A stretch of DNA of 64,000 nt from Pseudomonadota bacterium (GTDB taxonomy: Bacteria > Pseudomonadota > Alphaproteobacteria > Sphingomonadales > Sphingomonadaceae), in assembly GCA_021849075.1 (NCBI GenBank), contig JAJZTH010000006.1:53122-117121 (forward strand). Reading direction: 5' to 3'. Of this stretch, positions 1 through 64,000 are shown piece by piece. The position numbers were made by a program, and so were the translations under genes. Every line of letters starts with the position of its first letter. Positions within the stretch are counted from its first letter, which is position 1. A model generated the notes under the pieces. The model was not told the DNA's origin and made no database searches. It was given only the letters and a program-made list of their open reading frames with translations.

Positions 1-9
1 GATCTATAC

Positions 10-1368
10 ATGCGCTACCTACCCCTTACCGACACCGACCGGCAGGACATGCTGTCCGTCATCGGCGCGTCGAGCATCGATGATCTGTTCATCGACGTTC
101 CCGCCCAAGCCCGCCTGACCGACAAGATCGCCGGCCTGCCCGATCATGCCAGCGAACTGGCGGTCGAACGCCATATGGGCGCTCTGGCGCGCAAGAATCT
201 GTCGGCGGGGGAGGCGCCTTTCTTCCTGGGCGCCGGCGCATACAAGCATCATGTTCCCGCCAGCGTCGATCATCTGATCCAGCGCGGCGAGTTTCTGACC
301 GCCTACACGCCCTATCAGCCGGAAATCGCGCAGGGCACGTTGCAGGTGCTGTTCGAATTCCAGACGCAGGTCGCCCGCCTGCTGGGCGTCGATGTCGCCA
401 ACGCCTCCATGTATGACGGTTCGACCGCCTGCTGGGAAGCGATCGGCATGGCCCGCCGCATTACCAAGCGGGGCAAGGCTCTGCTCTCGTCCGGCCTGCA
501 TCCCCATTATGTCTCGGTCGCCAACACCATGGCGAAGTTCACCGGCGACGCGCTGGTGCATGAAGCCCCGACGCTGGATGCAGCGACTGATATCGACGCG
601 CTGATCGCATCTATCGACAAGGATACGAGCTGCGTCGTCGTCCAGTACCCCGACATTCTGGGCCGCATCGCCGACCTGACCCCGCTGGCCGATGCCGCCC
701 ATGAAGCAGGCGCGCTGCTGGTCGCCGTCGTTACCGAACCCGTCGCGCTGGGTGCGATCAAAGCGCCGGGCCATATGGGCGCGGATATCGTCGTGGGCGA
801 AGGCCAGTCGATCGGCGTCGGCCTCCAGTTCGGCGGTCCCTATCTGGGCCTGTTCGGCTGCAAGCAGAAATATGTCCGCCAGATGCCGGGCCGCCTGTGC
901 GGCGAAACCGTCGACGCGGCCGGCAAGCGCGGCTTCGTGCTGACGCTTTCCACCCGCGAACAGCATATCCGCCGCGAGAAGGCGACGTCGAACATCTGCA
1001 CCAACTCGGGCCTGTGTGCGCTGGCCTTCAGCATCCACATGACCCTGCTGGGCGAACGGGGCCTGCGCGAACTCGCGACCCTGAATCATGGCCTCGCTGT
1101 GCAGGCGGCCGATCGCCTCGCCAAGGTGCCGGGTGTGACTCTCCTCAACGACAGCTTCTTCAACGAATTCACGCTGGTCCTGACCAAGGACGCACGCGAA
1201 GTCGTCCGCACCCTCGCCGACAAGAATATTCTCGCCGGCGTCTCGCTCGGCCGTCTCTTCCCCAACTCCACTTCGGTTGGCAACGGCCTGGTCGTCGCCG
1301 TGACCGAAACCGTCACGCCGGAGGATATCGAAACCCTTGCCGCCGCGCTTGAGGAGGAACTGGCATGA
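10..1368 (+). CDS. gcvPA: Glycine dehydrogenase (aminomethyl-transferring) subunit 1, P-protein alpha half
   Basis: 452 residues, the N-terminal half of the split P-protein of the glycine cleavage system. Together with GcvPB it decarboxylates glycine and passes the aminomethyl group to lipoylated GcvH in the cytoplasm. The sequence follows the GcvPA family along its whole length, with the early AEGAYKH-like segment (here GAGAYKHH near residue 75) and TPYQPE near residue 100. The gene starts 10 bases from the window edge, so gcvT and gcvH, the usual upstream partners, may lie just outside. Its last four bases (ATGA) overlap the gcvPB start, which indicates translational coupling. The split form is common in alphaproteobacteria. 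Confidence 0.95.
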
Positions 1369-2936
1369 CCATGTTGAAGGAAGGTCGCCCGACCACCCCG
1401 CAAGCCGTCGAGGAGGCGCATATGGCCCCTGCAACCGCCACCGGCAATCGCGCGCTGATGCTGGAAGAGGCGCTGATCTTCGAAATCGGATCGACCGACA
1501 CCACCGGCGTCGATTTCGCCGACGCGCCCAAGGTGGCGAGCCGCCTCGGTTCGCTCGCCCGCACCGACAGCATCGGCCTGCCCGGCCTGTCGGAGCAGGA
1601 AACGGTGCGCCACTACACCCGTCTGTCGCGCCAGAACTATGCCATCGACCTTGGCCTGTTCCCACTCGGCAGCTGCACCATGAAGCATAACCCGCGCCTG
1701 AATGAAAAGGTCGCGCGGATGCCCGGTTTCGCCGACATTCACCCGCTTCAGCCCCAGTCCACCGTGCAGGGCGCGCTCGCCGTCATCCATGAACTGGCCG
1801 CCTGGCTGGTGACGCTGACCGGCATGCACTCGGTCGCCATGTCGCCCAAGGCGGGCGCGCATGGCGAATTGTGCGGTCTGCTCGCCATCCGCGCCGCGCT
1901 GGAAGCCCGCGGCGACGCGCGCAGCGTCATCCTGGTGCCTGAAAGCGCCCATGGCACCAATCCTGCCACCGCCGCCTTCTGCGGCTACAAGGTGGAGGAT
2001 ATTCCCGCGACCCCGGACGGCCGTGTCGATCTGGAAGCGCTGAAAGCGCGTCTCGGCCCCGATGTTGCGGCGGTGATGATCACCAACCCCAACACCTGCG
2101 GCCTGTTCGAACGCGACATGAAGACCATCTCCGATGCGGTCCATGCCGCAGGGGCCTTTGTCTATTGCGACGGCGCGAACTTCAACGCCATTGTCGGCCG
2201 GGTCCGCCCCGGCGACCTGGGCGTCGATGCGATGCACATCAACCTGCACAAGACCTTCTCCACCCCCCATGGCGGCGGCGGTCCCGGTTCCGGCCCGGTC
2301 GTGCTGTCGGAAGCGCTCACGCCCTTCGCGCCTTTGCCCTTCGTGGAAAAGCAGGATGGCAAGTTCGTGCTGGTCGAGGAAGAAACGGCGGAGGATCACC
2401 ACGCCCAGACTTTCGGCCGCATGGTCGCCTTCCATGGCCAGATGGGCATGTTCACCCGCGCGCTGACCTATATCCTCAGCCACGGTGCCGACGGCCTGCG
2501 TCAGGTCGCGAGCGACGCCGTGCTGAACGCCAACTACATCCTGCGCAGCCTGGATGACGTTCTGGATGCGCCCTTTGGCGCGGCCGGCCCGTGCATGCAT
2601 GAAGCGCTGTTCAGCGACAAGGGGCTGGCCGACGGCTTCACCACGCTCGACATCGCCAAGGGGCTGATCGACGAAGGCTTCCACCCGATGACCATGTATT
2701 TCCCGCTGGTCGTCCATGGCGCGATGCTGGTCGAACCGACCGAAACCGAAAGCAAGGCCGCGCTCGACCAGTTCATCATGGCGCTGCGCAGCCTTGCTGA
2801 ACGCGCCAAGGCGGGGGATGAAGCGCTCAAGGGCGCGCCCTATCACGCCCCGCGCCGCCGCCTCGACGAGACGCTGGCTGCGCGCAAACCGGTCCTCACC
2901 TGGACGCAGCCCGGACTGGCGCAGGCCGCCGAATGA
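1365..2936 (+). CDS. gcvPB: Glycine dehydrogenase (aminomethyl-transferring) subunit 2, P-protein beta half
   Basis: 523 residues. This is the PLP-binding half of the split glycine decarboxylase and works with GcvPA in glycine cleavage to CO2, NH3 and a methylene group. The motif [17 protein letters not shown] is clear, and the lysine at residue 296 is the expected Schiff-base residue. [10 protein letters not shown] near residue 100 is another family hallmark. It overlaps gcvPA by 4 nt, and its own stop overlaps the start of the downstream DUF938 gene by 4 nt, so all three probably share one mRNA. Confidence 0.95.
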
Positions 2937-3589
2937 CGGACAGGCCGGAACCCTGGCAACCGGGTTCCGGCCCTGCCATTGCGGGGAGACGTTTCGCTCC
3001 CGCAACGACGCGCAACCGTGACGCCATCGTTGGGGTTTTGCGTGAAGCCCTCCCATCCTCCGGCCTCATGCTCGAAGTGGCGAGCGGCAGCGGCGAACAT
3101 GCTGTCCATTTCGCTGTCTCCTTTCCCGATCTGGACTGGCAGCCGACCGATCCAGACCCGGCCGCGCTCGCCTCGATCGCGGCATGGCGGGCCGAAGCAG
3201 ACCTCCCCAATCTCCGCCCGCCGCTCCAACTGGACGCCAGCGCCGCCTGGCCGATCGCTCATGCCGACGCGATCCTGTGCATCAACATGATCCACATCAG
3301 TCCATGGGAAGCCACGCTCGGCTTGCTGAAAGGGGCAGGGGCCACGCTGCCACCGGGCGGCCTGCTCTATCTCTACGGTCCCTATATGCGCGACGGGGTG
3401 GAAACCGCGCCCAGCAACCTGGCCTTCGACGCCTCGCTCAAATCCCGCGATCCGCGTTGGGGCCTGCGTGCCGTGGAAGATGTGATCGCTGCGGCAAAGA
3501 CGGAGGGGCTTGAGTTTGAGCAGTTGATCGAAATGCCAGCGAACAATCTGTCGCTGCTGTTTCGAAAAACCCACATCCGTTCGCGCTGA
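2933..3589 (+). CDS. DUF938 family SAM-dependent methyltransferase-like protein
   Basis: 218 residues. The protein looks like the DUF938 family, class I methyltransferase-like proteins of unknown substrate. The N-terminal segment RFAPATTRNRDAI and the glycine-rich loop LEVASGSGEHAVHFA (residues about 43-57) match the family's SAM-binding motif I. INMIHISPWEATLGLL near residue 120 is also typical. It overlaps gcvPB by 4 nt. The last few codons and the stop lie inside the left arm of a dispersed inverted repeat (3575-3658), so the C-terminus has been supplied by the repeat. The substrate is unknown and no link to glycine cleavage is established. Confidence 0.8.
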   Translation: MTDRPEPWQPGSGPAIAGRRFAPATTRNRDAIVGVLREALPSSGLMLEVASGSGEHAVHFAVSFPDLDWQPTDPDPAALASIAAWRAEADLPNLRPPLQLDASAAWPIAHADAILCINMIHISPWEATLGLLKGAGATLPPGGLLYLYGPYMRDGVETAPSNLAFDASLKSRDPRWGLRAVEDVIAAAKTEGLEFEQLIEMPANNLSLLFRKTHIRSR

Positions 3590-3658
3590 GCCTGTCGAAG
3601 CGCCGTTCTTTTCCTTCACGAAAAGGACTGGCCTTCGACAAGCTCAGGCCGAACGGAT
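3575..3658. repeat. Dispersed inverted repeat, GAGCYTGTCGA family, copy 1
   Basis: Two arms of about 26 nt (3575-3600 and 3633-3658) are inverted complements with 3 mismatches, separated by 32 nt. The arms carry CCGTTCG, then TGAGCCTGTCGAAG on the left and the complement of TGAGCTTGTCGAAG on the right. The left arm contains the stop codon of the DUF938 gene; the right arm ends 12 nt before the next gene. Related copies are at 7890-7953, 12320-12346 (half only) and 25850-25912. Confidence 0.85.
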
Positions 3659-3670
3659 ATGGGGAGCGCA

Positions 3671-4549
3671 ATGCCCAACACACTCCTCTCCCTCGTCACC
3701 GCTGAACTTGCCGCCTCGGTCGATCCGCGCGCTGCCGCGATGGCGGGCGCGCTCGCGGCGAAATATCCCGCCGCCGCCCGCGCCGTGCTCTTCTACGGCT
3801 CCTGCCTGCGCGAGAAGAATCTCGACGGGCTGATGCTCGATTTCTACCTGATCGTGTCGGATTACAGCGCCGCCTATGGCAAAGGCTGGCTGGCCCGTGC
3901 CAACCGCCTGATCCCGCCCAACGTCTTTCCCTTCGAACATCATGGCCTGATCGCCAAATATGCGGTCCTGTCCGAGGCCGATTTCGCCCGGCTCAACAGC
4001 CCGGCGGCCGACAATGTCTCGGTCTGGGCGCGCTTCGCCCAGCCATCGCGCCTGCTCTGGGCGGCGGACGATCTTGCCCGCCAGCGCGCCATCGCCGCCG
4101 TGGCGCAGGCCGCGCCGACGCTGCTGTCGCTGGCAAAGCCAATGCACGAAGGGGAAGGGGATGCCATCGACCTATGGAAGACCGGCTTCACCCTGACCTA
4201 CAATGCCGAACTGCGCGCGGAGAAAAAGGGGCGCTCGCTCTCGATCGTGGATGCCGATCCCGATCGTTATCGCCGCATTGGCGAAGCCGCACTGGCCAAT
4301 GGCCTGCCGCCGTCGCCTGCCGACGCACCCGCGTTCTGGCGTCGCCTGCAACGCCGCGGCAAGCGCCTGTCGGTGATCCGCCTGGCCAAGGCTAGTTTTA
4401 CCTATGCCGGCGGCATCGATTATCTGGCGTGGAAGATCAACCGCCATGCAGGCACGCAGATCGCGATCAAGCCTTGGCAACGGCGTTGGCCGCTGCTCGG
4501 TGCGGTCACTCTGCTGCCGCGGCTGTTCCGGGGTGGCGCGATCCGCTGA
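3671..4549 (+). CDS. Tam41-like / nucleotidyltransferase-fold protein of unknown role
   Basis: 292 residues. The best clue is FYGSCLREKNLDGLMLDFYLIV near residue 42: a GS motif followed by spaced aspartates, as in nucleotidyltransferase-fold proteins. The arrangement resembles mitochondrial Tam41 CDP-diacylglycerol synthases (FYGSG...D.D). If so, the role would be phosphatidate cytidylyltransferase, but the resemblance is from memory and weak. The C-terminus is basic (RRGKRLSVIRLAKASFTYAGGIDYLAWKI). The start at 3671 is preceded by GGGGAG. The 3' end overlaps the convergent histidine kinase gene by 44 nt. Confidence 0.5.
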   Translation: MPNTLLSLVTAELAASVDPRAAAMAGALAAKYPAAARAVLFYGSCLREKNLDGLMLDFYLIVSDYSAAYGKGWLARANRLIPPNVFPFEHHGLIAKYAVLSEADFARLNSPAADNVSVWARFAQPSRLLWAADDLARQRAIAAVAQAAPTLLSLAKPMHEGEGDAIDLWKTGFTLTYNAELRAEKKGRSLSIVDADPDRYRRIGEAALANGLPPSPADAPAFWRRLQRRGKRLSVIRLAKASFTYAGGIDYLAWKINRHAGTQIAIKPWQRRWPLLGAVTLLPRLFRGGAIR

Positions 4550-6509
4550 TGTCCTGATCGCCCAGCGCCGTTTCCAGCGCCCGCCCCAGCGCCGCGAGCG
4601 TATAGGGCTTGCGCAGCACGGCATGGCCTTCGAAATCGGCGCTGTCATTATTGTCGCCGGCATATCCGGTGACGAACAGCACCGGCAGATGGCGATATTG
4701 CGCGGGCAGCGCCTTCACCATCTCCGGGCCGGTCATGTCGGGCATCAGCACGTCGCTCAGGATCAGGCCGATGTCGCCATTATGCGCCAGCAGTTTGGCC
4801 GCCTTGGTGGGATGGTCGCAGGCGATCGGCAAATGGCCCAGTTCGCTCAGCGCCGCCATCGTCTGATTGAGCACGCGCGGATCATCCTCTACCACCAATA
4901 TGCGCGTGGGCGGCTGTTCCACAGGCGTATGGGCAAAGGCGATGGCGTCGGGCGGACCTTCCATCGCCGCAGTCGATCGCGGCAGGTACAGATAGACGCT
5001 GCTTCCCTTGCCCGGCTCGGAATCAATGCGGATTTCGCCCGCGCTCTGCCGCACGAAGCCAAAAATCTGGCTCAGGCCCAGCCCCGTGCCCTTGCCGACC
5101 GGCTTGGTGGTAAAAAAGGGTTCGAACACCCGCGCCAGCACTTCCGGCGTCATGCCGCATCCGTCGTCGATGACGCTCATCACCACATAGTCGCCCGCCG
5201 CGCATTCGCCGACTTCGCCGGCCTGCAACTGCACCTGTCCTGTCGCCAGCATCAGGCGGCCGCGCCCGTCCATCGCATCGCGCGCATTGACGCACAGGTT
5301 CAGGATCGCATTCTCCATCTGATGCTGGTCGACGAAGATGCGCCAGCCCCGCGCCTGCTGGGCGAATTGTACGGTGATCTGGTCGCCGATCGTGCGGTCG
5401 ATCAGGTCGGCCATGCCCGACAGCAGCGCATCGGCGTCGACCGCGCTGGGCAGCAGCGGTTCGGACCGGGCAAAGGCCAGCAGCCGGCGGGTCAGGGCGG
5501 ATGCGCGATTGGCGCCATCCATCGCATTGTCCAGATGGCGCCCCGCTTCCTCGGGCTTCAGTCGCATGTTGCGCTTGGCCAGTTCCAGCCCGCCGACGAC
5601 GACCGCCAGCATATTGTTGAAATCATGCGCAATGCCGCCCGTCAGCTGGCCCACGGCGTCCATTTTCTGCATCTGGCGCAGATTGTCTTCAGCGGCTGCG
5701 CGTTCGGCGGATTCGCGCTTCAGCTGTTCATAGGCGTCGGACAGTTCGGCCGTGCGGGCTTGCACCGCTTCCTCCAGCCTGTCGGCGCGTTCCGCCTCCA
5801 GCTCCGCCATCCGCCGCGCCTTGCGCCGGTCGGCATAGGCGGCATTGGCGAACCAGGCGGCGAACAGGATGCTGACCAGCATCGCCAGCCCCACCAGCTG
5901 CGACGTCTTGCCCACCCATTCGGTGCGATCGCCTGCCAGCGTCACCGCCAGGCTGCGTTCGCGCAGCCGATGATTTTCCGCCTGAATGACCAGATCGAGC
6001 AAGGCGGTGATGCGCCGCAGATCGCGGCTCTTGCCCGCCTCATGGAAACGGCCCAGCGCCGCCATCTTCTGGTCATAGGTGGTGCGCAGGCCGATTTCGC
6101 TCAGCGTCTTGCCGCGTTGTTCGAACGCATATTGCAGCGCATCAACATTGCCCCGTTGCCAACCCGACGCGCGGGTGGCGTAGCGCAGCGCCTTCAGCTG
6201 GCTGCCCGCGCCGCGCCACTGATCCTGAAACAGGCGGCCGGTGTTGGGGTCCAGGCTGATGACATAGCGCGCCAGCGTCACTTCGGCTCGCGCCGTTCGG
6301 GCTTCGAACCCGCGCGCCAGCGCGATGATCTCGAAACTGCGCTGCTGTTCGGCCAGCGCTCGCTGATGATCGCGCGACGCATTGCTGGCGGTATAGAGCA
6401 AGGCTCCCAATGATCCGATTAGCAGCGCCGCCAGCAGCAACGGCATGGTGCGGCGCAACATCGCGCGTATACCGCCGCCGGAATTTTCCTGATGCTCGAT
6501 CTCGGCCAT
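4506..6509 (-). CDS. Membrane-bound hybrid sensor histidine kinase with C-terminal receiver
   Basis: 667 residues. Transmembrane segments at about 22-41 and 205-222 flank a periplasmic helical sensor region of about 160 residues. A coiled coil (235-280) leads to the DHp helix with GGIAHDFNNM (His295), then a HATPase domain with N-box NLCVNARDAM, DDGCGM, a PFFTTK segment and GTGLGLS. The receiver starts with RILVVEDDPRV near 536; Asp586 in LSDVLMPDMTG is the phospho-acceptor. The HDFNN type of H-box is typical of FixL/NtrB-like kinases with C-terminal receivers. No response regulator or output gene adjoins it, so its targets are unknown. Confidence 0.88.
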   Translation of the reverse strand: MAEIEHQENSGGGIRAMLRRTMPLLLAALLIGSLGALLYTASNASRDHQRALAEQQRSFEIIALARGFEARTARAEVTLARYVISLDPNTGRLFQDQWRGAGSQLKALRYATRASGWQRGNVDALQYAFEQRGKTLSEIGLRTTYDQKMAALGRFHEAGKSRDLRRITALLDLVIQAENHRLRERSLAVTLAGDRTEWVGKTSQLVGLAMLVSILFAAWFANAAYADRRKARRMAELEAERADRLEEAVQARTAELSDAYEQLKRESAERAAAEDNLRQMQKMDAVGQLTGGIAHDFNNMLAVVVGGLELAKRNMRLKPEEAGRHLDNAMDGANRASALTRRLLAFARSEPLLPSAVDADALLSGMADLIDRTIGDQITVQFAQQARGWRIFVDQHQMENAILNLCVNARDAMDGRGRLMLATGQVQLQAGEVGECAAGDYVVMSVIDDGCGMTPEVLARVFEPFFTTKPVGKGTGLGLSQIFGFVRQSAGEIRIDSEPGKGSSVYLYLPRSTAAMEGPPDAIAFAHTPVEQPPTRILVVEDDPRVLNQTMAALSELGHLPIACDHPTKAAKLLAHNGDIGLILSDVLMPDMTGPEMVKALPAQYRHLPVLFVTGYAGDNNDSADFEGHAVLRKPYTLAALGRALETALGDQDISGSRHPGTAAAAE

Positions 6510-6629
6510 CGCCTGTCACACTAGCCGAACATGATTAACGGTCAAACAATGCGCGCGAAAAGTTCCATCCCCTAGGGGCGGTCTGTCGCATCTGTGGCCC
6601 GGCCTGCCGTTTGTTGCCAATTGACAGCG

Positions 6630-7862
6630 TCAGGCGATCGCGCCTGTCGCCTTGCCAGCCGCTTCGAACATGCCGATGATCTGCGTCACCTGATCGTCGC
6701 TATGCTCGGCGCACAGCGAACAGCGCAGCAGGAAAGTGCCGGCCGGGGTGGCAGGCGGGCGGGCCATATTGACGTACAGGCCCAGCTCCAGCAGCGTCTG
6801 CCACATGGCGACGGCCTGCATCTGATCGTTCAGGATGACAGCGATGATCGCCGATTGCGGCGTTTCGCTGCCCAGCTTGAAGCCCAGATCGGACAGGCCC
6901 TTGTGCAGTCGCTGGCTGTTCTTCCACAGATGCGCGCGTTTTTCGCCCGCATGCATCAGCTTGCGGATGCTGGTCGCGGCGGTGGCGACCACGCTGGGCG
7001 GCAGCGACGCGGTGAAGACATAGGGACGGCAGACGAGGCGCAGGATTTCGAACTTGGGATGGTTCGATACGCAAAAGCCCCCGACAGTGCCGACCGACTT
7101 GGAGAAGGTGCCGACCACGAAGTCGATTTCGCCCTCCACGCCCTGTTCTTCATAAGCGCCCCGGCCGTTGGGGCCAAAGAAGCCCATGCCATGCGCTTCG
7201 TCGCACAGGATCATGCAATTGGGATGCTTGCGGATGGCGGCGACCATTTCGGGCAGTGGGGCAACGTCGCCCAGCATCGAATAGACGCCTTCCAGCACCA
7301 CCAGCTTGAGCGCGTCGGCGGGCAGGCGGCCCAGGCGCTTGTCCAGATCCTCGACGCTATTGTGACGGAACCGCACGATCTCCGCATTACCCATGGCGCA
7401 ACCATCATAGATGGACGCATGGCTGTCCGCGTCCAGCACGACATAGTCGCCCTTGCCCGCCAGGGTGGAGATGACGCCCAGATTGGCCTGATAGCCGGTC
7501 GAAAAGACCATGGCGCCGCTGGTGCCGTAAAATTCCTTGAGGGCGTCCTCGACTTCCTTATGGCCCTGATAGGTGCCGTTGAGGACGCGGCTGCCGGTGG
7601 TGCCCGCGCCAAACTCGTCCAGCGCCTTCTTGCCCGCCGCCACGACGTCGGGGTCGAACGTCATGCCCATATAGTTGTAGGTGCCAAGCAGGATGGTTTC
7701 CTTGCCCTTGATGATCGCGCGCGTGGGCGACAGCACCTGATCCATCACGATCGCATAGGGATCGCGAACGCCGGTCGCCAGCAGCGCCTCGCGCTCATTG
7801 ATCAGCGGATCGAATTTGGAAAAGAGATCGCGGGTTTCGGTAGCGATGGCGGCGTCGGTCAT
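6630..7862 (-). CDS. spt: Serine palmitoyltransferase, soluble bacterial type
   Basis: 410 residues. It condenses L-serine with an acyl thioester to give 3-ketosphinganine, the first step of sphingolipid synthesis, and is PLP dependent and cytoplasmic. It is very close to the well-studied Sphingomonas paucimobilis enzyme: GTYNYMGMTFDPDV, DADSHASIYDG (His148), DEAHGMGFFGP (Asp221, His224), and GTFSKSVGTVGG with Lys255 as the Schiff-base residue. The gene immediately upstream encodes an acyl carrier protein, which fits acyl-ACP as donor. A 64-bp inverted repeat sits between them. This gene is a strong marker for a sphingolipid-making alphaproteobacterium. Confidence 0.95.
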   Translation of the reverse strand: MTDAAIATETRDLFSKFDPLINEREALLATGVRDPYAIVMDQVLSPTRAIIKGKETILLGTYNYMGMTFDPDVVAAGKKALDEFGAGTTGSRVLNGTYQGHKEVEDALKEFYGTSGAMVFSTGYQANLGVISTLAGKGDYVVLDADSHASIYDGCAMGNAEIVRFRHNSVEDLDKRLGRLPADALKLVVLEGVYSMLGDVAPLPEMVAAIRKHPNCMILCDEAHGMGFFGPNGRGAYEEQGVEGEIDFVVGTFSKSVGTVGGFCVSNHPKFEILRLVCRPYVFTASLPPSVVATAATSIRKLMHAGEKRAHLWKNSQRLHKGLSDLGFKLGSETPQSAIIAVILNDQMQAVAMWQTLLELGLYVNMARPPATPAGTFLLRCSLCAEHSDDQVTQIIGMFEAAGKATGAIA

Positions 7863-7889
7863 AGAGAAATTCCGTTCAAGTCAAAACCG

Positions 7890-7953
7890 CCGTTCGGTTC
7901 GAGCTTGTCGAGAACCATCGGAACATGGTTCTCGACAAGCTCGAAGCGAACGG
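7890..7953. repeat. Dispersed inverted repeat, GAGCYTGTCGA family, copy 2
   Basis: Arms of about 28 nt (from 7890 and ending at 7953) are near-perfect inverted complements, containing TTCGAGCTTGTCGAGAACC on the left. The repeat sits between the acyl carrier protein gene and spt, which are read in the same direction, so it would form a strong hairpin in their common transcript. There is no U-run, so it is not a classical terminator. Confidence 0.85.
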
Positions 7954-7968
7954 AAGGAGGAAGAGCGT

Positions 7969-8211
7969 TCAGCCCTTCAGCTTCGCGACCGCGTCGACCA
8001 GCTGGCCCACGGTTTCGATTTCGGCCTGCATGTTCATGGTGATGATGATGTCGAACTCATCCTCGATCGCCGCGACGAAATCCATCACCGTCAGGCTGTC
8101 CCACTCCAGGTCGCCGGCAAAGGTGGTGGCTTCGGTCAGGTCGACGCCCTTCTTGTTGAAGGGTTCGATCTGCGCCGCAACGCTGTCGAAAATTTCGGTG
8201 CGATCCGTCAT
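7969..8211 (-). CDS. Acyl carrier protein associated with serine palmitoyltransferase
   Basis: 80 residues, a PP-binding fold. The phosphopantetheine site is LEWDSLTVMDFVAAIEDEF with Ser39, a variant of the usual DSL motif typical of ACPs next to spt in sphingomonads and Caulobacter (called AcpR). It is expected to carry the acyl chain for Spt. I chose the ATG at 8211 because the MTDRTEIFDSV start matches the family; an in-frame start at 8256 would add 15 residues with no ACP character. It lies upstream of spt on the same strand. Confidence 0.88.
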   Translation of the reverse strand: MTDRTEIFDSVAAQIEPFNKKGVDLTEATTFAGDLEWDSLTVMDFVAAIEDEFDIIITMNMQAEIETVGQLVDAVAKLKG

Positions 8212-8331
8212 TATCGTGAAAATCTTTCCGTCAGTAGCGCGGCATTGGCCGCTCACCTCCGCCCTTTGACAGGCGAATAAGGCGTCAATCGGGCAGCATC
8301 GCGCCCGAATATGAAAGGATATGGGGTCCGC

Positions 8332-8610
8332 TTAGCGGAAATTGTCGGCGTAAGCCTGCAATTTCAGAGTCTTGGGCGGAGTCGCGATGACGGTGTAGGC
8401 CACGCCCTTCTTTTCGGCGTAGGCAACCGCGGCCTCCTGCGACGGGAAGCTCAGCTTCAACTGCTGCTGCGTATCGCCCGAACCGGCCCAGCCGGTCAGC
8501 GGATCGGCCTTCTTCGCTTCGGCGGGCGCATATTCCAGCACCCATTTGTGGGTCAGCGCCTTGCCGGACTGGAGGGCGTTCTTCTGGATCTGATAAATGC
8601 GCGCGCTCAT
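8332..8610 (-). CDS. NADH dehydrogenase accessory subunit, NDUFS4-like (ETC complex I subunit)
   Basis: 92 residues. It matches the ETC_C1_NDUFA4/NDUFS4 family, the 18-kDa supernumerary subunit of respiratory complex I found in alphaproteobacteria and mitochondria. The N-terminus MSARIYQIQKNALQSGKA, WVLEYAPAE, DPLTGWAGSGDTQQQLKLSF and the C-terminal KTLKLQAYADNFR tail are characteristic. The start at 8610 was preferred over an in-frame upstream codon because the family begins with this RIYQ segment. It would bind the peripheral arm of complex I on the cytoplasmic side. Confidence 0.88.
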   Translation of the reverse strand: MSARIYQIQKNALQSGKALTHKWVLEYAPAEAKKADPLTGWAGSGDTQQQLKLSFPSQEAAVAYAEKKGVAYTVIATPPKTLKLQAYADNFR

Positions 8611-8665
8611 CGCGGTGAACTCCGTAAAATCGTCCTTTTGCGTTGCACCAATGGCCGTCGCCAAG

Positions 8666-11182
8666 TCAAGAGTGCCGCCGCGCATCCGCATTTTTGGTGC
8701 GCAATGTGGCGCTGGCGCTGGCCGGATCGTCGGGCCAGGGATGGCGCGGGTATCGACCGCGCATTTCCTTCGCCACATCGCGCCAGTTGCCCGCCCAAAA
8801 TCCGGGCAGGTCGCGCGTCGTCTGGATCGGCCGTCCGGCCGGCGAGGTCAGCGACAGGACCAGCGGAATGCGCTGATTGCCCACGGTGGGATGCTGCGAC
8901 AGGCCGAACAGCGCCTGCACCCGCAATTCCACGCGCGGTCCGCCCTCGGCCGCATAATCGATCGCATGGCTGCTGCCGGCGGGCGACCGGAAATCGGGCG
9001 GGGCCAGCCGGTCGAGCTGGCTCTTGCCGTCCCAGCCGATAATCCCCTCCAGCACGCCCGACAGTTGCGACCGGTCGATGTCGGACAGTTTGCGCTTGCC
9101 CGTCAGCAACGATGGCAGCCATTCGTCCAGCGTCCCGATCAGCGCCGCATCGGACAGCGCCTCCAACCCGGCAAACTGTCCCCGCATCCGCAGTGATTGC
9201 GCCGCTTCCGACCATGGCAGCAGCGACAGGCCGCCCTGCCGCACGCCTTCCGTCAGCGCGGCAACCACGGCATCGGGATCGGGCTTGTCATCCGACCCGG
9301 ACGACAGCCGCACCGCGCCCAGCCGCCGTTCGCGCAGCGCCTCGATCCCGCCATTGGTCGGCCGGAACTTCACCGTGCGATGCTCGGCGATCCGTGCCCC
9401 GAACAAAGCGATGACGTCGGCTTCATCGATCGGCGCAGCGGACAAGATGCGCGCGCCCGCTGCGCTGCCCTGTACCTCGCCCACCGCCAGCCATTGCTCG
9501 CGCGTCAGCGGCGACAGCGGATCAAGCCGAAACCCGCGCCCGCCCACACTCGTCCAGTCCGCGCCATCGGCCGATCGCCGCTTGGCCACCCGATCGGGGA
9601 AGGCGAGGGCGAGGCAGATGCCAACCTTATTTTCTCCCCTCCCTTCCAGGGAGGGGGCGGGGGTGGGTGGCGAGCGTAGCGAGCCTCCTGCGGAGGCACC
9701 CACCCCCAACCCCTCCCTAGGAGGGAGGGGCTTAATTAAAGTCGCCCACCGTTTCGCCAGCCCCCGCGCCGCATCCGCGCGCTTGCCGCTTTCCCGCCGC
9801 CAGCGCTGCCGCCGCAGCGTCAGATCGGTGTCCTGCCCGCCAATCCCGCGCTCGCCCAGCAGCACCGCGACCTCGGCCGCCACCTCCGCCAACCCCATTT
9901 CCCCCGCGCGCACCAGCATATGGGCGATGCGCGGGGACAGCGGCAGCTTCGCCAGTGTTTTCCCATGCGGCGTAATCCGTCCACCCGCGTCCAGTGCCTC
10001 CAGCACGGTCAGCCGCCCGCGAGCTTCCTCCACCGCCGCCGCCGGCGGCGCATCCAGCCAGCGCAGCGCGCCCGGATCGCTCACCCCCCAAAGGGCGCAA
10101 TCGAGCAGCAGGCTGCTGAGGTCGCTTTCCAATATCTCCGGCGGGTCGAATGGCGGCATCCCCGCGCTCGCGGCGGCCTCCCACAATCGATAGGCGACGC
10201 CCGGCCGCTGCCGTGCCGCACGCCCTGCGCGCTGGGTCGCCGACGCCTGACTGGCCCGTTCCGTCACCAGTCGCGTCACGCCGGCCGCCCGGTCATATCG
10301 CGGCCGCCGCGCCAGGCCGCTATCCACCACGATCCGCACGCCATCAATGGTCAGGCTGGTTTCCGCAATCGATGTGGCAAGGATGACCTTGCGCCGCCCC
10401 TCGCGCGAAGGCCGGATCGCCGCCCGCTGCGCGCCGGGGTCCAGCGAACCATGCAGCATATGCACTTCGATCGGCCCACCTTCGATCCGCTCCGCCGTCC
10501 GCTCAATCTCCCGCACGCCGGGCAGGAAGGCGAGCAGATCGCCCTCGGCTTCCTCGGTCAGCGCCCGGCGGATCGCCGCCGCCATCTCATCCTCGATCTT
10601 CTTTTCCGATGCCCGACCGATATGGCGCAATTCCAGCGGCTGGATGCGCCCCGCGCTCTCGATCACCGGCGCGCCATTAAGCAGCGTGGCAAAGCGCGCG
10701 CCGTCCAACGTCGCAGACATCGGCACGATCCGAAGGTCCGGCCGCAAAGCCTCCTGCGCATCCAGCGCCAGCGCCAGCCCGAAATCGCTGTCCAGGCTGC
10801 GCTCATGCACTTCGTCGAACAGCACGGCGGACACGCCCGCCAGTTCCGGGTCATCCTGTATCCGCCGCACGAAAATGCCCTCGGTCAGCACCAGCAGCCG
10901 CGTGCGCGCCGAAACCTTGCTGTCCATTCGCGTCGCATAGCCGACGGTGCCGCCCGGCTGCTCGCCCATCATCTCAGCGATCCGCTCGGCCGCCGCCCGC
11001 GCCGCCAGCCTGCGCGGCGACAGCAACAGCACCTGTCCCTCGCACCATGGCTCGTTCAGCAGGGCAGGGGCCACCGCCGTCGTCTTCCCCGCGCCCGGCG
11101 GCGCCACCAGCACGGTATTGCTCCCCGCCCGCAACGCGGCAAGCAGGTCGGGCAGCACGGCATATATCGGCAGGTCGGTCAT
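8666..11182 (-). CDS. hrpB: ATP-dependent helicase HrpB, with an in-frame palindromic repeat insertion
   Basis: 838 residues. DExH-box helicase of the HrpB family. Walker A APPGAGKTT lies near residues 27-35, the DEVH box in LFDEVHERSLDSDFG near 120, and motif VI in QRAGRAARQRPG near 310. The C-terminal HrpB domain is complete. Residues about 481-519 are unlike the family: they read LPPREGLGVGASAGGSL and onward and are encoded by an inverted repeat (9637-9732), inserted without breaking the frame. The start at 11182 (MTDLPIY) replaces a longer frame beginning at 11218. The physiological role of HrpB is poorly known. Confidence 0.9.
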   Translation of the reverse strand: MTDLPIYAVLPDLLAALRAGSNTVLVAPPGAGKTTAVAPALLNEPWCEGQVLLLSPRRLAARAAAERIAEMMGEQPGGTVGYATRMDSKVSARTRLLVLTEGIFVRRIQDDPELAGVSAVLFDEVHERSLDSDFGLALALDAQEALRPDLRIVPMSATLDGARFATLLNGAPVIESAGRIQPLELRHIGRASEKKIEDEMAAAIRRALTEEAEGDLLAFLPGVREIERTAERIEGGPIEVHMLHGSLDPGAQRAAIRPSREGRRKVILATSIAETSLTIDGVRIVVDSGLARRPRYDRAAGVTRLVTERASQASATQRAGRAARQRPGVAYRLWEAAASAGMPPFDPPEILESDLSSLLLDCALWGVSDPGALRWLDAPPAAAVEEARGRLTVLEALDAGGRITPHGKTLAKLPLSPRIAHMLVRAGEMGLAEVAAEVAVLLGERGIGGQDTDLTLRRQRWRRESGKRADAARGLAKRWATLIKPLPPREGLGVGASAGGSLRSPPTPAPSLEGRGENKVGICLALAFPDRVAKRRSADGADWTSVGGRGFRLDPLSPLTREQWLAVGEVQGSAAGARILSAAPIDEADVIALFGARIAEHRTVKFRPTNGGIEALRERRLGAVRLSSGSDDKPDPDAVVAALTEGVRQGGLSLLPWSEAAQSLRMRGQFAGLEALSDAALIGTLDEWLPSLLTGKRKLSDIDRSQLSGVLEGIIGWDGKSQLDRLAPPDFRSPAGSSHAIDYAAEGGPRVELRVQALFGLSQHPTVGNQRIPLVLSLTSPAGRPIQTTRDLPGFWAGNWRDVAKEMRGRYPRHPWPDDPASASATLRTKNADARRHS
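9637..9732. repeat. Large palindromic element inside hrpB
   Basis: A left arm of about 34 nt (CCCCTCCCTTCCAGGGAGG and onward to GGGGGTGGGTG) and a right arm ending at 9732 are inverted complements with few mismatches; a loop of roughly 25 nt separates them. Each arm also holds a small palindrome (CTCCCT...AGGGAG). The element reads as open frame in the hrpB direction and encodes about 39 Pro/Gly-rich residues. Confidence 0.85.
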
Positions 11183-11336
11183 GGCGCTTCCTCTCGCGCC
11201 AATCGGATCGAAGCGCAAGGAGGTGGAGGCCGGGGAATGCGCTTGCCGGCGTCGCTTGTGCCTGTCCTATCCACCCGGCCTTTGCTCTACCTTCGGCGAT
11301 GCCGCACCTTTCCCTCGCTTCACAGCGTTCCGCTCC

Positions 11337-11466
11337 TTGGCGCGCACCTGCCGCGCCGCTGTCTTCAACCTGTCGCCTATCTGTCGCGCACCTGTCGCCT
11401 TACCGGCGCGTCGCTGTCGCCTTTCTGTCGCAAAAACCCGAAAATGGCCGACGACACTGTGAACTT
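11337..11466 (+). repeat. 11-bp periodic CTGTCGC array with conserved tail box (element 1)
   Basis: In the 329-bp gap between hrpB and the TauE gene, CTGTCGC occurs exactly at 11370, 11381, 11392, 11414 and 11425. Degenerate copies fill the intermediate phase: TTGGCGC at 11337, CTGCCGC at 11348, CTGTCTT at 11359 and CCGGCGC at 11403. The four bases between copies vary. The box CGACACTGTGAACTT follows at 11452-11466, 27 nt after the start of the last exact copy. A period of 11 is not a multiple of 3, so the array is not coding. A second element with the same design is at 61976-62138. Confidence 0.85.
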
Positions 11467-11511
11467 CGTAGGAAATGGCGGCAGTCGCATCATGCGCGAC
11501 CCGCAACCCGC

Positions 11512-12291
11512 TTATCCGAACAGATAGATGTGGATCGGGTTTTTCGGGTCCAGCAGCATCTTGGCCGTCAGCGCCAGCGACATGATGATCAGCAGCGGCT
11601 TGATCAGGCGCGATCCAAAGCGCATCGCCAGATGCGATCCGACCTGTCCGCCAGTGATGCTGCCCACCGCCATGGCCAGGCCCGCGATCCAGATCACATG
11701 CCCGCCCGCGATCATCGTCAGCAGGCCCGCGACATTGCTGGCGAAATTGGCCGCCTTGGTCTGGGCCGTGGCGCGCAGGATGGAAAGCCCGCCCAGCGCC
11801 AGAAAGATGGTGGTGTAGAAAGCGCCCGCGCCCGGCCCGAAAAAGCCGTCATAAAATCCCACCACGCCGATCAGGCCGGACATGCCCGCCATGCCGATGC
11901 GCGCGTGGCGATCCGCGTCGCTCAGCTTGGGGGAGAAGGTGAAATAGGCGGCCATCGCCACCAGCAGCGCAGGCATCAGCCCCGCCAGGATCGATGGATC
12001 GACCCGCTGCAACAGCCATGCCCCGCCCACCGATCCGATGAAGGCGGCGGCGATCGGCGCCCTGAACGTCTTCAAATCCATATGCCCGCGCCGGGCATAG
12101 GCGATGCATGCGCCAAATGTGCCCATGCAACTTTGCAGCTTGTTGGTCGCCACCGCCGGCACCGGCGGCACACCTGCCGCCAGCAGCGCGGGCAGGGCAA
12201 TGAGGCCCCCGCCGCCCGCCATCGCGTCGACGCACCCGGCCATGAAGGCCGCAGCCATAAGGAAAGCGATGATTTCGGGGGACAGGATCAT
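11512..12291 (-). CDS. TauE/SafE family membrane permease
   Basis: 259 residues with about eight hydrophobic segments. It belongs to the TauE/SafE (DUF81) family, proposed sulfite, sulfoacetate or organosulfur exporters in the inner membrane. The N-terminal repeat MAGCVDAMAGGGGLIALPALL and the second-half repeat with FYDGFFGPGAGAFYTT are the paired glycine-rich signatures of the family. No sulfur gene adjoins it, so the substrate is unknown. It precedes hrpB on the same strand but is separated from it by the 11-bp periodic array. Confidence 0.88.
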   Translation of the reverse strand: MILSPEIIAFLMAAAFMAGCVDAMAGGGGLIALPALLAAGVPPVPAVATNKLQSCMGTFGACIAYARRGHMDLKTFRAPIAAAFIGSVGGAWLLQRVDPSILAGLMPALLVAMAAYFTFSPKLSDADRHARIGMAGMSGLIGVVGFYDGFFGPGAGAFYTTIFLALGGLSILRATAQTKAANFASNVAGLLTMIAGGHVIWIAGLAMAVGSITGGQVGSHLAMRFGSRLIKPLLIIMSLALTAKMLLDPKNPIHIYLFG

Positions 12292-12319
12292 GGGCGCGAA
12301 CGGGCTTCGCCCCTCTCAC

Positions 12320-12346
12320 CCGTTCGGGCTGAGCCTGTCGAAGCCC
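12320..12346. repeat. Solo half of the GAGCYTGTCGA dispersed repeat
   Basis: A single arm (CCGTTCGGGCTGAGCCTGTCGAAG type) with no complementary partner nearby. It lies in the short gap between the polyprenyl synthase and TauE genes. It looks like a decayed or half copy of the family seen at 3575, 7890 and 25850. Confidence 0.7.
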
Positions 12347-12403
12347 TGTACTTTCTTGTGTCAGGGAATGTCAGCTGATCGGACGATCGGCCGGCGGAAA
12401 GCC

Positions 12404-13432
12404 TCAATAGGCGCGCGCTATAGCGAACTCGACCGCTTCGGTAAGGGCCGCTTTGGCCGCGCCGGCATCGAACATGTCCAGCGCGTCGATGGCCATTTGA
12501 CCATAATGGCGCGCCCGCGCCATCGTGTCGGCGATTGCGCCGGTCTGGCGCAGCAGGCCGGTGGCGTGGCTCAGGTCTTCGTCGCTGATCTTGTGGCCGG
12601 CGATCGCGGCTTTCCAGAACGCCTTGTCCTCGTCGGACCCGCGCGCATAGGCCAGGATCACCGGCAACGTCACCTTGCCGTCGCGGAAATCGTCGCCCGC
12701 ATCCTTGCCCATGGTCGCGCCGTCCGATTCATAATCGATCGCGTCGTCGATCAGTTGGAAGGCGATGCCCAGGTTGCGGCCATAAATGTCCAGCGCCTGC
12801 TCTTCCGCTTCGCTGCGGTCGGCAACCACGGCGGAAATGCGACAGGCGGCGGCGAACAGGGCGGCGGTCTTTGCGCCAATAATGTCCAGATATTGTTCTT
12901 CGCTGGTGTCGATCTTGCGCTGGGCGGTCAGCTGATTGACCTCGCCCTCGGCGATCACCGCCGATGCGTTGGACAGGATGTGCAGCACCTTGAGCGATTC
13001 GGCCTCGACCATCAGCTCGAAAGAGCGGGAGAAGAGGAAATCGCCCACCAGCACGCTGGCGCTGTTGCCCCAGATGATGTTGGCGGTCTTGCGGCCCCGG
13101 CGCAGGCCCGACCCATCCACGACATCGTCATGCAGCAGCGTGGCGGTGTGGATGAACTCCACCGCAGCGGCCAGCCGGTAATGGCGGTCGCCCGTATAGC
13201 CGACCAGATCGGCGCAGGCCAAAGTCAGCATCGGCCGCAGCCTTTTGCCGCCGCCCGCGATCAGATGGCCGGCCAGTTCCGGGATCAGCGGAATGCGCGA
13301 CTGCATCCGGTCGATGATGACGGCATTGACCTCATCCATGCCGCTGGCGACCAGGTTCAGGATGGGCGTGAGCGAAGGCTCCGCCTTGGCGCTACCGATG
13401 GGTTCGACATTATCGGGGGCAACTGCTGTCAT
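12404..13432 (-). CDS. ispB: All-trans polyprenyl diphosphate synthase (octaprenyl/decaprenyl type)
   Basis: 342 residues. A trans-prenyltransferase that extends FPP or GPP with isopentenyl diphosphate to make the side chain of ubiquinone. The first aspartate-rich motif is LLHDDVVDGSGLRRG near residue 98 and the second is FQLIDDAIDYESDG near residue 226. GGKRLRPML near residue 60 is the IPP-binding motif. Product chain length cannot be read from the sequence; Q10 is usual in sphingomonads, so decaprenyl is likely. It is divergent from the chorismate mutase gene. Confidence 0.9.
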   Translation of the reverse strand: MTAVAPDNVEPIGSAKAEPSLTPILNLVASGMDEVNAVIIDRMQSRIPLIPELAGHLIAGGGKRLRPMLTLACADLVGYTGDRHYRLAAAVEFIHTATLLHDDVVDGSGLRRGRKTANIIWGNSASVLVGDFLFSRSFELMVEAESLKVLHILSNASAVIAEGEVNQLTAQRKIDTSEEQYLDIIGAKTAALFAAACRISAVVADRSEAEEQALDIYGRNLGIAFQLIDDAIDYESDGATMGKDAGDDFRDGKVTLPVILAYARGSDEDKAFWKAAIAGHKISDEDLSHATGLLRQTGAIADTMARARHYGQMAIDALDMFDAGAAKAALTEAVEFAIARAY

Positions 13433-13537
13433 GGCGCGTCATGTGGCGCTGCAAAATGTGAAAGGCAAGCGGGAATAGCTTGCGCGCCGGCCCGGATGCG
13501 GCAAAAAGCGCGCCATCTGGAACCGGAGGCTATCCAA

Positions 13538-13816
13538 GTGGACGAGACATTGAACCGCTATCGCGAAAGCATCGACAATATCGACGCGGCGCTGGTGTTC
13601 ATGCTGGCCGAACGGTTCAAGATCACGCAGGCCGTGGGCCAGCACAAGGCGACTCACGACCTGCCCCCGGCCGACGCCGGCCGCGAAGAACGGCAGATCG
13701 CCCGCCTGCGTCAGCTCGCGCTCGACGCCAATCTCGATCCCGACTTCACCGAAAAATTCCTGCGCTTCATCATCGACGAAGTGATCCGCCACCACGAACG
13801 CCTGCGCGAAGGCTGA
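13538..13816 (+). CDS. Chorismate mutase, AroQ type
   Basis: 92 residues, a stand-alone all-helical AroQ-class chorismate mutase that converts chorismate to prephenate for Phe and Tyr synthesis. The pattern LNRYRESIDNIDAALVFMLAERFKITQAVGQHKA fits helix 1 of the family with its catalytic Arg and Lys; the C-terminal helix has EKFLRFIIDEVIRHHE. The GTG start at 13538 is preceded by CCGGAGG at good spacing. The frame is open far upstream, but that part is antisense to ispB and is not coding. Confidence 0.87.
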   Translation: MDETLNRYRESIDNIDAALVFMLAERFKITQAVGQHKATHDLPPADAGREERQIARLRQLALDANLDPDFTEKFLRFIIDEVIRHHERLREG

Positions 13817-13862
13817 GAGTCCCGGTTCGCAGAGGGGTGAACGGCTTTGGGATTGGCGCGGG

Positions 13863-14759
13863 TCAGGCCGGCTCCACCAACTCCGCCTGCGCCTTCTTCC
13901 CCTGCGACCGCCCCAGCAGCACCCCGCCCAGCGCCAGCGCAAAGCCGATCAGCTGTATCGGTCCCAGCCGCTCGCCGAACAATATCCACGCCTCGATCGC
14001 GGCCAGCGGCGGGACCAGCAGTAACAGCATCGACATGCGCGTCGCGCCCTGATGCCGCACCAGCCACACCAGCAGGCTCAGCCCCGCCGCTGACAGCCCC
14101 AGAACTGACCAACTGAGGCCAATCCACAATATCGGCGCCCCGTCCCAACGATATTCGCCCACCAGCAGCGTCGCGACGATCGCCACCAGCGCGCCGCCCG
14201 CATTCTGCACCGCCCCCGACACGGCTATGCCGTCGCCCGCAATTGCGCCGCGCTGGATCAGCGTGCCGCCCGCCATCCCTAGCACCGCGATCATGCCGGC
14301 AATTGCCGGCAAGATGCCGATACCGCCCGCGCCGCTGCGCTCCAGCGCCGGCGCAAGCACACAGCCCACGCCGAAGATCGCGATGGCCAGGCCGCCCCAG
14401 GCCCGCCCCGGCAGCCGATCGCCCAGCAGCGCCACGCTCGCCACCGCCACCATCAGCGGTTGCAGCGATCCCAGCAGCGACATGATCCCGGCCGGCATGC
14501 CGTTGTTCACCGCCCACCAGCTCAGCGTCAGGTAAAATCCGTGCAGCATCGCGCCCGCCAGCAAGTGCAGGCCCAGCCGCCGGCCCCGGGGCCAGCCCTG
14601 CCGCGCATAGAAGGCCGCGCCGGTCAGCAGCATCGTCGTCGCCGTCAGCCGCAGCGCCAGGATCAACTCCGGCGCGCCGTGCGGCACCATCGCGCGGGCG
14701 ACGATGAAGCCGGTGGACCATATCAGGACGAACAGGATGGGGGCGATGATCGCGAACAT
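13863..14759 (-). CDS. DMT-superfamily transporter with two EamA domains
   Basis: 298 residues with about ten hydrophobic helices arranged as two EamA repeats. The N-terminus FAIIAPILFVLIWSTGFIVARAMVPHGAPELILALR is the usual first repeat, and the second repeat ends with PPLAAIEAWILFGERLGPIQLIGFALALGGVLL. Family members export metabolites or amino acids across the inner membrane; the substrate cannot be predicted. The gene is convergent with chorismate mutase, and its C-terminus (SQGKKAQAELVEPA) is hydrophilic. Confidence 0.88.
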   Translation of the reverse strand: MFAIIAPILFVLIWSTGFIVARAMVPHGAPELILALRLTATTMLLTGAAFYARQGWPRGRRLGLHLLAGAMLHGFYLTLSWWAVNNGMPAGIMSLLGSLQPLMVAVASVALLGDRLPGRAWGGLAIAIFGVGCVLAPALERSGAGGIGILPAIAGMIAVLGMAGGTLIQRGAIAGDGIAVSGAVQNAGGALVAIVATLLVGEYRWDGAPILWIGLSWSVLGLSAAGLSLLVWLVRHQGATRMSMLLLLVPPLAAIEAWILFGERLGPIQLIGFALALGGVLLGRSQGKKAQAELVEPA

Positions 14760-14851
14760 GGGTTCGCCTTTGGCCGATGGGCGCCCGCTTGTCGACCCGG
14801 CGGAAGGAGGGATGGCGCAGCGGCCTGCATCGCGGCCGGCTGTAGGGCAGC

Positions 14852-14927
14852 CATGTCCGCCCCGGTCTGGGGTGAATGGACCGGAGCGGACATGGGCGTC
14901 CCGTCACGACCTTATGGTCGCAACGGG
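14852..14927. repeat. Two adjacent hairpins upstream of the EamA gene
   Basis: Hairpin 1 has CATGTCCGCCCCGGT (14852-14866) and ACCGGAGCGGACATG (14880-14894), 14 of 15 bp paired with a 13-nt loop. Hairpin 2 has CCCGTCACGACC (14900-14911) and GGTCGCAACGGG (14916-14927) with a 4-nt loop. They lie 64 nt or more beyond the stop of the small minus-strand gene at 14992 and about 90 nt upstream of the EamA start. No U-run follows, so they may be a terminator variant, an operator or a repeat. Confidence 0.6.
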
Positions 14928-14991
14928 ATGGATCGTCTCTTGTTCTTGCCGGCTTTCAATCGCGGCGACAGGGTGGTCGAGGCGCGACCGT

Positions 14992-15243
14992 TTATTGCAG
15001 CGCGGCCTCGCTGCGGACATGCGGGCCAAGGGCCATCATGGCGGCCTCTATCATCTGCCGGTGGGCGTCGCTGCCGCGCGCCACATCCAGCCAGGGTTGG
15101 CCGGTGGTGCGGCCATGGCTGTCATGCCAGATTTTGCCGGCGACCAGATCGATTTCTTCTTCGGTGGGTTGATGCTGTTCGGACAGACATCGGACCAGAA
15201 GCTCGTGAAAAAGCTTCCCGGAATTCATCTGAATTCGGTTCAT
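14992..15243 (-). CDS. Small hypothetical protein
   Basis: 83 residues, not recognised. It looks soluble, with SGKLFHELLVRCLSEQHQPTEEEIDLVAGKIWHD then a HRQMIEAAMMAL helix. I chose the ATG at 15243 because AGGAG lies 9 nt upstream in the mRNA; an ATG at 15249 and a much longer frame from 15423 are also possible. Its codon use is less GC-biased than its neighbours, and it lies in the AT-richer patch of 14.9-16.2 kb. Confidence 0.5.
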   Translation of the reverse strand: MNRIQMNSGKLFHELLVRCLSEQHQPTEEEIDLVAGKIWHDSHGRTTGQPWLDVARGSDAHRQMIEAAMMALGPHVRSEAALQ

Positions 15244-15516
15244 AGGCATCCTCTCCTGGCGCCGATGTTTTCTCAGCTGCCGTAGGGGAAATTGCCCGAT
15301 TCGCATGCCCGCGTCAACGGATTGGGCTATGTAGAAAAAGGAAGATATATTAATGGCATGGAAAATAGGCGGAGGAAAATTAACTATTTCATTTAACAAC
15401 TGGATGAAATGGCTGCCCGTCAAACGCCATGGCGATGCTGTTTAACCAGCCTGTCCTATTTGATGCTTTTCCAGCATAAAATATCGACAGACATATTTAA
15501 AGTCCCAGAGGTTACG

Positions 15517-16020
15517 ATGCGCTTCAGCGGTAAAAGCTATGGCCGATATATTATGCCCATGTCCAAGTCCCTGATCCTAATCGCTGGACTGATCGTTCCT
15601 GGCCAATATCTTCAGGCACAACAGGCATTCCCGACCGCTAGTCCAGGCCAGGTGGCGACTGCACTTCAAGACTGCCTGCAATCTGATGGTCGGCCAGATG
15701 AATTGGGGCAGATGAACTGGCATCCTGAAGAAATACCATCTTCCCCTTCAGGCATCACAAAATATGTCAGTCGCACAAACCCCGTCTGGATGCCCGTCCC
15801 GGATAAGCCGGATGGAAAGACACTATGCTGGTTGATGGCGACGTCAGCTGAGGGAAGATCAAATTATGAAAAGTCGATTGCGAAGGTCGTCGGAACAGAG
15901 CCTAAGCGCGATGTGAACAGCAGCGCATGGTCCACGAAATCTCATTTTCTCGTCATGGATTGGTTTTCCGAGCAAGGCATCACAGGCATGAGGATAGAGG
16001 TGCATCGCGTGGCGCCGTAA
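15517..16020 (+). CDS. Putative exported protein of unknown function
   Basis: 167 residues, not recognised. A basic N-terminus and a hydrophobic stretch (MPMSKSLILIAGLIVPG) followed by AQQ suggest a signal peptide cleaved near residue 35. The mature part contains two cysteines (LQDCLQSDG, TLCWLMATS) and a WHPEEIPSSPSGITKY segment. The ATG at 15517 has AGAGG 5 nt upstream; a shorter start at 15553 or 15559 is possible. The 5' region is notably AT-rich (runs such as ATATTTAAAG), unlike the surrounding chromosome, which points to acquired or rapidly evolving DNA. Confidence 0.55.
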   Translation: MRFSGKSYGRYIMPMSKSLILIAGLIVPGQYLQAQQAFPTASPGQVATALQDCLQSDGRPDELGQMNWHPEEIPSSPSGITKYVSRTNPVWMPVPDKPDGKTLCWLMATSAEGRSNYEKSIAKVVGTEPKRDVNSSAWSTKSHFLVMDWFSEQGITGMRIEVHRVAP

Positions 16021-16199
16021 CCACGGGGCAGGCGGTGTCGCCCTTACCGTCCATTCTGGCGGAGATTCCGCGATGTCTCCATAAATTGTGGGCGTGGTGT
16101 TGCCCGACCGCTGCCCTGTCCTGCTTTTCGATAGGATCAGGGGCGTGCAACAAAATGTCTCATTCGGCGGGAAATGTGCGAAGTTAAGCGTTGAATTGC

Positions 16200-16847
16200 C
16201 TATTCGCGCCCGGCCCGGATCGCCGCTCCACCGGCAAAGGGGGTGATCGCCACCAGCAGCAGCGACGCCGCGCCCAAGAATTTCAGCGCCGCCCCGCTGC
16301 CATCGCCCAGCGTTCCCGCGCCGAATATCAGCAGGGGCACCGCCAGCGGCAGTGCCAGCAGCCCCGCCAGCGCTCCGCTCGATCGCAGGCCCGCAGTCAA
16401 CGTCGCCACCAGCAGCCCCAGCGCCGCCAGCGCCGGCGTGCCGATGAGTAAGCCGATCTCCAGCTTCACGATCGTCGCGCCATCCAGTTTCAGCAGCGCC
16501 GCAGCGGGCAGGGTGGCGATCATCAGCGGCGGGCCAAAGCCCAGCCAGTGCGCCGCCAGCCGGGCGATCACCACCATCTCCTCGCCGATGCCGCGCAACG
16601 CGATCTGGTCCAGCACCCCGGCGTCGCGGTCCGGCGCGACCAGGCGGTCGACGGGCAGCAGGCTGGCGAGCAACGCTGCGATCCACAGCATTCCCCCGCC
16701 GGTCCGCCCCAGCAACGCCGCGTCCGGCCCGACCGCAAAGGGATAGAGGCTGGCGACCAGCAGCAGAAAAGCGACCGGCAGCCATAGCCCGGCCGACGCC
16801 CATGCCTGCCGCAAATCACGCGCCGCCAACAGCCACAGCATCCTCAT
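16200..16847 (-). CDS. ccmB: Heme exporter protein B (cytochrome c maturation permease)
   Basis: 215 residues with about six hydrophobic segments. CcmB is the membrane part of the CcmAB(C) ABC complex in cytochrome c biogenesis system I, which releases heme-loaded CcmE. LDQIALRGIGEEMVVIARLAAHWLGFGPPLMIATLPAAAL is a typical CcmB stretch. It overlaps ccmA by 4 nt. ccmC, ccmD and ccmE, usually downstream, are absent here, so the ccm genes are split in this genome. Confidence 0.9.
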   Translation of the reverse strand: MRMLWLLAARDLRQAWASAGLWLPVAFLLLVASLYPFAVGPDAALLGRTGGGMLWIAALLASLLPVDRLVAPDRDAGVLDQIALRGIGEEMVVIARLAAHWLGFGPPLMIATLPAAALLKLDGATIVKLEIGLLIGTPALAALGLLVATLTAGLRSSGALAGLLALPLAVPLLIFGAGTLGDGSGAALKFLGAASLLLVAITPFAGGAAIRAGRE

Positions 16848-17449
16848 GCCGCGTCCGCCTGAGCCTGATAGCCAGAAAGGGCCAGCGTGACCGGCGCGGA
16901 AATCGGCAAGGGCTGGTGCGACGCCGCCACTACGATCCCGCCCTGCGCCAGATGATCCGCCACCGCCCGGCCCAGTAACTCCAGCGACGCTATGTCCAGC
17001 CCGTTGCCCGGCTCGTCCAGCAGCCAGATCGCTGCCCCGCTGGCGATCACCCGCGCCAGCATCGCCCGCTTGCGCTGGCCTGTTGACAGCATGCGCACCG
17101 GAACATCGGCCAATGGGGTCAGCGCCATCGCCGCCAGCGCGGCGTTGACCGCCTGCTCATCCGCCCGGTCCAGCTTCGCCCAGAAATCCAGCGCCTTGGC
17201 CAGCGGCAGGTCCATGTCCAGCGCCAGTCGCTCGTCGGTCATGGCGATGCCGCCGCTCCTCTCGATCGTCCCGGCAAAGGCGGGCAACAGCCCGGCGATC
17301 ACCCGCAACAGGCTGGATTTGCCCACGCCATTGGGACCGGTCAGCAACGCGCCGTCGCCTGGTCCCAGCGTCAGGTCGACGCCGCGGAACAGCATCCGTC
17401 CGCCGCGCAGGCAGGCGACGTCCTTCAGGCGCAATGCGGCGCCGGTCAT
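16844..17449 (-). CDS. ccmA: Heme exporter ATP-binding protein A
   Basis: 201 residues, the ABC ATPase of the cytochrome c maturation complex. Walker A is LTGPNGVGKSSLLRVIAGLLP (residues about 36-56), the signature is MLSTGQRKRAMLARVIASG near 119, and Walker B is IWLLDEPGNGLD. It is shorter than many ABC subunits, as expected for CcmA. It overlaps ccmB by 4 nt downstream and the zincin gene by 4 nt upstream, so these three genes are probably one transcript. Confidence 0.93.
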   Translation of the reverse strand: MTGAALRLKDVACLRGGRMLFRGVDLTLGPGDGALLTGPNGVGKSSLLRVIAGLLPAFAGTIERSGGIAMTDERLALDMDLPLAKALDFWAKLDRADEQAVNAALAAMALTPLADVPVRMLSTGQRKRAMLARVIASGAAIWLLDEPGNGLDIASLELLGRAVADHLAQGGIVVAASHQPLPISAPVTLALSGYQAQADAA

Positions 17450-17853
17450 AATGTGACCATATCCTCCAGGACATGCATGTCGATGTCGGACAGGCCGAAA
17501 TGATGGCCGATCTCATGCACCACGACATGGGTGATGAGGGCATCAAGCGGCACGCCCGTTTCCACCCATTCGTCCAGCAACGGCCGGCGGAACAGATGCA
17601 CCGTTGGCGGCATGTCCCCGGTCTGCGCCTCCTGCCCGACGGACCGGCCGTTATAGAGGCCCGTCAGTTCGAACGGGTCGCTCAACTCCATGTCCTTGAG
17701 GATATCGGCCGAAGCGAATTCCTCCACGAACAGCACCACATCATGCAGATGCTCGGTGAAGGGCGCGGGCAGGCGATTGAGCGCGGCAAGCGCCAACGCC
17801 TCTATTTCCTGCGGCGTGGGAGCGAAGCGGGGTGGTTGACCGTTGGACGACAT
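17446..17853 (-). CDS. Metallopeptidase family protein (zincin-like)
   Basis: 135 residues. [14 protein letters not shown] near residues 113-126 is an HExxHxxGxxD zinc motif of the small bacterial zincin family (Zincin_1). The first half includes [28 protein letters not shown] and [10 protein letters not shown], all typical. No signal peptide is visible, so it should be cytoplasmic; substrates of this family are unknown. The start is either 17853 or 17862. It overlaps ccmA by 4 nt and is divergent from the pterin dehydratase gene 39 nt away. Confidence 0.82.
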
Positions 17854-17892
17854 AATCCTCATATAGCGAAAGAGGATCACCGGGAAAGCGAC

Positions 17893-18183
17893 ATGATTGC
17901 CAGATTGACGGAAGAAGAACGCGCGCTGGCGCTGGCGGACCTGCCGCACTGGACGCCGGTGGAGGAACCGGAGGGCATCGCCCGCCGCTTCACCTTCACC
18001 GATTTCAACGCCGCCTTCGGCTTCATGACTCGGGTGGCGATCATGGCGGAAAAGGCGGACCATCATCCCGAATGGTCCAATGTCTATAATCGAGTGGACA
18101 TTACCCTCACCACCCATGATGCCGGTGGCCTGTCGCAGCGCGACATTGATCTGGCGAAGGCGATCGACGCGCTGGGCGCCTGA
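17893..18183 (+). CDS. phhB: Pterin-4-alpha-carbinolamine dehydratase
   Basis: 96 residues. It dehydrates 4a-hydroxytetrahydropterin, the product of aromatic amino acid hydroxylases, regenerating the pterin cofactor. The catalytic motif [19 protein letters not shown] (residues about 57-75) and the C-terminal [19 protein letters not shown] are diagnostic. No phenylalanine hydroxylase gene is adjacent, so the electron partner is outside the window. Confidence 0.92.
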
Positions 18184-18186
18184 CCT

Positions 18187-18693
18187 TCAATAGGTCGCGG
18201 CGCTTTCGATCCGGTCGTCATAGGTTTTGAGCGCGGCAATCACCGACGGATCATTGGCGTAGCGCCGCCGCAGCATGGCCAGCCGGGCGTCGGTGCCGGT
18301 GCACAGTTCCGCAACGCTTTCGGCAATATAGGCGCGCCGTTCCGCGTCATAAGGCAACTCGCCCCGGAAATGGTCGCACCCGTCGCGATCCACCATGAAG
18401 CTGGTGACTTCCTGCGGGAAAGGTTCTGCATTCAACCCATCATCCGACGGCGGCAGGTCCAGCGGGTTGCGCGGCGCCGGCTGGGCGCGCACCGTCACGG
18501 TGGGGGATGGCTTTACGGGCTGTGGAACCGGGGCGGGCTGCACCGGCGACGGCTCGACCGGGGCGGCGGCGAGTATGGGCGTGGCAGGGGCGATGCCATT
18601 GTCGGCCTGGGCGCTGTCATCGGACGACGAACGACAGCCGGCCGTCAGAGCCAGCATCAGCATCACCGGAACCAGCACCACACGCCCGCTCAC
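18187..18693 (-). CDS. Proline-rich lipoprotein of unknown function
   Basis: 168 residues. The N-terminus MSGRVVLVPVMLMLALTAGC is a lipoprotein signal with Cys20 as lipidation site. Residues 35-80 are Pro/Ala/Val-rich, a likely disordered periplasmic linker. The C-terminal domain (EVTSFMVDRDGCDHFRGELPYDAERRAYIAESVAELC) has two cysteines and is not recognised. Its start overlaps the end of the patatin gene by 4 nt, so the pair is probably co-translated. Confidence 0.7.
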   Translation of the reverse strand: MSGRVVLVPVMLMLALTAGCRSSSDDSAQADNGIAPATPILAAAPVEPSPVQPAPVPQPVKPSPTVTVRAQPAPRNPLDLPPSDDGLNAEPFPQEVTSFMVDRDGCDHFRGELPYDAERRAYIAESVAELCTGTDARLAMLRRRYANDPSVIAALKTYDDRIESAATY

Positions 18694-21023
18694 CCGATTT
18701 CCTCCCGCAAGCTGGCGATGAGATCGGCTACATGGGGCAGCCGCGACTCTTCCTCATTCAGGATCGCCAGAAACGCTGCCCGCCTATAGGCGGCCAGACT
18801 GTCTTGCGAAAGACGGCTTGCCACGGGCACACCCATATTCACGATGTCCAGAAGGCGCTCGACGCCGTGCAGCCGACCCCACAAATAATCGTTCTCGCGA
18901 TAGACCCTGCTAAAAAATGCCCCGAAATTGTTGAATTCTATGCCTTTGAGTGTGGCAGCCGCGCCGCCGCTGCGGATGGCGGTGCAATCTTCGGGGGAAA
19001 TCCGGTCGACCTTCACCGGATCATATTCATCCAGACTGTCACTTTGAAGCAACGGTAATGTGGCGATATCGGTGAAGGGAAAGCCCAGATAGGCCAGTAG
19101 CATCGTCCGTCGCCCGGCCTTGGGCAGGCCGGCAAAGGCATCCGCCAGCAATTGGTCGGCTGCTTCGTCCCGCGTCTTCAGGTCGCGGGCCAGGGCGACC
19201 GCCGCCAGCGCGGCCCCTGCATCGGTCGGCACCGTCTTGGCTGCGGCTATCACCTCTGGCCCATGGAAGTCGGCTTCCTCGCATTCGGCATAGAGCGCCA
19301 GCGCTTCATAAATGGCGTCGTGCATGGCCTGCACCGCTGGATCGTCGGCTTGGCTCTCCATCTCCAGCGTATCGGCCAGCCGCCGCGCCAGATAGCGCAG
19401 CCGCCGCACCCGAAACGCCAGATCATGCGCGCGAAAGAAGGCGACCGGAGCGGCGGCCGATCCGCTGTCGTCGCTCAACTGGTCCGCGCCATCTTTGCGG
19501 ATCTCCGCCCAGATCGCCTGCCGATAGGCTTCGCGCATCATCGCGCTGTCCTCGCCCGACAGGCGGAACAGCAGGGCGCTAAGGGATTCGACGATGCCCG
19601 ACAGCTTCATATGGCCATAGGCAGGATAGGCGAAGCCGGCCGCGCTCGCCGCCCGCTGATGCGCCTTGGCGCGCCAGGCGGACAGGCGCGCCGGGGTGGG
19701 CTTGTCCAGGAACAACATGCGCCCGACCGCACCTTCCACTTCCGCCTCGATCCCCGGTCGCAGCGCATCCCATATCCGCCGCATCCGCCGGATGCGCGCC
19801 GAATGGCGGTCGATCGCCTCCAGATTGTCGCGAATCGGCTGTTCGCGCGGGATATCGCTCAGTGCGCCAAAGATGGTGCGGAAGAAACCGGGCAGGGGCG
19901 CGTCCTCGCCGGTCGGCGCGTCGACCTGCTCGCCCTCGCGATTGAGCCGGATGGAGCGATGCCCCGGCTTGGGGTCGATATAGACGAAACGCCGGTCCAC
20001 TTCCCGCCGCGACGGCCGGTTGCGCAAAGCGCCGATTGCCTGGGCAAAGGGCGCATTGGCCAGCACGGACCCGTCGATCAGCACCGCATCCTCCGCCGTT
20101 CCGCGCGCGGCATGGCGGGGCAGGGCGCGCGCCAGAAAGGCGTTGCGCGTCGGCCATCCGCGATGGCGACGCTTGAGCACCCGATCCAGCTCTCGCACGG
20201 TGAAGGGCGGGAAGGCGCCGGGGAAACTCGCCGTCGCCCGCGCCGCAAATGTCAGTTCGACCGCATCGGCAAAGTCCCGCACTCCCCGCCCGCGCGCCCG
20301 AAATCCGATCGACAGCCGGTGCTCCGTTTCGATCACCTGCACCGGGCTGTTGAGATTAAGGCTCTGGGGGTGCCCCTCAAAATCGGTGACGGTCACGAAC
20401 AGGTCGAGCGGATGGCCTTCGGGCAGCAGCGGCGGACCCTTTTCCGCAGCCGCCATCGCATCGAACGCATCGAGCAGCATGGTTGAGAATATCTCGCCGC
20501 CAAAAGGCGGTTCGAACCAGCGGGACCGGATGAAGCGCGACAATTTCATCCGCACCTCTTCCCGCGTGTCCGGCGCGACGGTGCGCTCCACCGCATCGCC
20601 CGGCCGCCGGGCCGCCATCCACACTAGCGGCGTCGCCCAGAATTTGGTCATCGCGCGCGCCGGCCGCGCATCGGGATCGAGCAGCCGGTCGACATCGGCA
20701 TTGTCCAGCCACATGTCGGTCAGCGGCTCCAGTGACTGGCCGGTTTCGATCGCCTGCGCCAGAAAGATGCCGTTGATCCCACCTGCGCTCGCCCCGGCGA
20801 TGATGTCCGGCATCACGCGCAGGCGGATGCCGCTTTGCGCCTCGATCGCTTCCAGCATCCGCCGATATACGGCCTCGCTGCTTTCGCTCGGCGGGGCATG
20901 ATCATGATAGGCACGGCTTGCCCGCGCCAGCCGCCATATCTCCTTGGTGATGCCGTGCATGTAGACGGCCAGACTGATCCCGCCATAGCAGACCAGCGCA
21001 AGGCGTAATTCCCGCTCCTTCAT
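18690..21023 (-). CDS. Patatin-like phospholipase family protein (DUF3376 type)
   Basis: 777 residues. The N-terminal third is a patatin domain: LVCYGGISLAVYMHGITKEIW near residue 10, the nucleophile elbow IIAGASAGGING with Ser79, and the catalytic Asp in VLIDGSVLANAPFAQAI. The long C-terminal region (helical, about 400 residues) fits the DUF3376 patatin-related proteins found in actinobacteria and proteobacteria. Predicted to be a lipid acyl hydrolase; no signal peptide is evident. It is followed by a lipoprotein gene with a 4-nt overlap. Confidence 0.85.
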   Translation of the reverse strand: MKERELRLALVCYGGISLAVYMHGITKEIWRLARASRAYHDHAPPSESSEAVYRRMLEAIEAQSGIRLRVMPDIIAGASAGGINGIFLAQAIETGQSLEPLTDMWLDNADVDRLLDPDARPARAMTKFWATPLVWMAARRPGDAVERTVAPDTREEVRMKLSRFIRSRWFEPPFGGEIFSTMLLDAFDAMAAAEKGPPLLPEGHPLDLFVTVTDFEGHPQSLNLNSPVQVIETEHRLSIGFRARGRGVRDFADAVELTFAARATASFPGAFPPFTVRELDRVLKRRHRGWPTRNAFLARALPRHAARGTAEDAVLIDGSVLANAPFAQAIGALRNRPSRREVDRRFVYIDPKPGHRSIRLNREGEQVDAPTGEDAPLPGFFRTIFGALSDIPREQPIRDNLEAIDRHSARIRRMRRIWDALRPGIEAEVEGAVGRMLFLDKPTPARLSAWRAKAHQRAASAAGFAYPAYGHMKLSGIVESLSALLFRLSGEDSAMMREAYRQAIWAEIRKDGADQLSDDSGSAAAPVAFFRAHDLAFRVRRLRYLARRLADTLEMESQADDPAVQAMHDAIYEALALYAECEEADFHGPEVIAAAKTVPTDAGAALAAVALARDLKTRDEAADQLLADAFAGLPKAGRRTMLLAYLGFPFTDIATLPLLQSDSLDEYDPVKVDRISPEDCTAIRSGGAAATLKGIEFNNFGAFFSRVYRENDYLWGRLHGVERLLDIVNMGVPVASRLSQDSLAAYRRAAFLAILNEEESRLPHVADLIASLREEIG

Positions 21024-21083
21024 AGGCCAAGCCTCGCAGAGGGTGGGACAATTGTCGAGGCGATTAACCTGGGGATTTGTCCA

Positions 21084-21782
21084 TCACCCAAGCGCAAAAT
21101 CCGCCCAGATCGGCAGATGATCGGATGCCTTGCGGGCCGCCGCGCTTTCATGCACGCCGCAATCCTTCAGCGCCAGTTTGCCGCAATGCATGATCCGGTC
21201 CAGCCGCGCCACCGGCCGCCGCGCATGGAAACTACGCCCGCAAGGCGCAAAGCTGTAATGGCGTGCGAAATCGGCCAGACAGCCGCGCCCGGCGCTCCAT
21301 TCGTTAAGGTCGCCCATCAGCACCGTCGGCATCTCCGCGCCCTGCGCCGCCGCGTGGATCACCGCCGCCGCCTGCCGCCGCCGCCACAGGCCCGAAAGGT
21401 CCAGATGCATGCCGAACACCCGCAGCGTCACGCCGTTCATCGCGACCTCCGCCATGGTCGCCCCGCGCGGCTCCAGATAGGGCAAATGCAGCACGTCATG
21501 GCGGGCGACCTCAGCCTCCTTGCGCACCAGCAGGGCGTTGCCGTGCCAGCCCATGCTGTCCACCTGCACATTGAGCGGCACCGGCCGATATCCGCTCTGA
21601 TTGTCCATCAGCAGTGGCGGGATGGCGGCGGACCGAACGCCAAAGCGTCGGTCGGCCTCTTGCAGCGCGACGATGTCCGCATCCACTTCGTTCAGCACCT
21701 CCAGCACCCGTTCGGGCATCCGCCGCCGATCGGTGCCGATGGCTTTGCGGATATTGTAACTCGCGACGCGGATCGTTTTCAT
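21084..21782 (-). CDS. Endonuclease/exonuclease/phosphatase family protein
   Basis: 232 residues with the EEP fold. The motifs are in order: VASYNIRKAIG near residue 6, IVALQEADRRFG (catalytic Glu) near 40, VLMGDLNEWSAGRG (Asp, Asn) near 154, and SDHLPIWADFAL at the C-terminus. This family includes DNases and phosphodiesterases acting on lipids or nucleotides; the specificity here is unknown. It is divergent from radA, with 88 nt between the two starts. Confidence 0.87.
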   Translation of the reverse strand: MKTIRVASYNIRKAIGTDRRRMPERVLEVLNEVDADIVALQEADRRFGVRSAAIPPLLMDNQSGYRPVPLNVQVDSMGWHGNALLVRKEAEVARHDVLHLPYLEPRGATMAEVAMNGVTLRVFGMHLDLSGLWRRRQAAAVIHAAAQGAEMPTVLMGDLNEWSAGRGCLADFARHYSFAPCGRSFHARRPVARLDRIMHCGKLALKDCGVHESAAARKASDHLPIWADFALG

Positions 21783-21870
21783 GCCGTATCAATGCGCCAG
21801 CGCCCGGGATGTTTCCAGTGCGCGCATCCATGTTCTTGCAATGTTCGCGCCTGCCCGGCATATCCGTGCC

Positions 21871-23238
21871 ATGGCCAAGGCAAAACGCAAATTCGTCTGT
21901 CAGCAATGCGGCACCGTCACCAGCCGGTGGCAGGGCCAGTGCGAGGATTGCGGTGAATGGAACAGCATCGTTGAGGAAGCGGCGGAAACCGTCTTTTCCC
22001 AGCGCCATGACCTGCAAAATGGCGGACGCGCCATCACGCTGGTCGGTCTGGACAGCGACGTCGAACTGCCACCGCGCACCAGCACCGGCATCGCCGAGTT
22101 CGACCGCGCGCTGGGCGGCGGCATCGTCCATGGTTCCGCGACGCTGATTGGCGGTGATCCAGGTATCGGCAAGTCGACCTTGCTGCTTCAGGCGGCGGCG
22201 CGCATCGCCACGCGCGGCCTGTCAGTCGCCTATATTAGCGGGGAAGAAGCCGCCGATCAGGTCCGCCTGCGCGCCCAGCGCCTCGGCCTCGGCACTGCTC
22301 CTGTGCAACTGGCCAGCGCGACCTCGGTCCGCGATATATTGACGACTTTGGGGGAGGGGCCACCGCCCGCGCTGCTCATCATCGATTCGATCCAGACGAT
22401 GCACAGCGATCTGATTGAGGGCGCGCCCGGCACCGTAAGTCAGGTGCGCGCTGCATCCCAGGAACTGATCAAATTCGCCAAGCAGCGCGGCACGGCGTTG
22501 ATCCTGGTCGGCCATGTGACCAAGGACGGCAGCATCGCCGGTCCCCGCGTGCTGGAACATATGGTCGACACGGTGCTGGCCTTTGAAGGCGAACGCAGCC
22601 ATCAATATCGCATCCTGCGCGCGGTGAAGAACCGGTTTGGCGGCACCGACGAGATCGGCGTCTTCGCCATGGTCGCCGAAGGGCTGGAGGAGGTCGCCAA
22701 TCCCTCCGCCCTGTTCCTCACCAATCGCGACGAAACGGTGACGGGCGCGACCGTCTTTCCCGCGCTGGAGGGCACCCGGCCGGTGCTGGTCGAAATACAG
22801 GCGCTGGTCGTGCGCCTGTCCAGTGGGGCCACGCCCCGGCGCGCAGTCGTCGGCTGGGACAGCGGGCGGCTCGCCATGATCCTCGCCGTGCTGGAGGCGC
22901 GCTGCGGTCTCAGCTTTTCGACCTGTGAAGTTTATCTGAACGTCGCGGGCGGCTATCGCCTGTCCGATCCCGCCGCTGACCTGGCCGTCGCCGCCGCGCT
23001 CATTTCCGCCATGTCGGAACGGCCGGTGCCGGTCGACGTCGTGCTGTTCGGTGAAATCGCCCTGTCGAGTGAGATTCGTCCCGTCTCGCATTCGCCGCTC
23101 CGCCTGCGCGAAGCGGCGAAGCTGGGCTTCACCCGCGCCTATATTCCGGCGTCGGCCGCCGACGGGGTGAAGGGAATATCGGTCAGCGGTTTCCGCACGC
23201 TCGCACAGCTTGTTGACCAGATGCTGGGACGCGGATAG
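21871..23238 (+). CDS. radA: DNA repair protein RadA
   Basis: 455 residues. A RecA-like branch-migration helicase for recombination intermediates. N-terminal C4 zinc finger CQQCGTVTSRWQGQCEDCG (residues 10-27), Walker A GGDPGIGKST near 94, the RadA-specific KNRFGGTDEIGVF motif near 252, and a C-terminal Lon-protease-like domain. The start at 21871 (MAKAKRKFVC) is chosen because the family starts directly before the zinc finger; the open frame from 21781 is not supported. CvpA follows 11 nt downstream. Confidence 0.95.
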   Translation: MAKAKRKFVCQQCGTVTSRWQGQCEDCGEWNSIVEEAAETVFSQRHDLQNGGRAITLVGLDSDVELPPRTSTGIAEFDRALGGGIVHGSATLIGGDPGIGKSTLLLQAAARIATRGLSVAYISGEEAADQVRLRAQRLGLGTAPVQLASATSVRDILTTLGEGPPPALLIIDSIQTMHSDLIEGAPGTVSQVRAASQELIKFAKQRGTALILVGHVTKDGSIAGPRVLEHMVDTVLAFEGERSHQYRILRAVKNRFGGTDEIGVFAMVAEGLEEVANPSALFLTNRDETVTGATVFPALEGTRPVLVEIQALVVRLSSGATPRRAVVGWDSGRLAMILAVLEARCGLSFSTCEVYLNVAGGYRLSDPAADLAVAAALISAMSERPVPVDVVLFGEIALSSEIRPVSHSPLRLREAAKLGFTRAYIPASAADGVKGISVSGFRTLAQLVDQMLGRG

Positions 23239-23249
23239 CCACGGCGGCA

Positions 23250-23768
23250 ATGAACGCCATCGACATTCTCGTCCTGCTCGCCATTGGCGGTTGCGCCGTG
23301 CTGGGCCTCCTGCGCGGTTTCGTGCTGGAAACGCTTTCGCTCATCGCCTGGGTGCTGGCGATCTTCGCCATCCGTCTGTTCCACGCCCCGGCGGCCGAAT
23401 TGTTGAGCGCCTTTGTTGACAACAGCAGCGGCGCGGCGATGCTGGCGCTGATCCTCGTCTTTGGCGTCACCTTCGGCGTCGGCAAGCTGATCGCCCACGC
23501 CATTGGCCGCCGCACCCGCCAGTCGATTCTCGGCCCCGTCGATCGGGTATTGGGGGCGGGCTTCGGCGCGGTGAAAGGGCTGATCGGCGCGACTCTCGTC
23601 TTTCTCGCCTTCAGCCTGATATATGACACTTTCTATGGCAGCGGCGCGCGTCGCCCCGACTGGCTGTCGGATGCGCGCACCTATCCACTGCTCAACGCCA
23701 GCGGTCAGGCGATCAGCGAATTTCTGGCGGAACAGCGCGCGAAGAAGCCGGCGGCTGAGGATCAGTAA
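23250..23768 (+). CDS. CvpA family membrane protein
   Basis: 172 residues with four hydrophobic segments in the first 110 residues. NAIDILVLLAIGGCAVLGLLRGFVLE at the N-terminus and GRRTRQSILGPVDRVLGAGFGAVKGL near residue 90 are typical of CvpA, a family needed for colicin V production and curli-related processes in E. coli. The gene follows radA closely; radA-cvpA(-purF) is a common order in alphaproteobacteria. The C-terminus is hydrophilic and Lys/Ala-rich. Confidence 0.88.
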   Translation: MNAIDILVLLAIGGCAVLGLLRGFVLETLSLIAWVLAIFAIRLFHAPAAELLSAFVDNSSGAAMLALILVFGVTFGVGKLIAHAIGRRTRQSILGPVDRVLGAGFGAVKGLIGATLVFLAFSLIYDTFYGSGARRPDWLSDARTYPLLNASGQAISEFLAEQRAKKPAAEDQ

Positions 23769-23780
23769 GGACGGAAGGGC

Positions 23781-24698
23781 TTACAGCCACCCCTTCTCCC
23801 GATAAGCGGCGACCGTCTCCCGCAATCCATCCTCGGTCTTCACCTGCGGCAGCCACAGTCTTTTTGGGGGCTGCATCCGTTTGGCGACGACCCAGTCGGG
23901 ATGGCAGAAATAATCGACCCGATCCGGCGTCAGTTTGGCCTTCTTGCCGCGCACCAGCCTGTCCGCCCGCGCTGCGACGTTCAGCAGCCATTCCGGCGTC
24001 GCCAGCGTCTTTACCTGACGGCCGACGGCGCGCCCGATGGCTGCGCCAAAATCCTTATGATCCCAGCCGCCCGGCGTGCCGTCATCCACCTCATAGGTGC
24101 GGGTCAGACTGTTTTCCCGCTCTTGCGTCAGCGCCAGCAGCAGCCGGGCGAGGTCGCTGACATGGATGGCCGACAGCCGTCCGCCCGGCGGCAACATCAT
24201 GATGCCGCGCTTGGCCATGCGGAACAGTTCCAGCATTTCCTTGTCGCCCGGACCATAGATCGCCGGCGGCCGGACGATGGTCCAGTCCAGGCCGCTCGCC
24301 TTCACATGCTTCTCGGCCAGTTCCTTGGACCAGCCATAGTCGGACAGGCCCGGCTCCCGCGCCGCCAGCGACGATACATGCACCAGCCGCTTGATGCCCC
24401 GACGCCGCATCGCATCGATCACCGCCACGGTGCCGCGCGCATTGCCCGCTTCAAAGCTTTCGCGGTCGGGCGCATTCACCACGCCGGCAATATGCACCAC
24501 GGCATCGGCGTCGCGCACCAGCGTATCGAGCGCGGCCGCATCCTCCAACGATCCCGGCACCCATTTCAGCTTCGCGCGCGGCGGCTGGGCGCGGCGGGTC
24601 AGTGCGTTGATCCGCAGCCCTTCGGCTAGTGCCTGTTCCAGCACTTCGGCGCCGACAAATCCCGTCGCGCCGGTCATGGCAATGCGCATCGGCTGCAT
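23781..24698 (-). CDS. NAD(P)-dependent epimerase/dehydratase family protein (extended SDR)
   Basis: 305 residues. Rossmann nucleotide-binding motif IAMTGATGFVGAEVLEQAL near the N-terminus (TGxxGxxG), VVHIAGVVNAP near 75, and a YGWSKELAEKHV segment carrying the YxxxK catalytic pair. It resembles atypical extended SDRs such as the NDUFA9-like or sterol dehydrogenase groups; the substrate is unknown. The start at 24698 follows the proB stop by 4 nt, so it is probably co-transcribed; MRIAMTG at 24689 is an alternative. Confidence 0.82.
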   Translation of the reverse strand: MQPMRIAMTGATGFVGAEVLEQALAEGLRINALTRRAQPPRAKLKWVPGSLEDAAALDTLVRDADAVVHIAGVVNAPDRESFEAGNARGTVAVIDAMRRRGIKRLVHVSSLAAREPGLSDYGWSKELAEKHVKASGLDWTIVRPPAIYGPGDKEMLELFRMAKRGIMMLPPGGRLSAIHVSDLARLLLALTQERENSLTRTYEVDDGTPGGWDHKDFGAAIGRAVGRQVKTLATPEWLLNVAARADRLVRGKKAKLTPDRVDYFCHPDWVVAKRMQPPKRLWLPQVKTEDGLRETVAAYREKGWL

Positions 24699-24702
24699 CG
24701 CG

Positions 24703-25836
24703 TCAGACCATCGCCATATGGTCGCGGTGGACCAGTACAGATCTGGGCATTTCACCCAGCAGAGCGGCGATCTCTTCGCTGCGACGCCCTGCGATTTTTG
24801 CCGCCGCGGTGCTGTCATATTCGATCAGCCCGCGGGCGATCACGCGCCCATCCTGCGCCACGATGTCCACCACATCGCCGCGATCGAACACGCCCTCGAC
24901 GCTGGCGACGCCGGCGGGCAGCAGGCTGTTGCCCTTGCCCAGCGCCTTTTCCGCGCCAGCATCCACGATCAGACGTCCGCGTGTCGTCAGGCGGCCGGCG
25001 AGCCAGCCTTTGCGCGCGCCCTTGCCCTGTGCGGCGAGGAAGATCGATCCTTTGCCGCCATTGGCCCAATGCGCCAACGGCGAATCCACCTTGCCAGACA
25101 GGATGGCCAGATGTGCGCCTGCGCCAGTGGCGATGCGCGCCGCCTGAATCTTCGACACCATGCCGCCCGACCCCATGCCTGACGCCGAACCACCATCAGC
25201 CATTGCCGCGATCCGGGCGTCGATCGTCTCTATCGTTTCAATCAGCATGGCGTTGGCATCGACGTGCGGGTTGGCGGTGTAAAGCCCGTCGACATCGGAA
25301 AGCAGCGCAACCGCGTCAGCCCGTGCCGCCTGTCCGATACGCGCCGCCAGCCGATCATTGTCGCCAAAGCGAATCTCGGTCGTGGCGACGCTGTCATTTT
25401 CGTTGATGACCGGCACGACATCCAGCGCCACCAGTCGCTCCAGCGTGGCGGACGCATTCAGGTAACGTCGCCGATTTTCCAGATCGTCCAGCGTCACCAG
25501 CATTTGCGCGGCGGTTATGTCTTTCTCTGCGAGCAAACTGGCCCAGCATTGCGATAACGCAATTTGCCCGGTCGCCGCCGCCGCCTGCGCATCTTCCAGC
25601 GATCCGCGCCCGCCCTTGGGCAGTTTCAGCCGCCGCGCACCCAGCGCGATCGCGCCCGATGACACGATGATGACCTGTTGCCCCGCCGCTTTGCGCTCCG
25701 CCACATCGGCGACCAGCGTGCGCAGCCAGTCGACGCGCACTTCACCCCCCGGATCAACCAACAAGGCGGAGCCGATCTTGATGACAAGTCGGCGGACAAG
25801 GGCAGGGGGGAAACCGGATAGGGCGTTTGTGGCCAC
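24703..25836 (-). CDS. proB: Glutamate 5-kinase
   Basis: 377 residues. It phosphorylates glutamate in the first step of proline synthesis. The amino acid kinase domain starts with RLVIKIGSALLVD; IIVSSGAIALGARRL, VPVINENDSVATTEIRFGDND and the SGMGSGGMVSKIQAA loop are classic. A PUA domain occupies the last 80 residues. I propose the GTG at 25836; the frame upstream of it runs into a dispersed repeat. No good ribosome-binding site is visible. proA is not adjacent; obgE is upstream, the usual alphaproteobacterial order. Confidence 0.92.
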   Translation of the reverse strand: MATNALSGFPPALVRRLVIKIGSALLVDPGGEVRVDWLRTLVADVAERKAAGQQVIIVSSGAIALGARRLKLPKGGRGSLEDAQAAAATGQIALSQCWASLLAEKDITAAQMLVTLDDLENRRRYLNASATLERLVALDVVPVINENDSVATTEIRFGDNDRLAARIGQAARADAVALLSDVDGLYTANPHVDANAMLIETIETIDARIAAMADGGSASGMGSGGMVSKIQAARIATGAGAHLAILSGKVDSPLAHWANGGKGSIFLAAQGKGARKGWLAGRLTTRGRLIVDAGAEKALGKGNSLLPAGVASVEGVFDRGDVVDIVAQDGRVIARGLIEYDSTAAAKIAGRRSEEIAALLGEMPRSVLVHRDHMAMV

Positions 25837-25849
25837 TTTGAAACAACAT

Positions 25850-25912
25850 CCGTTCGGTTCGAGCTTGTCGAGAACCCTCACGCCGGGTTCTCGACAAGCT
25901 CGAACCGAACGG
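25850..25912. repeat. Dispersed inverted repeat, GAGCYTGTCGA family, copy 3 (perfect)
   Basis: Two 28-nt arms (25850-25877 and 25885-25912) are perfect inverted complements with a 7-nt loop; each contains TTCGAGCTTGTCGAGAACC or its complement. It fills the gap between the obgE stop and the proB start on the same strand. The perfect stem implies recent insertion or selection for pairing. Confidence 0.9.
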
Positions 25913-25931
25913 GGCTAAGACTATTGATTCG

Positions 25932-27026
25932 TCAGATTGGCGACCAGGTGGCTTCGCCTTCGTCGCCTTCTTCTTCTTCCTCTTCCGCGCCCTGATCCAG
26001 CATCGGCAGCACGGCGTCCATCAGCGCGCCAACACCTTCACCGGTCGCGCCGGAGATGATGAACACATCCTCCACGCCCGCTTCCTCGCGCAGCTGATCG
26101 GCAATGTCTTCCATCAGTTCCGCGCCCAGCAGGTCGCCCTTGTTGAGCGCCACGATTTGCGGCTTGTCTTCCAGCCCACCGCCATAGGCGGCCAGTTCAT
26201 CGGTCACGATGCGGAAAGCGTCGACCGGATCGTCGCCCGTCGCATCGATCAGATGCAGCAGCACGCGGCAGCGTTCGATATGCCCCAAAAAGCGATCGCC
26301 AATGCCCGCGCCTTCGGCCGCGCCCGCGATCAGGCCGGGAATGTCGGCCAGCACGAATTCGCGGTCACGGTGCAGCACCACGCCCAGTTGCGGCTTGGTC
26401 GTGGTGAAGGCGTATGCGCCGACCTTCGCCTTGGTGTTCGTCACCTGATTGATCAGGGTCGACTTGCCGGCATTGGGCATGCCCACCAGCCCGACATCGG
26501 CCAGCAGCTTGAGGCGCAGCCACACCCACATTTCCTGACCCGGCCAACCCGTGCCATGCTGGCGCGGTGCACGGTTGGTGCTGGTCTTGTAGGACAGGTT
26601 GCCGCGTCCGCCGTCGCCGCCGCGCAGGAAAGTGACGCGCTGCCCCACTTCGGTAAAGTCGGCCAGGATTTCCTGATCCTCATAATCGGGATAACCGTCT
26701 TCGTCCTCCGTGCCCTCAATGGGCTGGGGATCGGACAAAATTTGCGTACCGACGGGCACCTTGACGACCAGGTCATTGCCGCCCGCGCCATAACGGTTCT
26801 TGCCCATACCGGGCTGGCCGCGCTGTGCCTTGAAATGCTGGGTGTATCGGAAATCGATCAACGTGTTGAGGCCGGCGACCGCCTCAAAAATGATGTCGCC
26901 GCCCTTGCCGCCATTGCCGCCGTCCGGGCCGCCATATTCGACATATTTTTCACGGCGAAAACTGACCGCACCGGGACCGCCCCAGCCGGATTTGATATAG
27001 ATTTTGGCTTGATCGAGAAAATGCAT
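25932..27026 (-). CDS. obgE: GTPase Obg (CgtA)
   Basis: 364 residues. Essential ribosome-associated GTPase of 50S assembly and the stringent response. The N-terminal Obg glycine-rich fold is clear (MHFLDQAKIYIKSGWGGPGAVSFRREK, then GGPDGGNGGKGGDI). G1 is VGMPNAGKSTLIN near residue 168, G3 is DIPGLIAGAAEGAG, G4 is NKGDL. The C-terminus ends in an acidic tail (EEEEEEGDEGE). The start at 27026 gives the family's MHFLDQAK N-terminus. Two tandem stem-loops (27041-27143) lie directly upstream. Confidence 0.96.
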   Translation of the reverse strand: MHFLDQAKIYIKSGWGGPGAVSFRREKYVEYGGPDGGNGGKGGDIIFEAVAGLNTLIDFRYTQHFKAQRGQPGMGKNRYGAGGNDLVVKVPVGTQILSDPQPIEGTEDEDGYPDYEDQEILADFTEVGQRVTFLRGGDGGRGNLSYKTSTNRAPRQHGTGWPGQEMWVWLRLKLLADVGLVGMPNAGKSTLINQVTNTKAKVGAYAFTTTKPQLGVVLHRDREFVLADIPGLIAGAAEGAGIGDRFLGHIERCRVLLHLIDATGDDPVDAFRIVTDELAAYGGGLEDKPQIVALNKGDLLGAELMEDIADQLREEAGVEDVFIISGATGEGVGALMDAVLPMLDQGAEEEEEEGDEGEATWSPI

Positions 27027-27040
27027 GGCGCGCCCATAGA

Positions 27041-27143
27041 GCATTCTGGAGGCGGCTGGAACAGTCGCCGGCCCGCAGAATGCGTAAAATCAAAAAATCA
27101 GCATTTTGGAGGCGGCTGGAGCAGTCGCCGGCTCGCGAAATGC
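27041..27143 (-). repeat. Tandem pair of 43-nt stem-loops with 60-bp period upstream of obgE
   Basis: Copies at 27041-27083 and 27101-27143 share the core GGAGGCGGCTGGARCAGTCG and differ at a few positions. Each is bounded by inverted ends: GCATTCTG/CAGAATGC for one and GCATTT/AAATGC for the other, so stem changes are compensated. On the obgE strand the first hairpin met is followed by TGATTTTTTGATTTT, giving a terminator-like shape; the second ends 14 nt before the obgE start. Confidence 0.8.
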
Positions 27144-27206
27144 AAATGTGGAACGATGCAGGGATCGTCCATTCTGCTCGCGCCCATAGCGTCTAATCGT
27201 GGAAAG

Positions 27207-27824
27207 TTAAACCTCGGCCTGCGCGGCGATCGTTGCGGCCTCCTGCATCAGGGCGAAAGTCAGGCTGCGTGTGGCGATTTCGCGCGCTTTTTCGCGCGGC
27301 AGGCCCAGCGCGCCGGCCATCGCTCCGCCCAGTTGCGAATCACCCAGCGCCAGCAGGACCAGCATCAACGTATTTTCCCGCATCAGTTCGGCCAGATTGG
27401 GGGTGAGGGCGCTTGCTGCCAGCTTGTCGACCAGCCGGTGGATCGCCTCCACCACCGGGTCCAGCGCATCCTCATTGCCCGACGCCAGCATCCAGCTGGC
27501 CAGCGCGCCCGCGCCTTCCCGGTCGAAGGCGTCGAACGTCATGTCCACGATGATCCGGGGAGCCAGTTCGCCGCGCCGCGCCGCGTCCACCGCCTCGCCA
27601 ATCTTGGCGGTGATCGTGTCGGCTAAGTGAGCGGCCAGCGCTTTCTGCAGTCCCGCCGCCGATCCGAAATGATGTAGCAGATTGGCGTGAGTCCGCCCGA
27701 CCCGTCCCGCCACGGCTTTCAGCGTCACCGCTTGCGGCCCTGCTTCGATCAACAGGTCGCGTGCCGCCTCCACGGCGACGAGGCGGCTTTCATCCGGGCT
27801 GAGGCGGGCGCGTTTTATTGACAT
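27207..27824 (-). CDS. TetR/AcrR family transcriptional regulator
   Basis: 205 residues. The N-terminal helix-turn-helix spans roughly 15-60: AVEAARDLLIEAGPQAVTLKAVAGRVGRTHANLLHHFGSAAGL, with the family's usual FGS/YFGS-like end. The C-terminal ligand domain is helical and not specific. It is divergent from the metal-dependent hydrolase gene, 53 nt away, with a 14-bp palindrome between them, so it probably represses that gene and itself. The ligand is unknown. Confidence 0.9.
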   Translation of the reverse strand: MSIKRARLSPDESRLVAVEAARDLLIEAGPQAVTLKAVAGRVGRTHANLLHHFGSAAGLQKALAAHLADTITAKIGEAVDAARRGELAPRIIVDMTFDAFDREGAGALASWMLASGNEDALDPVVEAIHRLVDKLAASALTPNLAELMRENTLMLVLLALGDSQLGGAMAGALGLPREKAREIATRSLTFALMQEAATIAAQAEV

Positions 27825-27843
27825 GAATGTCAGTTACTCTTAT

Positions 27844-27857
27844 TTACATCTATGTAA
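27844..27857. promoter_or_regulatory. Likely TetR operator palindrome
   Basis: TTACATCTATGTAA is a perfect inverted repeat (6+2+6) centred in the divergent promoter region between the TetR gene and the 27878 gene. A second dyad, GACATGAATGTC, at 27820-27831 overlaps the TetR start codon, its centre 25 bp away. Confidence 0.65.
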
Positions 27858-27877
27858 GTAATCAGTGGAGGCGTCTT

Positions 27878-28726
27878 ATGACCCCGGCCGATCTCACCAT
27901 CACGCCGCGCGATCGTCGTTTCAAACGGGACAGCGCAGCCGTCCGACATTGGCTGAATGGCGATCCGATCGCCACGGCTTTCTTCAATGCGCTGTCGATC
28001 ACCTTTCCGCGCGGCGAAGCCTATTTCATCGACAGTGTACGGGCCTTTCGCGATGGTGCGCCTGACAAGCTGGCAGGAGAAATCGCCGCCTTCATCAAGC
28101 AGGAAGTCGTGCACAGCCGCGAACATCTCGCCTTCAACCGGCAGGTTACGGGCCATGGCTATGATGTCTCGCGCCTCGACGCCGATGTGACGATGGTGTT
28201 GGACTTGGCAAAGCAGCGCCCGCCGATCGCCAGCCTGGCAGCGACCATGGCGCTGGAGCATTTTACGGCGATCCTCGCGCATGAATTGTTGAGCGATCCA
28301 AGTCATCTGGAGGGAGCCGACCCGGACATCGCGGCACTCTGGCGCTGGCATGCTATCGAGGAAATCGAGCATAGGGGCGTGGCCCACGATACATGGGTGC
28401 ACGCCACCAGAGACTGGAGTCGTTCGCGGCGCTGGTGGGTCAAGAGTGCGATGATGCTGGTCGTTACGCGACATTTTCTGCACCATCGCGCGCGCGGCAT
28501 GATTGACCTGTTGCGGCAGGACGGCATCGGTGGCGTGCGGGCATGGGGTGGCTTGCTTCGCTATGCGCTGGTGCGGCCGGGCATCGTACGCCGGGTGGCG
28601 CGGCCCTGGCTCGGCTATTTCCTGCCGGGCTTCCATCCCTGGCAGGTGGATGACCGTTCCCTGATCGCGCTGGCCGATACGCCCTATGCTGATGCCCGAA
28701 TGGCAGCTGATCTGGCGCCTGCTTGA
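27878..28726 (+). CDS. Metal-dependent hydrolase family protein (PF10118-like)
   Basis: 282 residues. It resembles the YP_metal-dependent hydrolase family (PF10118), helical proteins with a ferritin-like arrangement of metal ligands: FIKQEVVHSREHLAFN, ALEHFTAILAHELL and WHAIEEIEHRGVAHD supply Glu and His pairs. Family members sit near lipid or hydrocarbon genes and TetR regulators; the true reaction is unknown. The ATG at 27878 has a strong GTGGAGG site 7 nt upstream. It is divergent from its probable TetR repressor. Confidence 0.8.
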   Translation: MTPADLTITPRDRRFKRDSAAVRHWLNGDPIATAFFNALSITFPRGEAYFIDSVRAFRDGAPDKLAGEIAAFIKQEVVHSREHLAFNRQVTGHGYDVSRLDADVTMVLDLAKQRPPIASLAATMALEHFTAILAHELLSDPSHLEGADPDIAALWRWHAIEEIEHRGVAHDTWVHATRDWSRSRRWWVKSAMMLVVTRHFLHHRARGMIDLLRQDGIGGVRAWGGLLRYALVRPGIVRRVARPWLGYFLPGFHPWQVDDRSLIALADTPYADARMAADLAPA

Positions 28727-28757
28727 CCACCGGCTTGGCGTGGCGTCATATCCGCTT

Positions 28758-29291
28758 ATGTCTCAAGCGCCTATCATCGAAACCGTCCGCCTGATCCTTC
28801 GTCCACATCGGGTGGAAGATTATGTCGCCTGCAAGACATTATGGGCCGACGCTGATGTCGTCCGTCATATCGGCGGCATGCCGCAGGATGCGCAGGCTGT
28901 GTGGTTCCGCTTGCTGCGCTATGCTGGCATGTGGTCGATGCTCGGCTATGGCATGTGGGTGATCGAGGAACGCGACAGCGGCGTCTTTCTAGGGGAGGCG
29001 GGCCTGCTCAGCGCCGAACGCGGCATTGCCCAACTGGAAGGCGTGCCGGAGGCCGGATGGGTGCTCGGCCCGGCGGCTTGGGGCAGGGGGATTGCCACCG
29101 AAGCGATGCAGGCGATTTTGCAATGGGCCGATGGGTATCTTGATGCGCCATCCACTCGCTGCCTGATCGATGTGGGCAATGGCGCATCGGTCAAGGTCGC
29201 GCAGAAACTCGGTTTCCGTGCATTGGCCGACATCATCTATGGCGTGAAGCCTGCGCAGATATTTGATCGCCCGAAACATCCTCCCCGGTGA
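28758..29291 (+). CDS. GNAT family N-acetyltransferase
   Basis: 177 residues, RimJ/RimL-like GNAT fold. TVRLILRPHRVEDYVACKTL at the N-terminus, VFLGEAGLLSAERGI, the acetyl-CoA loop GWVLGPAAWGRGIATEAMQAIL, and NGASVKVAQKLGFRALAD near the end are typical. The substrate is unknown. The start at 28758 sits 31 nt after the previous stop. The final codons (KHPPR, stop) are encoded within a hairpin at 29277-29302 that can serve as terminator. It is convergent with a second GNAT gene. Confidence 0.85.
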   Translation: MSQAPIIETVRLILRPHRVEDYVACKTLWADADVVRHIGGMPQDAQAVWFRLLRYAGMWSMLGYGMWVIEERDSGVFLGEAGLLSAERGIAQLEGVPEAGWVLGPAAWGRGIATEAMQAILQWADGYLDAPSTRCLIDVGNGASVKVAQKLGFRALADIIYGVKPAQIFDRPKHPPR

Positions 29292-29302
29292 AGGGGAGGA
29301 TG
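29277..29302. terminator. Hairpin at the end of the first GNAT gene
   Basis: CATCCTCCCC (29277-29286) and GGGGAGGATG (29293-29302) pair perfectly around a 6-nt loop. It includes the stop codon of the upstream gene and lies between convergent genes. No strong T-run follows, so termination efficiency is uncertain. Confidence 0.55.
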
Positions 29303-29310
29303 TAGCTACC

Positions 29311-29889
29311 TTATGCCGCGACCGGCAGGGCGTCCCGATACAGGTCCATCGCCGGGTCGGCGCTCATTCGGCCAACTTCGCCTTCCTCGAACAGCAGGCA
29401 GTCGACCAAGGCGCCGCGGCCCAGGCTGTAGCGTGGTTCGGTTCGTCCGGTGAAATGGAAGCCCAGCTTGCGCAGAACATTCCCCGATGCCGGATTGTCG
29501 ACGAAATGGCAGGCGCGGATATCGGTGACGCCGTTGGCCCGCGCCATGCTCAACACCGCGCGCGCGGCTTCCGTTGCAAAGCCCAGTCCCCAATAGGGGC
29601 GGGCGATCCAGTAACCCAGTTCGGGCGCTCCCGCCTCATCCAGATGAATGCCGCAGCCGCCGATCAGGCGCGGCGCGCCATGTGTGCGGGTGAAGGCCAG
29701 CAGGCGGGGCAAGTGGGGATGATGAGGCAGTGCCAGAAATGCTTCGGCATCGTCCCGGCCATAAGGGCTGGGAACGCGGCTCAAATTGCGGGCGACTGCG
29801 GGGTCGTCAATAGCCATGGCCAGAGCCTGGGCGTCTTCCATCCAGCCGGGACGCAGCAGCAGGCGGGGGGTGCGGGCGAACATTCTCAT
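29311..29889 (-). CDS. GNAT family N-acetyltransferase
   Basis: 192 residues, RimJ/RimL-like. TPRLLLRPGWMEDAQALAMAI at the N-terminus, LIGGCGIHLDEAGAPELGYWIARPYWGLGFATEAARAVL (acetyl-CoA loop) and NPASGNVLRKLGFHFTGRTE are diagnostic. The target is unknown. A pair of GNAT genes between rpmA-rplU and obgE is common in sphingomonads, and here they are convergent. Confidence 0.85.
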   Translation of the reverse strand: MRMFARTPRLLLRPGWMEDAQALAMAIDDPAVARNLSRVPSPYGRDDAEAFLALPHHPHLPRLLAFTRTHGAPRLIGGCGIHLDEAGAPELGYWIARPYWGLGFATEAARAVLSMARANGVTDIRACHFVDNPASGNVLRKLGFHFTGRTEPRYSLGRGALVDCLLFEEGEVGRMSADPAMDLYRDALPVAA

Positions 29890-30033
29890 CTCCTCTTCGG
29901 GCGCGCCGTTAGCCGCCTTTCATGACGGCTTCGCGACGGTGATCTCTGGCTGGATGCCCCGCCCGCACGACGCGCGAGAAGGCATGGAGTTCCAGAGGCT
30001 TGAGGGATTTTTGCGAGGGTGTATCGCCCAATG

Positions 30034-30070
30034 AAAAAGGGGCGCCCTTCGCGTGGAAGGAGCGCCCCTT
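30034..30070 (-). terminator. Rho-independent terminator of rplU-rpmA
   Basis: AAGGGGCGCCCTTC (30037-30050) pairs with GGAAGGAGCGCCCCTT (30055-30070) apart from one bulged base; on the minus strand the stem is followed by a run of five T (complement of 30034-30038). It lies about 85 nt past the rpmA stop. Confidence 0.85.
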
Positions 30071-30154
30071 GTTCCCTCGGACCGGGTTCAGGCCAACGGC
30101 CTTCCACCCATGAGGATCGCCCCTTTTGCAGGACGACCCGTCATCAGTCGTCCG

Positions 30155-30424
30155 TTATTCTGCGGCTGCGGCCAGCGCGTCTACCGACACATATTTGCGG
30201 CCGAGCTTGCCGGTGTGGAATACCACCTTGCCTTCGCCGAGCGCGAAGAGGGTGTGATCCTTGCCCATGCCGACGTTGCGGCCGGGATATACGCGGGTGC
30301 CGCGCTGACGGATGATGATGTTGCCGCCGATCACGTCCTGACCGCCGAACTTCTTCACGCCAAGGCGCTTCGACTCAGAATCGCGACCGTTGCGCGACGA
30401 ACCGCCAGCTTTTTTATGTGCCAT
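30155..30424 (-). CDS. rpmA: 50S ribosomal protein L27
   Basis: 89 residues. [20 protein letters not shown] and [23 protein letters not shown] are universal L27 sequences; the protein reaches the peptidyl transferase centre of the 50S subunit. It follows rplU after 27 nt, the conserved rplU-rpmA pair. No N-terminal cleavage extension is present, as expected in proteobacteria. Confidence 0.98.
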
Positions 30425-30451
30425 GACCTAAACTCCTTAACTTAGCTGCGC

Positions 30452-30748
30452 TCAGGCGATCGACACGATCTTGAGGATCGTGTGATTCTGGCGGTGACCG
30501 TTCTTGCGGCGATAATTGTGGCGGCGGCGCTTCTTGAAGACGATGACCTTCTCGCCCTTCGCCTGCGCGATGATTTCGGCTGCGACGGTCAGCTTGGAAG
30601 CATCCTTCAGCTCGCTACCTTCACCGGCCAGCAGGACGTCGCCCAGCTCAACCTTGTCGCCGGCTTCGCCAGCCAGCTTTTCAACGACGATCTTGTCTCC
30701 GGCGGCGACGCGATACTGCTTGCCGCCCGTGCGCACGATAGCGAACAT
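30452..30748 (-). CDS. rplU: 50S ribosomal protein L21
   Basis: 98 residues. [20 protein letters not shown] at the N-terminus and [20 protein letters not shown] near the C-terminus are diagnostic L21 segments. The start at 30748 matches the family; the frame opens 21 nt earlier. First gene of the rplU-rpmA operon. Confidence 0.98.
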
Positions 30749-30829
30749 GGCTCTTCTCTTCTCGTTCAAATCTGCTTTACGCAGCTCACCAAAGACATGA
30801 AGTCCTGCCGACCCGCGCGGGAATGTGGC

Positions 30830-30858
30830 CCGTTAGTAGAATGACTCGATTCTGTCAA
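30830..30858 (-). promoter_or_regulatory. Candidate sigma-70-type promoter for rplU-rpmA
   Basis: On the minus strand a consensus -35 TTGACA (30853-30858) is followed after 17 nt by TAACGG, a weak -10 (30830-30835). It lies about 80 nt upstream of the rplU start. The -35 is perfect; the -10 assignment is uncertain. Confidence 0.4.
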
Positions 30859-30926
30859 CCGATCCGGGCCGGTTTCGGCGCTGGTTTTCACCTCCTTCTT
30901 TCCCTATCTAAAGAGGAAGCAGGCAA

Positions 30927-31334
30927 ATGGACGGTGCAATGCGATATATAGCGTCGGAAAAGCGGAAAGGAAGGCGCGCGACGCATCGTGTCGGCCTGAT
31001 CGCCGCTTTCTGGACCCTTATCGCCGTCACGCTTCTGTCCGCGCTGGCGCCGCTTGGCCTCCCGCTCAGCCGGGCCACTGGTTCTGCCTTCAATCCTGCC
31101 ACGATTGATGTCGTGCTGAAGGGGCGGGCACCGGCCGCCGTGCAGACGGTTCAGCCCGTGCGCCCCGATGGGGACGGCCTGCCGCCGGTGGCGCTGTGGT
31201 GCCTGTTTGCCGCGCTGCTGGTCGCTGTCTGGCGGCGACTTCCCGACAGTCTGTCTTTGACCGATGCGCCACGCTTCACGCGACTGCATCTCTTGCGCGC
31301 CCATCGCGCCAGGGCACCGCCCGCCGCCTTCTGA
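30927..31334 (+). CDS. Small bitopic membrane protein of unknown function
   Basis: 135 residues, not recognised. Two hydrophobic segments are visible: VGLIAAFWTLIAVTLLSALAPLG (about 23-45) and PPVALWCLFAALLVAVW (about 87-103), separated by a Pro/Val-rich periplasmic loop. Both ends are strongly basic. A weak AGAGGA lies upstream of the ATG at 30927; MRYIASEK at 30939 is an alternative start. It is divergent from rplU. Coding status is probable but not certain. Confidence 0.5.
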   Translation: MDGAMRYIASEKRKGRRATHRVGLIAAFWTLIAVTLLSALAPLGLPLSRATGSAFNPATIDVVLKGRAPAAVQTVQPVRPDGDGLPPVALWCLFAALLVAVWRRLPDSLSLTDAPRFTRLHLLRAHRARAPPAAF

Positions 31335-31389
31335 CGAATCGGACCCGCCCGTCCCGCACGGGCCGTCGTCGGAAGGAGGAATCTGTCCC

Positions 31390-31518
31390 ATGCCTCGTAA
31401 AAGCCAGCGACGCAGCCGTCGTCGCCGTCAGCCCTGGTGGTTCATGCCCGTCGTCATGACGGGTCTGGGCGCAGCGGCTGTCGCTCTGTCGGCCGCCATG
31501 TTGACGATCATCGAATGA
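31390..31518 (+). CDS. Small basic single-pass membrane protein
   Basis: 42 residues: an Arg/Lys-rich head (MPRKSQRRSRRRRQPWW) then one hydrophobic segment (FMPVVMTGLGAAAVALSAAM). AAGGAGG at 31372-31378 lies about 11 nt before the ATG, a convincing ribosome-binding site. It follows the 30927 gene by 55 nt and precedes the antiporter. Not recognised. Confidence 0.5.
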   Translation: MPRKSQRRSRRRRQPWWFMPVVMTGLGAAAVALSAAMLTIIE

Positions 31519-31631
31519 CCGGAGCGCATATGGCCGCGCCTGAAACGAACGGCATGGCTGGCTCGTCGCAAAACTGCTAATTTCCGCCGGATGCTTCTTT
31601 CAGCGTCCGGCGACCGGATTGAAAGGCATAT

Positions 31632-33260
31632 ATGCCCCACCATACGCCCCTGATCGGCACCATTGTCGCAGGTCTTGTCGTCGCCTTCATCATGGGCGCC
31701 ATCGCCCATCGTCTCAAACTCTCGCCGCTGGTCGGCTATCTGATTGCCGGCATCATGGTCGGTCCCTTCACCCCCGGCTTCGTCGCCGATGCGGGGCTGG
31801 CCAACGAACTGGCCGAAATCGGCGTCATATTGCTGATGTTCGGGGTCGGCCTGCATTTCTCCCTGAAAGACCTGCTCTCGGTCAAGAATATCGCCGTGCC
31901 CGGCGCACTCGTCCAGATCGCCGTCGCGACGCTGATGGGGATGGGATTGGCGCATGTGATGGGCTGGGGCCTGATGGGCGGCATCGTCTTTGGCCTTGCC
32001 CTGTCGGTTGCCAGCACGGTGGTGCTGCTGCGGGCGCTTCAGGGCGCGGATCTGGTCGAAACCCGGCGTGGGCGAATCGCGGTCGGTTGGCTGATTGTCG
32101 AAGACCTGGTGATGGTCCTCGCGCTCGTCCTGCTCCCTGCACTCGCCAGCGTTATGAACAACGCGAATGGAGCGGGAGCGGGTGCGCTGCTGGGACCGTT
32201 GCTGGGCACGCTGCTTAAGGTGGTGGGCTTCGTCGCGGTCATGCTGATCGTGGGGCGCCGCGTCATCCCCTGGGCGCTGCATTGGGTCGTCCATACCGGA
32301 TCGCGCGAACTGTTTCGCCTGGCCGTCCTTGCCATCGCGCTGGGCGTGGCTTTCGGTGCAGCGCTGGCTTTCGACGTTTCCTTTGCGCTGGGAGCTTTCT
32401 TCGCCGGCATGATTCTGGGCGAAACGCCGCTCAGCCGCCGGGCCACGGAAGAAACGCTGCCGCTGCGCGACGCCTTTGCGGTGCTCTTCTTCGTGTCGGT
32501 GGGGATGCTCTTCAACCCGTCTATCGTTGTGGAACAGCCGTTGCCCCTGCTCGCCACCATCCTGATCATCGTCATTGGCAAGTCGATTGCCGCCTGGGGC
32601 ATCGTGCGCGCCTTCGGGCATCCCAATGTCACTGCGCTCACTATCGCCGCCAGCCTTGCGCAGATCGGCGAATTTTCCTTCATCCTCGCCTCGTTGGGAA
32701 CGGGGCTGGGGGTATTGCCGGAGGATGCGCGCGACCTGATTCTCGCCGGGGCGATGGCTTCGATCTTCCTCAATCCCATCCTTTTCTCGATGATCGTACG
32801 CAAACATGAGCGTGCGGATGACCAGGGCGAAGTGCAGCCGCCGGAACGGCCGCGTCTGGGGCATGTCATTCTGGTCGGCTATGGCCGGGTCGGCAAGTTG
32901 ATCGCTGCTCGTCTGGCTGAGCGCAATGTCCATTTCGTGATTGTGGAGGGCGATGCGGAGAAAGTCGAGGAGGCGCAGGAGGCCGGCTTGTCGGTGGTGA
33001 AAGGCAATGCACTGGAGGACAAGCATCTGCTTGCCGCCGGCATCTGCGAGGCGCGCCACCTGCTGATAGCCGTGCCAGAGGGGTTCGAAGGCGGCGCCAT
33101 TCACGAACATGCCCGGCACCTGAATGACAAGTTGCAAGTGATCGCCCGCGCCCATAGCGATGCGGAGGTCGCGCATCTGGAAGGGCTGGGCGTGCCCCAT
33201 ATCGTCATGGGCGAACGGGAATTGGCGGGCCGTATGCTGACGCTCTGTGGCGTGAGCTGA
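31632..33260 (+). CDS. ybaL: YbaL/KefB-type monovalent cation:proton antiporter
   Basis: 542 residues, CPA2 family. About 12 hydrophobic helices in the first 390 residues with HHTPLIGTIVAGLVVAFIMG, LVGYLIAGIMVGPFTPGF and LLMFGVGLHFSLKDL as family marks. A TrkA-N Rossmann domain follows from about 410 (HVILVGYGRVGKLIAARLAE) and binds NAD(H) or nucleotides to gate transport. It most resembles E. coli YbaL (RosB). Substrate is inferred as K+ or Na+ exchange for H+. A palindromic terminator lies just after the stop. Confidence 0.88.
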   Translation: MPHHTPLIGTIVAGLVVAFIMGAIAHRLKLSPLVGYLIAGIMVGPFTPGFVADAGLANELAEIGVILLMFGVGLHFSLKDLLSVKNIAVPGALVQIAVATLMGMGLAHVMGWGLMGGIVFGLALSVASTVVLLRALQGADLVETRRGRIAVGWLIVEDLVMVLALVLLPALASVMNNANGAGAGALLGPLLGTLLKVVGFVAVMLIVGRRVIPWALHWVVHTGSRELFRLAVLAIALGVAFGAALAFDVSFALGAFFAGMILGETPLSRRATEETLPLRDAFAVLFFVSVGMLFNPSIVVEQPLPLLATILIIVIGKSIAAWGIVRAFGHPNVTALTIAASLAQIGEFSFILASLGTGLGVLPEDARDLILAGAMASIFLNPILFSMIVRKHERADDQGEVQPPERPRLGHVILVGYGRVGKLIAARLAERNVHFVIVEGDAEKVEEAQEAGLSVVKGNALEDKHLLAAGICEARHLLIAVPEGFEGGAIHEHARHLNDKLQVIARAHSDAEVAHLEGLGVPHIVMGERELAGRMLTLCGVS

Positions 33261-33266
33261 TATAAA

Positions 33267-33298
33267 AATGGCGGGTGAAGCATGCTTCACCCGCCATT
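33267..33298. terminator. Bidirectional terminator between antiporter and DEAD-box genes
   Basis: AATGGCGGGTGAAG (33267-33280), a CATG turn and the exact complement CTTCACCCGCCATT (33285-33298) make a perfect stem between convergent genes. The minus strand side is followed by TTTTT, so it serves best for the DEAD-box gene. Confidence 0.85.
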
Positions 33299-33310
33299 AT
33301 CATTCGATCC

Positions 33311-35071
33311 TCAGCCGCGCGGGCGACGCGGCCCACCGGGGCCGCCGGGGCGCTTGGGGCCGCCCTTGAACGGACGAGCGGCATGGCCGCCCGGGCGCGG
33401 GCCGCGATCGTTCGGGCGGCCGCCAGCGCGCTTATGTTCGCGGGCCTGATCGCGCGGTGCGCCGTTGATCATTTCGAACGCGACATCCGCGCCTTCGTCA
33501 TTCGCTTCACCGCTGCGCTTCACCGCCGACAGGAAGCGGCTGACGATCGCCTTGGGGATTTCGAACATGGTTTCGTTGGTGGTGATGCGGATCGCGCCGA
33601 TATCCTGGCGCGACACATGGCCACGACGGCAGATCAGCGGCAGGATCCAGCGCGGATCGGCATTCTGGCGACGGCCAATGTCCATGCGGAACCACTGGGT
33701 GTCCTCAAAGCCGGGGCGCGGCCCGTCATTGCGCGCTGGGGCCTCGCTGCGGTCCAGCAGTTCCTCAGGCGCGGGCAGGGCGGCGCGGGCGCTCTTGACC
33801 AGCATTGCGGCGATTTCCTTGGCGGACTTTTCGGCCAGCAGTTCGGCGCCCAGCGCCCAATCCGCCTCGTCCAGTTCCGCCTTTTCCATCAGGGTCGACC
33901 GCAGGCGCAGATTATCCTGCTCCAGAATCGCTTCCTTGCTCGGCGGAGTGCCCCATTCGACCGGAATCTTCGCCCCGCGCAGCATCGATTCGACACGGCG
34001 ACGGCGCGGATAGGGGACGATCAGGACGGCCGTGCCCTTCTTGCCGGCGCGGCCGGTGCGGCCTGAACGGTGCTGCATCGTTTCGGCGTCGCGCGGCAGT
34101 TCGACATGGACCACCAGCGTCAGACTGGGCAAGTCGATGCCGCGCGCGGCGACGTCCGTCGCGACGCATACGCGCGCGCGCTTGTCGCGCAGAGCCTGCA
34201 GCGCATGGTTGCGCTCATTCTGGCTATGCTCGCCCGACAGCGCCACGGCGGCGAAGCCGCGCTCGGTCAGGCTGCTATGCAGGTGGCGCACATTGTCGCG
34301 CGTGGCGCAGAACAGAATGGCCGTCTCTGCTTCATGATAACGCAGCAGGTTCACCACCGCATTTTCGATGTCGGACGGGGCGACCGTCAGCGCCTGATAG
34401 CTGATATCACCATGGCCGCGTTCTTCGCTGACGGTGGAGATGCGCAGCGCGTCCTGCTGGTAGCGCTTGGCCATCGCCACGATCGGCTTGGGCATGGTGG
34501 CGGAGAAGAGCAGAGTGCGGCGGCCTTCCGGCGCGCTGTCGAGAATGCCTTCCAGATCCTCACGGAAGCCCATGTCGAGCATTTCGTCGGCTTCATCCAG
34601 CACCACGGTACGCATGGCCGACAGGTCCAGTGCGCCGCGTTCCAGATGGTCGCGCAGGCGGCCCGGCGTACCGACGACGATATGCGCGCCGTGCGACAGG
34701 CTGCGGCGTTCCTTGGCGGCGTCCATGCCGCCCACGCAGGTCGCGATGCGCGCGCGGGCCGCACCATAGAGCCATTCCAGTTCGCGGCTGACCTGCAGCG
34801 CCAGTTCGCGCGTCGGCGCGATCACCAGCGCCAGCGGAAGGCCGGCGACGGGCAGCTTTTCGCCTTCGCCCAGCAGTTCACCGGCCATGGCCAGGCCGAA
34901 TGCGACGGTTTTGCCCGATCCGGTCTGTGCCGACACCAGCAGATCGCGACCATGCGCTTCCTGCTGCGTCACTTCGGACTGTACGGGCGTCAGCGCTTCA
35001 TAACCCTTAGTAGTCAGCGCCTGTGACAGGAGGGCGGGGAGATGTTCAAATGCCATATTCTTGTTTTCCAT
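33311..35071 (-). CDS. DEAD-box RNA helicase with DbpA-type RNA-binding domain
   Basis: 586 residues. Q-motif region LSQALTTKGYEALTPVQSEV, motif I SAQTGSGKTVAFG, DEAD box VVLDEADEMLDMGF, SAT motif LLFSATMPKP, and HRSGRTGRAGKKG are all present. Residues about 450-530 match the DbpA/CsdA RNA-binding domain (FRMDIGRRQNADPRWILPLI). The tail is Gly/Pro/Arg-rich. This is the DeaD/CsdA group, involved in ribosome assembly and cold adaptation. The start may be 35071 (MENKNMAFEHLP) or 35056. Confidence 0.88.
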   Translation of the reverse strand: MENKNMAFEHLPALLSQALTTKGYEALTPVQSEVTQQEAHGRDLLVSAQTGSGKTVAFGLAMAGELLGEGEKLPVAGLPLALVIAPTRELALQVSRELEWLYGAARARIATCVGGMDAAKERRSLSHGAHIVVGTPGRLRDHLERGALDLSAMRTVVLDEADEMLDMGFREDLEGILDSAPEGRRTLLFSATMPKPIVAMAKRYQQDALRISTVSEERGHGDISYQALTVAPSDIENAVVNLLRYHEAETAILFCATRDNVRHLHSSLTERGFAAVALSGEHSQNERNHALQALRDKRARVCVATDVAARGIDLPSLTLVVHVELPRDAETMQHRSGRTGRAGKKGTAVLIVPYPRRRRVESMLRGAKIPVEWGTPPSKEAILEQDNLRLRSTLMEKAELDEADWALGAELLAEKSAKEIAAMLVKSARAALPAPEELLDRSEAPARNDGPRPGFEDTQWFRMDIGRRQNADPRWILPLICRRGHVSRQDIGAIRITTNETMFEIPKAIVSRFLSAVKRSGEANDEGADVAFEMINGAPRDQAREHKRAGGRPNDRGPRPGGHAARPFKGGPKRPGGPGGPRRPRG

Positions 35072-35170
35072 CGGTAAAAGCGACCCGCCATTCCCGACGG
35101 ATACAGTGTGACCTTTCATGCTCCCCGTAACAGGCAGCCCGGAAGGTGGTCATGCTTCCGGTTCCAAAAT

Positions 35171-35221
35171 CCTCCCCATTGTCGGGGAAGGGACCGCCAG
35201 CGTCGCTGGTGGTGGAGGGGT
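35171..35221. repeat. Palindromic repeat upstream of the DEAD-box gene
   Basis: CCTCCCCATTGTCGGGG at the left and a matching GGTGGTGGAGGGG at the right flank a GCCAGCGTCGCTGG stem. It is a CTCCCC-type intergenic palindrome; it lies between the DEAD-box start and rplA terminator and has no coding potential. Confidence 0.6.
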
Positions 35222-35290
35222 GTCCCCCTGCGTCGGACCATGGGTCCGCCATCCCTTTTCTCATGAAGGGATAGTCTCACAAAATAAGAA

Positions 35291-35323
35291 GGCCGCCTTC
35301 CCCCGCAAGGAGAGAAGGCGGCC
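35291..35323 (-). terminator. Terminator of rplK-rplA
   Basis: GGCCGCCTTC (35291-35300) and GAAGGCGGCC (35314-35323) are perfect complements with a 13-nt loop. On the minus strand the stem is followed by TTCTTATTTTG. It lies 25 nt beyond the rplA stop. Confidence 0.85.
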
Positions 35324-35347
35324 CCTTTATCACTTATCCGTGCAGGA

Positions 35348-36046
35348 TCAGATCGAAGCGACTTCCGCCACGTCGACCTTCACGCCCGGGCCCATCGAGG
35401 ACGACAGGGCGATCTTGCGGACATATTTGCCCTTCGAACCCGACGGCTTCGCCTTGACGATCGCGTCGACGAAGGCGTCGAAATTCTTGCGCAGGTCTTC
35501 GGCGGTGAAGCTCGACTTGCCGAGGCCAGCATGGATGATGCCGGCCTTTTCGACGCGGAATTCGATCTGACCACCCTTGGCGGCCTTCACGGCTTCGGCG
35601 ACGTTCGGCGTCACGGTGCCCAGCTTCGGGTTCGGCATCAGGCCCTTGGGGCCCAGAACCTTACCCAGGCGACCTACCAGGCCCATCATGTCGGGGGTGG
35701 CGATCACGCGCTGGAAGTCGATGTTGCCGGCCTGGATCGATTCGAGCAGGTCTTCGGCGCCCACGATGTCGGCACCGGCGTCGAGCGCCTGCTGGGCCTT
35801 GTCGTTACGAGCGAACACGGCGACGCGAACGTCCTTGCCGGTGCCGGCGGGCAGGGTGACGACGCCACGGACCATCTGGTCAGCGTGACGGGGATCGACG
35901 CCCAGGTTGATCGCGATTTCGACGCTTTCGTCGAACTTGGCGGTCGCATGGGTCTTGATCAGGCCCAGCGCTTCGTCAACGCCGTGCAGCTTGTCCTTGT
36001 TGATCGCCGCGGCCAGGGTCTTCGCCTTCTTCGTCTGCTTTGCCAT
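35348..36046 (-). CDS. rplA: 50S ribosomal protein L1
   Basis: 232 residues. Canonical bacterial L1 with [54 protein letters not shown] and [20 protein letters not shown]. It binds the L1 stalk of 23S rRNA and in many bacteria represses its own rplKA mRNA. It follows rplK by 4 nt. rplJ and rplL are not downstream; a terminator is, so rplKA forms a short unit here. Confidence 0.98.
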
Positions 36047-36050
36047 GGTC

Positions 36051-36482
36051 TTAGCCCTCCACCACGTCGAGGCCCATCGCGCGGGCGGAGCCTTCGATGA
36101 TCTTCGTCGCTGCGTCGATGTCGTTCGCGTTCAGGTCGACCATCTTCGACTGGGCGATTTCAGCGAGCTGGGTGCGGGTGATCTTGCCGGCGACAACCTT
36201 GCCCGGTTCCTTGGAACCCGACTTCAGGTTGATGGCCTTCTTGATCAGGAAGGTCGCGGGCGGCTGCTTCGTGGTGAAGGTGAAGCTGCGGTCCGCATAG
36301 ACGGTGATGATGGTGGGCAGCGGGGTGCCCTTGTCCATGCCGGCCGTCTGGGCGTTGAACGCCTTGCAGAATTCCATGATGTTCACGCCGCGCTGACCCA
36401 GGGCAGGGCCGATCGGCGGGGCGGGCTTTGCGTCTCCAGCGGGCACCTGGAGTTTGATATAGCCCGTAATCTTCTTGGCCAT
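36051..36482 (-). CDS. rplK: 50S ribosomal protein L11
   Basis: 143 residues. [42 protein letters not shown] and the C-terminal rRNA-binding domain ([20 protein letters not shown]) are diagnostic. It forms the base of the GTPase-associated centre. The start at 36482 is used; a GTG two codons upstream is unlikely. Confidence 0.98.
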
Positions 36483-36693
36483 TGTCACTCACTCTTTAGC
36501 TGGGCGACCTGCAAGCATGCCGCCCGGTTCAAGTTTAGCGGTCGAACGGTCGTCACGAAAACGACCTCCCGCACATGGTCCTTGCCGCCCGGGGACGGCA
36601 TGGAAGCGCGGGCCTATAGCGATGTTCGTCCTGAAAGGAAAGGGGGTCTGTCGACATGTGCGACCAACCCCTGTTCGACCTGCTCTTTACAGC

Positions 36694-36730
36694 AAAAAGG
36701 GTCGCCGATCCGAGGATGGGCGACCCTTTT
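36694..36730 (-). terminator. Terminator after nusG
   Basis: AAAAGGGTCGCC (36695-36706) and GGCGACCCTTTT (36719-36730) are perfect complements around a 12-nt loop. On the minus strand a T-run follows. It separates secE-nusG from rplK-rplA. Confidence 0.9.
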
Positions 36731-36753
36731 GAAAGCCTGCCTTGCGGCGGACG

Positions 36754-37290
36754 TTACTTCGACAGTTCGACCTGCTCGAAGTCCAGTTCGACCGGGGTGG
36801 CGCGACCGAAGATCGACACCGACACCTTGACGCGGTTCTTTTCGAAATCCAGTTCCTCGACCACGCCGTTGAAGCTGGCGAAGGGGCCGTCCAGCACCTT
36901 GACGCTGTCGCCGATTTCGTAATCGACATTGACCTTGTGCTTGGGGGCGGCTTCGGCTTCCTTCTGGGCGCCGAAATAGCGGGCGGCGTCGGCTTCGCTG
37001 ATCGCCTGCGGCTTGCCGCTCGATCCCAGGAAGCCCGTCACCTTGGGCGTGTTCTTGACCAGATGGTAGATGTCGTCGTTCATCGCCAGCTTGGCGAGAA
37101 CATAGCCGGGCATGAACTTGCGCTCTACCTGGACCTTCTTGCCGCGCTTCACTTCGGTCACGGTTTCGGTGGGCACTTCCACCTGTTCGACCAGTTGGGA
37201 GAGGCCCATGCGCTCGGCTTCGGACAGGATCGATTCCTTGACCTTGTTTTCGAAGCCCGAATAGGCGTGGATGATGTACCAGCGCGCCAT
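36754..37290 (-). CDS. nusG: Transcription termination/antitermination protein NusG
   Basis: 178 residues. NGN domain starts ARWYIIHAYSGFENKVKESI; FMPGYVLAKLAMND is the family signature near residue 62; the KOW domain has GDSVKVLDGPFASFNGVVEELD near 128. It binds RNA polymerase and Rho or S10. It follows secE as in most bacteria. Confidence 0.97.
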   Translation of the reverse strand: MARWYIIHAYSGFENKVKESILSEAERMGLSQLVEQVEVPTETVTEVKRGKKVQVERKFMPGYVLAKLAMNDDIYHLVKNTPKVTGFLGSSGKPQAISEADAARYFGAQKEAEAAPKHKVNVDYEIGDSVKVLDGPFASFNGVVEELDFEKNRVKVSVSIFGRATPVELDFEQVELSK

Positions 37291-37347
37291 GTTACCGTCT
37301 CAAACTCCCGCATAGCGATTTCCTGGGAAATCGCGGCAATCAAAAAA

Positions 37348-37554
37348 TTAAGCCTGGCCGGCCGCGAGGCTCAGCAGCCACTGAACGATCGCGCCGAAGA
37401 AGGTGTCGATGCCGAAGAAGAAGAGGCCCAGCAGCGTGGTCATGATCACGACCATCACGCCAGTCATCACCGTTTCGCGACCGGTCGGCCACACGATCTT
37501 CTTCGCTTCGGTCTGCACCTGATTGACGAATTCGCCGGGGGAAACCTTCGCCAT
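37348..37554 (-). CDS. secE: Preprotein translocase subunit SecE
   Basis: 68 residues, the short single-span SecE form. SPGEFVNQVQTEAKKIVWPTG is the conserved amphipathic helix, followed by one transmembrane helix (VMVVIMTTLLGLFFFGID). It clamps SecY in the inner membrane. The start at 37554 matches the family; tRNA-Trp lies about 170 nt upstream, the standard order. Confidence 0.95.
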   Translation of the reverse strand: MAKVSPGEFVNQVQTEAKKIVWPTGRETVMTGVMVVIMTTLLGLFFFGIDTFFGAIVQWLLSLAAGQA

Positions 37555-37725
37555 CGCCTGCCTTCTTGCACCTTGAACCAACACAAATTCGCGAAGCAAC
37601 AGTCCGCCCTCCCGATCCCGCTCTGTTCGGCGTCCGGGGGTGGGACCGCATACTCCGCGATCAAATCCGCTAAGCGCACCTAGCCGCGAACCCATGGTTT
37701 TTCAAGGGTTCGCGGCCAGTTCGCT

Positions 37726-37801
37726 TGGCAGGAGTGGAGGGACTCGAACCCCCGGCATTCGGTTTTGGAGACCGACGCTCTACCAACTGAGCTACACTCC
37801 T
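37726..37801 (-). tRNA. tRNA-Trp (anticodon CCA)
   Basis: On the minus strand the acceptor stem AGGAGTG/CACTCCT, D-arm GCTCAGTTGGTAGAGC, anticodon stem-loop CGGTCTCCAAAACCG (CCA anticodon) and T-arm GGGGGTTCGAGTCCCTC fold properly. Discriminator base is G and CCA is encoded (37726-37728). It precedes secE, as in many bacteria. Confidence 0.97.
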
Positions 37802-37864
37802 GCACTGGCCGGAGCCAGCGAAGGAGGGCGCTTTAGCGTGGCCGTGCAGGGAGGGCAAGCGCCA

Positions 37865-38782
37865 TTATGCCGCTTTTTGCAATGGCTCGGCGACTTGGGT
37901 GTCGGCACTGGTCTGCCGTTCGGCTTCGGCGTTGATCTGCGCGCCCAGCAACACGACATAGGCGGATACGAACAGCCACAGTTGCAGCACGACCACGGCG
38001 CCCAGTGATCCATAGGTTTCGTTGTAATTGCCGAAGCGCGAGACGTAGAAGGATACGCCCAGCGTCACCACCAGCCAGAAGAGCGTGGCGGTTACTGATC
38101 CGACCGTCAGCCATTGCCACTGCGCTCTGCGCCGGTGCGGCCCGAACCGGTAGATCAGCGCAAATATGGCGCTCGCCAGCAAGCCGGCGCACACCCATGT
38201 CGCCGCCTTGATGGCAAAGATCACGCCGCTGCCCCATCCCGTCAGCAGTTTCTGGACAAGGCCGATGATCGTCGCGGTGATGACGCCCGCCACCACCACC
38301 AGCACGGCGGAAAAGGTGATGCCCATCGACACGCGATAGAGGGCGATGATCCCGCGCGATTCTTTCGACGCATAGACGATATTGAGCGCCTCCATGATCG
38401 CCGTCGCTGCGCGCGTTGCGCCATAGACGGCCAGCGCCAGCGCCATGATGAGGCCCAGACCAGTGGTCCCCTTCGCGGCGGACACCACGCCAATCAACTG
38501 ATCGTTGATGATCTGGGCGGCGTCGCGTGGAACCACGGTGATGATCGCAGCCATGTGCCGTTGGACCAATGAGGGGTCGCCGATCAGCCCATAGGTCAGC
38601 ACCACCGCCGCCAGCAGCGGCGCGATCGACAGGAAGGCGTAATAGGCGACGCCCGCCGACAACAGGCCCAGATGATTGCCCGACATGGCGGCGTAGACAC
38701 GCTTCAATATCTCCCACCAAGCGCGGGGCGGGATTTTCCATGGCGCGTCGACATGCACCTGTTGCGCGATTCGGTCCGTCAT
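37865..38782 (-). CDS. YihY/virulence factor BrkB family membrane protein
   Basis: 305 residues with six hydrophobic segments. LLSAGVAYYAFLSIAPLLAAVVL near residue 40, YGATRAATAIMEALNIVY near 115 and NYNETYGSLGAVVVLQLWLFVSAYVVLLGAQINAEAE near the end are strong family marks. Function is unresolved (once called ribonuclease BN in error; some members are proposed transporters). The N-terminus has a cytoplasmic WEILKRVYAAM stretch. Confidence 0.9.
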   Translation of the reverse strand: MTDRIAQQVHVDAPWKIPPRAWWEILKRVYAAMSGNHLGLLSAGVAYYAFLSIAPLLAAVVLTYGLIGDPSLVQRHMAAIITVVPRDAAQIINDQLIGVVSAAKGTTGLGLIMALALAVYGATRAATAIMEALNIVYASKESRGIIALYRVSMGITFSAVLVVVAGVITATIIGLVQKLLTGWGSGVIFAIKAATWVCAGLLASAIFALIYRFGPHRRRAQWQWLTVGSVTATLFWLVVTLGVSFYVSRFGNYNETYGSLGAVVVLQLWLFVSAYVVLLGAQINAEAERQTSADTQVAEPLQKAA

Positions 38783-38844
38783 GGCTGTCCCCTGCTGTTC
38801 ACTAGGGCAAGCGCATAAGGCGGGTGCGCGGTTCCGTCAGGCTA

Positions 38845-39765
38845 TCAATGCGCGATGACCCGGACTGCGAACGCCGCTGCGGCCGCGCGCGTTTCCACAC
38901 CCAGCTTTTCGAAAATCTGCTCCAGATGCTTGTTCACCGTGCGTGGGCTGATCGCCAATATCTCGCTGATGACGCGATTGGGCTTGCCATAGCTGATCCA
39001 CAGCAGAACTTCCGCCTCGCGCTGGGTCAGGCCGAAATGGCTTTGCAATCGGCCGATGTCGGCCTGTGGGTCGAGGTGGTTCAGACGGATCAATATTTCG
39101 TCGCGACGGGGGCGGCCGACGATGATCAACTCCACTGCATCGCCCTGTCCGCTGTCCGCCTTGGCCGTGGCGCCAGCGGGTAGATCGTCACCTAACAGCC
39201 GTCCGACCGCCGGGCGCAGCAGGGCAGGGGGCGTCGCATCGCCGCGCGACCAGTCCGGGGCCAGCGCCTCCATCAGTTTCTCCGCGCCGGGCGTGCTCCA
39301 GCGCAATTGCCCGTCGGTCGCGACCGCAATCAGGTTGCGTCCGGTCGCGTCGAGCGCGAATTGCCCGCCCTGGGTCTGGCGCGCATTGGCCATATGGACC
39401 CGCACGCGGGCCAGCAATTCCTCGACTACGATGGGCTTGCGCACATAATCGACGCCGCCGGCCTCCAGCGCATGGACGACATGTTCGCTCTCGGTCAGTC
39501 CGGTCATGAAGATGATCGGGATCGGCGCACCGGCCGGCATTTGCTTGATCGCGCGGGTGGTTTCGAACCCGTCCAGCCCTGGCATCACCGCATCCATCAG
39601 GATCAGGTCGGGCGCGACATGCGCCATCAGTTCCAGTGCGGCATCGCCGCTGGTGGCGATCAGTACGGAGATGTTCGCCGCCTCCAGCGTGTCTGTCAGG
39701 AAACGCAGCGATTCGGGCGTGTCGTCCACGACGAGGACGGTGTCTTGGTGGGAAGGCGTGTTCAT
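38845..39765 (-). CDS. Response regulator with LuxR-type HTH, partner of the transporter-kinase
   Basis: 306 residues. Receiver domain at 1-125: VLVVDDTPES, phospho-acceptor Asp58 in LILMDAVMPGLDG, and Lys near 107 in VRKPI. A central linker (about 135-230) has a short PAS-like feel (DGQLRWSTPGAEKLMEAL). The C-terminus is a NarL/LuxR HTH: LTQREAEVLLWISYGKPNRVISEILAISPRTVNKHLEQIFEKLG. Its start overlaps the kinase gene stop by 4 nt, so it is the likely phosphotransfer partner. It ends the minus-strand urease run. DNA targets are unknown. Confidence 0.9.
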   Translation of the reverse strand: MNTPSHQDTVLVVDDTPESLRFLTDTLEAANISVLIATSGDAALELMAHVAPDLILMDAVMPGLDGFETTRAIKQMPAGAPIPIIFMTGLTESEHVVHALEAGGVDYVRKPIVVEELLARVRVHMANARQTQGGQFALDATGRNLIAVATDGQLRWSTPGAEKLMEALAPDWSRGDATPPALLRPAVGRLLGDDLPAGATAKADSGQGDAVELIIVGRPRRDEILIRLNHLDPQADIGRLQSHFGLTQREAEVLLWISYGKPNRVISEILAISPRTVNKHLEQIFEKLGVETRAAAAAFAVRVIAH

Positions 39766-42700
39766 CGGGCGGCCCTTATGGTTCTGATCAGCCCCTTGAG
39801 GTCGAAACGGTCGAGATGGGCTAGGAGGCGGCGGGCCAGCGGCTGCGCAGTGGGCACGGCTTGCTCCAGTGCGCGGATGCTGGCTTCGATGCCGCGGACA
39901 TGGCCGATGATCGCCTTCTGCTCAATATCGGCCAGAATCGGAACGGCCTCTTCCGGCAACGGCGTCAAGACGTCATCCTCGCTGGTGACGGGCGGCGTCG
40001 GCGGCGCATCACCGGTCCAACGGATATGCAACTGGTCGGCGATCGCATCGAGCAGCGCGTCAAGATCGACCGGTTTCATCAGGAACATGTCATGCGCCGC
40101 GCGCCCGTCGCCGCCGCGATGATATTCATGGGCATTGGCCGACACCATGATGATGCGCACCGCGCCGCCCAGCGTTTCGCGCAGGGCGCGGCATACGTCC
40201 CAGCCGGATTCGCCGGGCATGCTGATATCCAGCAGCACGATGTCGGGCTGTTCTCGAACCGCAATCTCTAGCCCAGCGCGACCGCTCAGGGCCTCCAGCA
40301 CGGCAAAGTCGAGCGGCTCCAGCAACCCGCGCAGCACCGCCACCTGGCTTGCATCGTCGTCGATCAGCAAAACCTTGCGCCTCTGCCCTTCATAGCCTCG
40401 GACGCGCTCGACCGGCTCATTGTCGGCGGTCTGGCTGGCGACATGGCCCAGCATCAGCCGCATGGTGAATTGCGTGCCCCGATCTGGCTGGCTGACGACC
40501 GACAGGTCGCCGCCCAATATCTGCGCCAGCGCCTGCGTGATGGCGAGGCCCAGGCCAATGCCCTTCTGGCGCTGGGCGTCGGGATTGGAGCCGCGCTCGA
40601 ACGGGTCGAAAATGCGCTTCAGGTCATCGGGCGCAATGCCGATGCCTGTGTCGATAATGTCGAAGGTCGCCATCTGGCTGCGATAGGCTACGCGGAATGT
40701 GACCGATCCGCTGCGCGTGAACTTGATCGCGTTGGACAACAGGTTGATCAGGATCTGGCGGAGCCTTTTCTGATCGGTTCGCACGAAATCGGGCAGTTTT
40801 TCGGGCCGTTCGTACAGGAATTCGATCCCCTTGGCCTGCGCTTGCGGGCGGAACATGTTGGCGATCTGGTCGACAAAGGGGGACAGGCGGACCGTTTCGC
40901 TGCTGATGCGCAACACGCCGCTTTCCACCTGGCTGATGTCCATCAGCCCTTCGACCAGATTGGTCAGATGCTCGGCGCTGCGGTGGATGACCTTGGCGGC
41001 TTCGACCGGGGCGATTTCATGGCCGCGCTCCATCAACTGGGCATAGCCATAGATGGAATTGAGGGGCGAGCGGATTTCATGGCTGACGCTGACCAGATAG
41101 CGGCTCTTGGCGGCGTTGGCGGCCTCGGCCGCTTCCTTAGCGCGTTGCAGTTCCGCGCCGGTCACATCATGGGCGATGACTTCTTCCATCAGCTTCTGCA
41201 CATGATGCTCGCTTTCCTGCATCGCCGTGCGCCGGCTCTGATGCGCCAGCACGATCATCCAGGCGATTACGCCGCCAAATAGCGAGAAAAGCAGGAACAG
41301 TCCCAGCATCAGGCTGGAAGTCTGGGCGGCGATGGAGGGCGCCCCCCGTGCGACCTGCCAGCCTATCCCACCCATCAACGCGCCATTGGCCAGCGTGATG
41401 ATCGTCATCACCGCAATGAAATGGCCGACCGGCGTATGAACATGGGTGGCGACGGCGCGGGGGAGGAGCCGCTCCAGCCAGCGCGCGGCCTGCTGCGTTG
41501 CCCGGCTGTCGGTCTTGCAGCGATCATGGCAGCGCGCCTCCAGCGTGCAGCACAGCGAGCAGATGGGCGCGGCATACATGGGGCAATGCGCCATATCGGC
41601 ATGCTGAAAGGCGTTTTCGCAGATGATGCAGGTCTGGGTGCTACTGCCAGCGGGCCAGTGGGACCGGCGGGCGATATAGTAGCGGCCATGGGTGATGAGC
41701 GCGATGATGGGCGCGCTGGTGAAGGCGACGGCCATACCGATAACTGGCGCAAAGGCGCGGGCGATGTCGCCCAGCAGGCCGAAATGGGCGAGGCCGGACA
41801 CCGAAATAGACAATAGCATCGCGCCGATGCCGACGGGGTTGATGTCGAACAGATGGGCGCGTTTGAATTCGATGCCGGCAGGGGAGAGGCGCAGCGGCTT
41901 CGAGATCATCAGGTCGGCCGCCAGCGCCCCGATCCACCCCGCCGCAACTGTCGCATAGAGAATCAAGATCGCCTCGATGGCGTCGAAAATGCCGACTTCC
42001 ATCAGCAAAAGCGCCAGAAGGACGTTGAAGATCAGCCATACGACACGGCCAGGATGGCTGTGCGTCAGCCGGGCGAAGAAGTTCGACCAGGCGATCGACC
42101 CGGCATAGGCGTTGGTGACGTTGATCTTGAGCTGGCAGATGATGACGAACAGGCCGGTCAGGATCAGAGACAGGCCGGCATGGCCCGACATGGCAGTGTA
42201 GATGCCTTCGAACATCGCGGTCGGGCTGGATGCTTCGCTTTGCGCCGCTGCGCTCTTCACCAGAAAATGGGCGAGCCAACTGCCCAGCAACAGCTTCATG
42301 CCGCCGATCAGCGTCCAGCCGGGGCCACCGGCCAGCATCGCCGTCCACCATCTGCCCCGGCCGATCTTCGCCTTGGCGGGCAGGAAGCGCAGATAGTCGG
42401 CCTGTTCGCCAATCTGGGGGAGCAGGGAAAGGAGGGTGGAGAGGGCGAAGCCGAAATAGAGCAGGCTGACGCTGCCGTCCTTCGCGCCCAACTGGCCGGT
42501 GAACTGGCTCCACTGCGCCAACGCTTGCGGCCCGGACCAGAATATATAGGCGATCGGCGCAACCTGAAGCACGATCCAGAACGCCTGTGTCGCATTCTGG
42601 AAGCGGGTGATGGCGCTCATGCCGTAAAGCGCGATGGGGATGACGACGAGTGCGCTCACCAGATAGGCGACGCTCATCGGCATGCCGGTCATGGCTTTGA

Positions 42701-43121
42701 GCGCAACCGCCATGATCGTCGCTTCCACCGAAAACAGCAGGAAAGTAAAGCTGGCGTAGATCAACGAAGTCAGGGTGGAGCCAAGATAACCAAAGCCCGC
42801 GCCGCGCGTCAGCAGATCGATGTCCAGGCCATGTTTTGCGGCATGATAGGCGATTGGCAGGCCAATGACGAACATCAAGGCGACGGCGGCGGCGATGGCG
42901 GCGACGCTGTTGGCAAAGCCGTATGTCAGGGTAATGGATGCGCCGATCGCCTCACAGGCGAGGAAGGCGGTCGCGCCGATGGCGGTGTTGGCGACCTGCC
43001 CCGCCGTCCAGCGCCGCGCGCTGTCGGCGGTGTAGCGCAGGGCATAGTCCTCCAATGTCTGGCTGGCGACCCACTTATTGTAGAGCCGCTTTTCGCGCAG
43101 GACATAGGCGGCGCGGTCCAT
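39762..43121 (-). CDS. NCS1-like transporter fused to hybrid histidine kinase and receiver
   Basis: 1119 residues. Residues about 1-480 form about 12 membrane helices resembling NCS1 nucleobase/allantoin permeases (SQTLEDYALRYTADSARRW, then GQVANTAIGATAFLACEAIG). Residues 498-535 hold eight cysteines (C498xxC501, C513, C521xxC524C525, C531, C535), probably a cytoplasmic metal site. Two more helices follow, then DHp with SVSHEIRSPLNS (His681), HATPase (NLLSNAIKFT, DIIDTGIGI, GIGLGLA) and a receiver with Asp965. The last 55 residues form a small helical tail. It begins 1 nt after ureG and overlaps the regulator by 4 nt. Transport may have been kept or turned into sensing; the ligand is unknown. 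Confidence 0.85.
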   Translation of the reverse strand: MDRAAYVLREKRLYNKWVASQTLEDYALRYTADSARRWTAGQVANTAIGATAFLACEAIGASITLTYGFANSVAAIAAAVALMFVIGLPIAYHAAKHGLDIDLLTRGAGFGYLGSTLTSLIYASFTFLLFSVEATIMAVALKAMTGMPMSVAYLVSALVVIPIALYGMSAITRFQNATQAFWIVLQVAPIAYIFWSGPQALAQWSQFTGQLGAKDGSVSLLYFGFALSTLLSLLPQIGEQADYLRFLPAKAKIGRGRWWTAMLAGGPGWTLIGGMKLLLGSWLAHFLVKSAAAQSEASSPTAMFEGIYTAMSGHAGLSLILTGLFVIICQLKINVTNAYAGSIAWSNFFARLTHSHPGRVVWLIFNVLLALLLMEVGIFDAIEAILILYATVAAGWIGALAADLMISKPLRLSPAGIEFKRAHLFDINPVGIGAMLLSISVSGLAHFGLLGDIARAFAPVIGMAVAFTSAPIIALITHGRYYIARRSHWPAGSSTQTCIICENAFQHADMAHCPMYAAPICSLCCTLEARCHDRCKTDSRATQQAARWLERLLPRAVATHVHTPVGHFIAVMTIITLANGALMGGIGWQVARGAPSIAAQTSSLMLGLFLLFSLFGGVIAWMIVLAHQSRRTAMQESEHHVQKLMEEVIAHDVTGAELQRAKEAAEAANAAKSRYLVSVSHEIRSPLNSIYGYAQLMERGHEIAPVEAAKVIHRSAEHLTNLVEGLMDISQVESGVLRISSETVRLSPFVDQIANMFRPQAQAKGIEFLYERPEKLPDFVRTDQKRLRQILINLLSNAIKFTRSGSVTFRVAYRSQMATFDIIDTGIGIAPDDLKRIFDPFERGSNPDAQRQKGIGLGLAITQALAQILGGDLSVVSQPDRGTQFTMRLMLGHVASQTADNEPVERVRGYEGQRRKVLLIDDDASQVAVLRGLLEPLDFAVLEALSGRAGLEIAVREQPDIVLLDISMPGESGWDVCRALRETLGGAVRIIMVSANAHEYHRGGDGRAAHDMFLMKPVDLDALLDAIADQLHIRWTGDAPPTPPVTSEDDVLTPLPEEAVPILADIEQKAIIGHVRGIEASIRALEQAVPTAQPLARRLLAHLDRFDLKGLIRTIRAAR

Positions 43122-43122
43122 A

Positions 43123-43764
43123 TTATTCGGCGGGCGCCAGTGCAGGACGGGCGCGCAGGCCGCCGGTCGCGACGATGAAGTCGATGATTGCGTCCAGCCC
43201 GATCATGTCTTTGAGGTTCGTGAAGAGGAAGGGGCGCGTCCCGCGCATCTTCTTCGCGTCGCGGTCCATGACGCCCAGGTCCGCGCCGACCAGCGGGGCC
43301 AGGTCGATCTTGTTGATGATCAGAAGGTCCGACCGGGTGATGCCGGGTCCGCCCTTGCGCGGAATCTTGTCGCCCGCCGACACGTCGATCACATAGATTG
43401 TGATGTCGGCCAGTTCGGGGCTGAAGGTCGCGGCCAGATTGTCGCCGCCGCTTTCGATGAAGATGACTTCCAGGCCGGGGAATTTCCGGCTCATTTCATC
43501 GACGGCGGCCAGATTGATGCTGGCGTCCTCGCGAATGGCGGTGTGCGGGCATCCGCCGGTTTCCACGCCTATGATCCGTTCAGGCACCAAGGCACCGGAT
43601 CGGGTCAGAAATTCTGCATCTTCGCGCGTGTAGATGTCATTGGTGATGGCGGCGATATTGTAATGATCGCGCATCGCCTTGCACAGCCGGTCGGTCAGCG
43701 CGGTCTTGCCGGAGCCGACCGGGCCGCCGATGCCCACGCGCAGGGGGCCGTTATGGGAGGTCAT
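43123..43764 (-). CDS. ureG: Urease accessory GTPase UreG
   Basis: 213 residues. SIMIBI-class GTPase that drives nickel delivery to urease. P-loop [13 protein letters not shown] (residues 11-23), CPH metal motif in [19 protein letters not shown] near 65, [13 protein letters not shown] near 150 and a conserved [15 protein letters not shown] stretch. It overlaps ureF by 4 nt. Confidence 0.97.
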
Positions 43765-44441
43765 GAGCGGAACAACCTTGTATAGAGGGTTTCATGGGCG
43801 AGGGAGGCAAGTTCCAGTTCGGGCGCGGCGGTGCCAAGATCGTCCAGCGATGTGACCAGCGCCTTCGCGGCGATCGGGGGAATGGCGTGAGACAGGGCGG
43901 CGAGCGCCAATTGCCCGTCAGTCTGGCCCAGCGGAACGAGGCGCACGCCCGCTGAAACCAGGTTCGCGGCCGTGGCGTGCAACCAGGCGTGCAGCGCGGG
44001 TTCCAGCGGAATGGCGTGGGCGGCGCAAGCCAGCGCCATGACGGCGGCATGCGCCATCGGCCGGTCCCCCCAGCGCGCGGCAAAGGCGTCCAGGTCGGCA
44101 TGCGGCCATGCCTTGCGCGTGACCGACAGGAAAGAACCGCCCTGCTGCCGGCTTTCCAGCGCCGTTTCGCTGCTGCCCCGGAATGCGCCGGCCAGTTCTG
44201 CAATATCGTCGAAGGCCGCACCATCGCCCGCCGCATGATAGGCATGGACGAACAGCACTGCGTCGACCCAGCCCCCACCGCGCGCCAGCACAGCCTCGAC
44301 ATAGGCGGCGACATGGGCGGCGGTGCGCACGCGCCCATCCTCCACCGCCGTTTCAAGGCCATGGCTGTAGGTGAAGCTCCCCACCGGATAGGAGGGGGAG
44401 GTCCAGGCCAGAAGGCGGTGGAAGGCGGCGTCAGCCAGCAT
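43761..44441 (-). CDS. ureF: Urease accessory protein UreF
   Basis: 226 residues. The N-terminal [27 protein letters not shown] segment is diagnostic for UreF, which bridges UreG and the UreD-urease complex. The start at 44441 is chosen; the frame continues upstream only because it reads through the His-coding tail of ureE out of frame. It overlaps the ureE end by 11 nt and ureG by 4 nt. Confidence 0.93.
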
Positions 44442-44955
44442 GGTCGTGGTGATGATGGTCGTCGTCGTGGCCATGATGATGGCCATCACCATCATGCGCA
44501 TGGTCATGATGGTGATGATGCCCGCCACCCGAATAGGCTCCGCCTTCCGGTGTGAAGGGCGCTTCGATCTTCGTCACGGTCGCGCCCAGCCCCTCCAGCA
44601 TGGCATTGATGACATGATCATCGCGCAGGCGGATGGCGTGCGGGTGCAATTCGGCGGGCAGATGCCGGTTGCCGATATGCCAGGCGAGGCGGATCATCGT
44701 CGCCGGACTGTCTGCGGTGACTTCGACCAAAGCTTCGGGCGCGGCCAGCACTTCGACCAGCCGCCCGTCCGACAGTTGCAGCGCGTCGCCATGGTTAAGC
44801 ACCGTCGCGCGCGCCAGATCGAGCAGGAAAGCCGTTCCGTGATCGGCGGTATAATACCAGCGCCGCCGGTGCCGCGCATCATGGTCCAGCGTGATATGGT
44901 CGGCGGCCGGGCTGGACCAGTGACCGTGGGGGATGACTTCATGGACGGTCAGCAT
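44431..44955 (-). CDS. ureE: Urease accessory protein UreE with long His-rich tail
   Basis: 174 residues. Nickel metallochaperone. The N-terminal domain and the second domain (AWHIGNRHLPAELHPHAIRLRDDHVINAML) are typical, with HIGNRH as the conserved metal-site stretch. The C-terminus is a His/Asp-rich tail (HHHHHDHAHDGDGHHHGHDD and onward) of about 28 residues that can bind several nickel ions. ureF begins within its last codons. Confidence 0.95.
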   Translation of the reverse strand: MLTVHEVIPHGHWSSPAADHITLDHDARHRRRWYYTADHGTAFLLDLARATVLNHGDALQLSDGRLVEVLAAPEALVEVTADSPATMIRLAWHIGNRHLPAELHPHAIRLRDDHVINAMLEGLGATVTKIEAPFTPEGGAYSGGGHHHHHDHAHDGDGHHHGHDDDHHHHDHAG

Positions 44956-44968
44956 GTCGGGGCCTTCA

Positions 44969-46681
<1,713 letters not shown>

Positions 46682-46697
46682 GGCAGCACCTTTTCAT

Positions 46698-46735
46698 AAT
46701 TATGATGAATTTGGGGAAAGTCATTCATCATAATT
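46698..46735 (-). promoter_or_regulatory. AT-rich hairpin between ureB and ureC
   Basis: AATTATGATGAAT (46698-46710) and ATTCATCATAATT (46723-46735) form a perfect 13-bp stem with a 12-nt loop. It includes the ureB stop codon and lies 16 nt upstream of the ureC start, leaving the ureC ribosome-binding site free. It is strikingly AT-rich for this region. Confidence 0.75.
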
Positions 46736-47033
46736 CCCCCATCACATCGCCGCGAAAACCGATGACGACGCGCCCGCCCGCATAGGGGATCAGCTGCACA
46801 TCGCGGCTTTGGCCCGGTTCGAAGCGGACGGCGGTGCCCGATGGAATGTCGAGCCGATAACCGCGCGCCGCCGCCCGGTCGAACAGCAGCGCCGGATTGG
46901 TTTCGGCGAAATGATAATGGCTGCCCACCTGGATCGGCCGGTCGCCGCTATTGGCGACGGTGATGCTGATCGCTTCGCGCCCCGCGTTCAACAGGATGTC
47001 GCCGGCGGAGGGGATGATCTCGCCGGGGATCAC
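46728..47033 (-). CDS. ureB: Urease beta subunit
   Basis: 101 residues. [52 protein letters not shown] is the classic UreB core. Forms the (ABC)3 urease together with UreA and UreC. It overlaps ureA by 4 nt. The stop codon lies inside the hairpin arm at 46723-46735. Confidence 0.97.
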
Positions 47034-47332
47034 CGAATCGGCCTGTGCACGGTGACGAGCTTGGTGCCGTCCGGGAAGGTCGCTTCGACCTGAATATCGT
47101 GGATCATTTCGGCCACCCCCTCCATCACCTGATCGCGCGTGATGACATGACCGCCACTGGCCATCAGCGCCGCGACCGACTGCCCGTCGCGCGCGCCCTC
47201 CACCACATGATCGGTGATCAGCGCAATCGCTTCGGGATGATTGAGCTTCACCCCGCGCTCCAGCCGTCGCCTGGCGACCATCGCCGCCATCGCGACCAGC
47301 AGCTTGTCCTTTTCCCGCCCCGTGAGATTCAT
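47030..47332 (-). CDS. ureA: Urease gamma subunit
   Basis: 100 residues. [39 protein letters not shown] and [11 protein letters not shown] at the end are diagnostic. Separate ureA and ureB genes are the usual bacterial layout. It follows ureD by 8 nt and overlaps ureB by 4 nt. Confidence 0.97.
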
Positions 47333-47340
47333 GGCGCCCC

Positions 47341-48198
47341 TTAATAGTAACAGATGGTCGGCATGGTTGGCGACAGGCCGAAGATCGCGGCGCGCAGAAC
47401 GCCGGCCGCGCGCATCACATCCTTACGCAGCGCCTGCGGATCGGCGGCCGTCAGGCGCAGGATCAGCAGGCCGTCAAAGCTGGTCGCGCCGGCCCCTGGC
47501 CCCTCGAACAGGCTGCGCGCCAGGTCGAGATAATCGCCGGCGTCCGAACCGGCATAGACGAGGGTCGCCACCGCCGTCGCATCGCCAAAGCCGAAAGGCG
47601 CGCGACCCTGCGCCGCGAAATCGCCATCGACATGCAGCGTGTCGGCCCAGACCAGCCGCCCGTCCCGCCGGATGCGCCAGGCGTCATGGATCAGGCCCTG
47701 CTGATAGGTTTCGCCCATCGCGCCGCGCCCCAGCACCAGCATTTCCATGGCCAGCATGCGCGCGTCGGGGGCCAGCTCCACCTCCAGCGTGCGGCGCATC
47801 GCGCTGCGGTCGAACAGGATCGCCTCCTGCGCCAGCCATTCGCAGGTTGCGCCCGCGCCGATGGCGATGCGCGTGTCGATGCGGGTCGGTTCATCGTCGG
47901 GCAGGGCGCGGTAGAGCTTTTCCGCCGCCTGCGGCACGATCGTCGCCGCCGCGCCGGGATCGACGATGATGTCGAGCGTCAGCCGGTCGCCGCCGGTCAG
48001 GCCGCCGCTGGTCGTCACGGTCACGGCCAGCGGAAAATCGCCATCGCGCCCATCCGGAAAGAGCAGCCGGGCTGGCGCAACCTGCATCATGTCGCGGATG
48101 CCGCGCGGGGAAAAGGCGACCATGGCGCGTCCGTCCACCCGCTGGTGCCGGGAGCGGGGTGGCACGATCATGGCGCTTTGAACGGTCATGGACGACAT
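47341..48198 (-). CDS. ureD: Urease accessory protein UreD
   Basis: 285 residues. UreD (UreH) is the scaffold of the urease activation complex. [42 protein letters not shown] and the later LGRGAMGE are family marks. First gene of ureDABCEFG. The start may be 48198 or 48189 (MTVQS); neither has a good ribosome-binding site, so this end is uncertain. Confidence 0.92.
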
Positions 48199-48299
48199 GT
48201 GGTTAGCGGCGGCAAGTCACGACATGGGGCATATGACGTATGGAACGAAAGGGCGGCCGGCATCCGCCAGCCCGCCCCGTCATTTCCTCGCGATGGCGC

Positions 48300-49793
48300 T
48301 CAGGTTCTGGGCCGGCGGCCGCCGCGCGCGAAATCGGGATCGATCTTCTCCGCCTTGCCTTCCTTGGCGGCTTTTTCGCCATAATAGGGCTGGCCATGTT
48401 CGGTGGTAAGCTCGGACAGATAGCCCGCCTGCGTGATGCCCTTGCGCCGCATTGCGACACCCGTCAGACAGGCGTGCATGATGGTGTTGGCGTTGAGCGC
48501 GCTGCGATAGGTCGGGTCCAGCACTGGGGCGAGTTCGACGATTTCGAAACCGACCAGTTCATTTTCCGCGCAGAGCCGTCGCACGATCGGTATCGCTTCG
48601 CGCATCGTCAGGCCGCCCGCGACCGGCGTGCCGGTGCCGGGGATGAAGGCGGGGTCCAGCACGTCGACGTCGAAGGAGACGTAGAGTTTCTTGCCGCTTT
48701 CGCGCGCTTCCTTGAGCGCCCGCTCCATCACCGCCTGCCAGCCGCTTTTTTCGACTTCCGGCATGGCATGATAGCGCACGCCATTGTCGCGCATCCATTC
48801 AAAGCCTTCCTTGCCGGGCCAGGAGCCGCGCAGGCCGACCTGAATATAATTCTTCCCCTGCACATGGCCTTCCTTGACCGCGCGATAGACCGGGGCGCCA
48901 TGGGTGATGAAATGGACGCCGCCCTTGCCCGCATCATAGTGGGAATCGAAATGGACGACGCCGAAGCTGCCCTTGCCATGGACGTCGGCCAGGCCCGCGA
49001 CATCGGCATATTCCAGGCTATGGTCGCCGCCGACGATGAAGGGGATGGCGCCGGTCTTGGCGATTTCCGCGACCCGTTCGCGCACATGCTGCACGCTGCG
49101 TTCGGTGCTCATATTGTCGATGGCGATGTCGCCATAATCGACGATGTTCAGTTCCTTGTCGGGATCGATCATCGTGTACATGTCGACCCCGCCCGCGCCA
49201 TATTGGTTGCGCATGGCCGACGGGCCGCCCTTCGCCCCGCGATAGCCCGACCCCATGTCCAGCGGCGCGCCGACGATCGCGACGTCGACCTTCCCGGCGA
49301 TCAGGTCTTCGGGATAGATGGCGACCGGCGCGCCAGCAAAGGTGGCGATGCCCCCGGCATACATGCCCGCGCCCCGACCATGCGCGTAATAGCTGAGTTC
49401 AATCGGCCCGGGCTCGCGCTTGGCCTCCAGCCCCTGCGGCCGGCGCAGCTTCCAGCCGTTGAAATTCTCATTCTCCGTATCGAGCGGGATCGCCGCCATG
49501 TCGGTCTTCGGATTGAACTTGGCCGCTTCGACCGCCGCCATAGCGCCGTCGATATAAGCGGCGATCTCCTGCGGCGTCTTGGTCGTCAGGCGCGCGAACA
49601 GCTTGTCATAGGAGCCGGCGAACATTTCGGCCGGGTCCGACGTCAGGAAATCGCGCTGCGCTTTGGTCAGGCCCTTGATCTTGGCTTCCAGCGCCGGGGG
49701 GATGGCCGGTTTGTCATTCTGCGCGACCACCGCCGCCGACGAAATGACCGTCGCACAGAGCAAAATGCCCAACATTCCCTGTTTCAATCGCAT
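48300..49793 (-). CDS. Exported agmatinase-family ureohydrolase
   Basis: 497 residues. A signal peptide (MRLKQGMLGILLCATVISSA, cleavage after VVAQ or nearby) is followed by a helical N-terminal extension of about 90 residues and a complete arginase/agmatinase fold. Manganese ligands are intact: GGDHSLEY (His258), HFDSHYDAG (Asp283, His285, Asp287) and VSFDVDVLDPAF (Asp375, Asp377). It would split a guanidino substrate (agmatine, guanidinobutyrate or similar) into urea and an amine in the periplasm. It sits 101 nt upstream of ureD, same strand, so it may feed urease. The specificity is not certain. Confidence 0.85.
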   Translation of the reverse strand: MRLKQGMLGILLCATVISSAAVVAQNDKPAIPPALEAKIKGLTKAQRDFLTSDPAEMFAGSYDKLFARLTTKTPQEIAAYIDGAMAAVEAAKFNPKTDMAAIPLDTENENFNGWKLRRPQGLEAKREPGPIELSYYAHGRGAGMYAGGIATFAGAPVAIYPEDLIAGKVDVAIVGAPLDMGSGYRGAKGGPSAMRNQYGAGGVDMYTMIDPDKELNIVDYGDIAIDNMSTERSVQHVRERVAEIAKTGAIPFIVGGDHSLEYADVAGLADVHGKGSFGVVHFDSHYDAGKGGVHFITHGAPVYRAVKEGHVQGKNYIQVGLRGSWPGKEGFEWMRDNGVRYHAMPEVEKSGWQAVMERALKEARESGKKLYVSFDVDVLDPAFIPGTGTPVAGGLTMREAIPIVRRLCAENELVGFEIVELAPVLDPTYRSALNANTIMHACLTGVAMRRKGITQAGYLSELTTEHGQPYYGEKAAKEGKAEKIDPDFARGGRRPRT

Positions 49794-50146
49794 TGCCGCC
49801 CCCTTCAGGTCCCCGTTCCGTGCGCGGAAAATGCTGGGCGGCGGATGATGCGCCAATGGGGCGATTGACGTAGCCTGCCCGGCAACGGCCCGGACCCCGT
49901 TTGCGGAATCCGGGCCGGAGCAGGCGTCTATGGGAGAGGTGTTTTATACGCCTGCTGCAAAGGCGGCGCGCGCCGCCTCAGGGCATCCTGCGAACGACCC
50001 CGCATCTGACATAGTGGGAAGGCGCGACAAGGCCCTACGTCAAACACCCCATCCAGCGCTTTGCGTCAAAGCGGTAGCGCGATGGTGAAGGCATCGGGGG
50101 TGGGCCATCGGGGGATGAACATCGTGCAAAAGGCAATGGCCGCTTC
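49794..50146. other. Intergenic region between divergent agmatinase and MauD-like genes
   Basis: 353 bp with no credible gene. It holds an imperfect GGCCCGG hairpin near 49888-49917, a GCAGGCGT/ACGCCTGC inverted pair (49920-49927 and 49948-49955), and an 18-bp perfect palindrome AGGCGGCGCGCGCCGCCT at 49961-49978. It should contain both divergent promoters; no clear -35/-10 pair is seen. Confidence 0.6.
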
Positions 50147-50728
50147 GTGCTGATCGCGTCTCTGTTTTTCCTGTGGATCGCCGTTATCCTGCTGGGCGTG
50201 GCCGTAGTCGCGCTGGCGCGGCAGGTGCGCCTGTTGCAGGATCGCGCCGCACCGGCTGCATCCCATAGCGCGCCCGGCGGGGCGAGCGGCGTTGCGCCGA
50301 TCACGAGCGCGCCGACCTTGGCCGGCGACATGCTGACCATCGGCGGGCAAAGCGCGGACGGCAGGGCGCTGCTGCTGCTGTTCATCCGCCCCGGTTGCGC
50401 CGCCAGCCGATCCGCCATTCGCGACGCGCTTGCTCTGACCGACCGCAAGCGGTTGCGGCTGCTGTTTCTGGGCGAAGGGCGGGCGGAAGATTATGGCGAC
50501 CTGCTGCGTCAGCACCGCATCCGCGACACCGACATCATCCTGAACGACGATGTGTTGCGCGACTATCGGATTGCCGATCGGCCGTCGGCGGCGCTGATCG
50601 ACGGGCGCGGGCGGTTGCTGGCGCGCGGCGTGGTGGGGGCACGCGAGCAGCTGGACGCCCTGCTGCTCCATGTCCAGCCGCGCGTGCTGGAGGCCGACGA
50701 CACGGATATCGTTACGCCGCTGCATTGA
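50147..50728 (+). CDS. MauD-like membrane-anchored thioredoxin-fold protein
   Basis: 193 residues. One N-terminal transmembrane helix (IASLFFLWIAVILLGVAVVALARQVRLLQDR) as in MauD, then a peroxiredoxin/thioredoxin-like domain. The redox motif is reduced to a single cysteine (FIRPGCAASRS), where MauD has CPxC. It ends with a RPSAALIDGRGRLLARGVV strand typical of the fold. The GTG at 50147 is the only start found. No methylamine dehydrogenase gene is nearby, so its partner is likely the downstream molybdenum hydroxylase or is unlinked. Confidence 0.7.
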   Translation: MLIASLFFLWIAVILLGVAVVALARQVRLLQDRAAPAASHSAPGGASGVAPITSAPTLAGDMLTIGGQSADGRALLLLFIRPGCAASRSAIRDALALTDRKRLRLLFLGEGRAEDYGDLLRQHRIRDTDIILNDDVLRDYRIADRPSAALIDGRGRLLARGVVGAREQLDALLLHVQPRVLEADDTDIVTPLH

Positions 50729-50791
50729 TCAGGCTGGACAGCCGCGTGCGGATCGGCATGGATTGACGATATAAAAAGCAGGGACAGACAG

Positions 50792-51262
50792 ATGGCGATC
50801 AGCTTCACGGTGAATGGCGAAAAGCGACAGGTCGATGGCGATCCGGCCAAGCCCCTGCTCTGGGTGCTGCGCGAGGATCTGGACATGGTCGGCACCAAAT
50901 TCGGCTGTGGCGCGGGTCTGTGCGGCGCGTGCACCGTGCATCTGGGCGGGGAGGCCGTGCGGTCCTGCCAGACGCCGCTGGGCGATGTGAACGGCATGGC
51001 CGTCACCACGATCGAAGGCGTACAGACGGGCGAAGCGGGCAAACGCATCGCCGCCGCCTGGGTGAAGCATGACGTGCCCCAATGCGGCTATTGCCAGGCC
51101 GGCCAGATCATGAGCGCGACCGCGCTGCTCGCCACCACGCCCAAGCCCAGCGATGAGGAGATTGACGCGGCGATGATGGGCAATCTTTGCCGATGCTCCA
51201 CCTATGTCCGCATTCGCGCCGCCATCAAGGATGCGGCCGGTATCGTGGAGGCCAAGGCATGA
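50792..51262 (+). CDS. iorA: Isoquinoline 1-oxidoreductase-type 2Fe-2S subunit
   Basis: 156 residues, small iron-sulfur subunit of a molybdenum hydroxylase. The plant-type cluster is [15 protein letters not shown] with its fourth Cys in RSCQTPL; the second cluster is [10 protein letters not shown] and [10 protein letters not shown]. The family passes electrons from the Mo site to an acceptor. Its stop overlaps the large-subunit start by 4 nt. Substrate in this genome is unknown; such enzymes oxidise N-heterocycles or aldehydes. Confidence 0.88.
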
Positions 51263-53442
51263 GCGCGGCGATCCTCTCGCGTCGGGGCTTCATCTCCGCC
51301 TCGCTGCTGGCGGGCGGCGGGCTGCTGTTCGACGTCGCCATGCCGATCGCCCGCGCGGCGGACGGCGCACCAGTCATCCTGACCGCCTTCATCCGCATCC
51401 TGCCCGACAATCGCGTCATTATCGGCGCGAAAAATGCGGAGATCGGACAGGGGGCGAAGACCATGCTGCCGATGATGATCGCCGAGGAACTGGATGTCGA
51501 CTGGAGTCAGGTCACGGTCGAGCAGACCCATGCCGACCAGAAGATATTCGGCGGGCAAGGGGCGGGCGGCAGCCGCACCACGCCGCGCGAATGGCTGCCC
51601 ACGCGGCAGGCAGGCGCGGCCGCCCGCGCGATGCTGGTTGCGGCCGCTGCGCAATCATGGGGCGTCGCGCCCGACACGCTCAAGACGGGTAGCGGCACAG
51701 TCACGGACCCCGCATCGGGCAAATCGGCAAGCTACGCTGCGCTTGCCGCCGCCGCGGCTAAACTCCCTGCGCCCGACCCTGCGACGCTGAAACTCAAGGA
51801 CCCGGCCAGTTTTCGCATCATCGGACAGTCGGTCGTCGGTGTCGATACGCCTGCGATCGTCGCCGGCAAGCCGCTGTTTGGCATCGATTTCAAACTGCCG
51901 AACATGCTCTATGCCGTACTGGAAACCTGCCCGGCCCATGGCGGCCTCTATAAATCGGCCAATCTGGACGCGGTGAAGGCGCTGCCCGGCGTCGCCCATG
52001 TGCTGACGGTCAAGGGCGACGGCACGCCCGAATCCGGTTTTGACGGCGTCGCCATCCTGTCCAAAAGCTGGTGGACCGCCAATCAGGCGCGCGAAACGCT
52101 GAAGGTCGACTGGGATGTCAGCGCCGTCAGCGGCTTTTCGACCGAAGGCTATGCTGCGCAGGCCGCCGAGAAGCGCAAGGGCAAGGCCGATGGAGATATC
52201 GCCCGCACTGGTGACGTCGATGCGGCCTTCGCCGCAGCGGCAAAGACGGTCAGTGCTGATTATGATTATCCCTTCCTAGCGCATGGTACGTTGGAACCGC
52301 AAAACTGCACCGCTTTGTTCAAGGATGGCGCGGTCGAGATCTGGGTGCCGACCCAGAATCCGGAAAGCGGCCGCGCGCTGGTGGCCAAGGCGCTGAACCT
52401 GCCGCCCGAGAAGGTGCGCATCAATTTCACCCGCATTGGCGGCGGTTTCGGCCGGCGGCTGATGAACGATTATATGGTGCAGGCGGCCGCCATCGCGGCG
52501 CAGGTGCCGGGCGTTCCGGTCAAGCTGTTGTGGAACCGGCAGCAGGATATGCAGCGCGACTTCTACCGCCCGGCCGGCTGGCATGGCTTCCGCGCGGCGC
52601 TGGATAAGGGCGGCAAACTCACCGCCTTCCATGATCATTTCATCACCTTCGGTAAGGACGGCAAGCCGGTGCGTTCGGCCGAATTGCAGGCCAGCGAACT
52701 GCCCGCGGGCCTGATCGACAATGTGTTGCTGGAACAAAGTTTCCTGGCCACCAACATGCCGACGGGCTGGCTGCGCGCGCCCGGATCGAACGCGCTGGCC
52801 TTTGTCTATCAGGCGTTTCTGGACGAAGTCGCGCAGGCGGCTGGTAAGGATTTGCCGACGCTTATGCTGGAGATGCTAGGTGATCCCAGAGAATTGGCGC
52901 GTGGTTCCAATGCGCCGCCTTTCGTCACTGAACGGGCGAAGGGCGTGATCCGCAAGGCGGTCGCCATGGGCGGCTGGGCGGACCGCAAGTCGCTGCCCAA
53001 GGGCACGGGCAAGGGCTTCGCCTTCTACTATAGTCATATGGGCTATTTCGCCGAAGTGCTGGAGGTGGCGATCGTCGATGGCATGCCAAAGGTGAAGACG
53101 GTCTGGGTCGCGGGCGATGTCGGCAGCCAGATCATCAACCCCATCAACGCGCGGCATCAGGCGCAGGGATCGGTGATCGAAGGGCTGGGGCAGGCGCTGG
53201 CCGGGCAACAGATTACGCAGGTCGCCGGTGCGGTGGAGCAGACTAATTATGACACCCATCCGTTCCTGCGCATCAATGACGCGCCGGAGATCATCGTCGA
53301 GTTTGTGAAGACGAACTATTCGCCCACCGGCCTTGGCGAACCGGCCCTGCCGCCGGTCATCCCTGCGCTGGTGAACGCCATTCACGCCGCCACCGGAAAA
53401 CGCATCCGCACCCTGCCTATCACGGCGGAGATGCTCGCTTGA
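51259..53442 (+). CDS. iorB: Molybdopterin-binding subunit of an IorB-like hydroxylase, Tat-exported
   Basis: 727 residues. The N-terminus has a Tat signal ([19 protein letters not shown]), so the enzyme is expected in the periplasm. Xanthine-dehydrogenase-type Mo-binding segments: [61 protein letters not shown] and [14 protein letters not shown] near the end (with the catalytic Glu). No FAD subunit is present, as in IorAB-type enzymes, which use cytochrome or quinone acceptors. The start at 51259 overlaps iorA by 4 nt. Confidence 0.87.
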
Positions 53443-53523
53443 CGGGAGGCCGCTGTCCCATAGCGGGGCAGCGGCGGATTTGGGCGGTTGGCGCGAGCGT
53501 GGTCCGGGCCTATCGTTCCGGAC

Positions 53524-54462
53524 ATGCGCATATTCTCCACCATCCTGCTCGCCTCCGCCGCCATCGCCACGACGGCTGTGGCGCAGGGGGACGGGGCGCC
53601 CTTCACCGTTGCGGAAACCGGGCAGGGCTTCGCCTCGATTGGTGACGCGCTCGCCGCGATCGGCGATCGGCGTGGCACGGTGATCGTGGCGCCGGGCACC
53701 TATCATCAGTGCGGCGTGCAGCAGGGCGGCGACGTCACCATCCGCGCCGCAACGCCCGGCACCGTGATCTTTGACGGCGTACCGTGCGAAGGGAAAGGCG
53801 CGCTGGTGCTGCGCGGCCGGGCCAGCACGGTTGAAGGCATCATCTTCCAGAATATCCGCGTGCCCGACGGCAATGGTGCGGGCATTCGCCTGGAAAGCGG
53901 CAATCTGACCGTGCGCAACAGCCTGTTCCGCAATAGCGAGGAAGGCATATTGACCGGCGATTATGATGGCGGGCAGGTGGCGATCGACAAATCGACCTTT
54001 CGCCATCTGGGCCGATGTGATCGCGATCTCGATTGCGCGCATGGCGTCTATATCGGTCGGCTCGCCAGCCTGTCCGTCACCAACAGCCGCTTCGATCAGG
54101 GCGATGGCGGCCATTATCTGAAAACCCGAACAGCGCGCGTCGCCATCAGCGGCAACAGTTTCGACGATAGCGGCGGCAAGCTGACCAACTATATGATCGA
54201 CCTGTCCAATGGGGCGACGGGTACGATCAGCGGCAATGAAATGGTGCAGGGCAAGGACAAGGATAACTGGTCCGCCTTCATCACCGTCGCGCCGGAGGGG
54301 CGCGAACATTCGAGCGCAGGGCTGGTGATCGAAGGCAACAAGGCGGGCTTTGTGCCGGGACTGGAGCGCGGCTCCACGTTCGTCGCCAATTTTACCGACG
54401 ATCCGGTGAGGATCGGCGCGAACGAATTGGCGCCGTCCATGAAGGTCAAGGATCGGCGCTGA
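53524..54462 (+). CDS. Secreted right-handed parallel beta-helix protein
   Basis: 312 residues. The signal peptide MRIFSTILLASAAIATTAVAQ is clear. The remainder is built of short repeated beta-helix coils such as VEGIIFQNIRVPDGNGAGIRLESGNLTVRNSLFRNSEEGI and GDGGHYLKTRTARVAISGNSF, typical of pectate-lyase-like or PbH1 repeat proteins. It contains CDRDLDCAHGVYIG with two Cys. No catalytic signature for lyase is recognised. The start at 53524 is 81 nt after iorB. Confidence 0.8.
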   Translation: MRIFSTILLASAAIATTAVAQGDGAPFTVAETGQGFASIGDALAAIGDRRGTVIVAPGTYHQCGVQQGGDVTIRAATPGTVIFDGVPCEGKGALVLRGRASTVEGIIFQNIRVPDGNGAGIRLESGNLTVRNSLFRNSEEGILTGDYDGGQVAIDKSTFRHLGRCDRDLDCAHGVYIGRLASLSVTNSRFDQGDGGHYLKTRTARVAISGNSFDDSGGKLTNYMIDLSNGATGTISGNEMVQGKDKDNWSAFITVAPEGREHSSAGLVIEGNKAGFVPGLERGSTFVANFTDDPVRIGANELAPSMKVKDRR

Positions 54463-54493
54463 CTTGGCCGATCCGACCTGATAGGATCGGCCC

Positions 54494-54688
54494 ATGCGAA
54501 CCACTTATGACAGCGCGACCGTGCGCCTCTATCATCTGGGCGATGATGGGGCGGCCATGACCATCATGTATGGCCCTTTGAGCCAGGCGCTGCATGTCGC
54601 CGAACAACAGCCCGCAGAGGTGCAGGACGGCCTGTTCCTGGCGACGGACAATGATGTCGTCGCCTATCTGGACCTGATCGAAGGCTGA
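54494..54688 (+). CDS. Small conserved hypothetical protein
   Basis: 64 residues, acidic and soluble (MRTTYDSATVRLYHLGDDGAAMTIMYG and DNDVVAYLDLIEG). I recall similar short proteins in sphingomonads but no function. It follows the beta-helix gene by 31 nt. Confidence 0.6.
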   Translation: MRTTYDSATVRLYHLGDDGAAMTIMYGPLSQALHVAEQQPAEVQDGLFLATDNDVVAYLDLIEG

Positions 54689-54945
54689 TTTCCATGGGAA
54701 GCCACCGGGTGGGGGATGCGCGGCGGGGTGCCGCCTGCATCCCCCGGTAGTTGAACGGTGGGAATGTCGATCATGACGCAATCGGCATGCCAGTTTGGCG
54801 TTTGGACGGCAAAGGGCTGCATGCAAAGGTTAACGCCGCTGCGCGCCTGATCGATAGTGTCAAAAATTCCGACGATTTTGATCATGAAGGCGGAAATGCA
54901 GCAGCGGGCAAAAGCCATTCGGGCCGGCGTTGCGAACCAGCATTG

Positions 54946-54980
54946 ACTACATTCGTAATCGATGCGACTACATCTGTAGT
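54946..54980. promoter_or_regulatory. Two BlaI/MecI-type operators upstream of blaI
   Basis: ACTACATTCGTAAT (54946-54959) is an imperfect dyad and ACTACATCTGTAGT (54967-54980) is a perfect one; their starts are 21 bp apart, two helical turns. The TACA/TGTA core is that of BlaI and MecI sites. A TTGACT -35-like element (54943-54948) overlaps the first site. The rest of the 321-bp gap before it (54689-54942) shows no gene. Confidence 0.75.
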
Positions 54981-55009
54981 TGTTAAACGATCGAGTCGGG
55001 TGTGGACAA

Positions 55010-55378
55010 GTGAGCGAGAAGATCAGCGAAGCGGAACTGGTGGTGATGGAATCCCTGTGGGAAGCCGCGCCGCAAACCGCCAATGATGTTGCCGATCGCG
55101 TTGCCGCCGACCGCGACTGGAGCCTTCAGACCGTCAAGACCCTTTTGTCCCGGTTGATGGCCAAGGATGTGATCGCCGCCGATCAGGATGGCCGCCGATT
55201 TCTCTATCGCCCATTGGTGGCGCGGGAAGATTATGTCGCGGGCGAATCGGGGCGGCTGGTGAACCGTCTGTTCGGCGGCCGGGTGTCGCCACTGGTCGCC
55301 CAGTTGGCGAGCCAGGATCAGTTGACGGCGGACGATATCGCCGAGCTTGAGGAAATCCTGAAAGGGTTGAAATCATGA
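55010..55378 (+). CDS. blaI: BlaI/MecI/CopY family transcriptional repressor
   Basis: 122 residues. Winged-helix repressor: SEAELVVMESLWEAAPQTANDVADRVAADRDWSLQTVKTLLSRLMAKDV is the DNA-binding domain, followed by the usual helical dimerisation and cleavage region (AGESGRLVNRLFGGRVSPLVAQL). The GTG at 55010 is the probable start, just 30 nt after the perfect operator. Its stop overlaps blaR1 by 4 nt. It is expected to repress its own operon until cleaved by BlaR1 signalling. Confidence 0.92.
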   Translation: MSEKISEAELVVMESLWEAAPQTANDVADRVAADRDWSLQTVKTLLSRLMAKDVIAADQDGRRFLYRPLVAREDYVAGESGRLVNRLFGGRVSPLVAQLASQDQLTADDIAELEEILKGLKS

Positions 55379-57054
55379 GCGTCTGGATCGCCGAAACGCT
55401 GATCGCCACGACATTGCTGATGGCGCTGGTGATGATGCTGCGCCGCCCGGTGGCGCGCTGGCTGGGGGCAGGGGCGGCCTATATGCTCTGGGCGCTGCCG
55501 CTGGCCCGCATGCTGATGCCCGCGCTGCCGCAGGAGGTTGAGCCTTCGCCATTGCATCAGGCGGTGGATCAGGCTGGCCTTGCCGATCTGCTGTCCATGC
55601 CGGCCACCGGGCCGGTTGAGGCCGCAGCGCCCGCCATGCCCTGGCTGGAAATCGGCATTGCGGTCTGGTTCGTGGGCATGGTCGTCTTCCTGATTGTGCA
55701 GGCAGTGGGTTATGCCCGGTTCCGCCGGCATATGCTGCGCGGCATGACGCCTATCGGGGAAGAAGGGCGTATCTGCATCATCACCAGCCCGCAGGCATCA
55801 GGGCCGCTGGCCTTCGGCATCTTTCGCCCCTTCATCGTCCTGCCTGCTGATTTCGCCCTGCGCTATGACGCGCAGGAACAGGATATGGCGATCGCCCATG
55901 AACGGGCGCATCATGAACGTGGCGATCTGACCGCCAACATGATCGCCCTGCTGTTGCTGGCCGTCCACTGGTGCAATCCCGTCGCCTGGATCGCCTATCG
56001 CGCTTATCGCGCCGATCAGGAAACCGCCTGCGACGCGCGCGTCCTCTCACTCTATGGCCGGGAACAGGCCCATGCCTATGGCCGCGCCATATTGAAGGCC
56101 GCCGGTGGCCGCCAGTTTGCCGGCGCCTGCCATCTCACCCGCATCAACGCACTTAAGGGGAGGCTGAAAATGCTGTCCAATCATGACATGTCGCTCCGCC
56201 GCATCAGCTGGGGCATGGCCGCGGTCGCACTCGTCACCGCCACGGGCCTGGCGCTCACCGCATCGGGAAGCCGCGCCGCGCAGCAAATGGCTGCGATCAC
56301 CGACAAGATGGAAGGTGCCGACTTTGCACGCCTGACCGATTTGGTCGCCCAGCCGGCGCAGGCCAGCATTCCTGCCGTCGCCGCAGTCCCCACGGTGCCG
56401 GCCGTGCCCGCAGCGCCAGCCACTCCCGCCGTTGCGGCCCCTGCATCTGTGCCTGCGCCGATAGTGCCGCCCGCGCCCATCGTGCCGGCAGCCGACATGA
56501 TCGCCCCGGTTCCGCCCGTTCCGCCGATGCCGCCCGTCACCGTGCGGAGTGAAAAGGGCCGCATCACCGTCACCCATGCCGACGGTCGGGTGGAGACGCA
56601 TCGCATCCCCACCGAAGCGGACATCGCCCGCATGGTGCCGGTTGTGGATGTGCGCGAGGGCTGTGACGCGGGCAAGCAGAGTACGACCCGCAGCGAAACG
56701 GTGGATGCCGATGGCCGTCGCCACATCCGCGTCCGCATCTGCAAGGCAGGCATCGAACGGGCGGCCGAGCGGGCCGGGCAACAGGCGGAACGCGCGGCGC
56801 GTCAGGCGGAATGGCAGGTGGAGATCGCGGCGCAACGGGCGGAACGCCAGGCCGATCGTGCAGCCCGTCAGGCCGACATGGATGCGGCCCGCGCAGATCG
56901 CATCGCCCGCACCGCCCATGTCGCCGCGATCAACGGCCTGCGTTCCGCGCGCGCCCAGATTGCCGCCAACGACAGCATGCCCAGAGACGCGCGTGCAGAG
57001 GCGCTGCGCGAAATTGACCAGTCCATCGCCGAATTGCGCAGTGAGCAGCCTTGA
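55375..57054 (+). CDS. blaR1: BlaR1-type M56 family membrane metallopeptidase
   Basis: 559 residues. Membrane helices at about 5-25, 32-50, 93-113 and 186-205 frame the zinc site HERAHHERGDL (His175-His179) with QETACDARVLSLYG downstream, all typical of M56 peptidases. There is a further helix near 275, then a Pro/Ala/Val-rich periplasmic segment (about 320-385). It does not have a penicillin-binding sensor domain; the C-terminus is an Ala/Glu/Arg coiled coil (AERAGQQAERAARQAEWQ). It overlaps blaI by 4 nt. The signal it senses is therefore not predicted to be a beta-lactam. Confidence 0.88.
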   Translation: MSVWIAETLIATTLLMALVMMLRRPVARWLGAGAAYMLWALPLARMLMPALPQEVEPSPLHQAVDQAGLADLLSMPATGPVEAAAPAMPWLEIGIAVWFVGMVVFLIVQAVGYARFRRHMLRGMTPIGEEGRICIITSPQASGPLAFGIFRPFIVLPADFALRYDAQEQDMAIAHERAHHERGDLTANMIALLLLAVHWCNPVAWIAYRAYRADQETACDARVLSLYGREQAHAYGRAILKAAGGRQFAGACHLTRINALKGRLKMLSNHDMSLRRISWGMAAVALVTATGLALTASGSRAAQQMAAITDKMEGADFARLTDLVAQPAQASIPAVAAVPTVPAVPAAPATPAVAAPASVPAPIVPPAPIVPAADMIAPVPPVPPMPPVTVRSEKGRITVTHADGRVETHRIPTEADIARMVPVVDVREGCDAGKQSTTRSETVDADGRRHIRVRICKAGIERAAERAGQQAERAARQAEWQVEIAAQRAERQADRAARQADMDAARADRIARTAHVAAINGLRSARAQIAANDSMPRDARAEALREIDQSIAELRSEQP

Positions 57055-57061
57055 AATGGGG

Positions 57062-57091
57062 CGTCATTGCTTCGCTGCGTTCGGAATGACG
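57062..57091. repeat. Short CGTCATT palindrome after blaR1
   Basis: CGTCATT (57062-57068) and AATGACG (57085-57091) pair, with a TTCGCTGCGTTCG loop region. It is in the 57-bp gap between convergent blaR1 and hemW and resembles small intergenic palindromes common in this order. Confidence 0.5.
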
Positions 57092-57111
57092 ATCTGGGCA
57101 ATCTCTCAGTC

Positions 57112-58287
57112 CTAAATCGCGACCACTTCGGGCAGGATCGCATCCAGCAACAGCATCCCGGCCGGGGTCACCTGCAAATGCGCGCCGGTCAGGCGGATGA
57201 GGCCCAGATCGGTCAATTGCGCGATCGTCCGTTCGTCGACCAGCCGGTCGGCCCGGACCCCGGACAGCGCGGCGATGCGCGCCAAATCCACCCCTTCGCC
57301 CAGCCGCAATCCCATCAGTAATGCCTCACGCGCGCGGTCTTCGGGAATCAGCGCATCTTCGCTCTGCATGCCATGGCCGTTTCGTGCCACTGCACCCATC
57401 CAGTTTTCCGGCTTCTTGTGCCGCATTGTCGCCATGCCGCCGCGCCGGCCATGCGCGCCCGGCCCGATCCCGGCATAGTCGCCATAGCGCCAGTAGGTCA
57501 GGTTATGCCGGCTTTCCTGCCCCGGCCGGGCATGGTTGCTGATTTCATAGGCGGGGATGCCCGCCGCGCCGGTCATCGCCTGCGTCAGTTCATAGAGCGT
57601 TGCGCCATGGTCCGGGTCGGCCGGCGTCAGCTTGCCCTGCGCGACCAGCGTCGCAAAGCGTGTCCCCGGCTCGATCGTGAGCTGATAGAGCGACAAATGC
57701 CCGGTGCCAAAGGAAAGGGCGCGGGTCAGTTCCGCTTCCCAATCGGCCTCGCTTTGATCGGGGCGGGCATAGATCAGGTCGAAGCTGACCCGGTCGAACA
57801 CCGATTGCGCGGTGGCCAGCGCCGCCAGCCCTTCATCCACATCATGCGCGCGGCCCAGGAAATGGAGCGCCTCATTCTCCAGCGCCTGAAGGCCGAGCGA
57901 CACGCGGTTGACCCCGGCGGCGGCGATATCGGCAAAGCGCGCCGCCTCGACCGAATTGGGGTTGGCCTCCAGCGTGATCTCCATGTCCGGGGTGAAGCCC
58001 CAATGGTCTTCCGCTGCCGTCAGCAACGCTTCGACCAGCGTCGGCGGCATCAGCGATGGCGTGCCGCCGCCAAAGAAAATGGAGGAAAGCGGGCGTCCGC
58101 CGGTCAGCGCCGCCTCATGCGCCATGTCGGCCAGCAAAGCTTCCTGCCATGCGGCCACATCCACACTGTCGCGGACATGACTGTTAAAGTCGCAATAGGG
58201 ACATTTCGATACGCAAAAGGGCCAATGAATGTATAAAGCGTGTGCGTCGCCGGGGGGCGGCGGAGATGCGGGGGGTAATGAGGCCAT
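57112..58287 (-). CDS. hemW: Heme chaperone HemW (radical SAM, coproporphyrinogen III oxidase-like)
   Basis: 391 residues. Radical SAM cluster motif CVSKCPYCDFNSH near residue 25 (CxxxCxxC), SSIFFGGGTPSL near 65 and the HemN C-terminal domain. HemW proteins bind heme rather than oxidise coproporphyrinogen; the additional Cys of true HemN is absent. The start at 58287 (MASLPPASPPPPGD) overlaps the start codon of the divergent CAP gene. It belongs to the conserved hemW-rdgB-rph-hrcA cluster. Confidence 0.92.
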   Translation of the reverse strand: MASLPPASPPPPGDAHALYIHWPFCVSKCPYCDFNSHVRDSVDVAAWQEALLADMAHEAALTGGRPLSSIFFGGGTPSLMPPTLVEALLTAAEDHWGFTPDMEITLEANPNSVEAARFADIAAAGVNRVSLGLQALENEALHFLGRAHDVDEGLAALATAQSVFDRVSFDLIYARPDQSEADWEAELTRALSFGTGHLSLYQLTIEPGTRFATLVAQGKLTPADPDHGATLYELTQAMTGAAGIPAYEISNHARPGQESRHNLTYWRYGDYAGIGPGAHGRRGGMATMRHKKPENWMGAVARNGHGMQSEDALIPEDRAREALLMGLRLGEGVDLARIAALSGVRADRLVDERTIAQLTDLGLIRLTGAHLQVTPAGMLLLDAILPEVVAI

Positions 58288-59032
58288 GGCTGGGGGCGGC
58301 TCTAGAGACTTTTTGCGCGGGCGGCTATGGGTTGCGCGGATATTGGGGGCTGCGCCGATATTGGCTTTGCTGACGAGCGGCCTCGCAACTGCGGCAGAAC
58401 CGGAGGCGGCGACTGCGCCCGCTGGACCCGCCGCTGCCGCCGCTGCAACTGTCGTCATGCCGGCCGCTTATTATGGCATGCAGGAAGCGCCGCGCGGGCC
58501 TGACCTGTTGCGCGCGATTGTACTCGACATGCATAATGGCGAGCGGACGGCTCTGGGCGTGCCAGTGCTGGATTGGGACGATGCGCTGGCGGCGGATGCC
58601 GCGCGCTATGCCGTAGAAATGGCGAAAACGGGTCTGTTCCGTCATTCGCCGCGCAGCGGCCGGGCGATCCCCAGCGGCGAAAATCTGTGGATGGGGCCGC
58701 ACCGCCTCTATGGCTATCAGGTGATGATCGGTTCCTTCCTGGACGAGCGCAAGCTGTTCCGGGTTGAAGGCAAGCTGCCCGATCTCAGCACCACCGGCCG
58801 CTGGCAGGATGTGGGTCATTATAGCCAGATGATCTGGCGGGGCACGCAGAAGGTCGGCTGCGCGTTGGGCGAGGGCGCGCAATATGATTATCTGGTCTGC
58901 CGCTATTTCCCGGCGGGCAATGCCTTTGGCAAGGGGCCGCTCGACGCCGAGGAGCCGCTGCCGGTGTCAGCAACTCCTGTGGCCGCGCCTCAACCGGTTG
59001 CCGGAACGGTCGTGGCGAGCGCTGCACAATAG
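58286..59032 (+). CDS. Secreted CAP-domain protein (CAP/SCP superfamily)
   Basis: 248 residues. A signal peptide (residues about 1-40, ending ATAAEP) is followed by a CAP domain: VLDWDDALAADAARYAVEMAKTGLFRHSPRSG with the His, IPSGENLWMG (Glu), GHYSQMIWRGTQKVGCALGEG (His) and DYLVCRYFPAGN. These four groups form the CAP cavity. The function of bacterial members is largely unknown. The start codon overlaps the divergent hemW start by two bases; 58229 is an alternative. Confidence 0.85.
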   Translation: MAGGGSRDFLRGRLWVARILGAAPILALLTSGLATAAEPEAATAPAGPAAAAAATVVMPAAYYGMQEAPRGPDLLRAIVLDMHNGERTALGVPVLDWDDALAADAARYAVEMAKTGLFRHSPRSGRAIPSGENLWMGPHRLYGYQVMIGSFLDERKLFRVEGKLPDLSTTGRWQDVGHYSQMIWRGTQKVGCALGEGAQYDYLVCRYFPAGNAFGKGPLDAEEPLPVSATPVAAPQPVAGTVVASAAQ

Positions 59033-59094
59033 GCGCTCGCGGATATTTCTGGCGACCATCGGCATTCTTCCTGCGGTGATGAAGGAGAAATGCC

Positions 59095-59847
59095 ATGCCA
59101 ATCCGGCACATAGTCATAAGCGGCCTGCTGATCGGTCTGGCGGGCTGTGGTGCGCCGACGCAGAAAAAGGCGACGGGTAGCGATGGCGGCAACGCGGTCG
59201 CCGATGCGGTCGCATCCTATAATGTCGCGCTTCCATCCACGCCAATGCCGGCCGCGCTGCCGGAGGTGGATGGCCAGCCTCTGTCCTGTGCGGCGGATAT
59301 CGGGTCGGCGGCGGCGCAAAAGCGGGTGGCGATTTGTCGCAACGTCTCCCCGGCGACCCGGCCGCCCTGCAATGTCGCCAATAGCTGTGCGATGATCGAG
59401 GATGAGATTGCGCGCAGCTGCGCCCTGTTCGACGGGCAGGGTGAGCCAATGCCGGGGTGCGCGCCGACACCCAAAAGCATGGAAGCGGCCGCCGCGGTGG
59501 TGTCGCGCTATTATTCCGCCATCAACGCGCGTGACTATGCCACGGCCTGGAGCCAATGGGGCGAGGATGGTCGCCCCGGTCAGACGCTGGCGCAGTTCGA
59601 AGCGGGATTTGCGCAGACACGGACGACCCGGGTGACGATCGGCAGGCTGGAACCGGGCGATGCTGGCGCGGGATCCATCTATCAGACGGTGCCGGTTGCG
59701 GTCGACGCGCAGTTGGCCGATGGTGCGCGCCAGCGCTTCGTCGGCGACTATGTCCTCCGCCGCGTCAATGGCGTGGATGGCGCGTCGCCGGCGCAACTGC
59801 GCTGGCATATCGATTCGGCGCGGCTGAAGCCCGCGCCGGTGGGTTAG
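59095..59847 (+). CDS. Lipoprotein of unknown function
   Basis: 250 residues. Lipoprotein signal with LLIGLAGC (Cys18). A middle part (about 60-125) holds six cysteines and may be a disulfide-rich domain: [38 protein letters not shown]. The C-terminal half resembles an NTF2/SnoaL-like fold ([24 protein letters not shown]). It is encoded 62 nt after the CAP gene and converges on rdgB with a 4-nt overlap. Confidence 0.7.
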
Positions 59848-60476
59848 AAAACCGCCTTCACCAGCTGCGCGAAGGCATCGGCGCGGTGGCTCATCGCATG
59901 CTTGGCGTCCGGGTCCATTTCGCCAAAGCTGATGTCGTGGCCCAGCGGCTGGAACATCGCGTCATAGCCAAAGCCATTCTGCCCGCGCGGCGGCCAGACC
60001 AGCGTGCCGTCAACGCGGCCTTCGAATGCTTCGACATGCCCATCCGGCCAGGCGAGGGCGAGGGCACAGATGAAATGCGCGCCATGGCCGGCATCCGGTC
60101 CCTTGGCTTCCACGCCGTCCCACACTTTCTGCATCGCCATGTCGAAATCCTTGGTGGGACCGGCCCAGCGGGCGGAAAAGAGGCCCGGATCGCCATTCAG
60201 CGCCTCGACGCACAGGCCGCTATCGTCGGCCAGCGCGGGCAGGCCGGACAGGTCGGCCGCCTGCATCGCCTTCAATTCGGCATTGGCGATGAAGGTGGTG
60301 CCGGTTTCTTCCGGTTCGGGCAGGTCGAGCGACCCGGCGGAAATCGGCTCGATCCCATAGGGGCCGAGTAAAGCGGCGATTTCCCGCACCTTGCCGGCAT
60401 TATGGCTGGCGATCACCAGCTTGCCCGGCTTCAGCTTGCGGATCGCCTGTTCCTGTCCGAATTCATCGCTCATCAT
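59844..60476 (-). CDS. rdgB: XTP/dITP diphosphatase (non-canonical purine NTP pyrophosphatase)
   Basis: 210 residues, HAM1/RdgB family that clears inosine and xanthosine triphosphates. [18 protein letters not shown] at the N-terminus, [42 protein letters not shown] and [11 protein letters not shown]-like (here [16 protein letters not shown]) are diagnostic. The start is at 60476 or one codon on. Part of the hemW-rdgB-rph cluster. Confidence 0.95.
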
Positions 60477-60497
60477 TCACTACCCTGCATATCTCAT

Positions 60498-60570
60498 GTT
60501 CCTGCGAAGGCAGGAACCCAGGGCGCCATGCGCGGCGCCCTGAACCCTAGGCTCCTGCTTTCGCAGGAGC
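60498..60570. repeat. Triple-hairpin palindromic repeat between rdgB and rph
   Basis: Three consecutive stems: GTTCCTGC/GCAGGAAC (60498-60517), GGGCGCC/GGCGCCC (60521-60540) and GCTCCTGC/GCAGGAGC (60551-60570). The outer two are variants of each other, so the unit looks like a larger mobile palindrome common in sphingomonads. Confidence 0.75.
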
Positions 60571-60598
60571 ACGGCAGAGTTGCAACGGTCCGAGCGGC

Positions 60599-61315
60599 TC
60601 AGCGCCCGGTCGCCACATCCTGCGCCGCGAAGATCTTCGCACAGCCAATGCGGGCGAGGCGAAGCAGGCGGAGCAGCTCTTCCTCGTCATAGGCCGCGCC
60701 TTCGGCCGTGGCCTGCACTTCGGCGAACTTGCCGTCGCCGGTCAGGATCAGGTTGGCGTCCGTTTCGGCATTGCTGTCTTCGGCATAGTCGAGGTCGAGG
60801 ACGGGCGTGCCGTTGTAGATGCCGCAGCTGATCGCCGCGACCTTCTGGATGATCGGGTCTTCGGTCAGCGCGCCGCTGGCCAGCAGCTTGTCGACGGCGA
60901 TGCGCAGCGCGACCCAGCTGCCCGAAATGGCGGCGGTGCGGGTGCCGCCATCGGCCTGGATCACGTCGCAATCGATCACGATCTGGCGTTCGCCCAGCTT
61001 CTTGAGGTCGACGATGGTGCGCAGAGAGCGGCCGATCAGGCGCTGAATTTCCTGCGTCCGGCCTGACTGCTTGCCCTTGGCCGCTTCGCGGCTGCCGCGG
61101 GTGTGGGTGGCGCGGGGCAGCATGCCATATTCGGCCGTGACCCAGCCCGAACCCGTGCCACGCAGGAAGGGAGGCACTTTTTCCTCGATCGAGGCGGTGC
61201 ACAGGACGCGCGTGTCGCCGAAGCTGACGAGGCACGACCCTTCGGCGTGGATGGTGAAACCGGGTTCCATGGTGATGTCGCGCATCTGGTCGGGCGCGCG
61301 GCCGGAAGGACGCAT
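60599..61315 (-). CDS. rph: Ribonuclease PH
   Basis: 238 residues. Phosphorolytic 3'-end exoribonuclease of tRNA precursors. [45 protein letters not shown] and [26 protein letters not shown] (with [27 protein letters not shown]) are classic; [20 protein letters not shown] completes the active site. Upstream of rdgB on the same strand. Confidence 0.97.
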
Positions 61316-61408
61316 AATATTTCTCCGAAACGATCAGGTGGCTGCGCTTAGCGCCCGGGCGCTCGGGAGGCCAGTGCCAAGCGTCAAAAGTTGCGATAAG
61401 AGGGCCGC

Positions 61409-61948
61409 ATGAAGAGAGCGATGAAGATGGTTCCGGCGGCGCTGACCCCGGCGATGCTGTTGTTGGCGGGGTGTGTGACCGACCGGGAGAAGGTGGAACT
61501 GGAGCCGCCGGTCCGGGCGGGCGACACGATCCGCTTCACCGCCGGCCGCTGCTTTGGCGCCTGTCCCGCCTATACGTTGCGGGTGACGCCCGATGGCTCC
61601 GGCCTGCTGGAGCCAGAGCGCTTCACCGCCGTTCCCGGCCCGACCCGCTTCACCGTCAGCGCCGCGCAATATCGGCGGCTCCGCACTGCCCTTGGCCCCT
61701 ATAAGCCAGTGGCGGGAACGACCAAGCGCATCGGCAATGGTGAAAATTGCACCCGCTTCGCGACCGACATGCCCGCCTATACGATCGAATGGACGCGCGA
61801 TGGAGGGAAGAATGGGCCGAAGCCGACCCGGCTGGATTTCCAGTCGGGCTGCATGGACAGCCGCTATGCCCGGCTGCGCACGACGATTGGAGCGATCCCC
61901 AAGATGCTGGCAATCGAACCGATGTTGAAGCCCAAGCCAGCGAGCTGA
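61409..61948 (+). CDS. DUF6438 domain lipoprotein
   Basis: 179 residues. Lipoprotein signal with MLLLAGC (Cys22). The core IRFTAGRCFGACPAYTLRVTPDGSG and FTVSAAQYRRLRTALGPY matches my memory of DUF6438, a small periplasmic domain with two conserved Cys in CFGACP. Function unknown. Divergent from rph. The second 11-bp periodic array begins 27 nt past its stop. Confidence 0.75.
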   Translation: MKRAMKMVPAALTPAMLLLAGCVTDREKVELEPPVRAGDTIRFTAGRCFGACPAYTLRVTPDGSGLLEPERFTAVPGPTRFTVSAAQYRRLRTALGPYKPVAGTTKRIGNGENCTRFATDMPAYTIEWTRDGGKNGPKPTRLDFQSGCMDSRYARLRTTIGAIPKMLAIEPMLKPKPAS

Positions 61949-61975
61949 ACTGGGCCACAGCGACGCGACAGTTGA

Positions 61976-62138
61976 AAGTTCATAGTGTCGCGAGGGTGAA
62001 TTGCGCCGATTTCGCCCTGATGCGACCGTTACGCGACAGCGAAGCGACGGAGTCGCGACATTCGGATAACGCTGACGCGACAACGGCGCGCCTGTGGCGC
62101 GACACAGAGGCGACAGGGAAGCGACCGCGACGCAACGG
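61976..62138 (-). repeat. 11-bp periodic GCGACNG array with conserved tail box (element 2)
   Basis: Read on the plus strand, GCGACNN starts at 62022, 62033, 62044, 62055, 62077, 62099, 62110 and 62121, all multiples of 11 apart; GCAACGG at 62132 and GCGCCTG at 62088 fit the phase, and 62066 is lost. The complement of the tail box, CGACACTATGAACTT, lies at 61976-61990, 38 nt before the nearest unit, i.e. one unit further than in element 1 (27 nt). It occupies most of the 477-bp gap between DUF6438 and the polytopic protein; the remainder shows no gene. Confidence 0.85.
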
Positions 62139-62411
62139 CTTTGCGCGCGGGGCGGGGGGCATGTCGTGGCGGACAGGGGCGGCCGGTTTCATCATGCAGG
62201 GTAGATCAAAAGATTGGCGCGTAGGACAGGGATGGCTCTGATCGCCATATAGTGATCATGCGGTCGGCTCGCTCCGCCTGCCGCCCTCTATCGCCTTGAT
62301 TCAAGGCCGAGTATCGGCGCAGATCAACTTTCAGCCCCGGCCTTCATGGATGGGTGCAATGTCCATCATAATGGAATTTAAAGGGAATTGTGCGAAGCGC
62401 GGGTAGGAATA

Positions 62412-62429
62412 ATGAATGGCCCGCTATGA
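62412..62429 (+). other. Possible five-codon leader ORF coupled to the membrane protein start
   Basis: GTAGGAATA precedes ATG AAT GGC CCG CTA TGA, and the TGA overlaps the ATG at 62426 as ATGA. The larger gene has no ribosome-binding site of its own, so reinitiation after this leader is possible. Confidence 0.35.
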
Positions 62430-63688
62430 TCACGCATGACAATCCCGCTTTTTTGTCTTCGCCAGTTTCTGCCTGTCGCGCTGGCAGGCCGTGGATGAAT
62501 CTGCCGTCATCGATGCTATTCATTCTATTTTTCTATGTCTCCATGGTGTTGATTGTAGCGCTGATAGCGCCATTTCCTTCAGGGGTTGATGAACTTCAGC
62601 ATTTGTCTGTCGTGCGGGCGCAGTTTGAGCATCCGACATTGTTTCCCGATTGGAGCCATCAACTTATCCTGCAACGTGATGATATTACCAAATGGTCGCA
62701 TGACGCCAATTATATCAATCACCCATCGCTTTACTATCTGATGCTGGCGCCCATTTATGCGTTTACCAGCAATCCCATCATCTTTCGTTTCGTCAATATA
62801 CTGTTGTCAACGGCCGCGCTGCTTATTGTGTTGATCGCCGCCAGCCGCCGTTTCACGCGGGAAATTCTGCCCCCTCAGTTGTTTGCAATCCTGGCCATAA
62901 GTTTCCCCAAGGCCGCCATAGTGGGCGGGATGGTCAATAATGACAATCTGGCCGCCCTTGCCGCCGCCGCGCTATTTGGCGGATTGTTGGGCCTGCCTGG
63001 CGCAGGCTGGTGGATATTGGCGGGCCTGGCTATCGCAGGCTGGACGAAATTGACGGCCTTCATTGGGTTGGCGGTGGTTGCGGCCAGTTGGTTGGGCTTT
63101 GCTTTTCTGTCGGGCCAGATTCGCCTGACCGATCGCCGCCTATGGCTGGCGGGCGTGGGCATGGTGATCGGCGCATCCCATTATATGTTCACATTCTTGC
63201 GTATCGGCCAGTTGCTTTGGGTTAACGAAGATGTGTGGCGCATACCGGTGGCGGAGCGGCTGCATCTGGACATGATCGGTTTTGCGGCCTGGTTCTTCAA
63301 AGGCTATGTGCTGAAATGGCCGGTGTTGGAAATGGGCTATCCGTTTCAACTCGCCCTCATGACCATGGTCGTGCCGCTCCTGCTGGCGGCAGTCAGCTTG
63401 CGCTATCGAGACGCGCGGCCCTGGGCCGCCGCCTATATCGTGGGTTGGATCCTATTGCTGGCGATCCACTTCGCATTTGGCTGGCGCAGCTATGTGACAT
63501 TGGGCGACCTCACCACAATGCAGACGCGCTACTATAATATTCTGTGGCCGGGTATCGCATTGGCGGCCGCCATGGCTGTTGCGCAAATTTCCCGGCGCTG
63601 GCGCTGGGCCGTGCTTGTAACGGAAATTATCTGCCTGTTGCCTACGGTCTTGGGCGGCGCGCTTTATGTCGCCATCTTTGGCGGTTAA
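62426..63688 (+). CDS. Polytopic membrane protein, glycosyltransferase-like (DUF2142 style)
   Basis: 420 residues with about 10 to 12 hydrophobic helices. After a first helix (MLFILFFYVSMVLIVALIAPFPSGVDELQHL) the DE-containing loop and HPSLYYLMLAPIYAF resemble GT-C glycosyltransferases such as ArnT/PMT or DUF2142 proteins, where the loop acidic residues are catalytic. No polymer synthesis genes are adjacent. Start options are 62426 and 62495 (MNLPSS). The first 300 bases are less GC-rich than the neighbours. The assignment is tentative. Confidence 0.6.
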   Translation: MITHDNPAFLSSPVSACRAGRPWMNLPSSMLFILFFYVSMVLIVALIAPFPSGVDELQHLSVVRAQFEHPTLFPDWSHQLILQRDDITKWSHDANYINHPSLYYLMLAPIYAFTSNPIIFRFVNILLSTAALLIVLIAASRRFTREILPPQLFAILAISFPKAAIVGGMVNNDNLAALAAAALFGGLLGLPGAGWWILAGLAIAGWTKLTAFIGLAVVAASWLGFAFLSGQIRLTDRRLWLAGVGMVIGASHYMFTFLRIGQLLWVNEDVWRIPVAERLHLDMIGFAAWFFKGYVLKWPVLEMGYPFQLALMTMVVPLLLAAVSLRYRDARPWAAAYIVGWILLLAIHFAFGWRSYVTLGDLTTMQTRYYNILWPGIALAAAMAVAQISRRWRWAVLVTEIICLLPTVLGGALYVAIFGG

Positions 63689-63805
63689 GCGCTGTTTGGA
63701 AACTCGCCCGAGGCCGGCTTTGCCGTCGCAAGATGATGAATGGCGGCGATCGCCATTTCCAATCTCCCCGTTGAGCCGTCGCCCAAAGCCGACTACATCA
63801 GTAGC

Positions 63806-64000
63806 ATGGCCGCTACCGCCTCTATCTCCGAACTGAATGATCGCGCGCGCGACGTGTTTCGCTTGGTGGTCGAAAATTATCTGGGCACCGGCCTGCCGGT
63901 GGGGTCGCGCACGATCAGCAAGCTGGGTCTGAGCCTGTCGCCGGCATCGATCCGCAACGTCATGCAGGATCTGGAGGAATTGGGCCTGCTCGCCGCGCCG
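63806..64000 (+). CDS. hrcA: Heat-inducible transcription repressor HrcA (5' part)
   Basis: 65 codons to the window edge; the gene continues beyond it. [29 protein letters not shown] and [23 protein letters not shown] form the winged-helix N-terminus of HrcA, repressor of groESL/dnaK operons through the CIRCE element. rph and rdgB on the other side are its normal neighbours. No CIRCE palindrome is seen upstream within the window. Confidence 0.92.

Follow-up and report, generated by a model that had tools for sequence, protein, structure and literature searches.

The hrpB-tauE gap and its element

The window, meaning the whole 64-kb stretch of DNA analysed here, carries a composite element on the plus strand of the gap between hrpB and tauE. 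It opens with a promoter-like box, which ends at an ATG; a short leader then passes into an array of TGTCGC-N5 units, and an A-rich linker separates this array from a core, CGACACTGTGAACTTC. Positions 61975-62229 are occupied by another element, on the opposite strand, with its parts in the same order. The individual features are as follows.

11262..11301, plus strand: promoter-like box CTGTCCTATCCACCCGGCCTTTGCTCTACCTTCGGCGATG, ending at the ATG; a putative promoter, of the box type that stands before the start codon of an HTH gene in relatives
11299..11347, plus strand: leader, from the ATG to the clear repeat units, overlapping the first degenerate unit; copies with an HTH gene start that gene here
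11337..11431, plus strand: array of nine 11-bp grid units, five with exact CTGTCGC
11337, 11348, 11359 and 11403, plus strand: degenerate grid units TTGGCGC (5/7), CTGCCGC (6/7), CTGTCTT (5/7) and CCGGCGC (5/7), respectively
11432..11451, plus strand: A-rich linker AAAAACCCGAAAATGGCCGA, separating array from core
11452..11467, plus strand: core CGACACTGTGAACTTC, with the stop codon of tauE 45 bp away; the consensus was built on 76 distinct cores
62193..62229, minus strand: promoter-like box CTGTCCTACGCGCCAATCTTTTGATCTACCCTGCATG of the second element
62022..62137, minus strand: array of 11 grid units of the TGTCGC type, with orthologous arrays in G074 (L569) and G092 (L127)
61975..61990, minus strand: core CGACACTATGAACTTT, 27 bp from the stop of a plus-strand gene ending at 61948
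61960..61971, minus strand: CTGTCGCGTCGC, behind the core of the second element; many other cores have CTGTCGCGTC behind them

The first-pass annotation of this DNA had reported five exact copies of CTGTCGC and four degenerate ones on a common 11-bp grid, separated by variable 4-mers, and this description proved accurate, with the exact plus-strand copies starting at 11370, 11381, 11392, 11414 and 11425. The heptamer occurs 34 times in the window versus 14.2 ± 3.2 times in shuffled sequence, and none of 100 shuffles reaches 34. Its phasing also exceeds that of shuffled sequence. Specifically, the largest number of in-phase copies of any heptamer (period 8-22 bp, within 70 bp) is five in the window, and 60 dinucleotide shuffles of the whole window gave two (46 times) or three (14 times), never more. 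The core at 11452-11467, the box at 11262-11301 and the second array at 62022-62137 extend that annotation, and searches of an open-access library listed no published description of the element.

What finds no support is the view of the array as a feature of the hrpB-tauE gap. Among 13 orthologous gaps with both flanks present, only three contain an array, namely those of the window's own genome, of G080, where it has decayed, and of G092, where a core-less remnant is left; the element is absent from the other ten. The array belongs to a dispersed family that is attached to a gene. The gap itself (L086-L114) is highly variable across species, measuring ~50 bp in some and holding other sequence or genes elsewhere. 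The counterparts of the second element in G074 and G092 lie at the same gene end and retain all parts. In the window's genome, a core-like CAACGGTGTGAACTTCG without an array was also seen between apparent groES and groEL genes and behind an apparent hsp20 gene (L061/L064 loci).

A dispersed family with a conserved register

The elements form a dispersed family in the Sphingobium group, in which complete copies carry a gene. A search of related genomes of the kind the first-pass annotation had proposed recovered the pattern TGTCGC-N5-TGTCGC-N5-TGTCGC in 16 of 94 genus genomes, with up to 19 matches per genome, and its reversed control in none of the 94. In the family sample, the same pattern is present in three of 249 genomes, namely the window's own, G334 (five matches) and G321 (one core-less match), in a search that used exact copies and that degenerate arrays escape. 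The arrays span ~40-140 bp.

The unit statistics draw on 59 distinct arrays with 519 grid units, from the genus and G334, with L078 left out. Information content is 1.45-1.79 bits at unit positions 2 and 4-6 and 0.24-0.88 bits at the spacer positions, and 217 of the 229 next-copy distances of up to 60 bp are multiples of 11. Comparison of orthologous arrays shows differences at 78 of 1834 hexamer sites (4.3%) and at 326 of 1460 spacer sites (22.3%); most loci in both the unit and the substitution statistics were found via exact copies, which tilts the figures towards the hexamer. Across the 13 groups of orthologous arrays, units are gained and lost in steps of 11 bp. The helical register is thus kept, as had been suspected from the single array.

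These data also bear on the simplest reading, that of a plain minisatellite or of chance phasing. Bacterial arrays from beyond the sphingomonads are of two kinds, some having varied spacers and others the identical spacers that tandem duplication would yield. Against it stand the varied spacers of the Sphingobium arrays, the shuffle tests, the reversed pattern being absent from all 94 genomes, the constant flanking parts and the substitutions that spare the hexamer. For the Sphingobium arrays this reading is refuted, and the probability left to it overall is negligible.

A small HTH gene in front of the array

In relatives, the box stands before a small HTH gene (~95 residues), which is apparently leaderless, and the array and core lie behind that gene. 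When nine genomes were scanned for the box, four of them yielded a total of 23 sites, of which 21 were read; L464 has the HTH gene straight after the box, and the rest lead into units and core. Of ten arrays without a nearby box, seven begin 1-43 nt behind the stop of an HTH gene and three behind another gene.

Eight aligned HTH proteins served as a profile for searching the 94 genus genomes, with at least 89 bits defining a strong match. Strong matches occur in 39 of the 94 genomes, among the matches listed, and in 15 of the 16 array genomes (P=3.1e-6, a statistic that ignores relatedness). The exception is the window's own genome (assembly 95.6% complete), where no strong match was found, the best reaching 53.6 bits; an array is absent behind each of the three distant HTH paralogs read there.

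Loci were returned for 30 of the 75 listed matches of at least 89 bits. The parsed set comprises 29 distinct HTH genes from 33 loci, with L487 (in-frame stop) and L489 unparsed and with L503 and L146 repeating the proteins of L502 and L485. In all 29, the box ends at the start codon, units lie behind the stop and the core follows 71-226 nt past the stop. Exact TGTCGC occurs 3.17 times per 260 nt behind these genes, compared with 0.15 upstream of them and 0.20 in the window at large, and GAACTT is found on the array strand in 29 of 29 and on the other strand in none (expected background 0.04). The 22 genes that did not seed the profile all have the box, units (3-13 per 260 nt) and GAACTT. At these loci, 36 of 36 distances between exact TGTCGC pairs are multiples of 11, as are 161 of 241 between pairs of degenerate units; five of the 22 have degenerate units only. 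Six further strong-match loci all have the core; in several of them (L608, L613), the units are sparse or depart from the 11-bp step.

Outside the genus, strong profile matches in the family sample are confined to G231 and G334. The HTH gene of G334 has its start codon at the box and is accompanied by ten units and a variant core, AACACTAAACTTC; units also lie behind the gene in G231. Since G334 is the very genome with five array matches, it provides a test of the profile-array prediction outside the genus. Five weaker paralogs are longer (~200-280 residues); four of them have a box of the TTTCCTAC or TGTCCTAC type at their start, and two of the five have TGTCAACTTCG twice behind the stop, where an array is absent. 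In G004, one copy of the HTH gene (L487) has an in-frame TGA, with array and core still behind it. Several HTH loci adjoin an apparent ABC transporter gene, as judged by eye.

At many array loci, the gene itself is missing, and the box, the ATG and a short leader that reads like the start of the HTH gene (MEQ, MDQ and so on) pass directly into the array. No reading frame is conserved in the leader, as the distance from ATG to core spans all three frames across elements, so the gene-less copies are not genes; protein coding through the array is ruled out on the same grounds. Gene-less copies recur at orthologous places across species, one of them in five genomes and others in four or three. Both copies in the window look like gene-less derivatives.

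A rival suggestion is that the array acts as RNA, in a 3' UTR or small RNA; with a pyrimidine-C step recurring every 11 nt, it could for instance load Rho and terminate transcription between convergent genes. The elements do sit at gene 3' ends: for 37 of 58 loci, simple ORF calls put the next gene past the core on the opposite strand, 31 times within 100 bp of the core; the same calls placed an ORF over the array itself at 25 of the 58. Most arrays also have a promoter-like box in front of them, a loose pattern finding one at 49 of 58 loci. Yet the hexamer is stricter than a pyrimidine-C step requires, and Rfam gave nothing at gathering score for window positions 11180-11600, the best match having an E of 0.21, below the cut-off. 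An alifold analysis gave no structure at the core and none in shuffled controls either, which makes it a test of little power. The attachment of an HTH gene to the array suggests a role at the DNA level, and an RNA function appears improbable.

What the HTH protein resembles

By sequence, the protein most resembles phage terminase small subunits. All four diverse members scanned match the PHROGs terminase small subunit family phrog_4044 (E 1.4e-7 to 1.7e-6), and Pfam, scanned with one member, gave sub-threshold matches only (E 0.004-0.026), Terminase_2 among them at 0.026. The structure model consists of three HTH helices and a fourth, long helix (mean pLDDT 76.5). Structure searches of the PDB and a viral library gave nothing at an E of 0.001 or below; the top match in the viral library is a terminase small subunit, with a weak E of 8e-3, and unrelated SANT domains score above the Sf6 terminase (Z 6.5 vs 5.8). 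A sequence-profile search of the PDB produced nothing convincing (best E 0.16), no PADLOC family matched, and no ring-forming or oligomerisation domain is obvious in the protein.

The same hexamer in phages and distant phyla

A broad contig scan extends the motif well beyond the sphingomonads; the taxa named here are those among the matches listed, and the reversed control covered viral contigs. Four copies at 11-bp spacing occur in 51 viral stretches versus one for the reversed hexamer, and in 23 at 10-bp spacing. Of 42 viral loci read, 24 have an ORF that spans the array, and seven of seven array-spanning proteins scanned match PHROG families of DnaD-like helicase loaders or O-like initiators. 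At L294, L364, L427, L414, L428, L420, L424, L298, L313 and L329, the array lies in the coding region of initiator-like phage genes, behind the wHTH and often beside a Lys/Asn-rich linker. The arrays in such genes are probably origin iterons. At L371, L363, L419 and L425, a phage exonuclease gene (for L371, phrog_298) ends 5 nt before the start of an array.

The viral arrays raise the question whether the chromosomal ones, too, are replication-origin iterons bound by a phage-like initiator, and thus satellite origins or decoys that titrate phage initiators. Both the excess of viral four-copy stretches over the reversed control and the DnaD-like or O-like nature of the spanning proteins speak for this. 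In the Sphingobium group, however, the array sits behind the stop of the small HTH gene in 29 of 29 cases and not inside an initiator, loci persist at the same gene ends from species to species, and one HTH protein sequence tried against plasmid (72,556) and phage (50,697) records had no match. An origin function is therefore regarded as unlikely.

Other bacterial arrays adjoin other genes. In Clostridia, Bacilli and Bacteroidales, arrays stand 2-10 nt behind the stops of AlbA_2/COG2865-type genes, and in Collinsella an array lies 64 bp from such a gene; these assignments were checked with Pfam for L158, L221 and L204 and made by eye for L194 and L212. At L213 and L214, the array follows only a wHTH-like tail. 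As the partner of the Sphingobium-group array, AlbA_2/COG2865 was rejected, for PF04326 is present in 19 of 94 genus genomes and, among the 16 array genomes, only in G004. The occurrence of arrays in or behind genes of unrelated DNA-binding proteins means that the hexamer alone does not indicate one family.

A member of the Dehalococcoidia, G338 (OY282365.1), has 162 three-copy matches and no control match. Read by eye, an element there starts with a sigma-70-like promoter and an ATG, continues as an array and closes with the end sequence CGACACTTTCG. The promoter occurs 112 times, most copies read (L509-L558) carry arrays, and the array units are of the types TGTCGCA, TGTCACA, TGTCAGA and TGTCGGA. 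The end is TGCGACAC in 17 of 19 copies; it fits the array unit of its own copy in only four of 12 (a fifth in part) and is thus not counted as covariation. No complete HTH gene was recognised by eye at 54 promoter matches, in which overlapping loci are counted twice. The Dehalococcoidia and sphingomonad elements may share descent or may have converged. In addition, an alphaproteobacterial MAG labelled Asaia bogorensis (G339, CAMDLT; L173, L176, L189, L200, L211, L231) has 31 three-copy matches and no control match, and the loci read there have no common adjacent gene.

With so many promoter copies of a similar unit in one genome, and with elements that are dispersed, gene-less and ordered in their architecture, a strict mobile element deserves consideration, that is, an IS or MITE with terminal repeats and a transposase acting in trans, for which the array would supply the binding sites at one end. 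NCBIfam adds weak likenesses to transposase HTHs, those of IS481 and IS630 for one HTH protein and that of IS3 for a second (E 0.025-0.034, far short of the cut-offs). Still, the box and core are not mutual inverted repeats, as judged by eye, many copies occupy the same place across species, and no target duplication was established, the insertion points not being exactly placeable. Nor did an unsystematic look reveal a transposase near complete modules or any sign of copying at target sites. This reading is accordingly given little chance. Transposon ends, which the arrays in many phyla had suggested, were also considered and rejected, as 18 loci show no clear paired inverted arrays.

A model of the module and its relation to known systems

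The available data are best explained by a model in which the array provides the iterons of a small HTH-gene module, its units being predicted binding sites, and the gene-less copies derive from complete modules; we regard this as probable. A complete module comprises the promoter-like box, the apparently leaderless gene for a ~95-residue HTH protein similar to the DNA-binding domain of phage terminase small subunits, the 11-bp TGTCGC array, the linker and the TGTGAACTTC core. The protein would bind one array unit per helical turn, so that neighbouring molecules would either align on one face of the DNA or form a ring around which the DNA is wrapped. Of the first-pass interpretation, the conserved register holds and a side-by-side protein is still what would explain it best; the tie to the hrpB-tauE gap finds no support.

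A ring or filament of the HTH protein on the array is the favoured form of this model because of what is proposed for terminases. According to the accessible part of one study, neighbouring HTHs of a terminase small-subunit ring are spaced by roughly one turn of B-DNA, and segments of ~100 bp suit wrapping (PMC4737164), a length within the span of the arrays. The same text adds that the ring-wrapping mode may not hold for all pac phages. Gene loss from complete copies would have produced gene-less copies, which would then have been copied to new places and kept, in a relation resembling that of REPINs to their RAYT gene. These may serve as extra wrapping sites, maintained by selection or by dynamics of the type modelled for REPINs (PMC8049555), and candidate roles of the bound complex include regulation of its own gene, titration and local DNA architecture at gene ends.

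A more far-reaching reading is offered tentatively. TGTC-type iterons one turn apart could form a code, reused widely, by which DNA is wrapped on HTH assemblies. Sphingomonads would then possess a chromosomal terminase-small-subunit-like protein with its own pac-like array and genome-wide gene-less wrapping sites at gene ends, and a similar architecture of promoter, ATG, array and inverted end would have arisen separately or spread in Dehalococcoidia, which together would amount to a new class of chromosomal element.

With these findings, an odd repeat becomes a protein-DNA pair open to testing, in which the protein has ~95 residues and the register of the site is known. Once binding were confirmed, the pair would offer a compact model of cooperative, helically phased DNA wrapping, as well as an example of a chromosomal repeat population kept with no transposase known so far. 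One common hexamer, moreover, connects phage origins, packaging-type HTHs and dispersed chromosomal repeats.

Among known systems, the terminase small subunits and pac sites of SPP1, SF6 and Sf6 come close in that an HTH gene has repeats in or beside it, and the PHROG match points the same way; the wrapping of ~100 bp on HTHs one turn apart, as proposed in the accessible portion of PMC4737164, is a further likeness. The SF6 domain, however, binds with little sequence specificity according to that portion (PMC4737164), whereas the hexamer is strictly kept here. SPP1 pac spans promoters and the gene start, whereas the present array lies behind the stop. Dispersed gene-less copies also set the elements apart from terminase and pac, and no phage genes were noticed at the loci in an unsystematic look.

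RAYTs are HuH (Y1) transposases, and REPINs are paired hairpins. The present elements differ in having only an HTH protein and direct repeats; no HuH/Y1 transposase domain was present in scans with Pfam (one member) or with PHROGs and NCBIfam (four members). What is shared with REPIN-RAYT systems, as far as the accessible part of PMC8049555 describes them, is a small gene with attached repeats together with persisting gene-less copies. The gene-less copies described here are dispersed and persistent, with orthologous copies in up to five genomes.

Iterons inside phage replication-initiator genes of the lambda O type are similar, for in phage O-like and DnaD-like genes the hexamer is likewise repeated directly with an 11-bp period. 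Those iterons lie in the coding region by an A+T-rich stretch, whereas the present ones lie outside the gene and end in a TGTGAACTTC core. ParR-parC and omega centromere arrays are tandem short sites served by small ribbon-helix-helix proteins, on plasmids with a motor gene. They share with the present module the tandem short sites and a small protein that probably binds them, and they differ from it in that this module pairs its sites with an HTH protein and resides on the chromosome.
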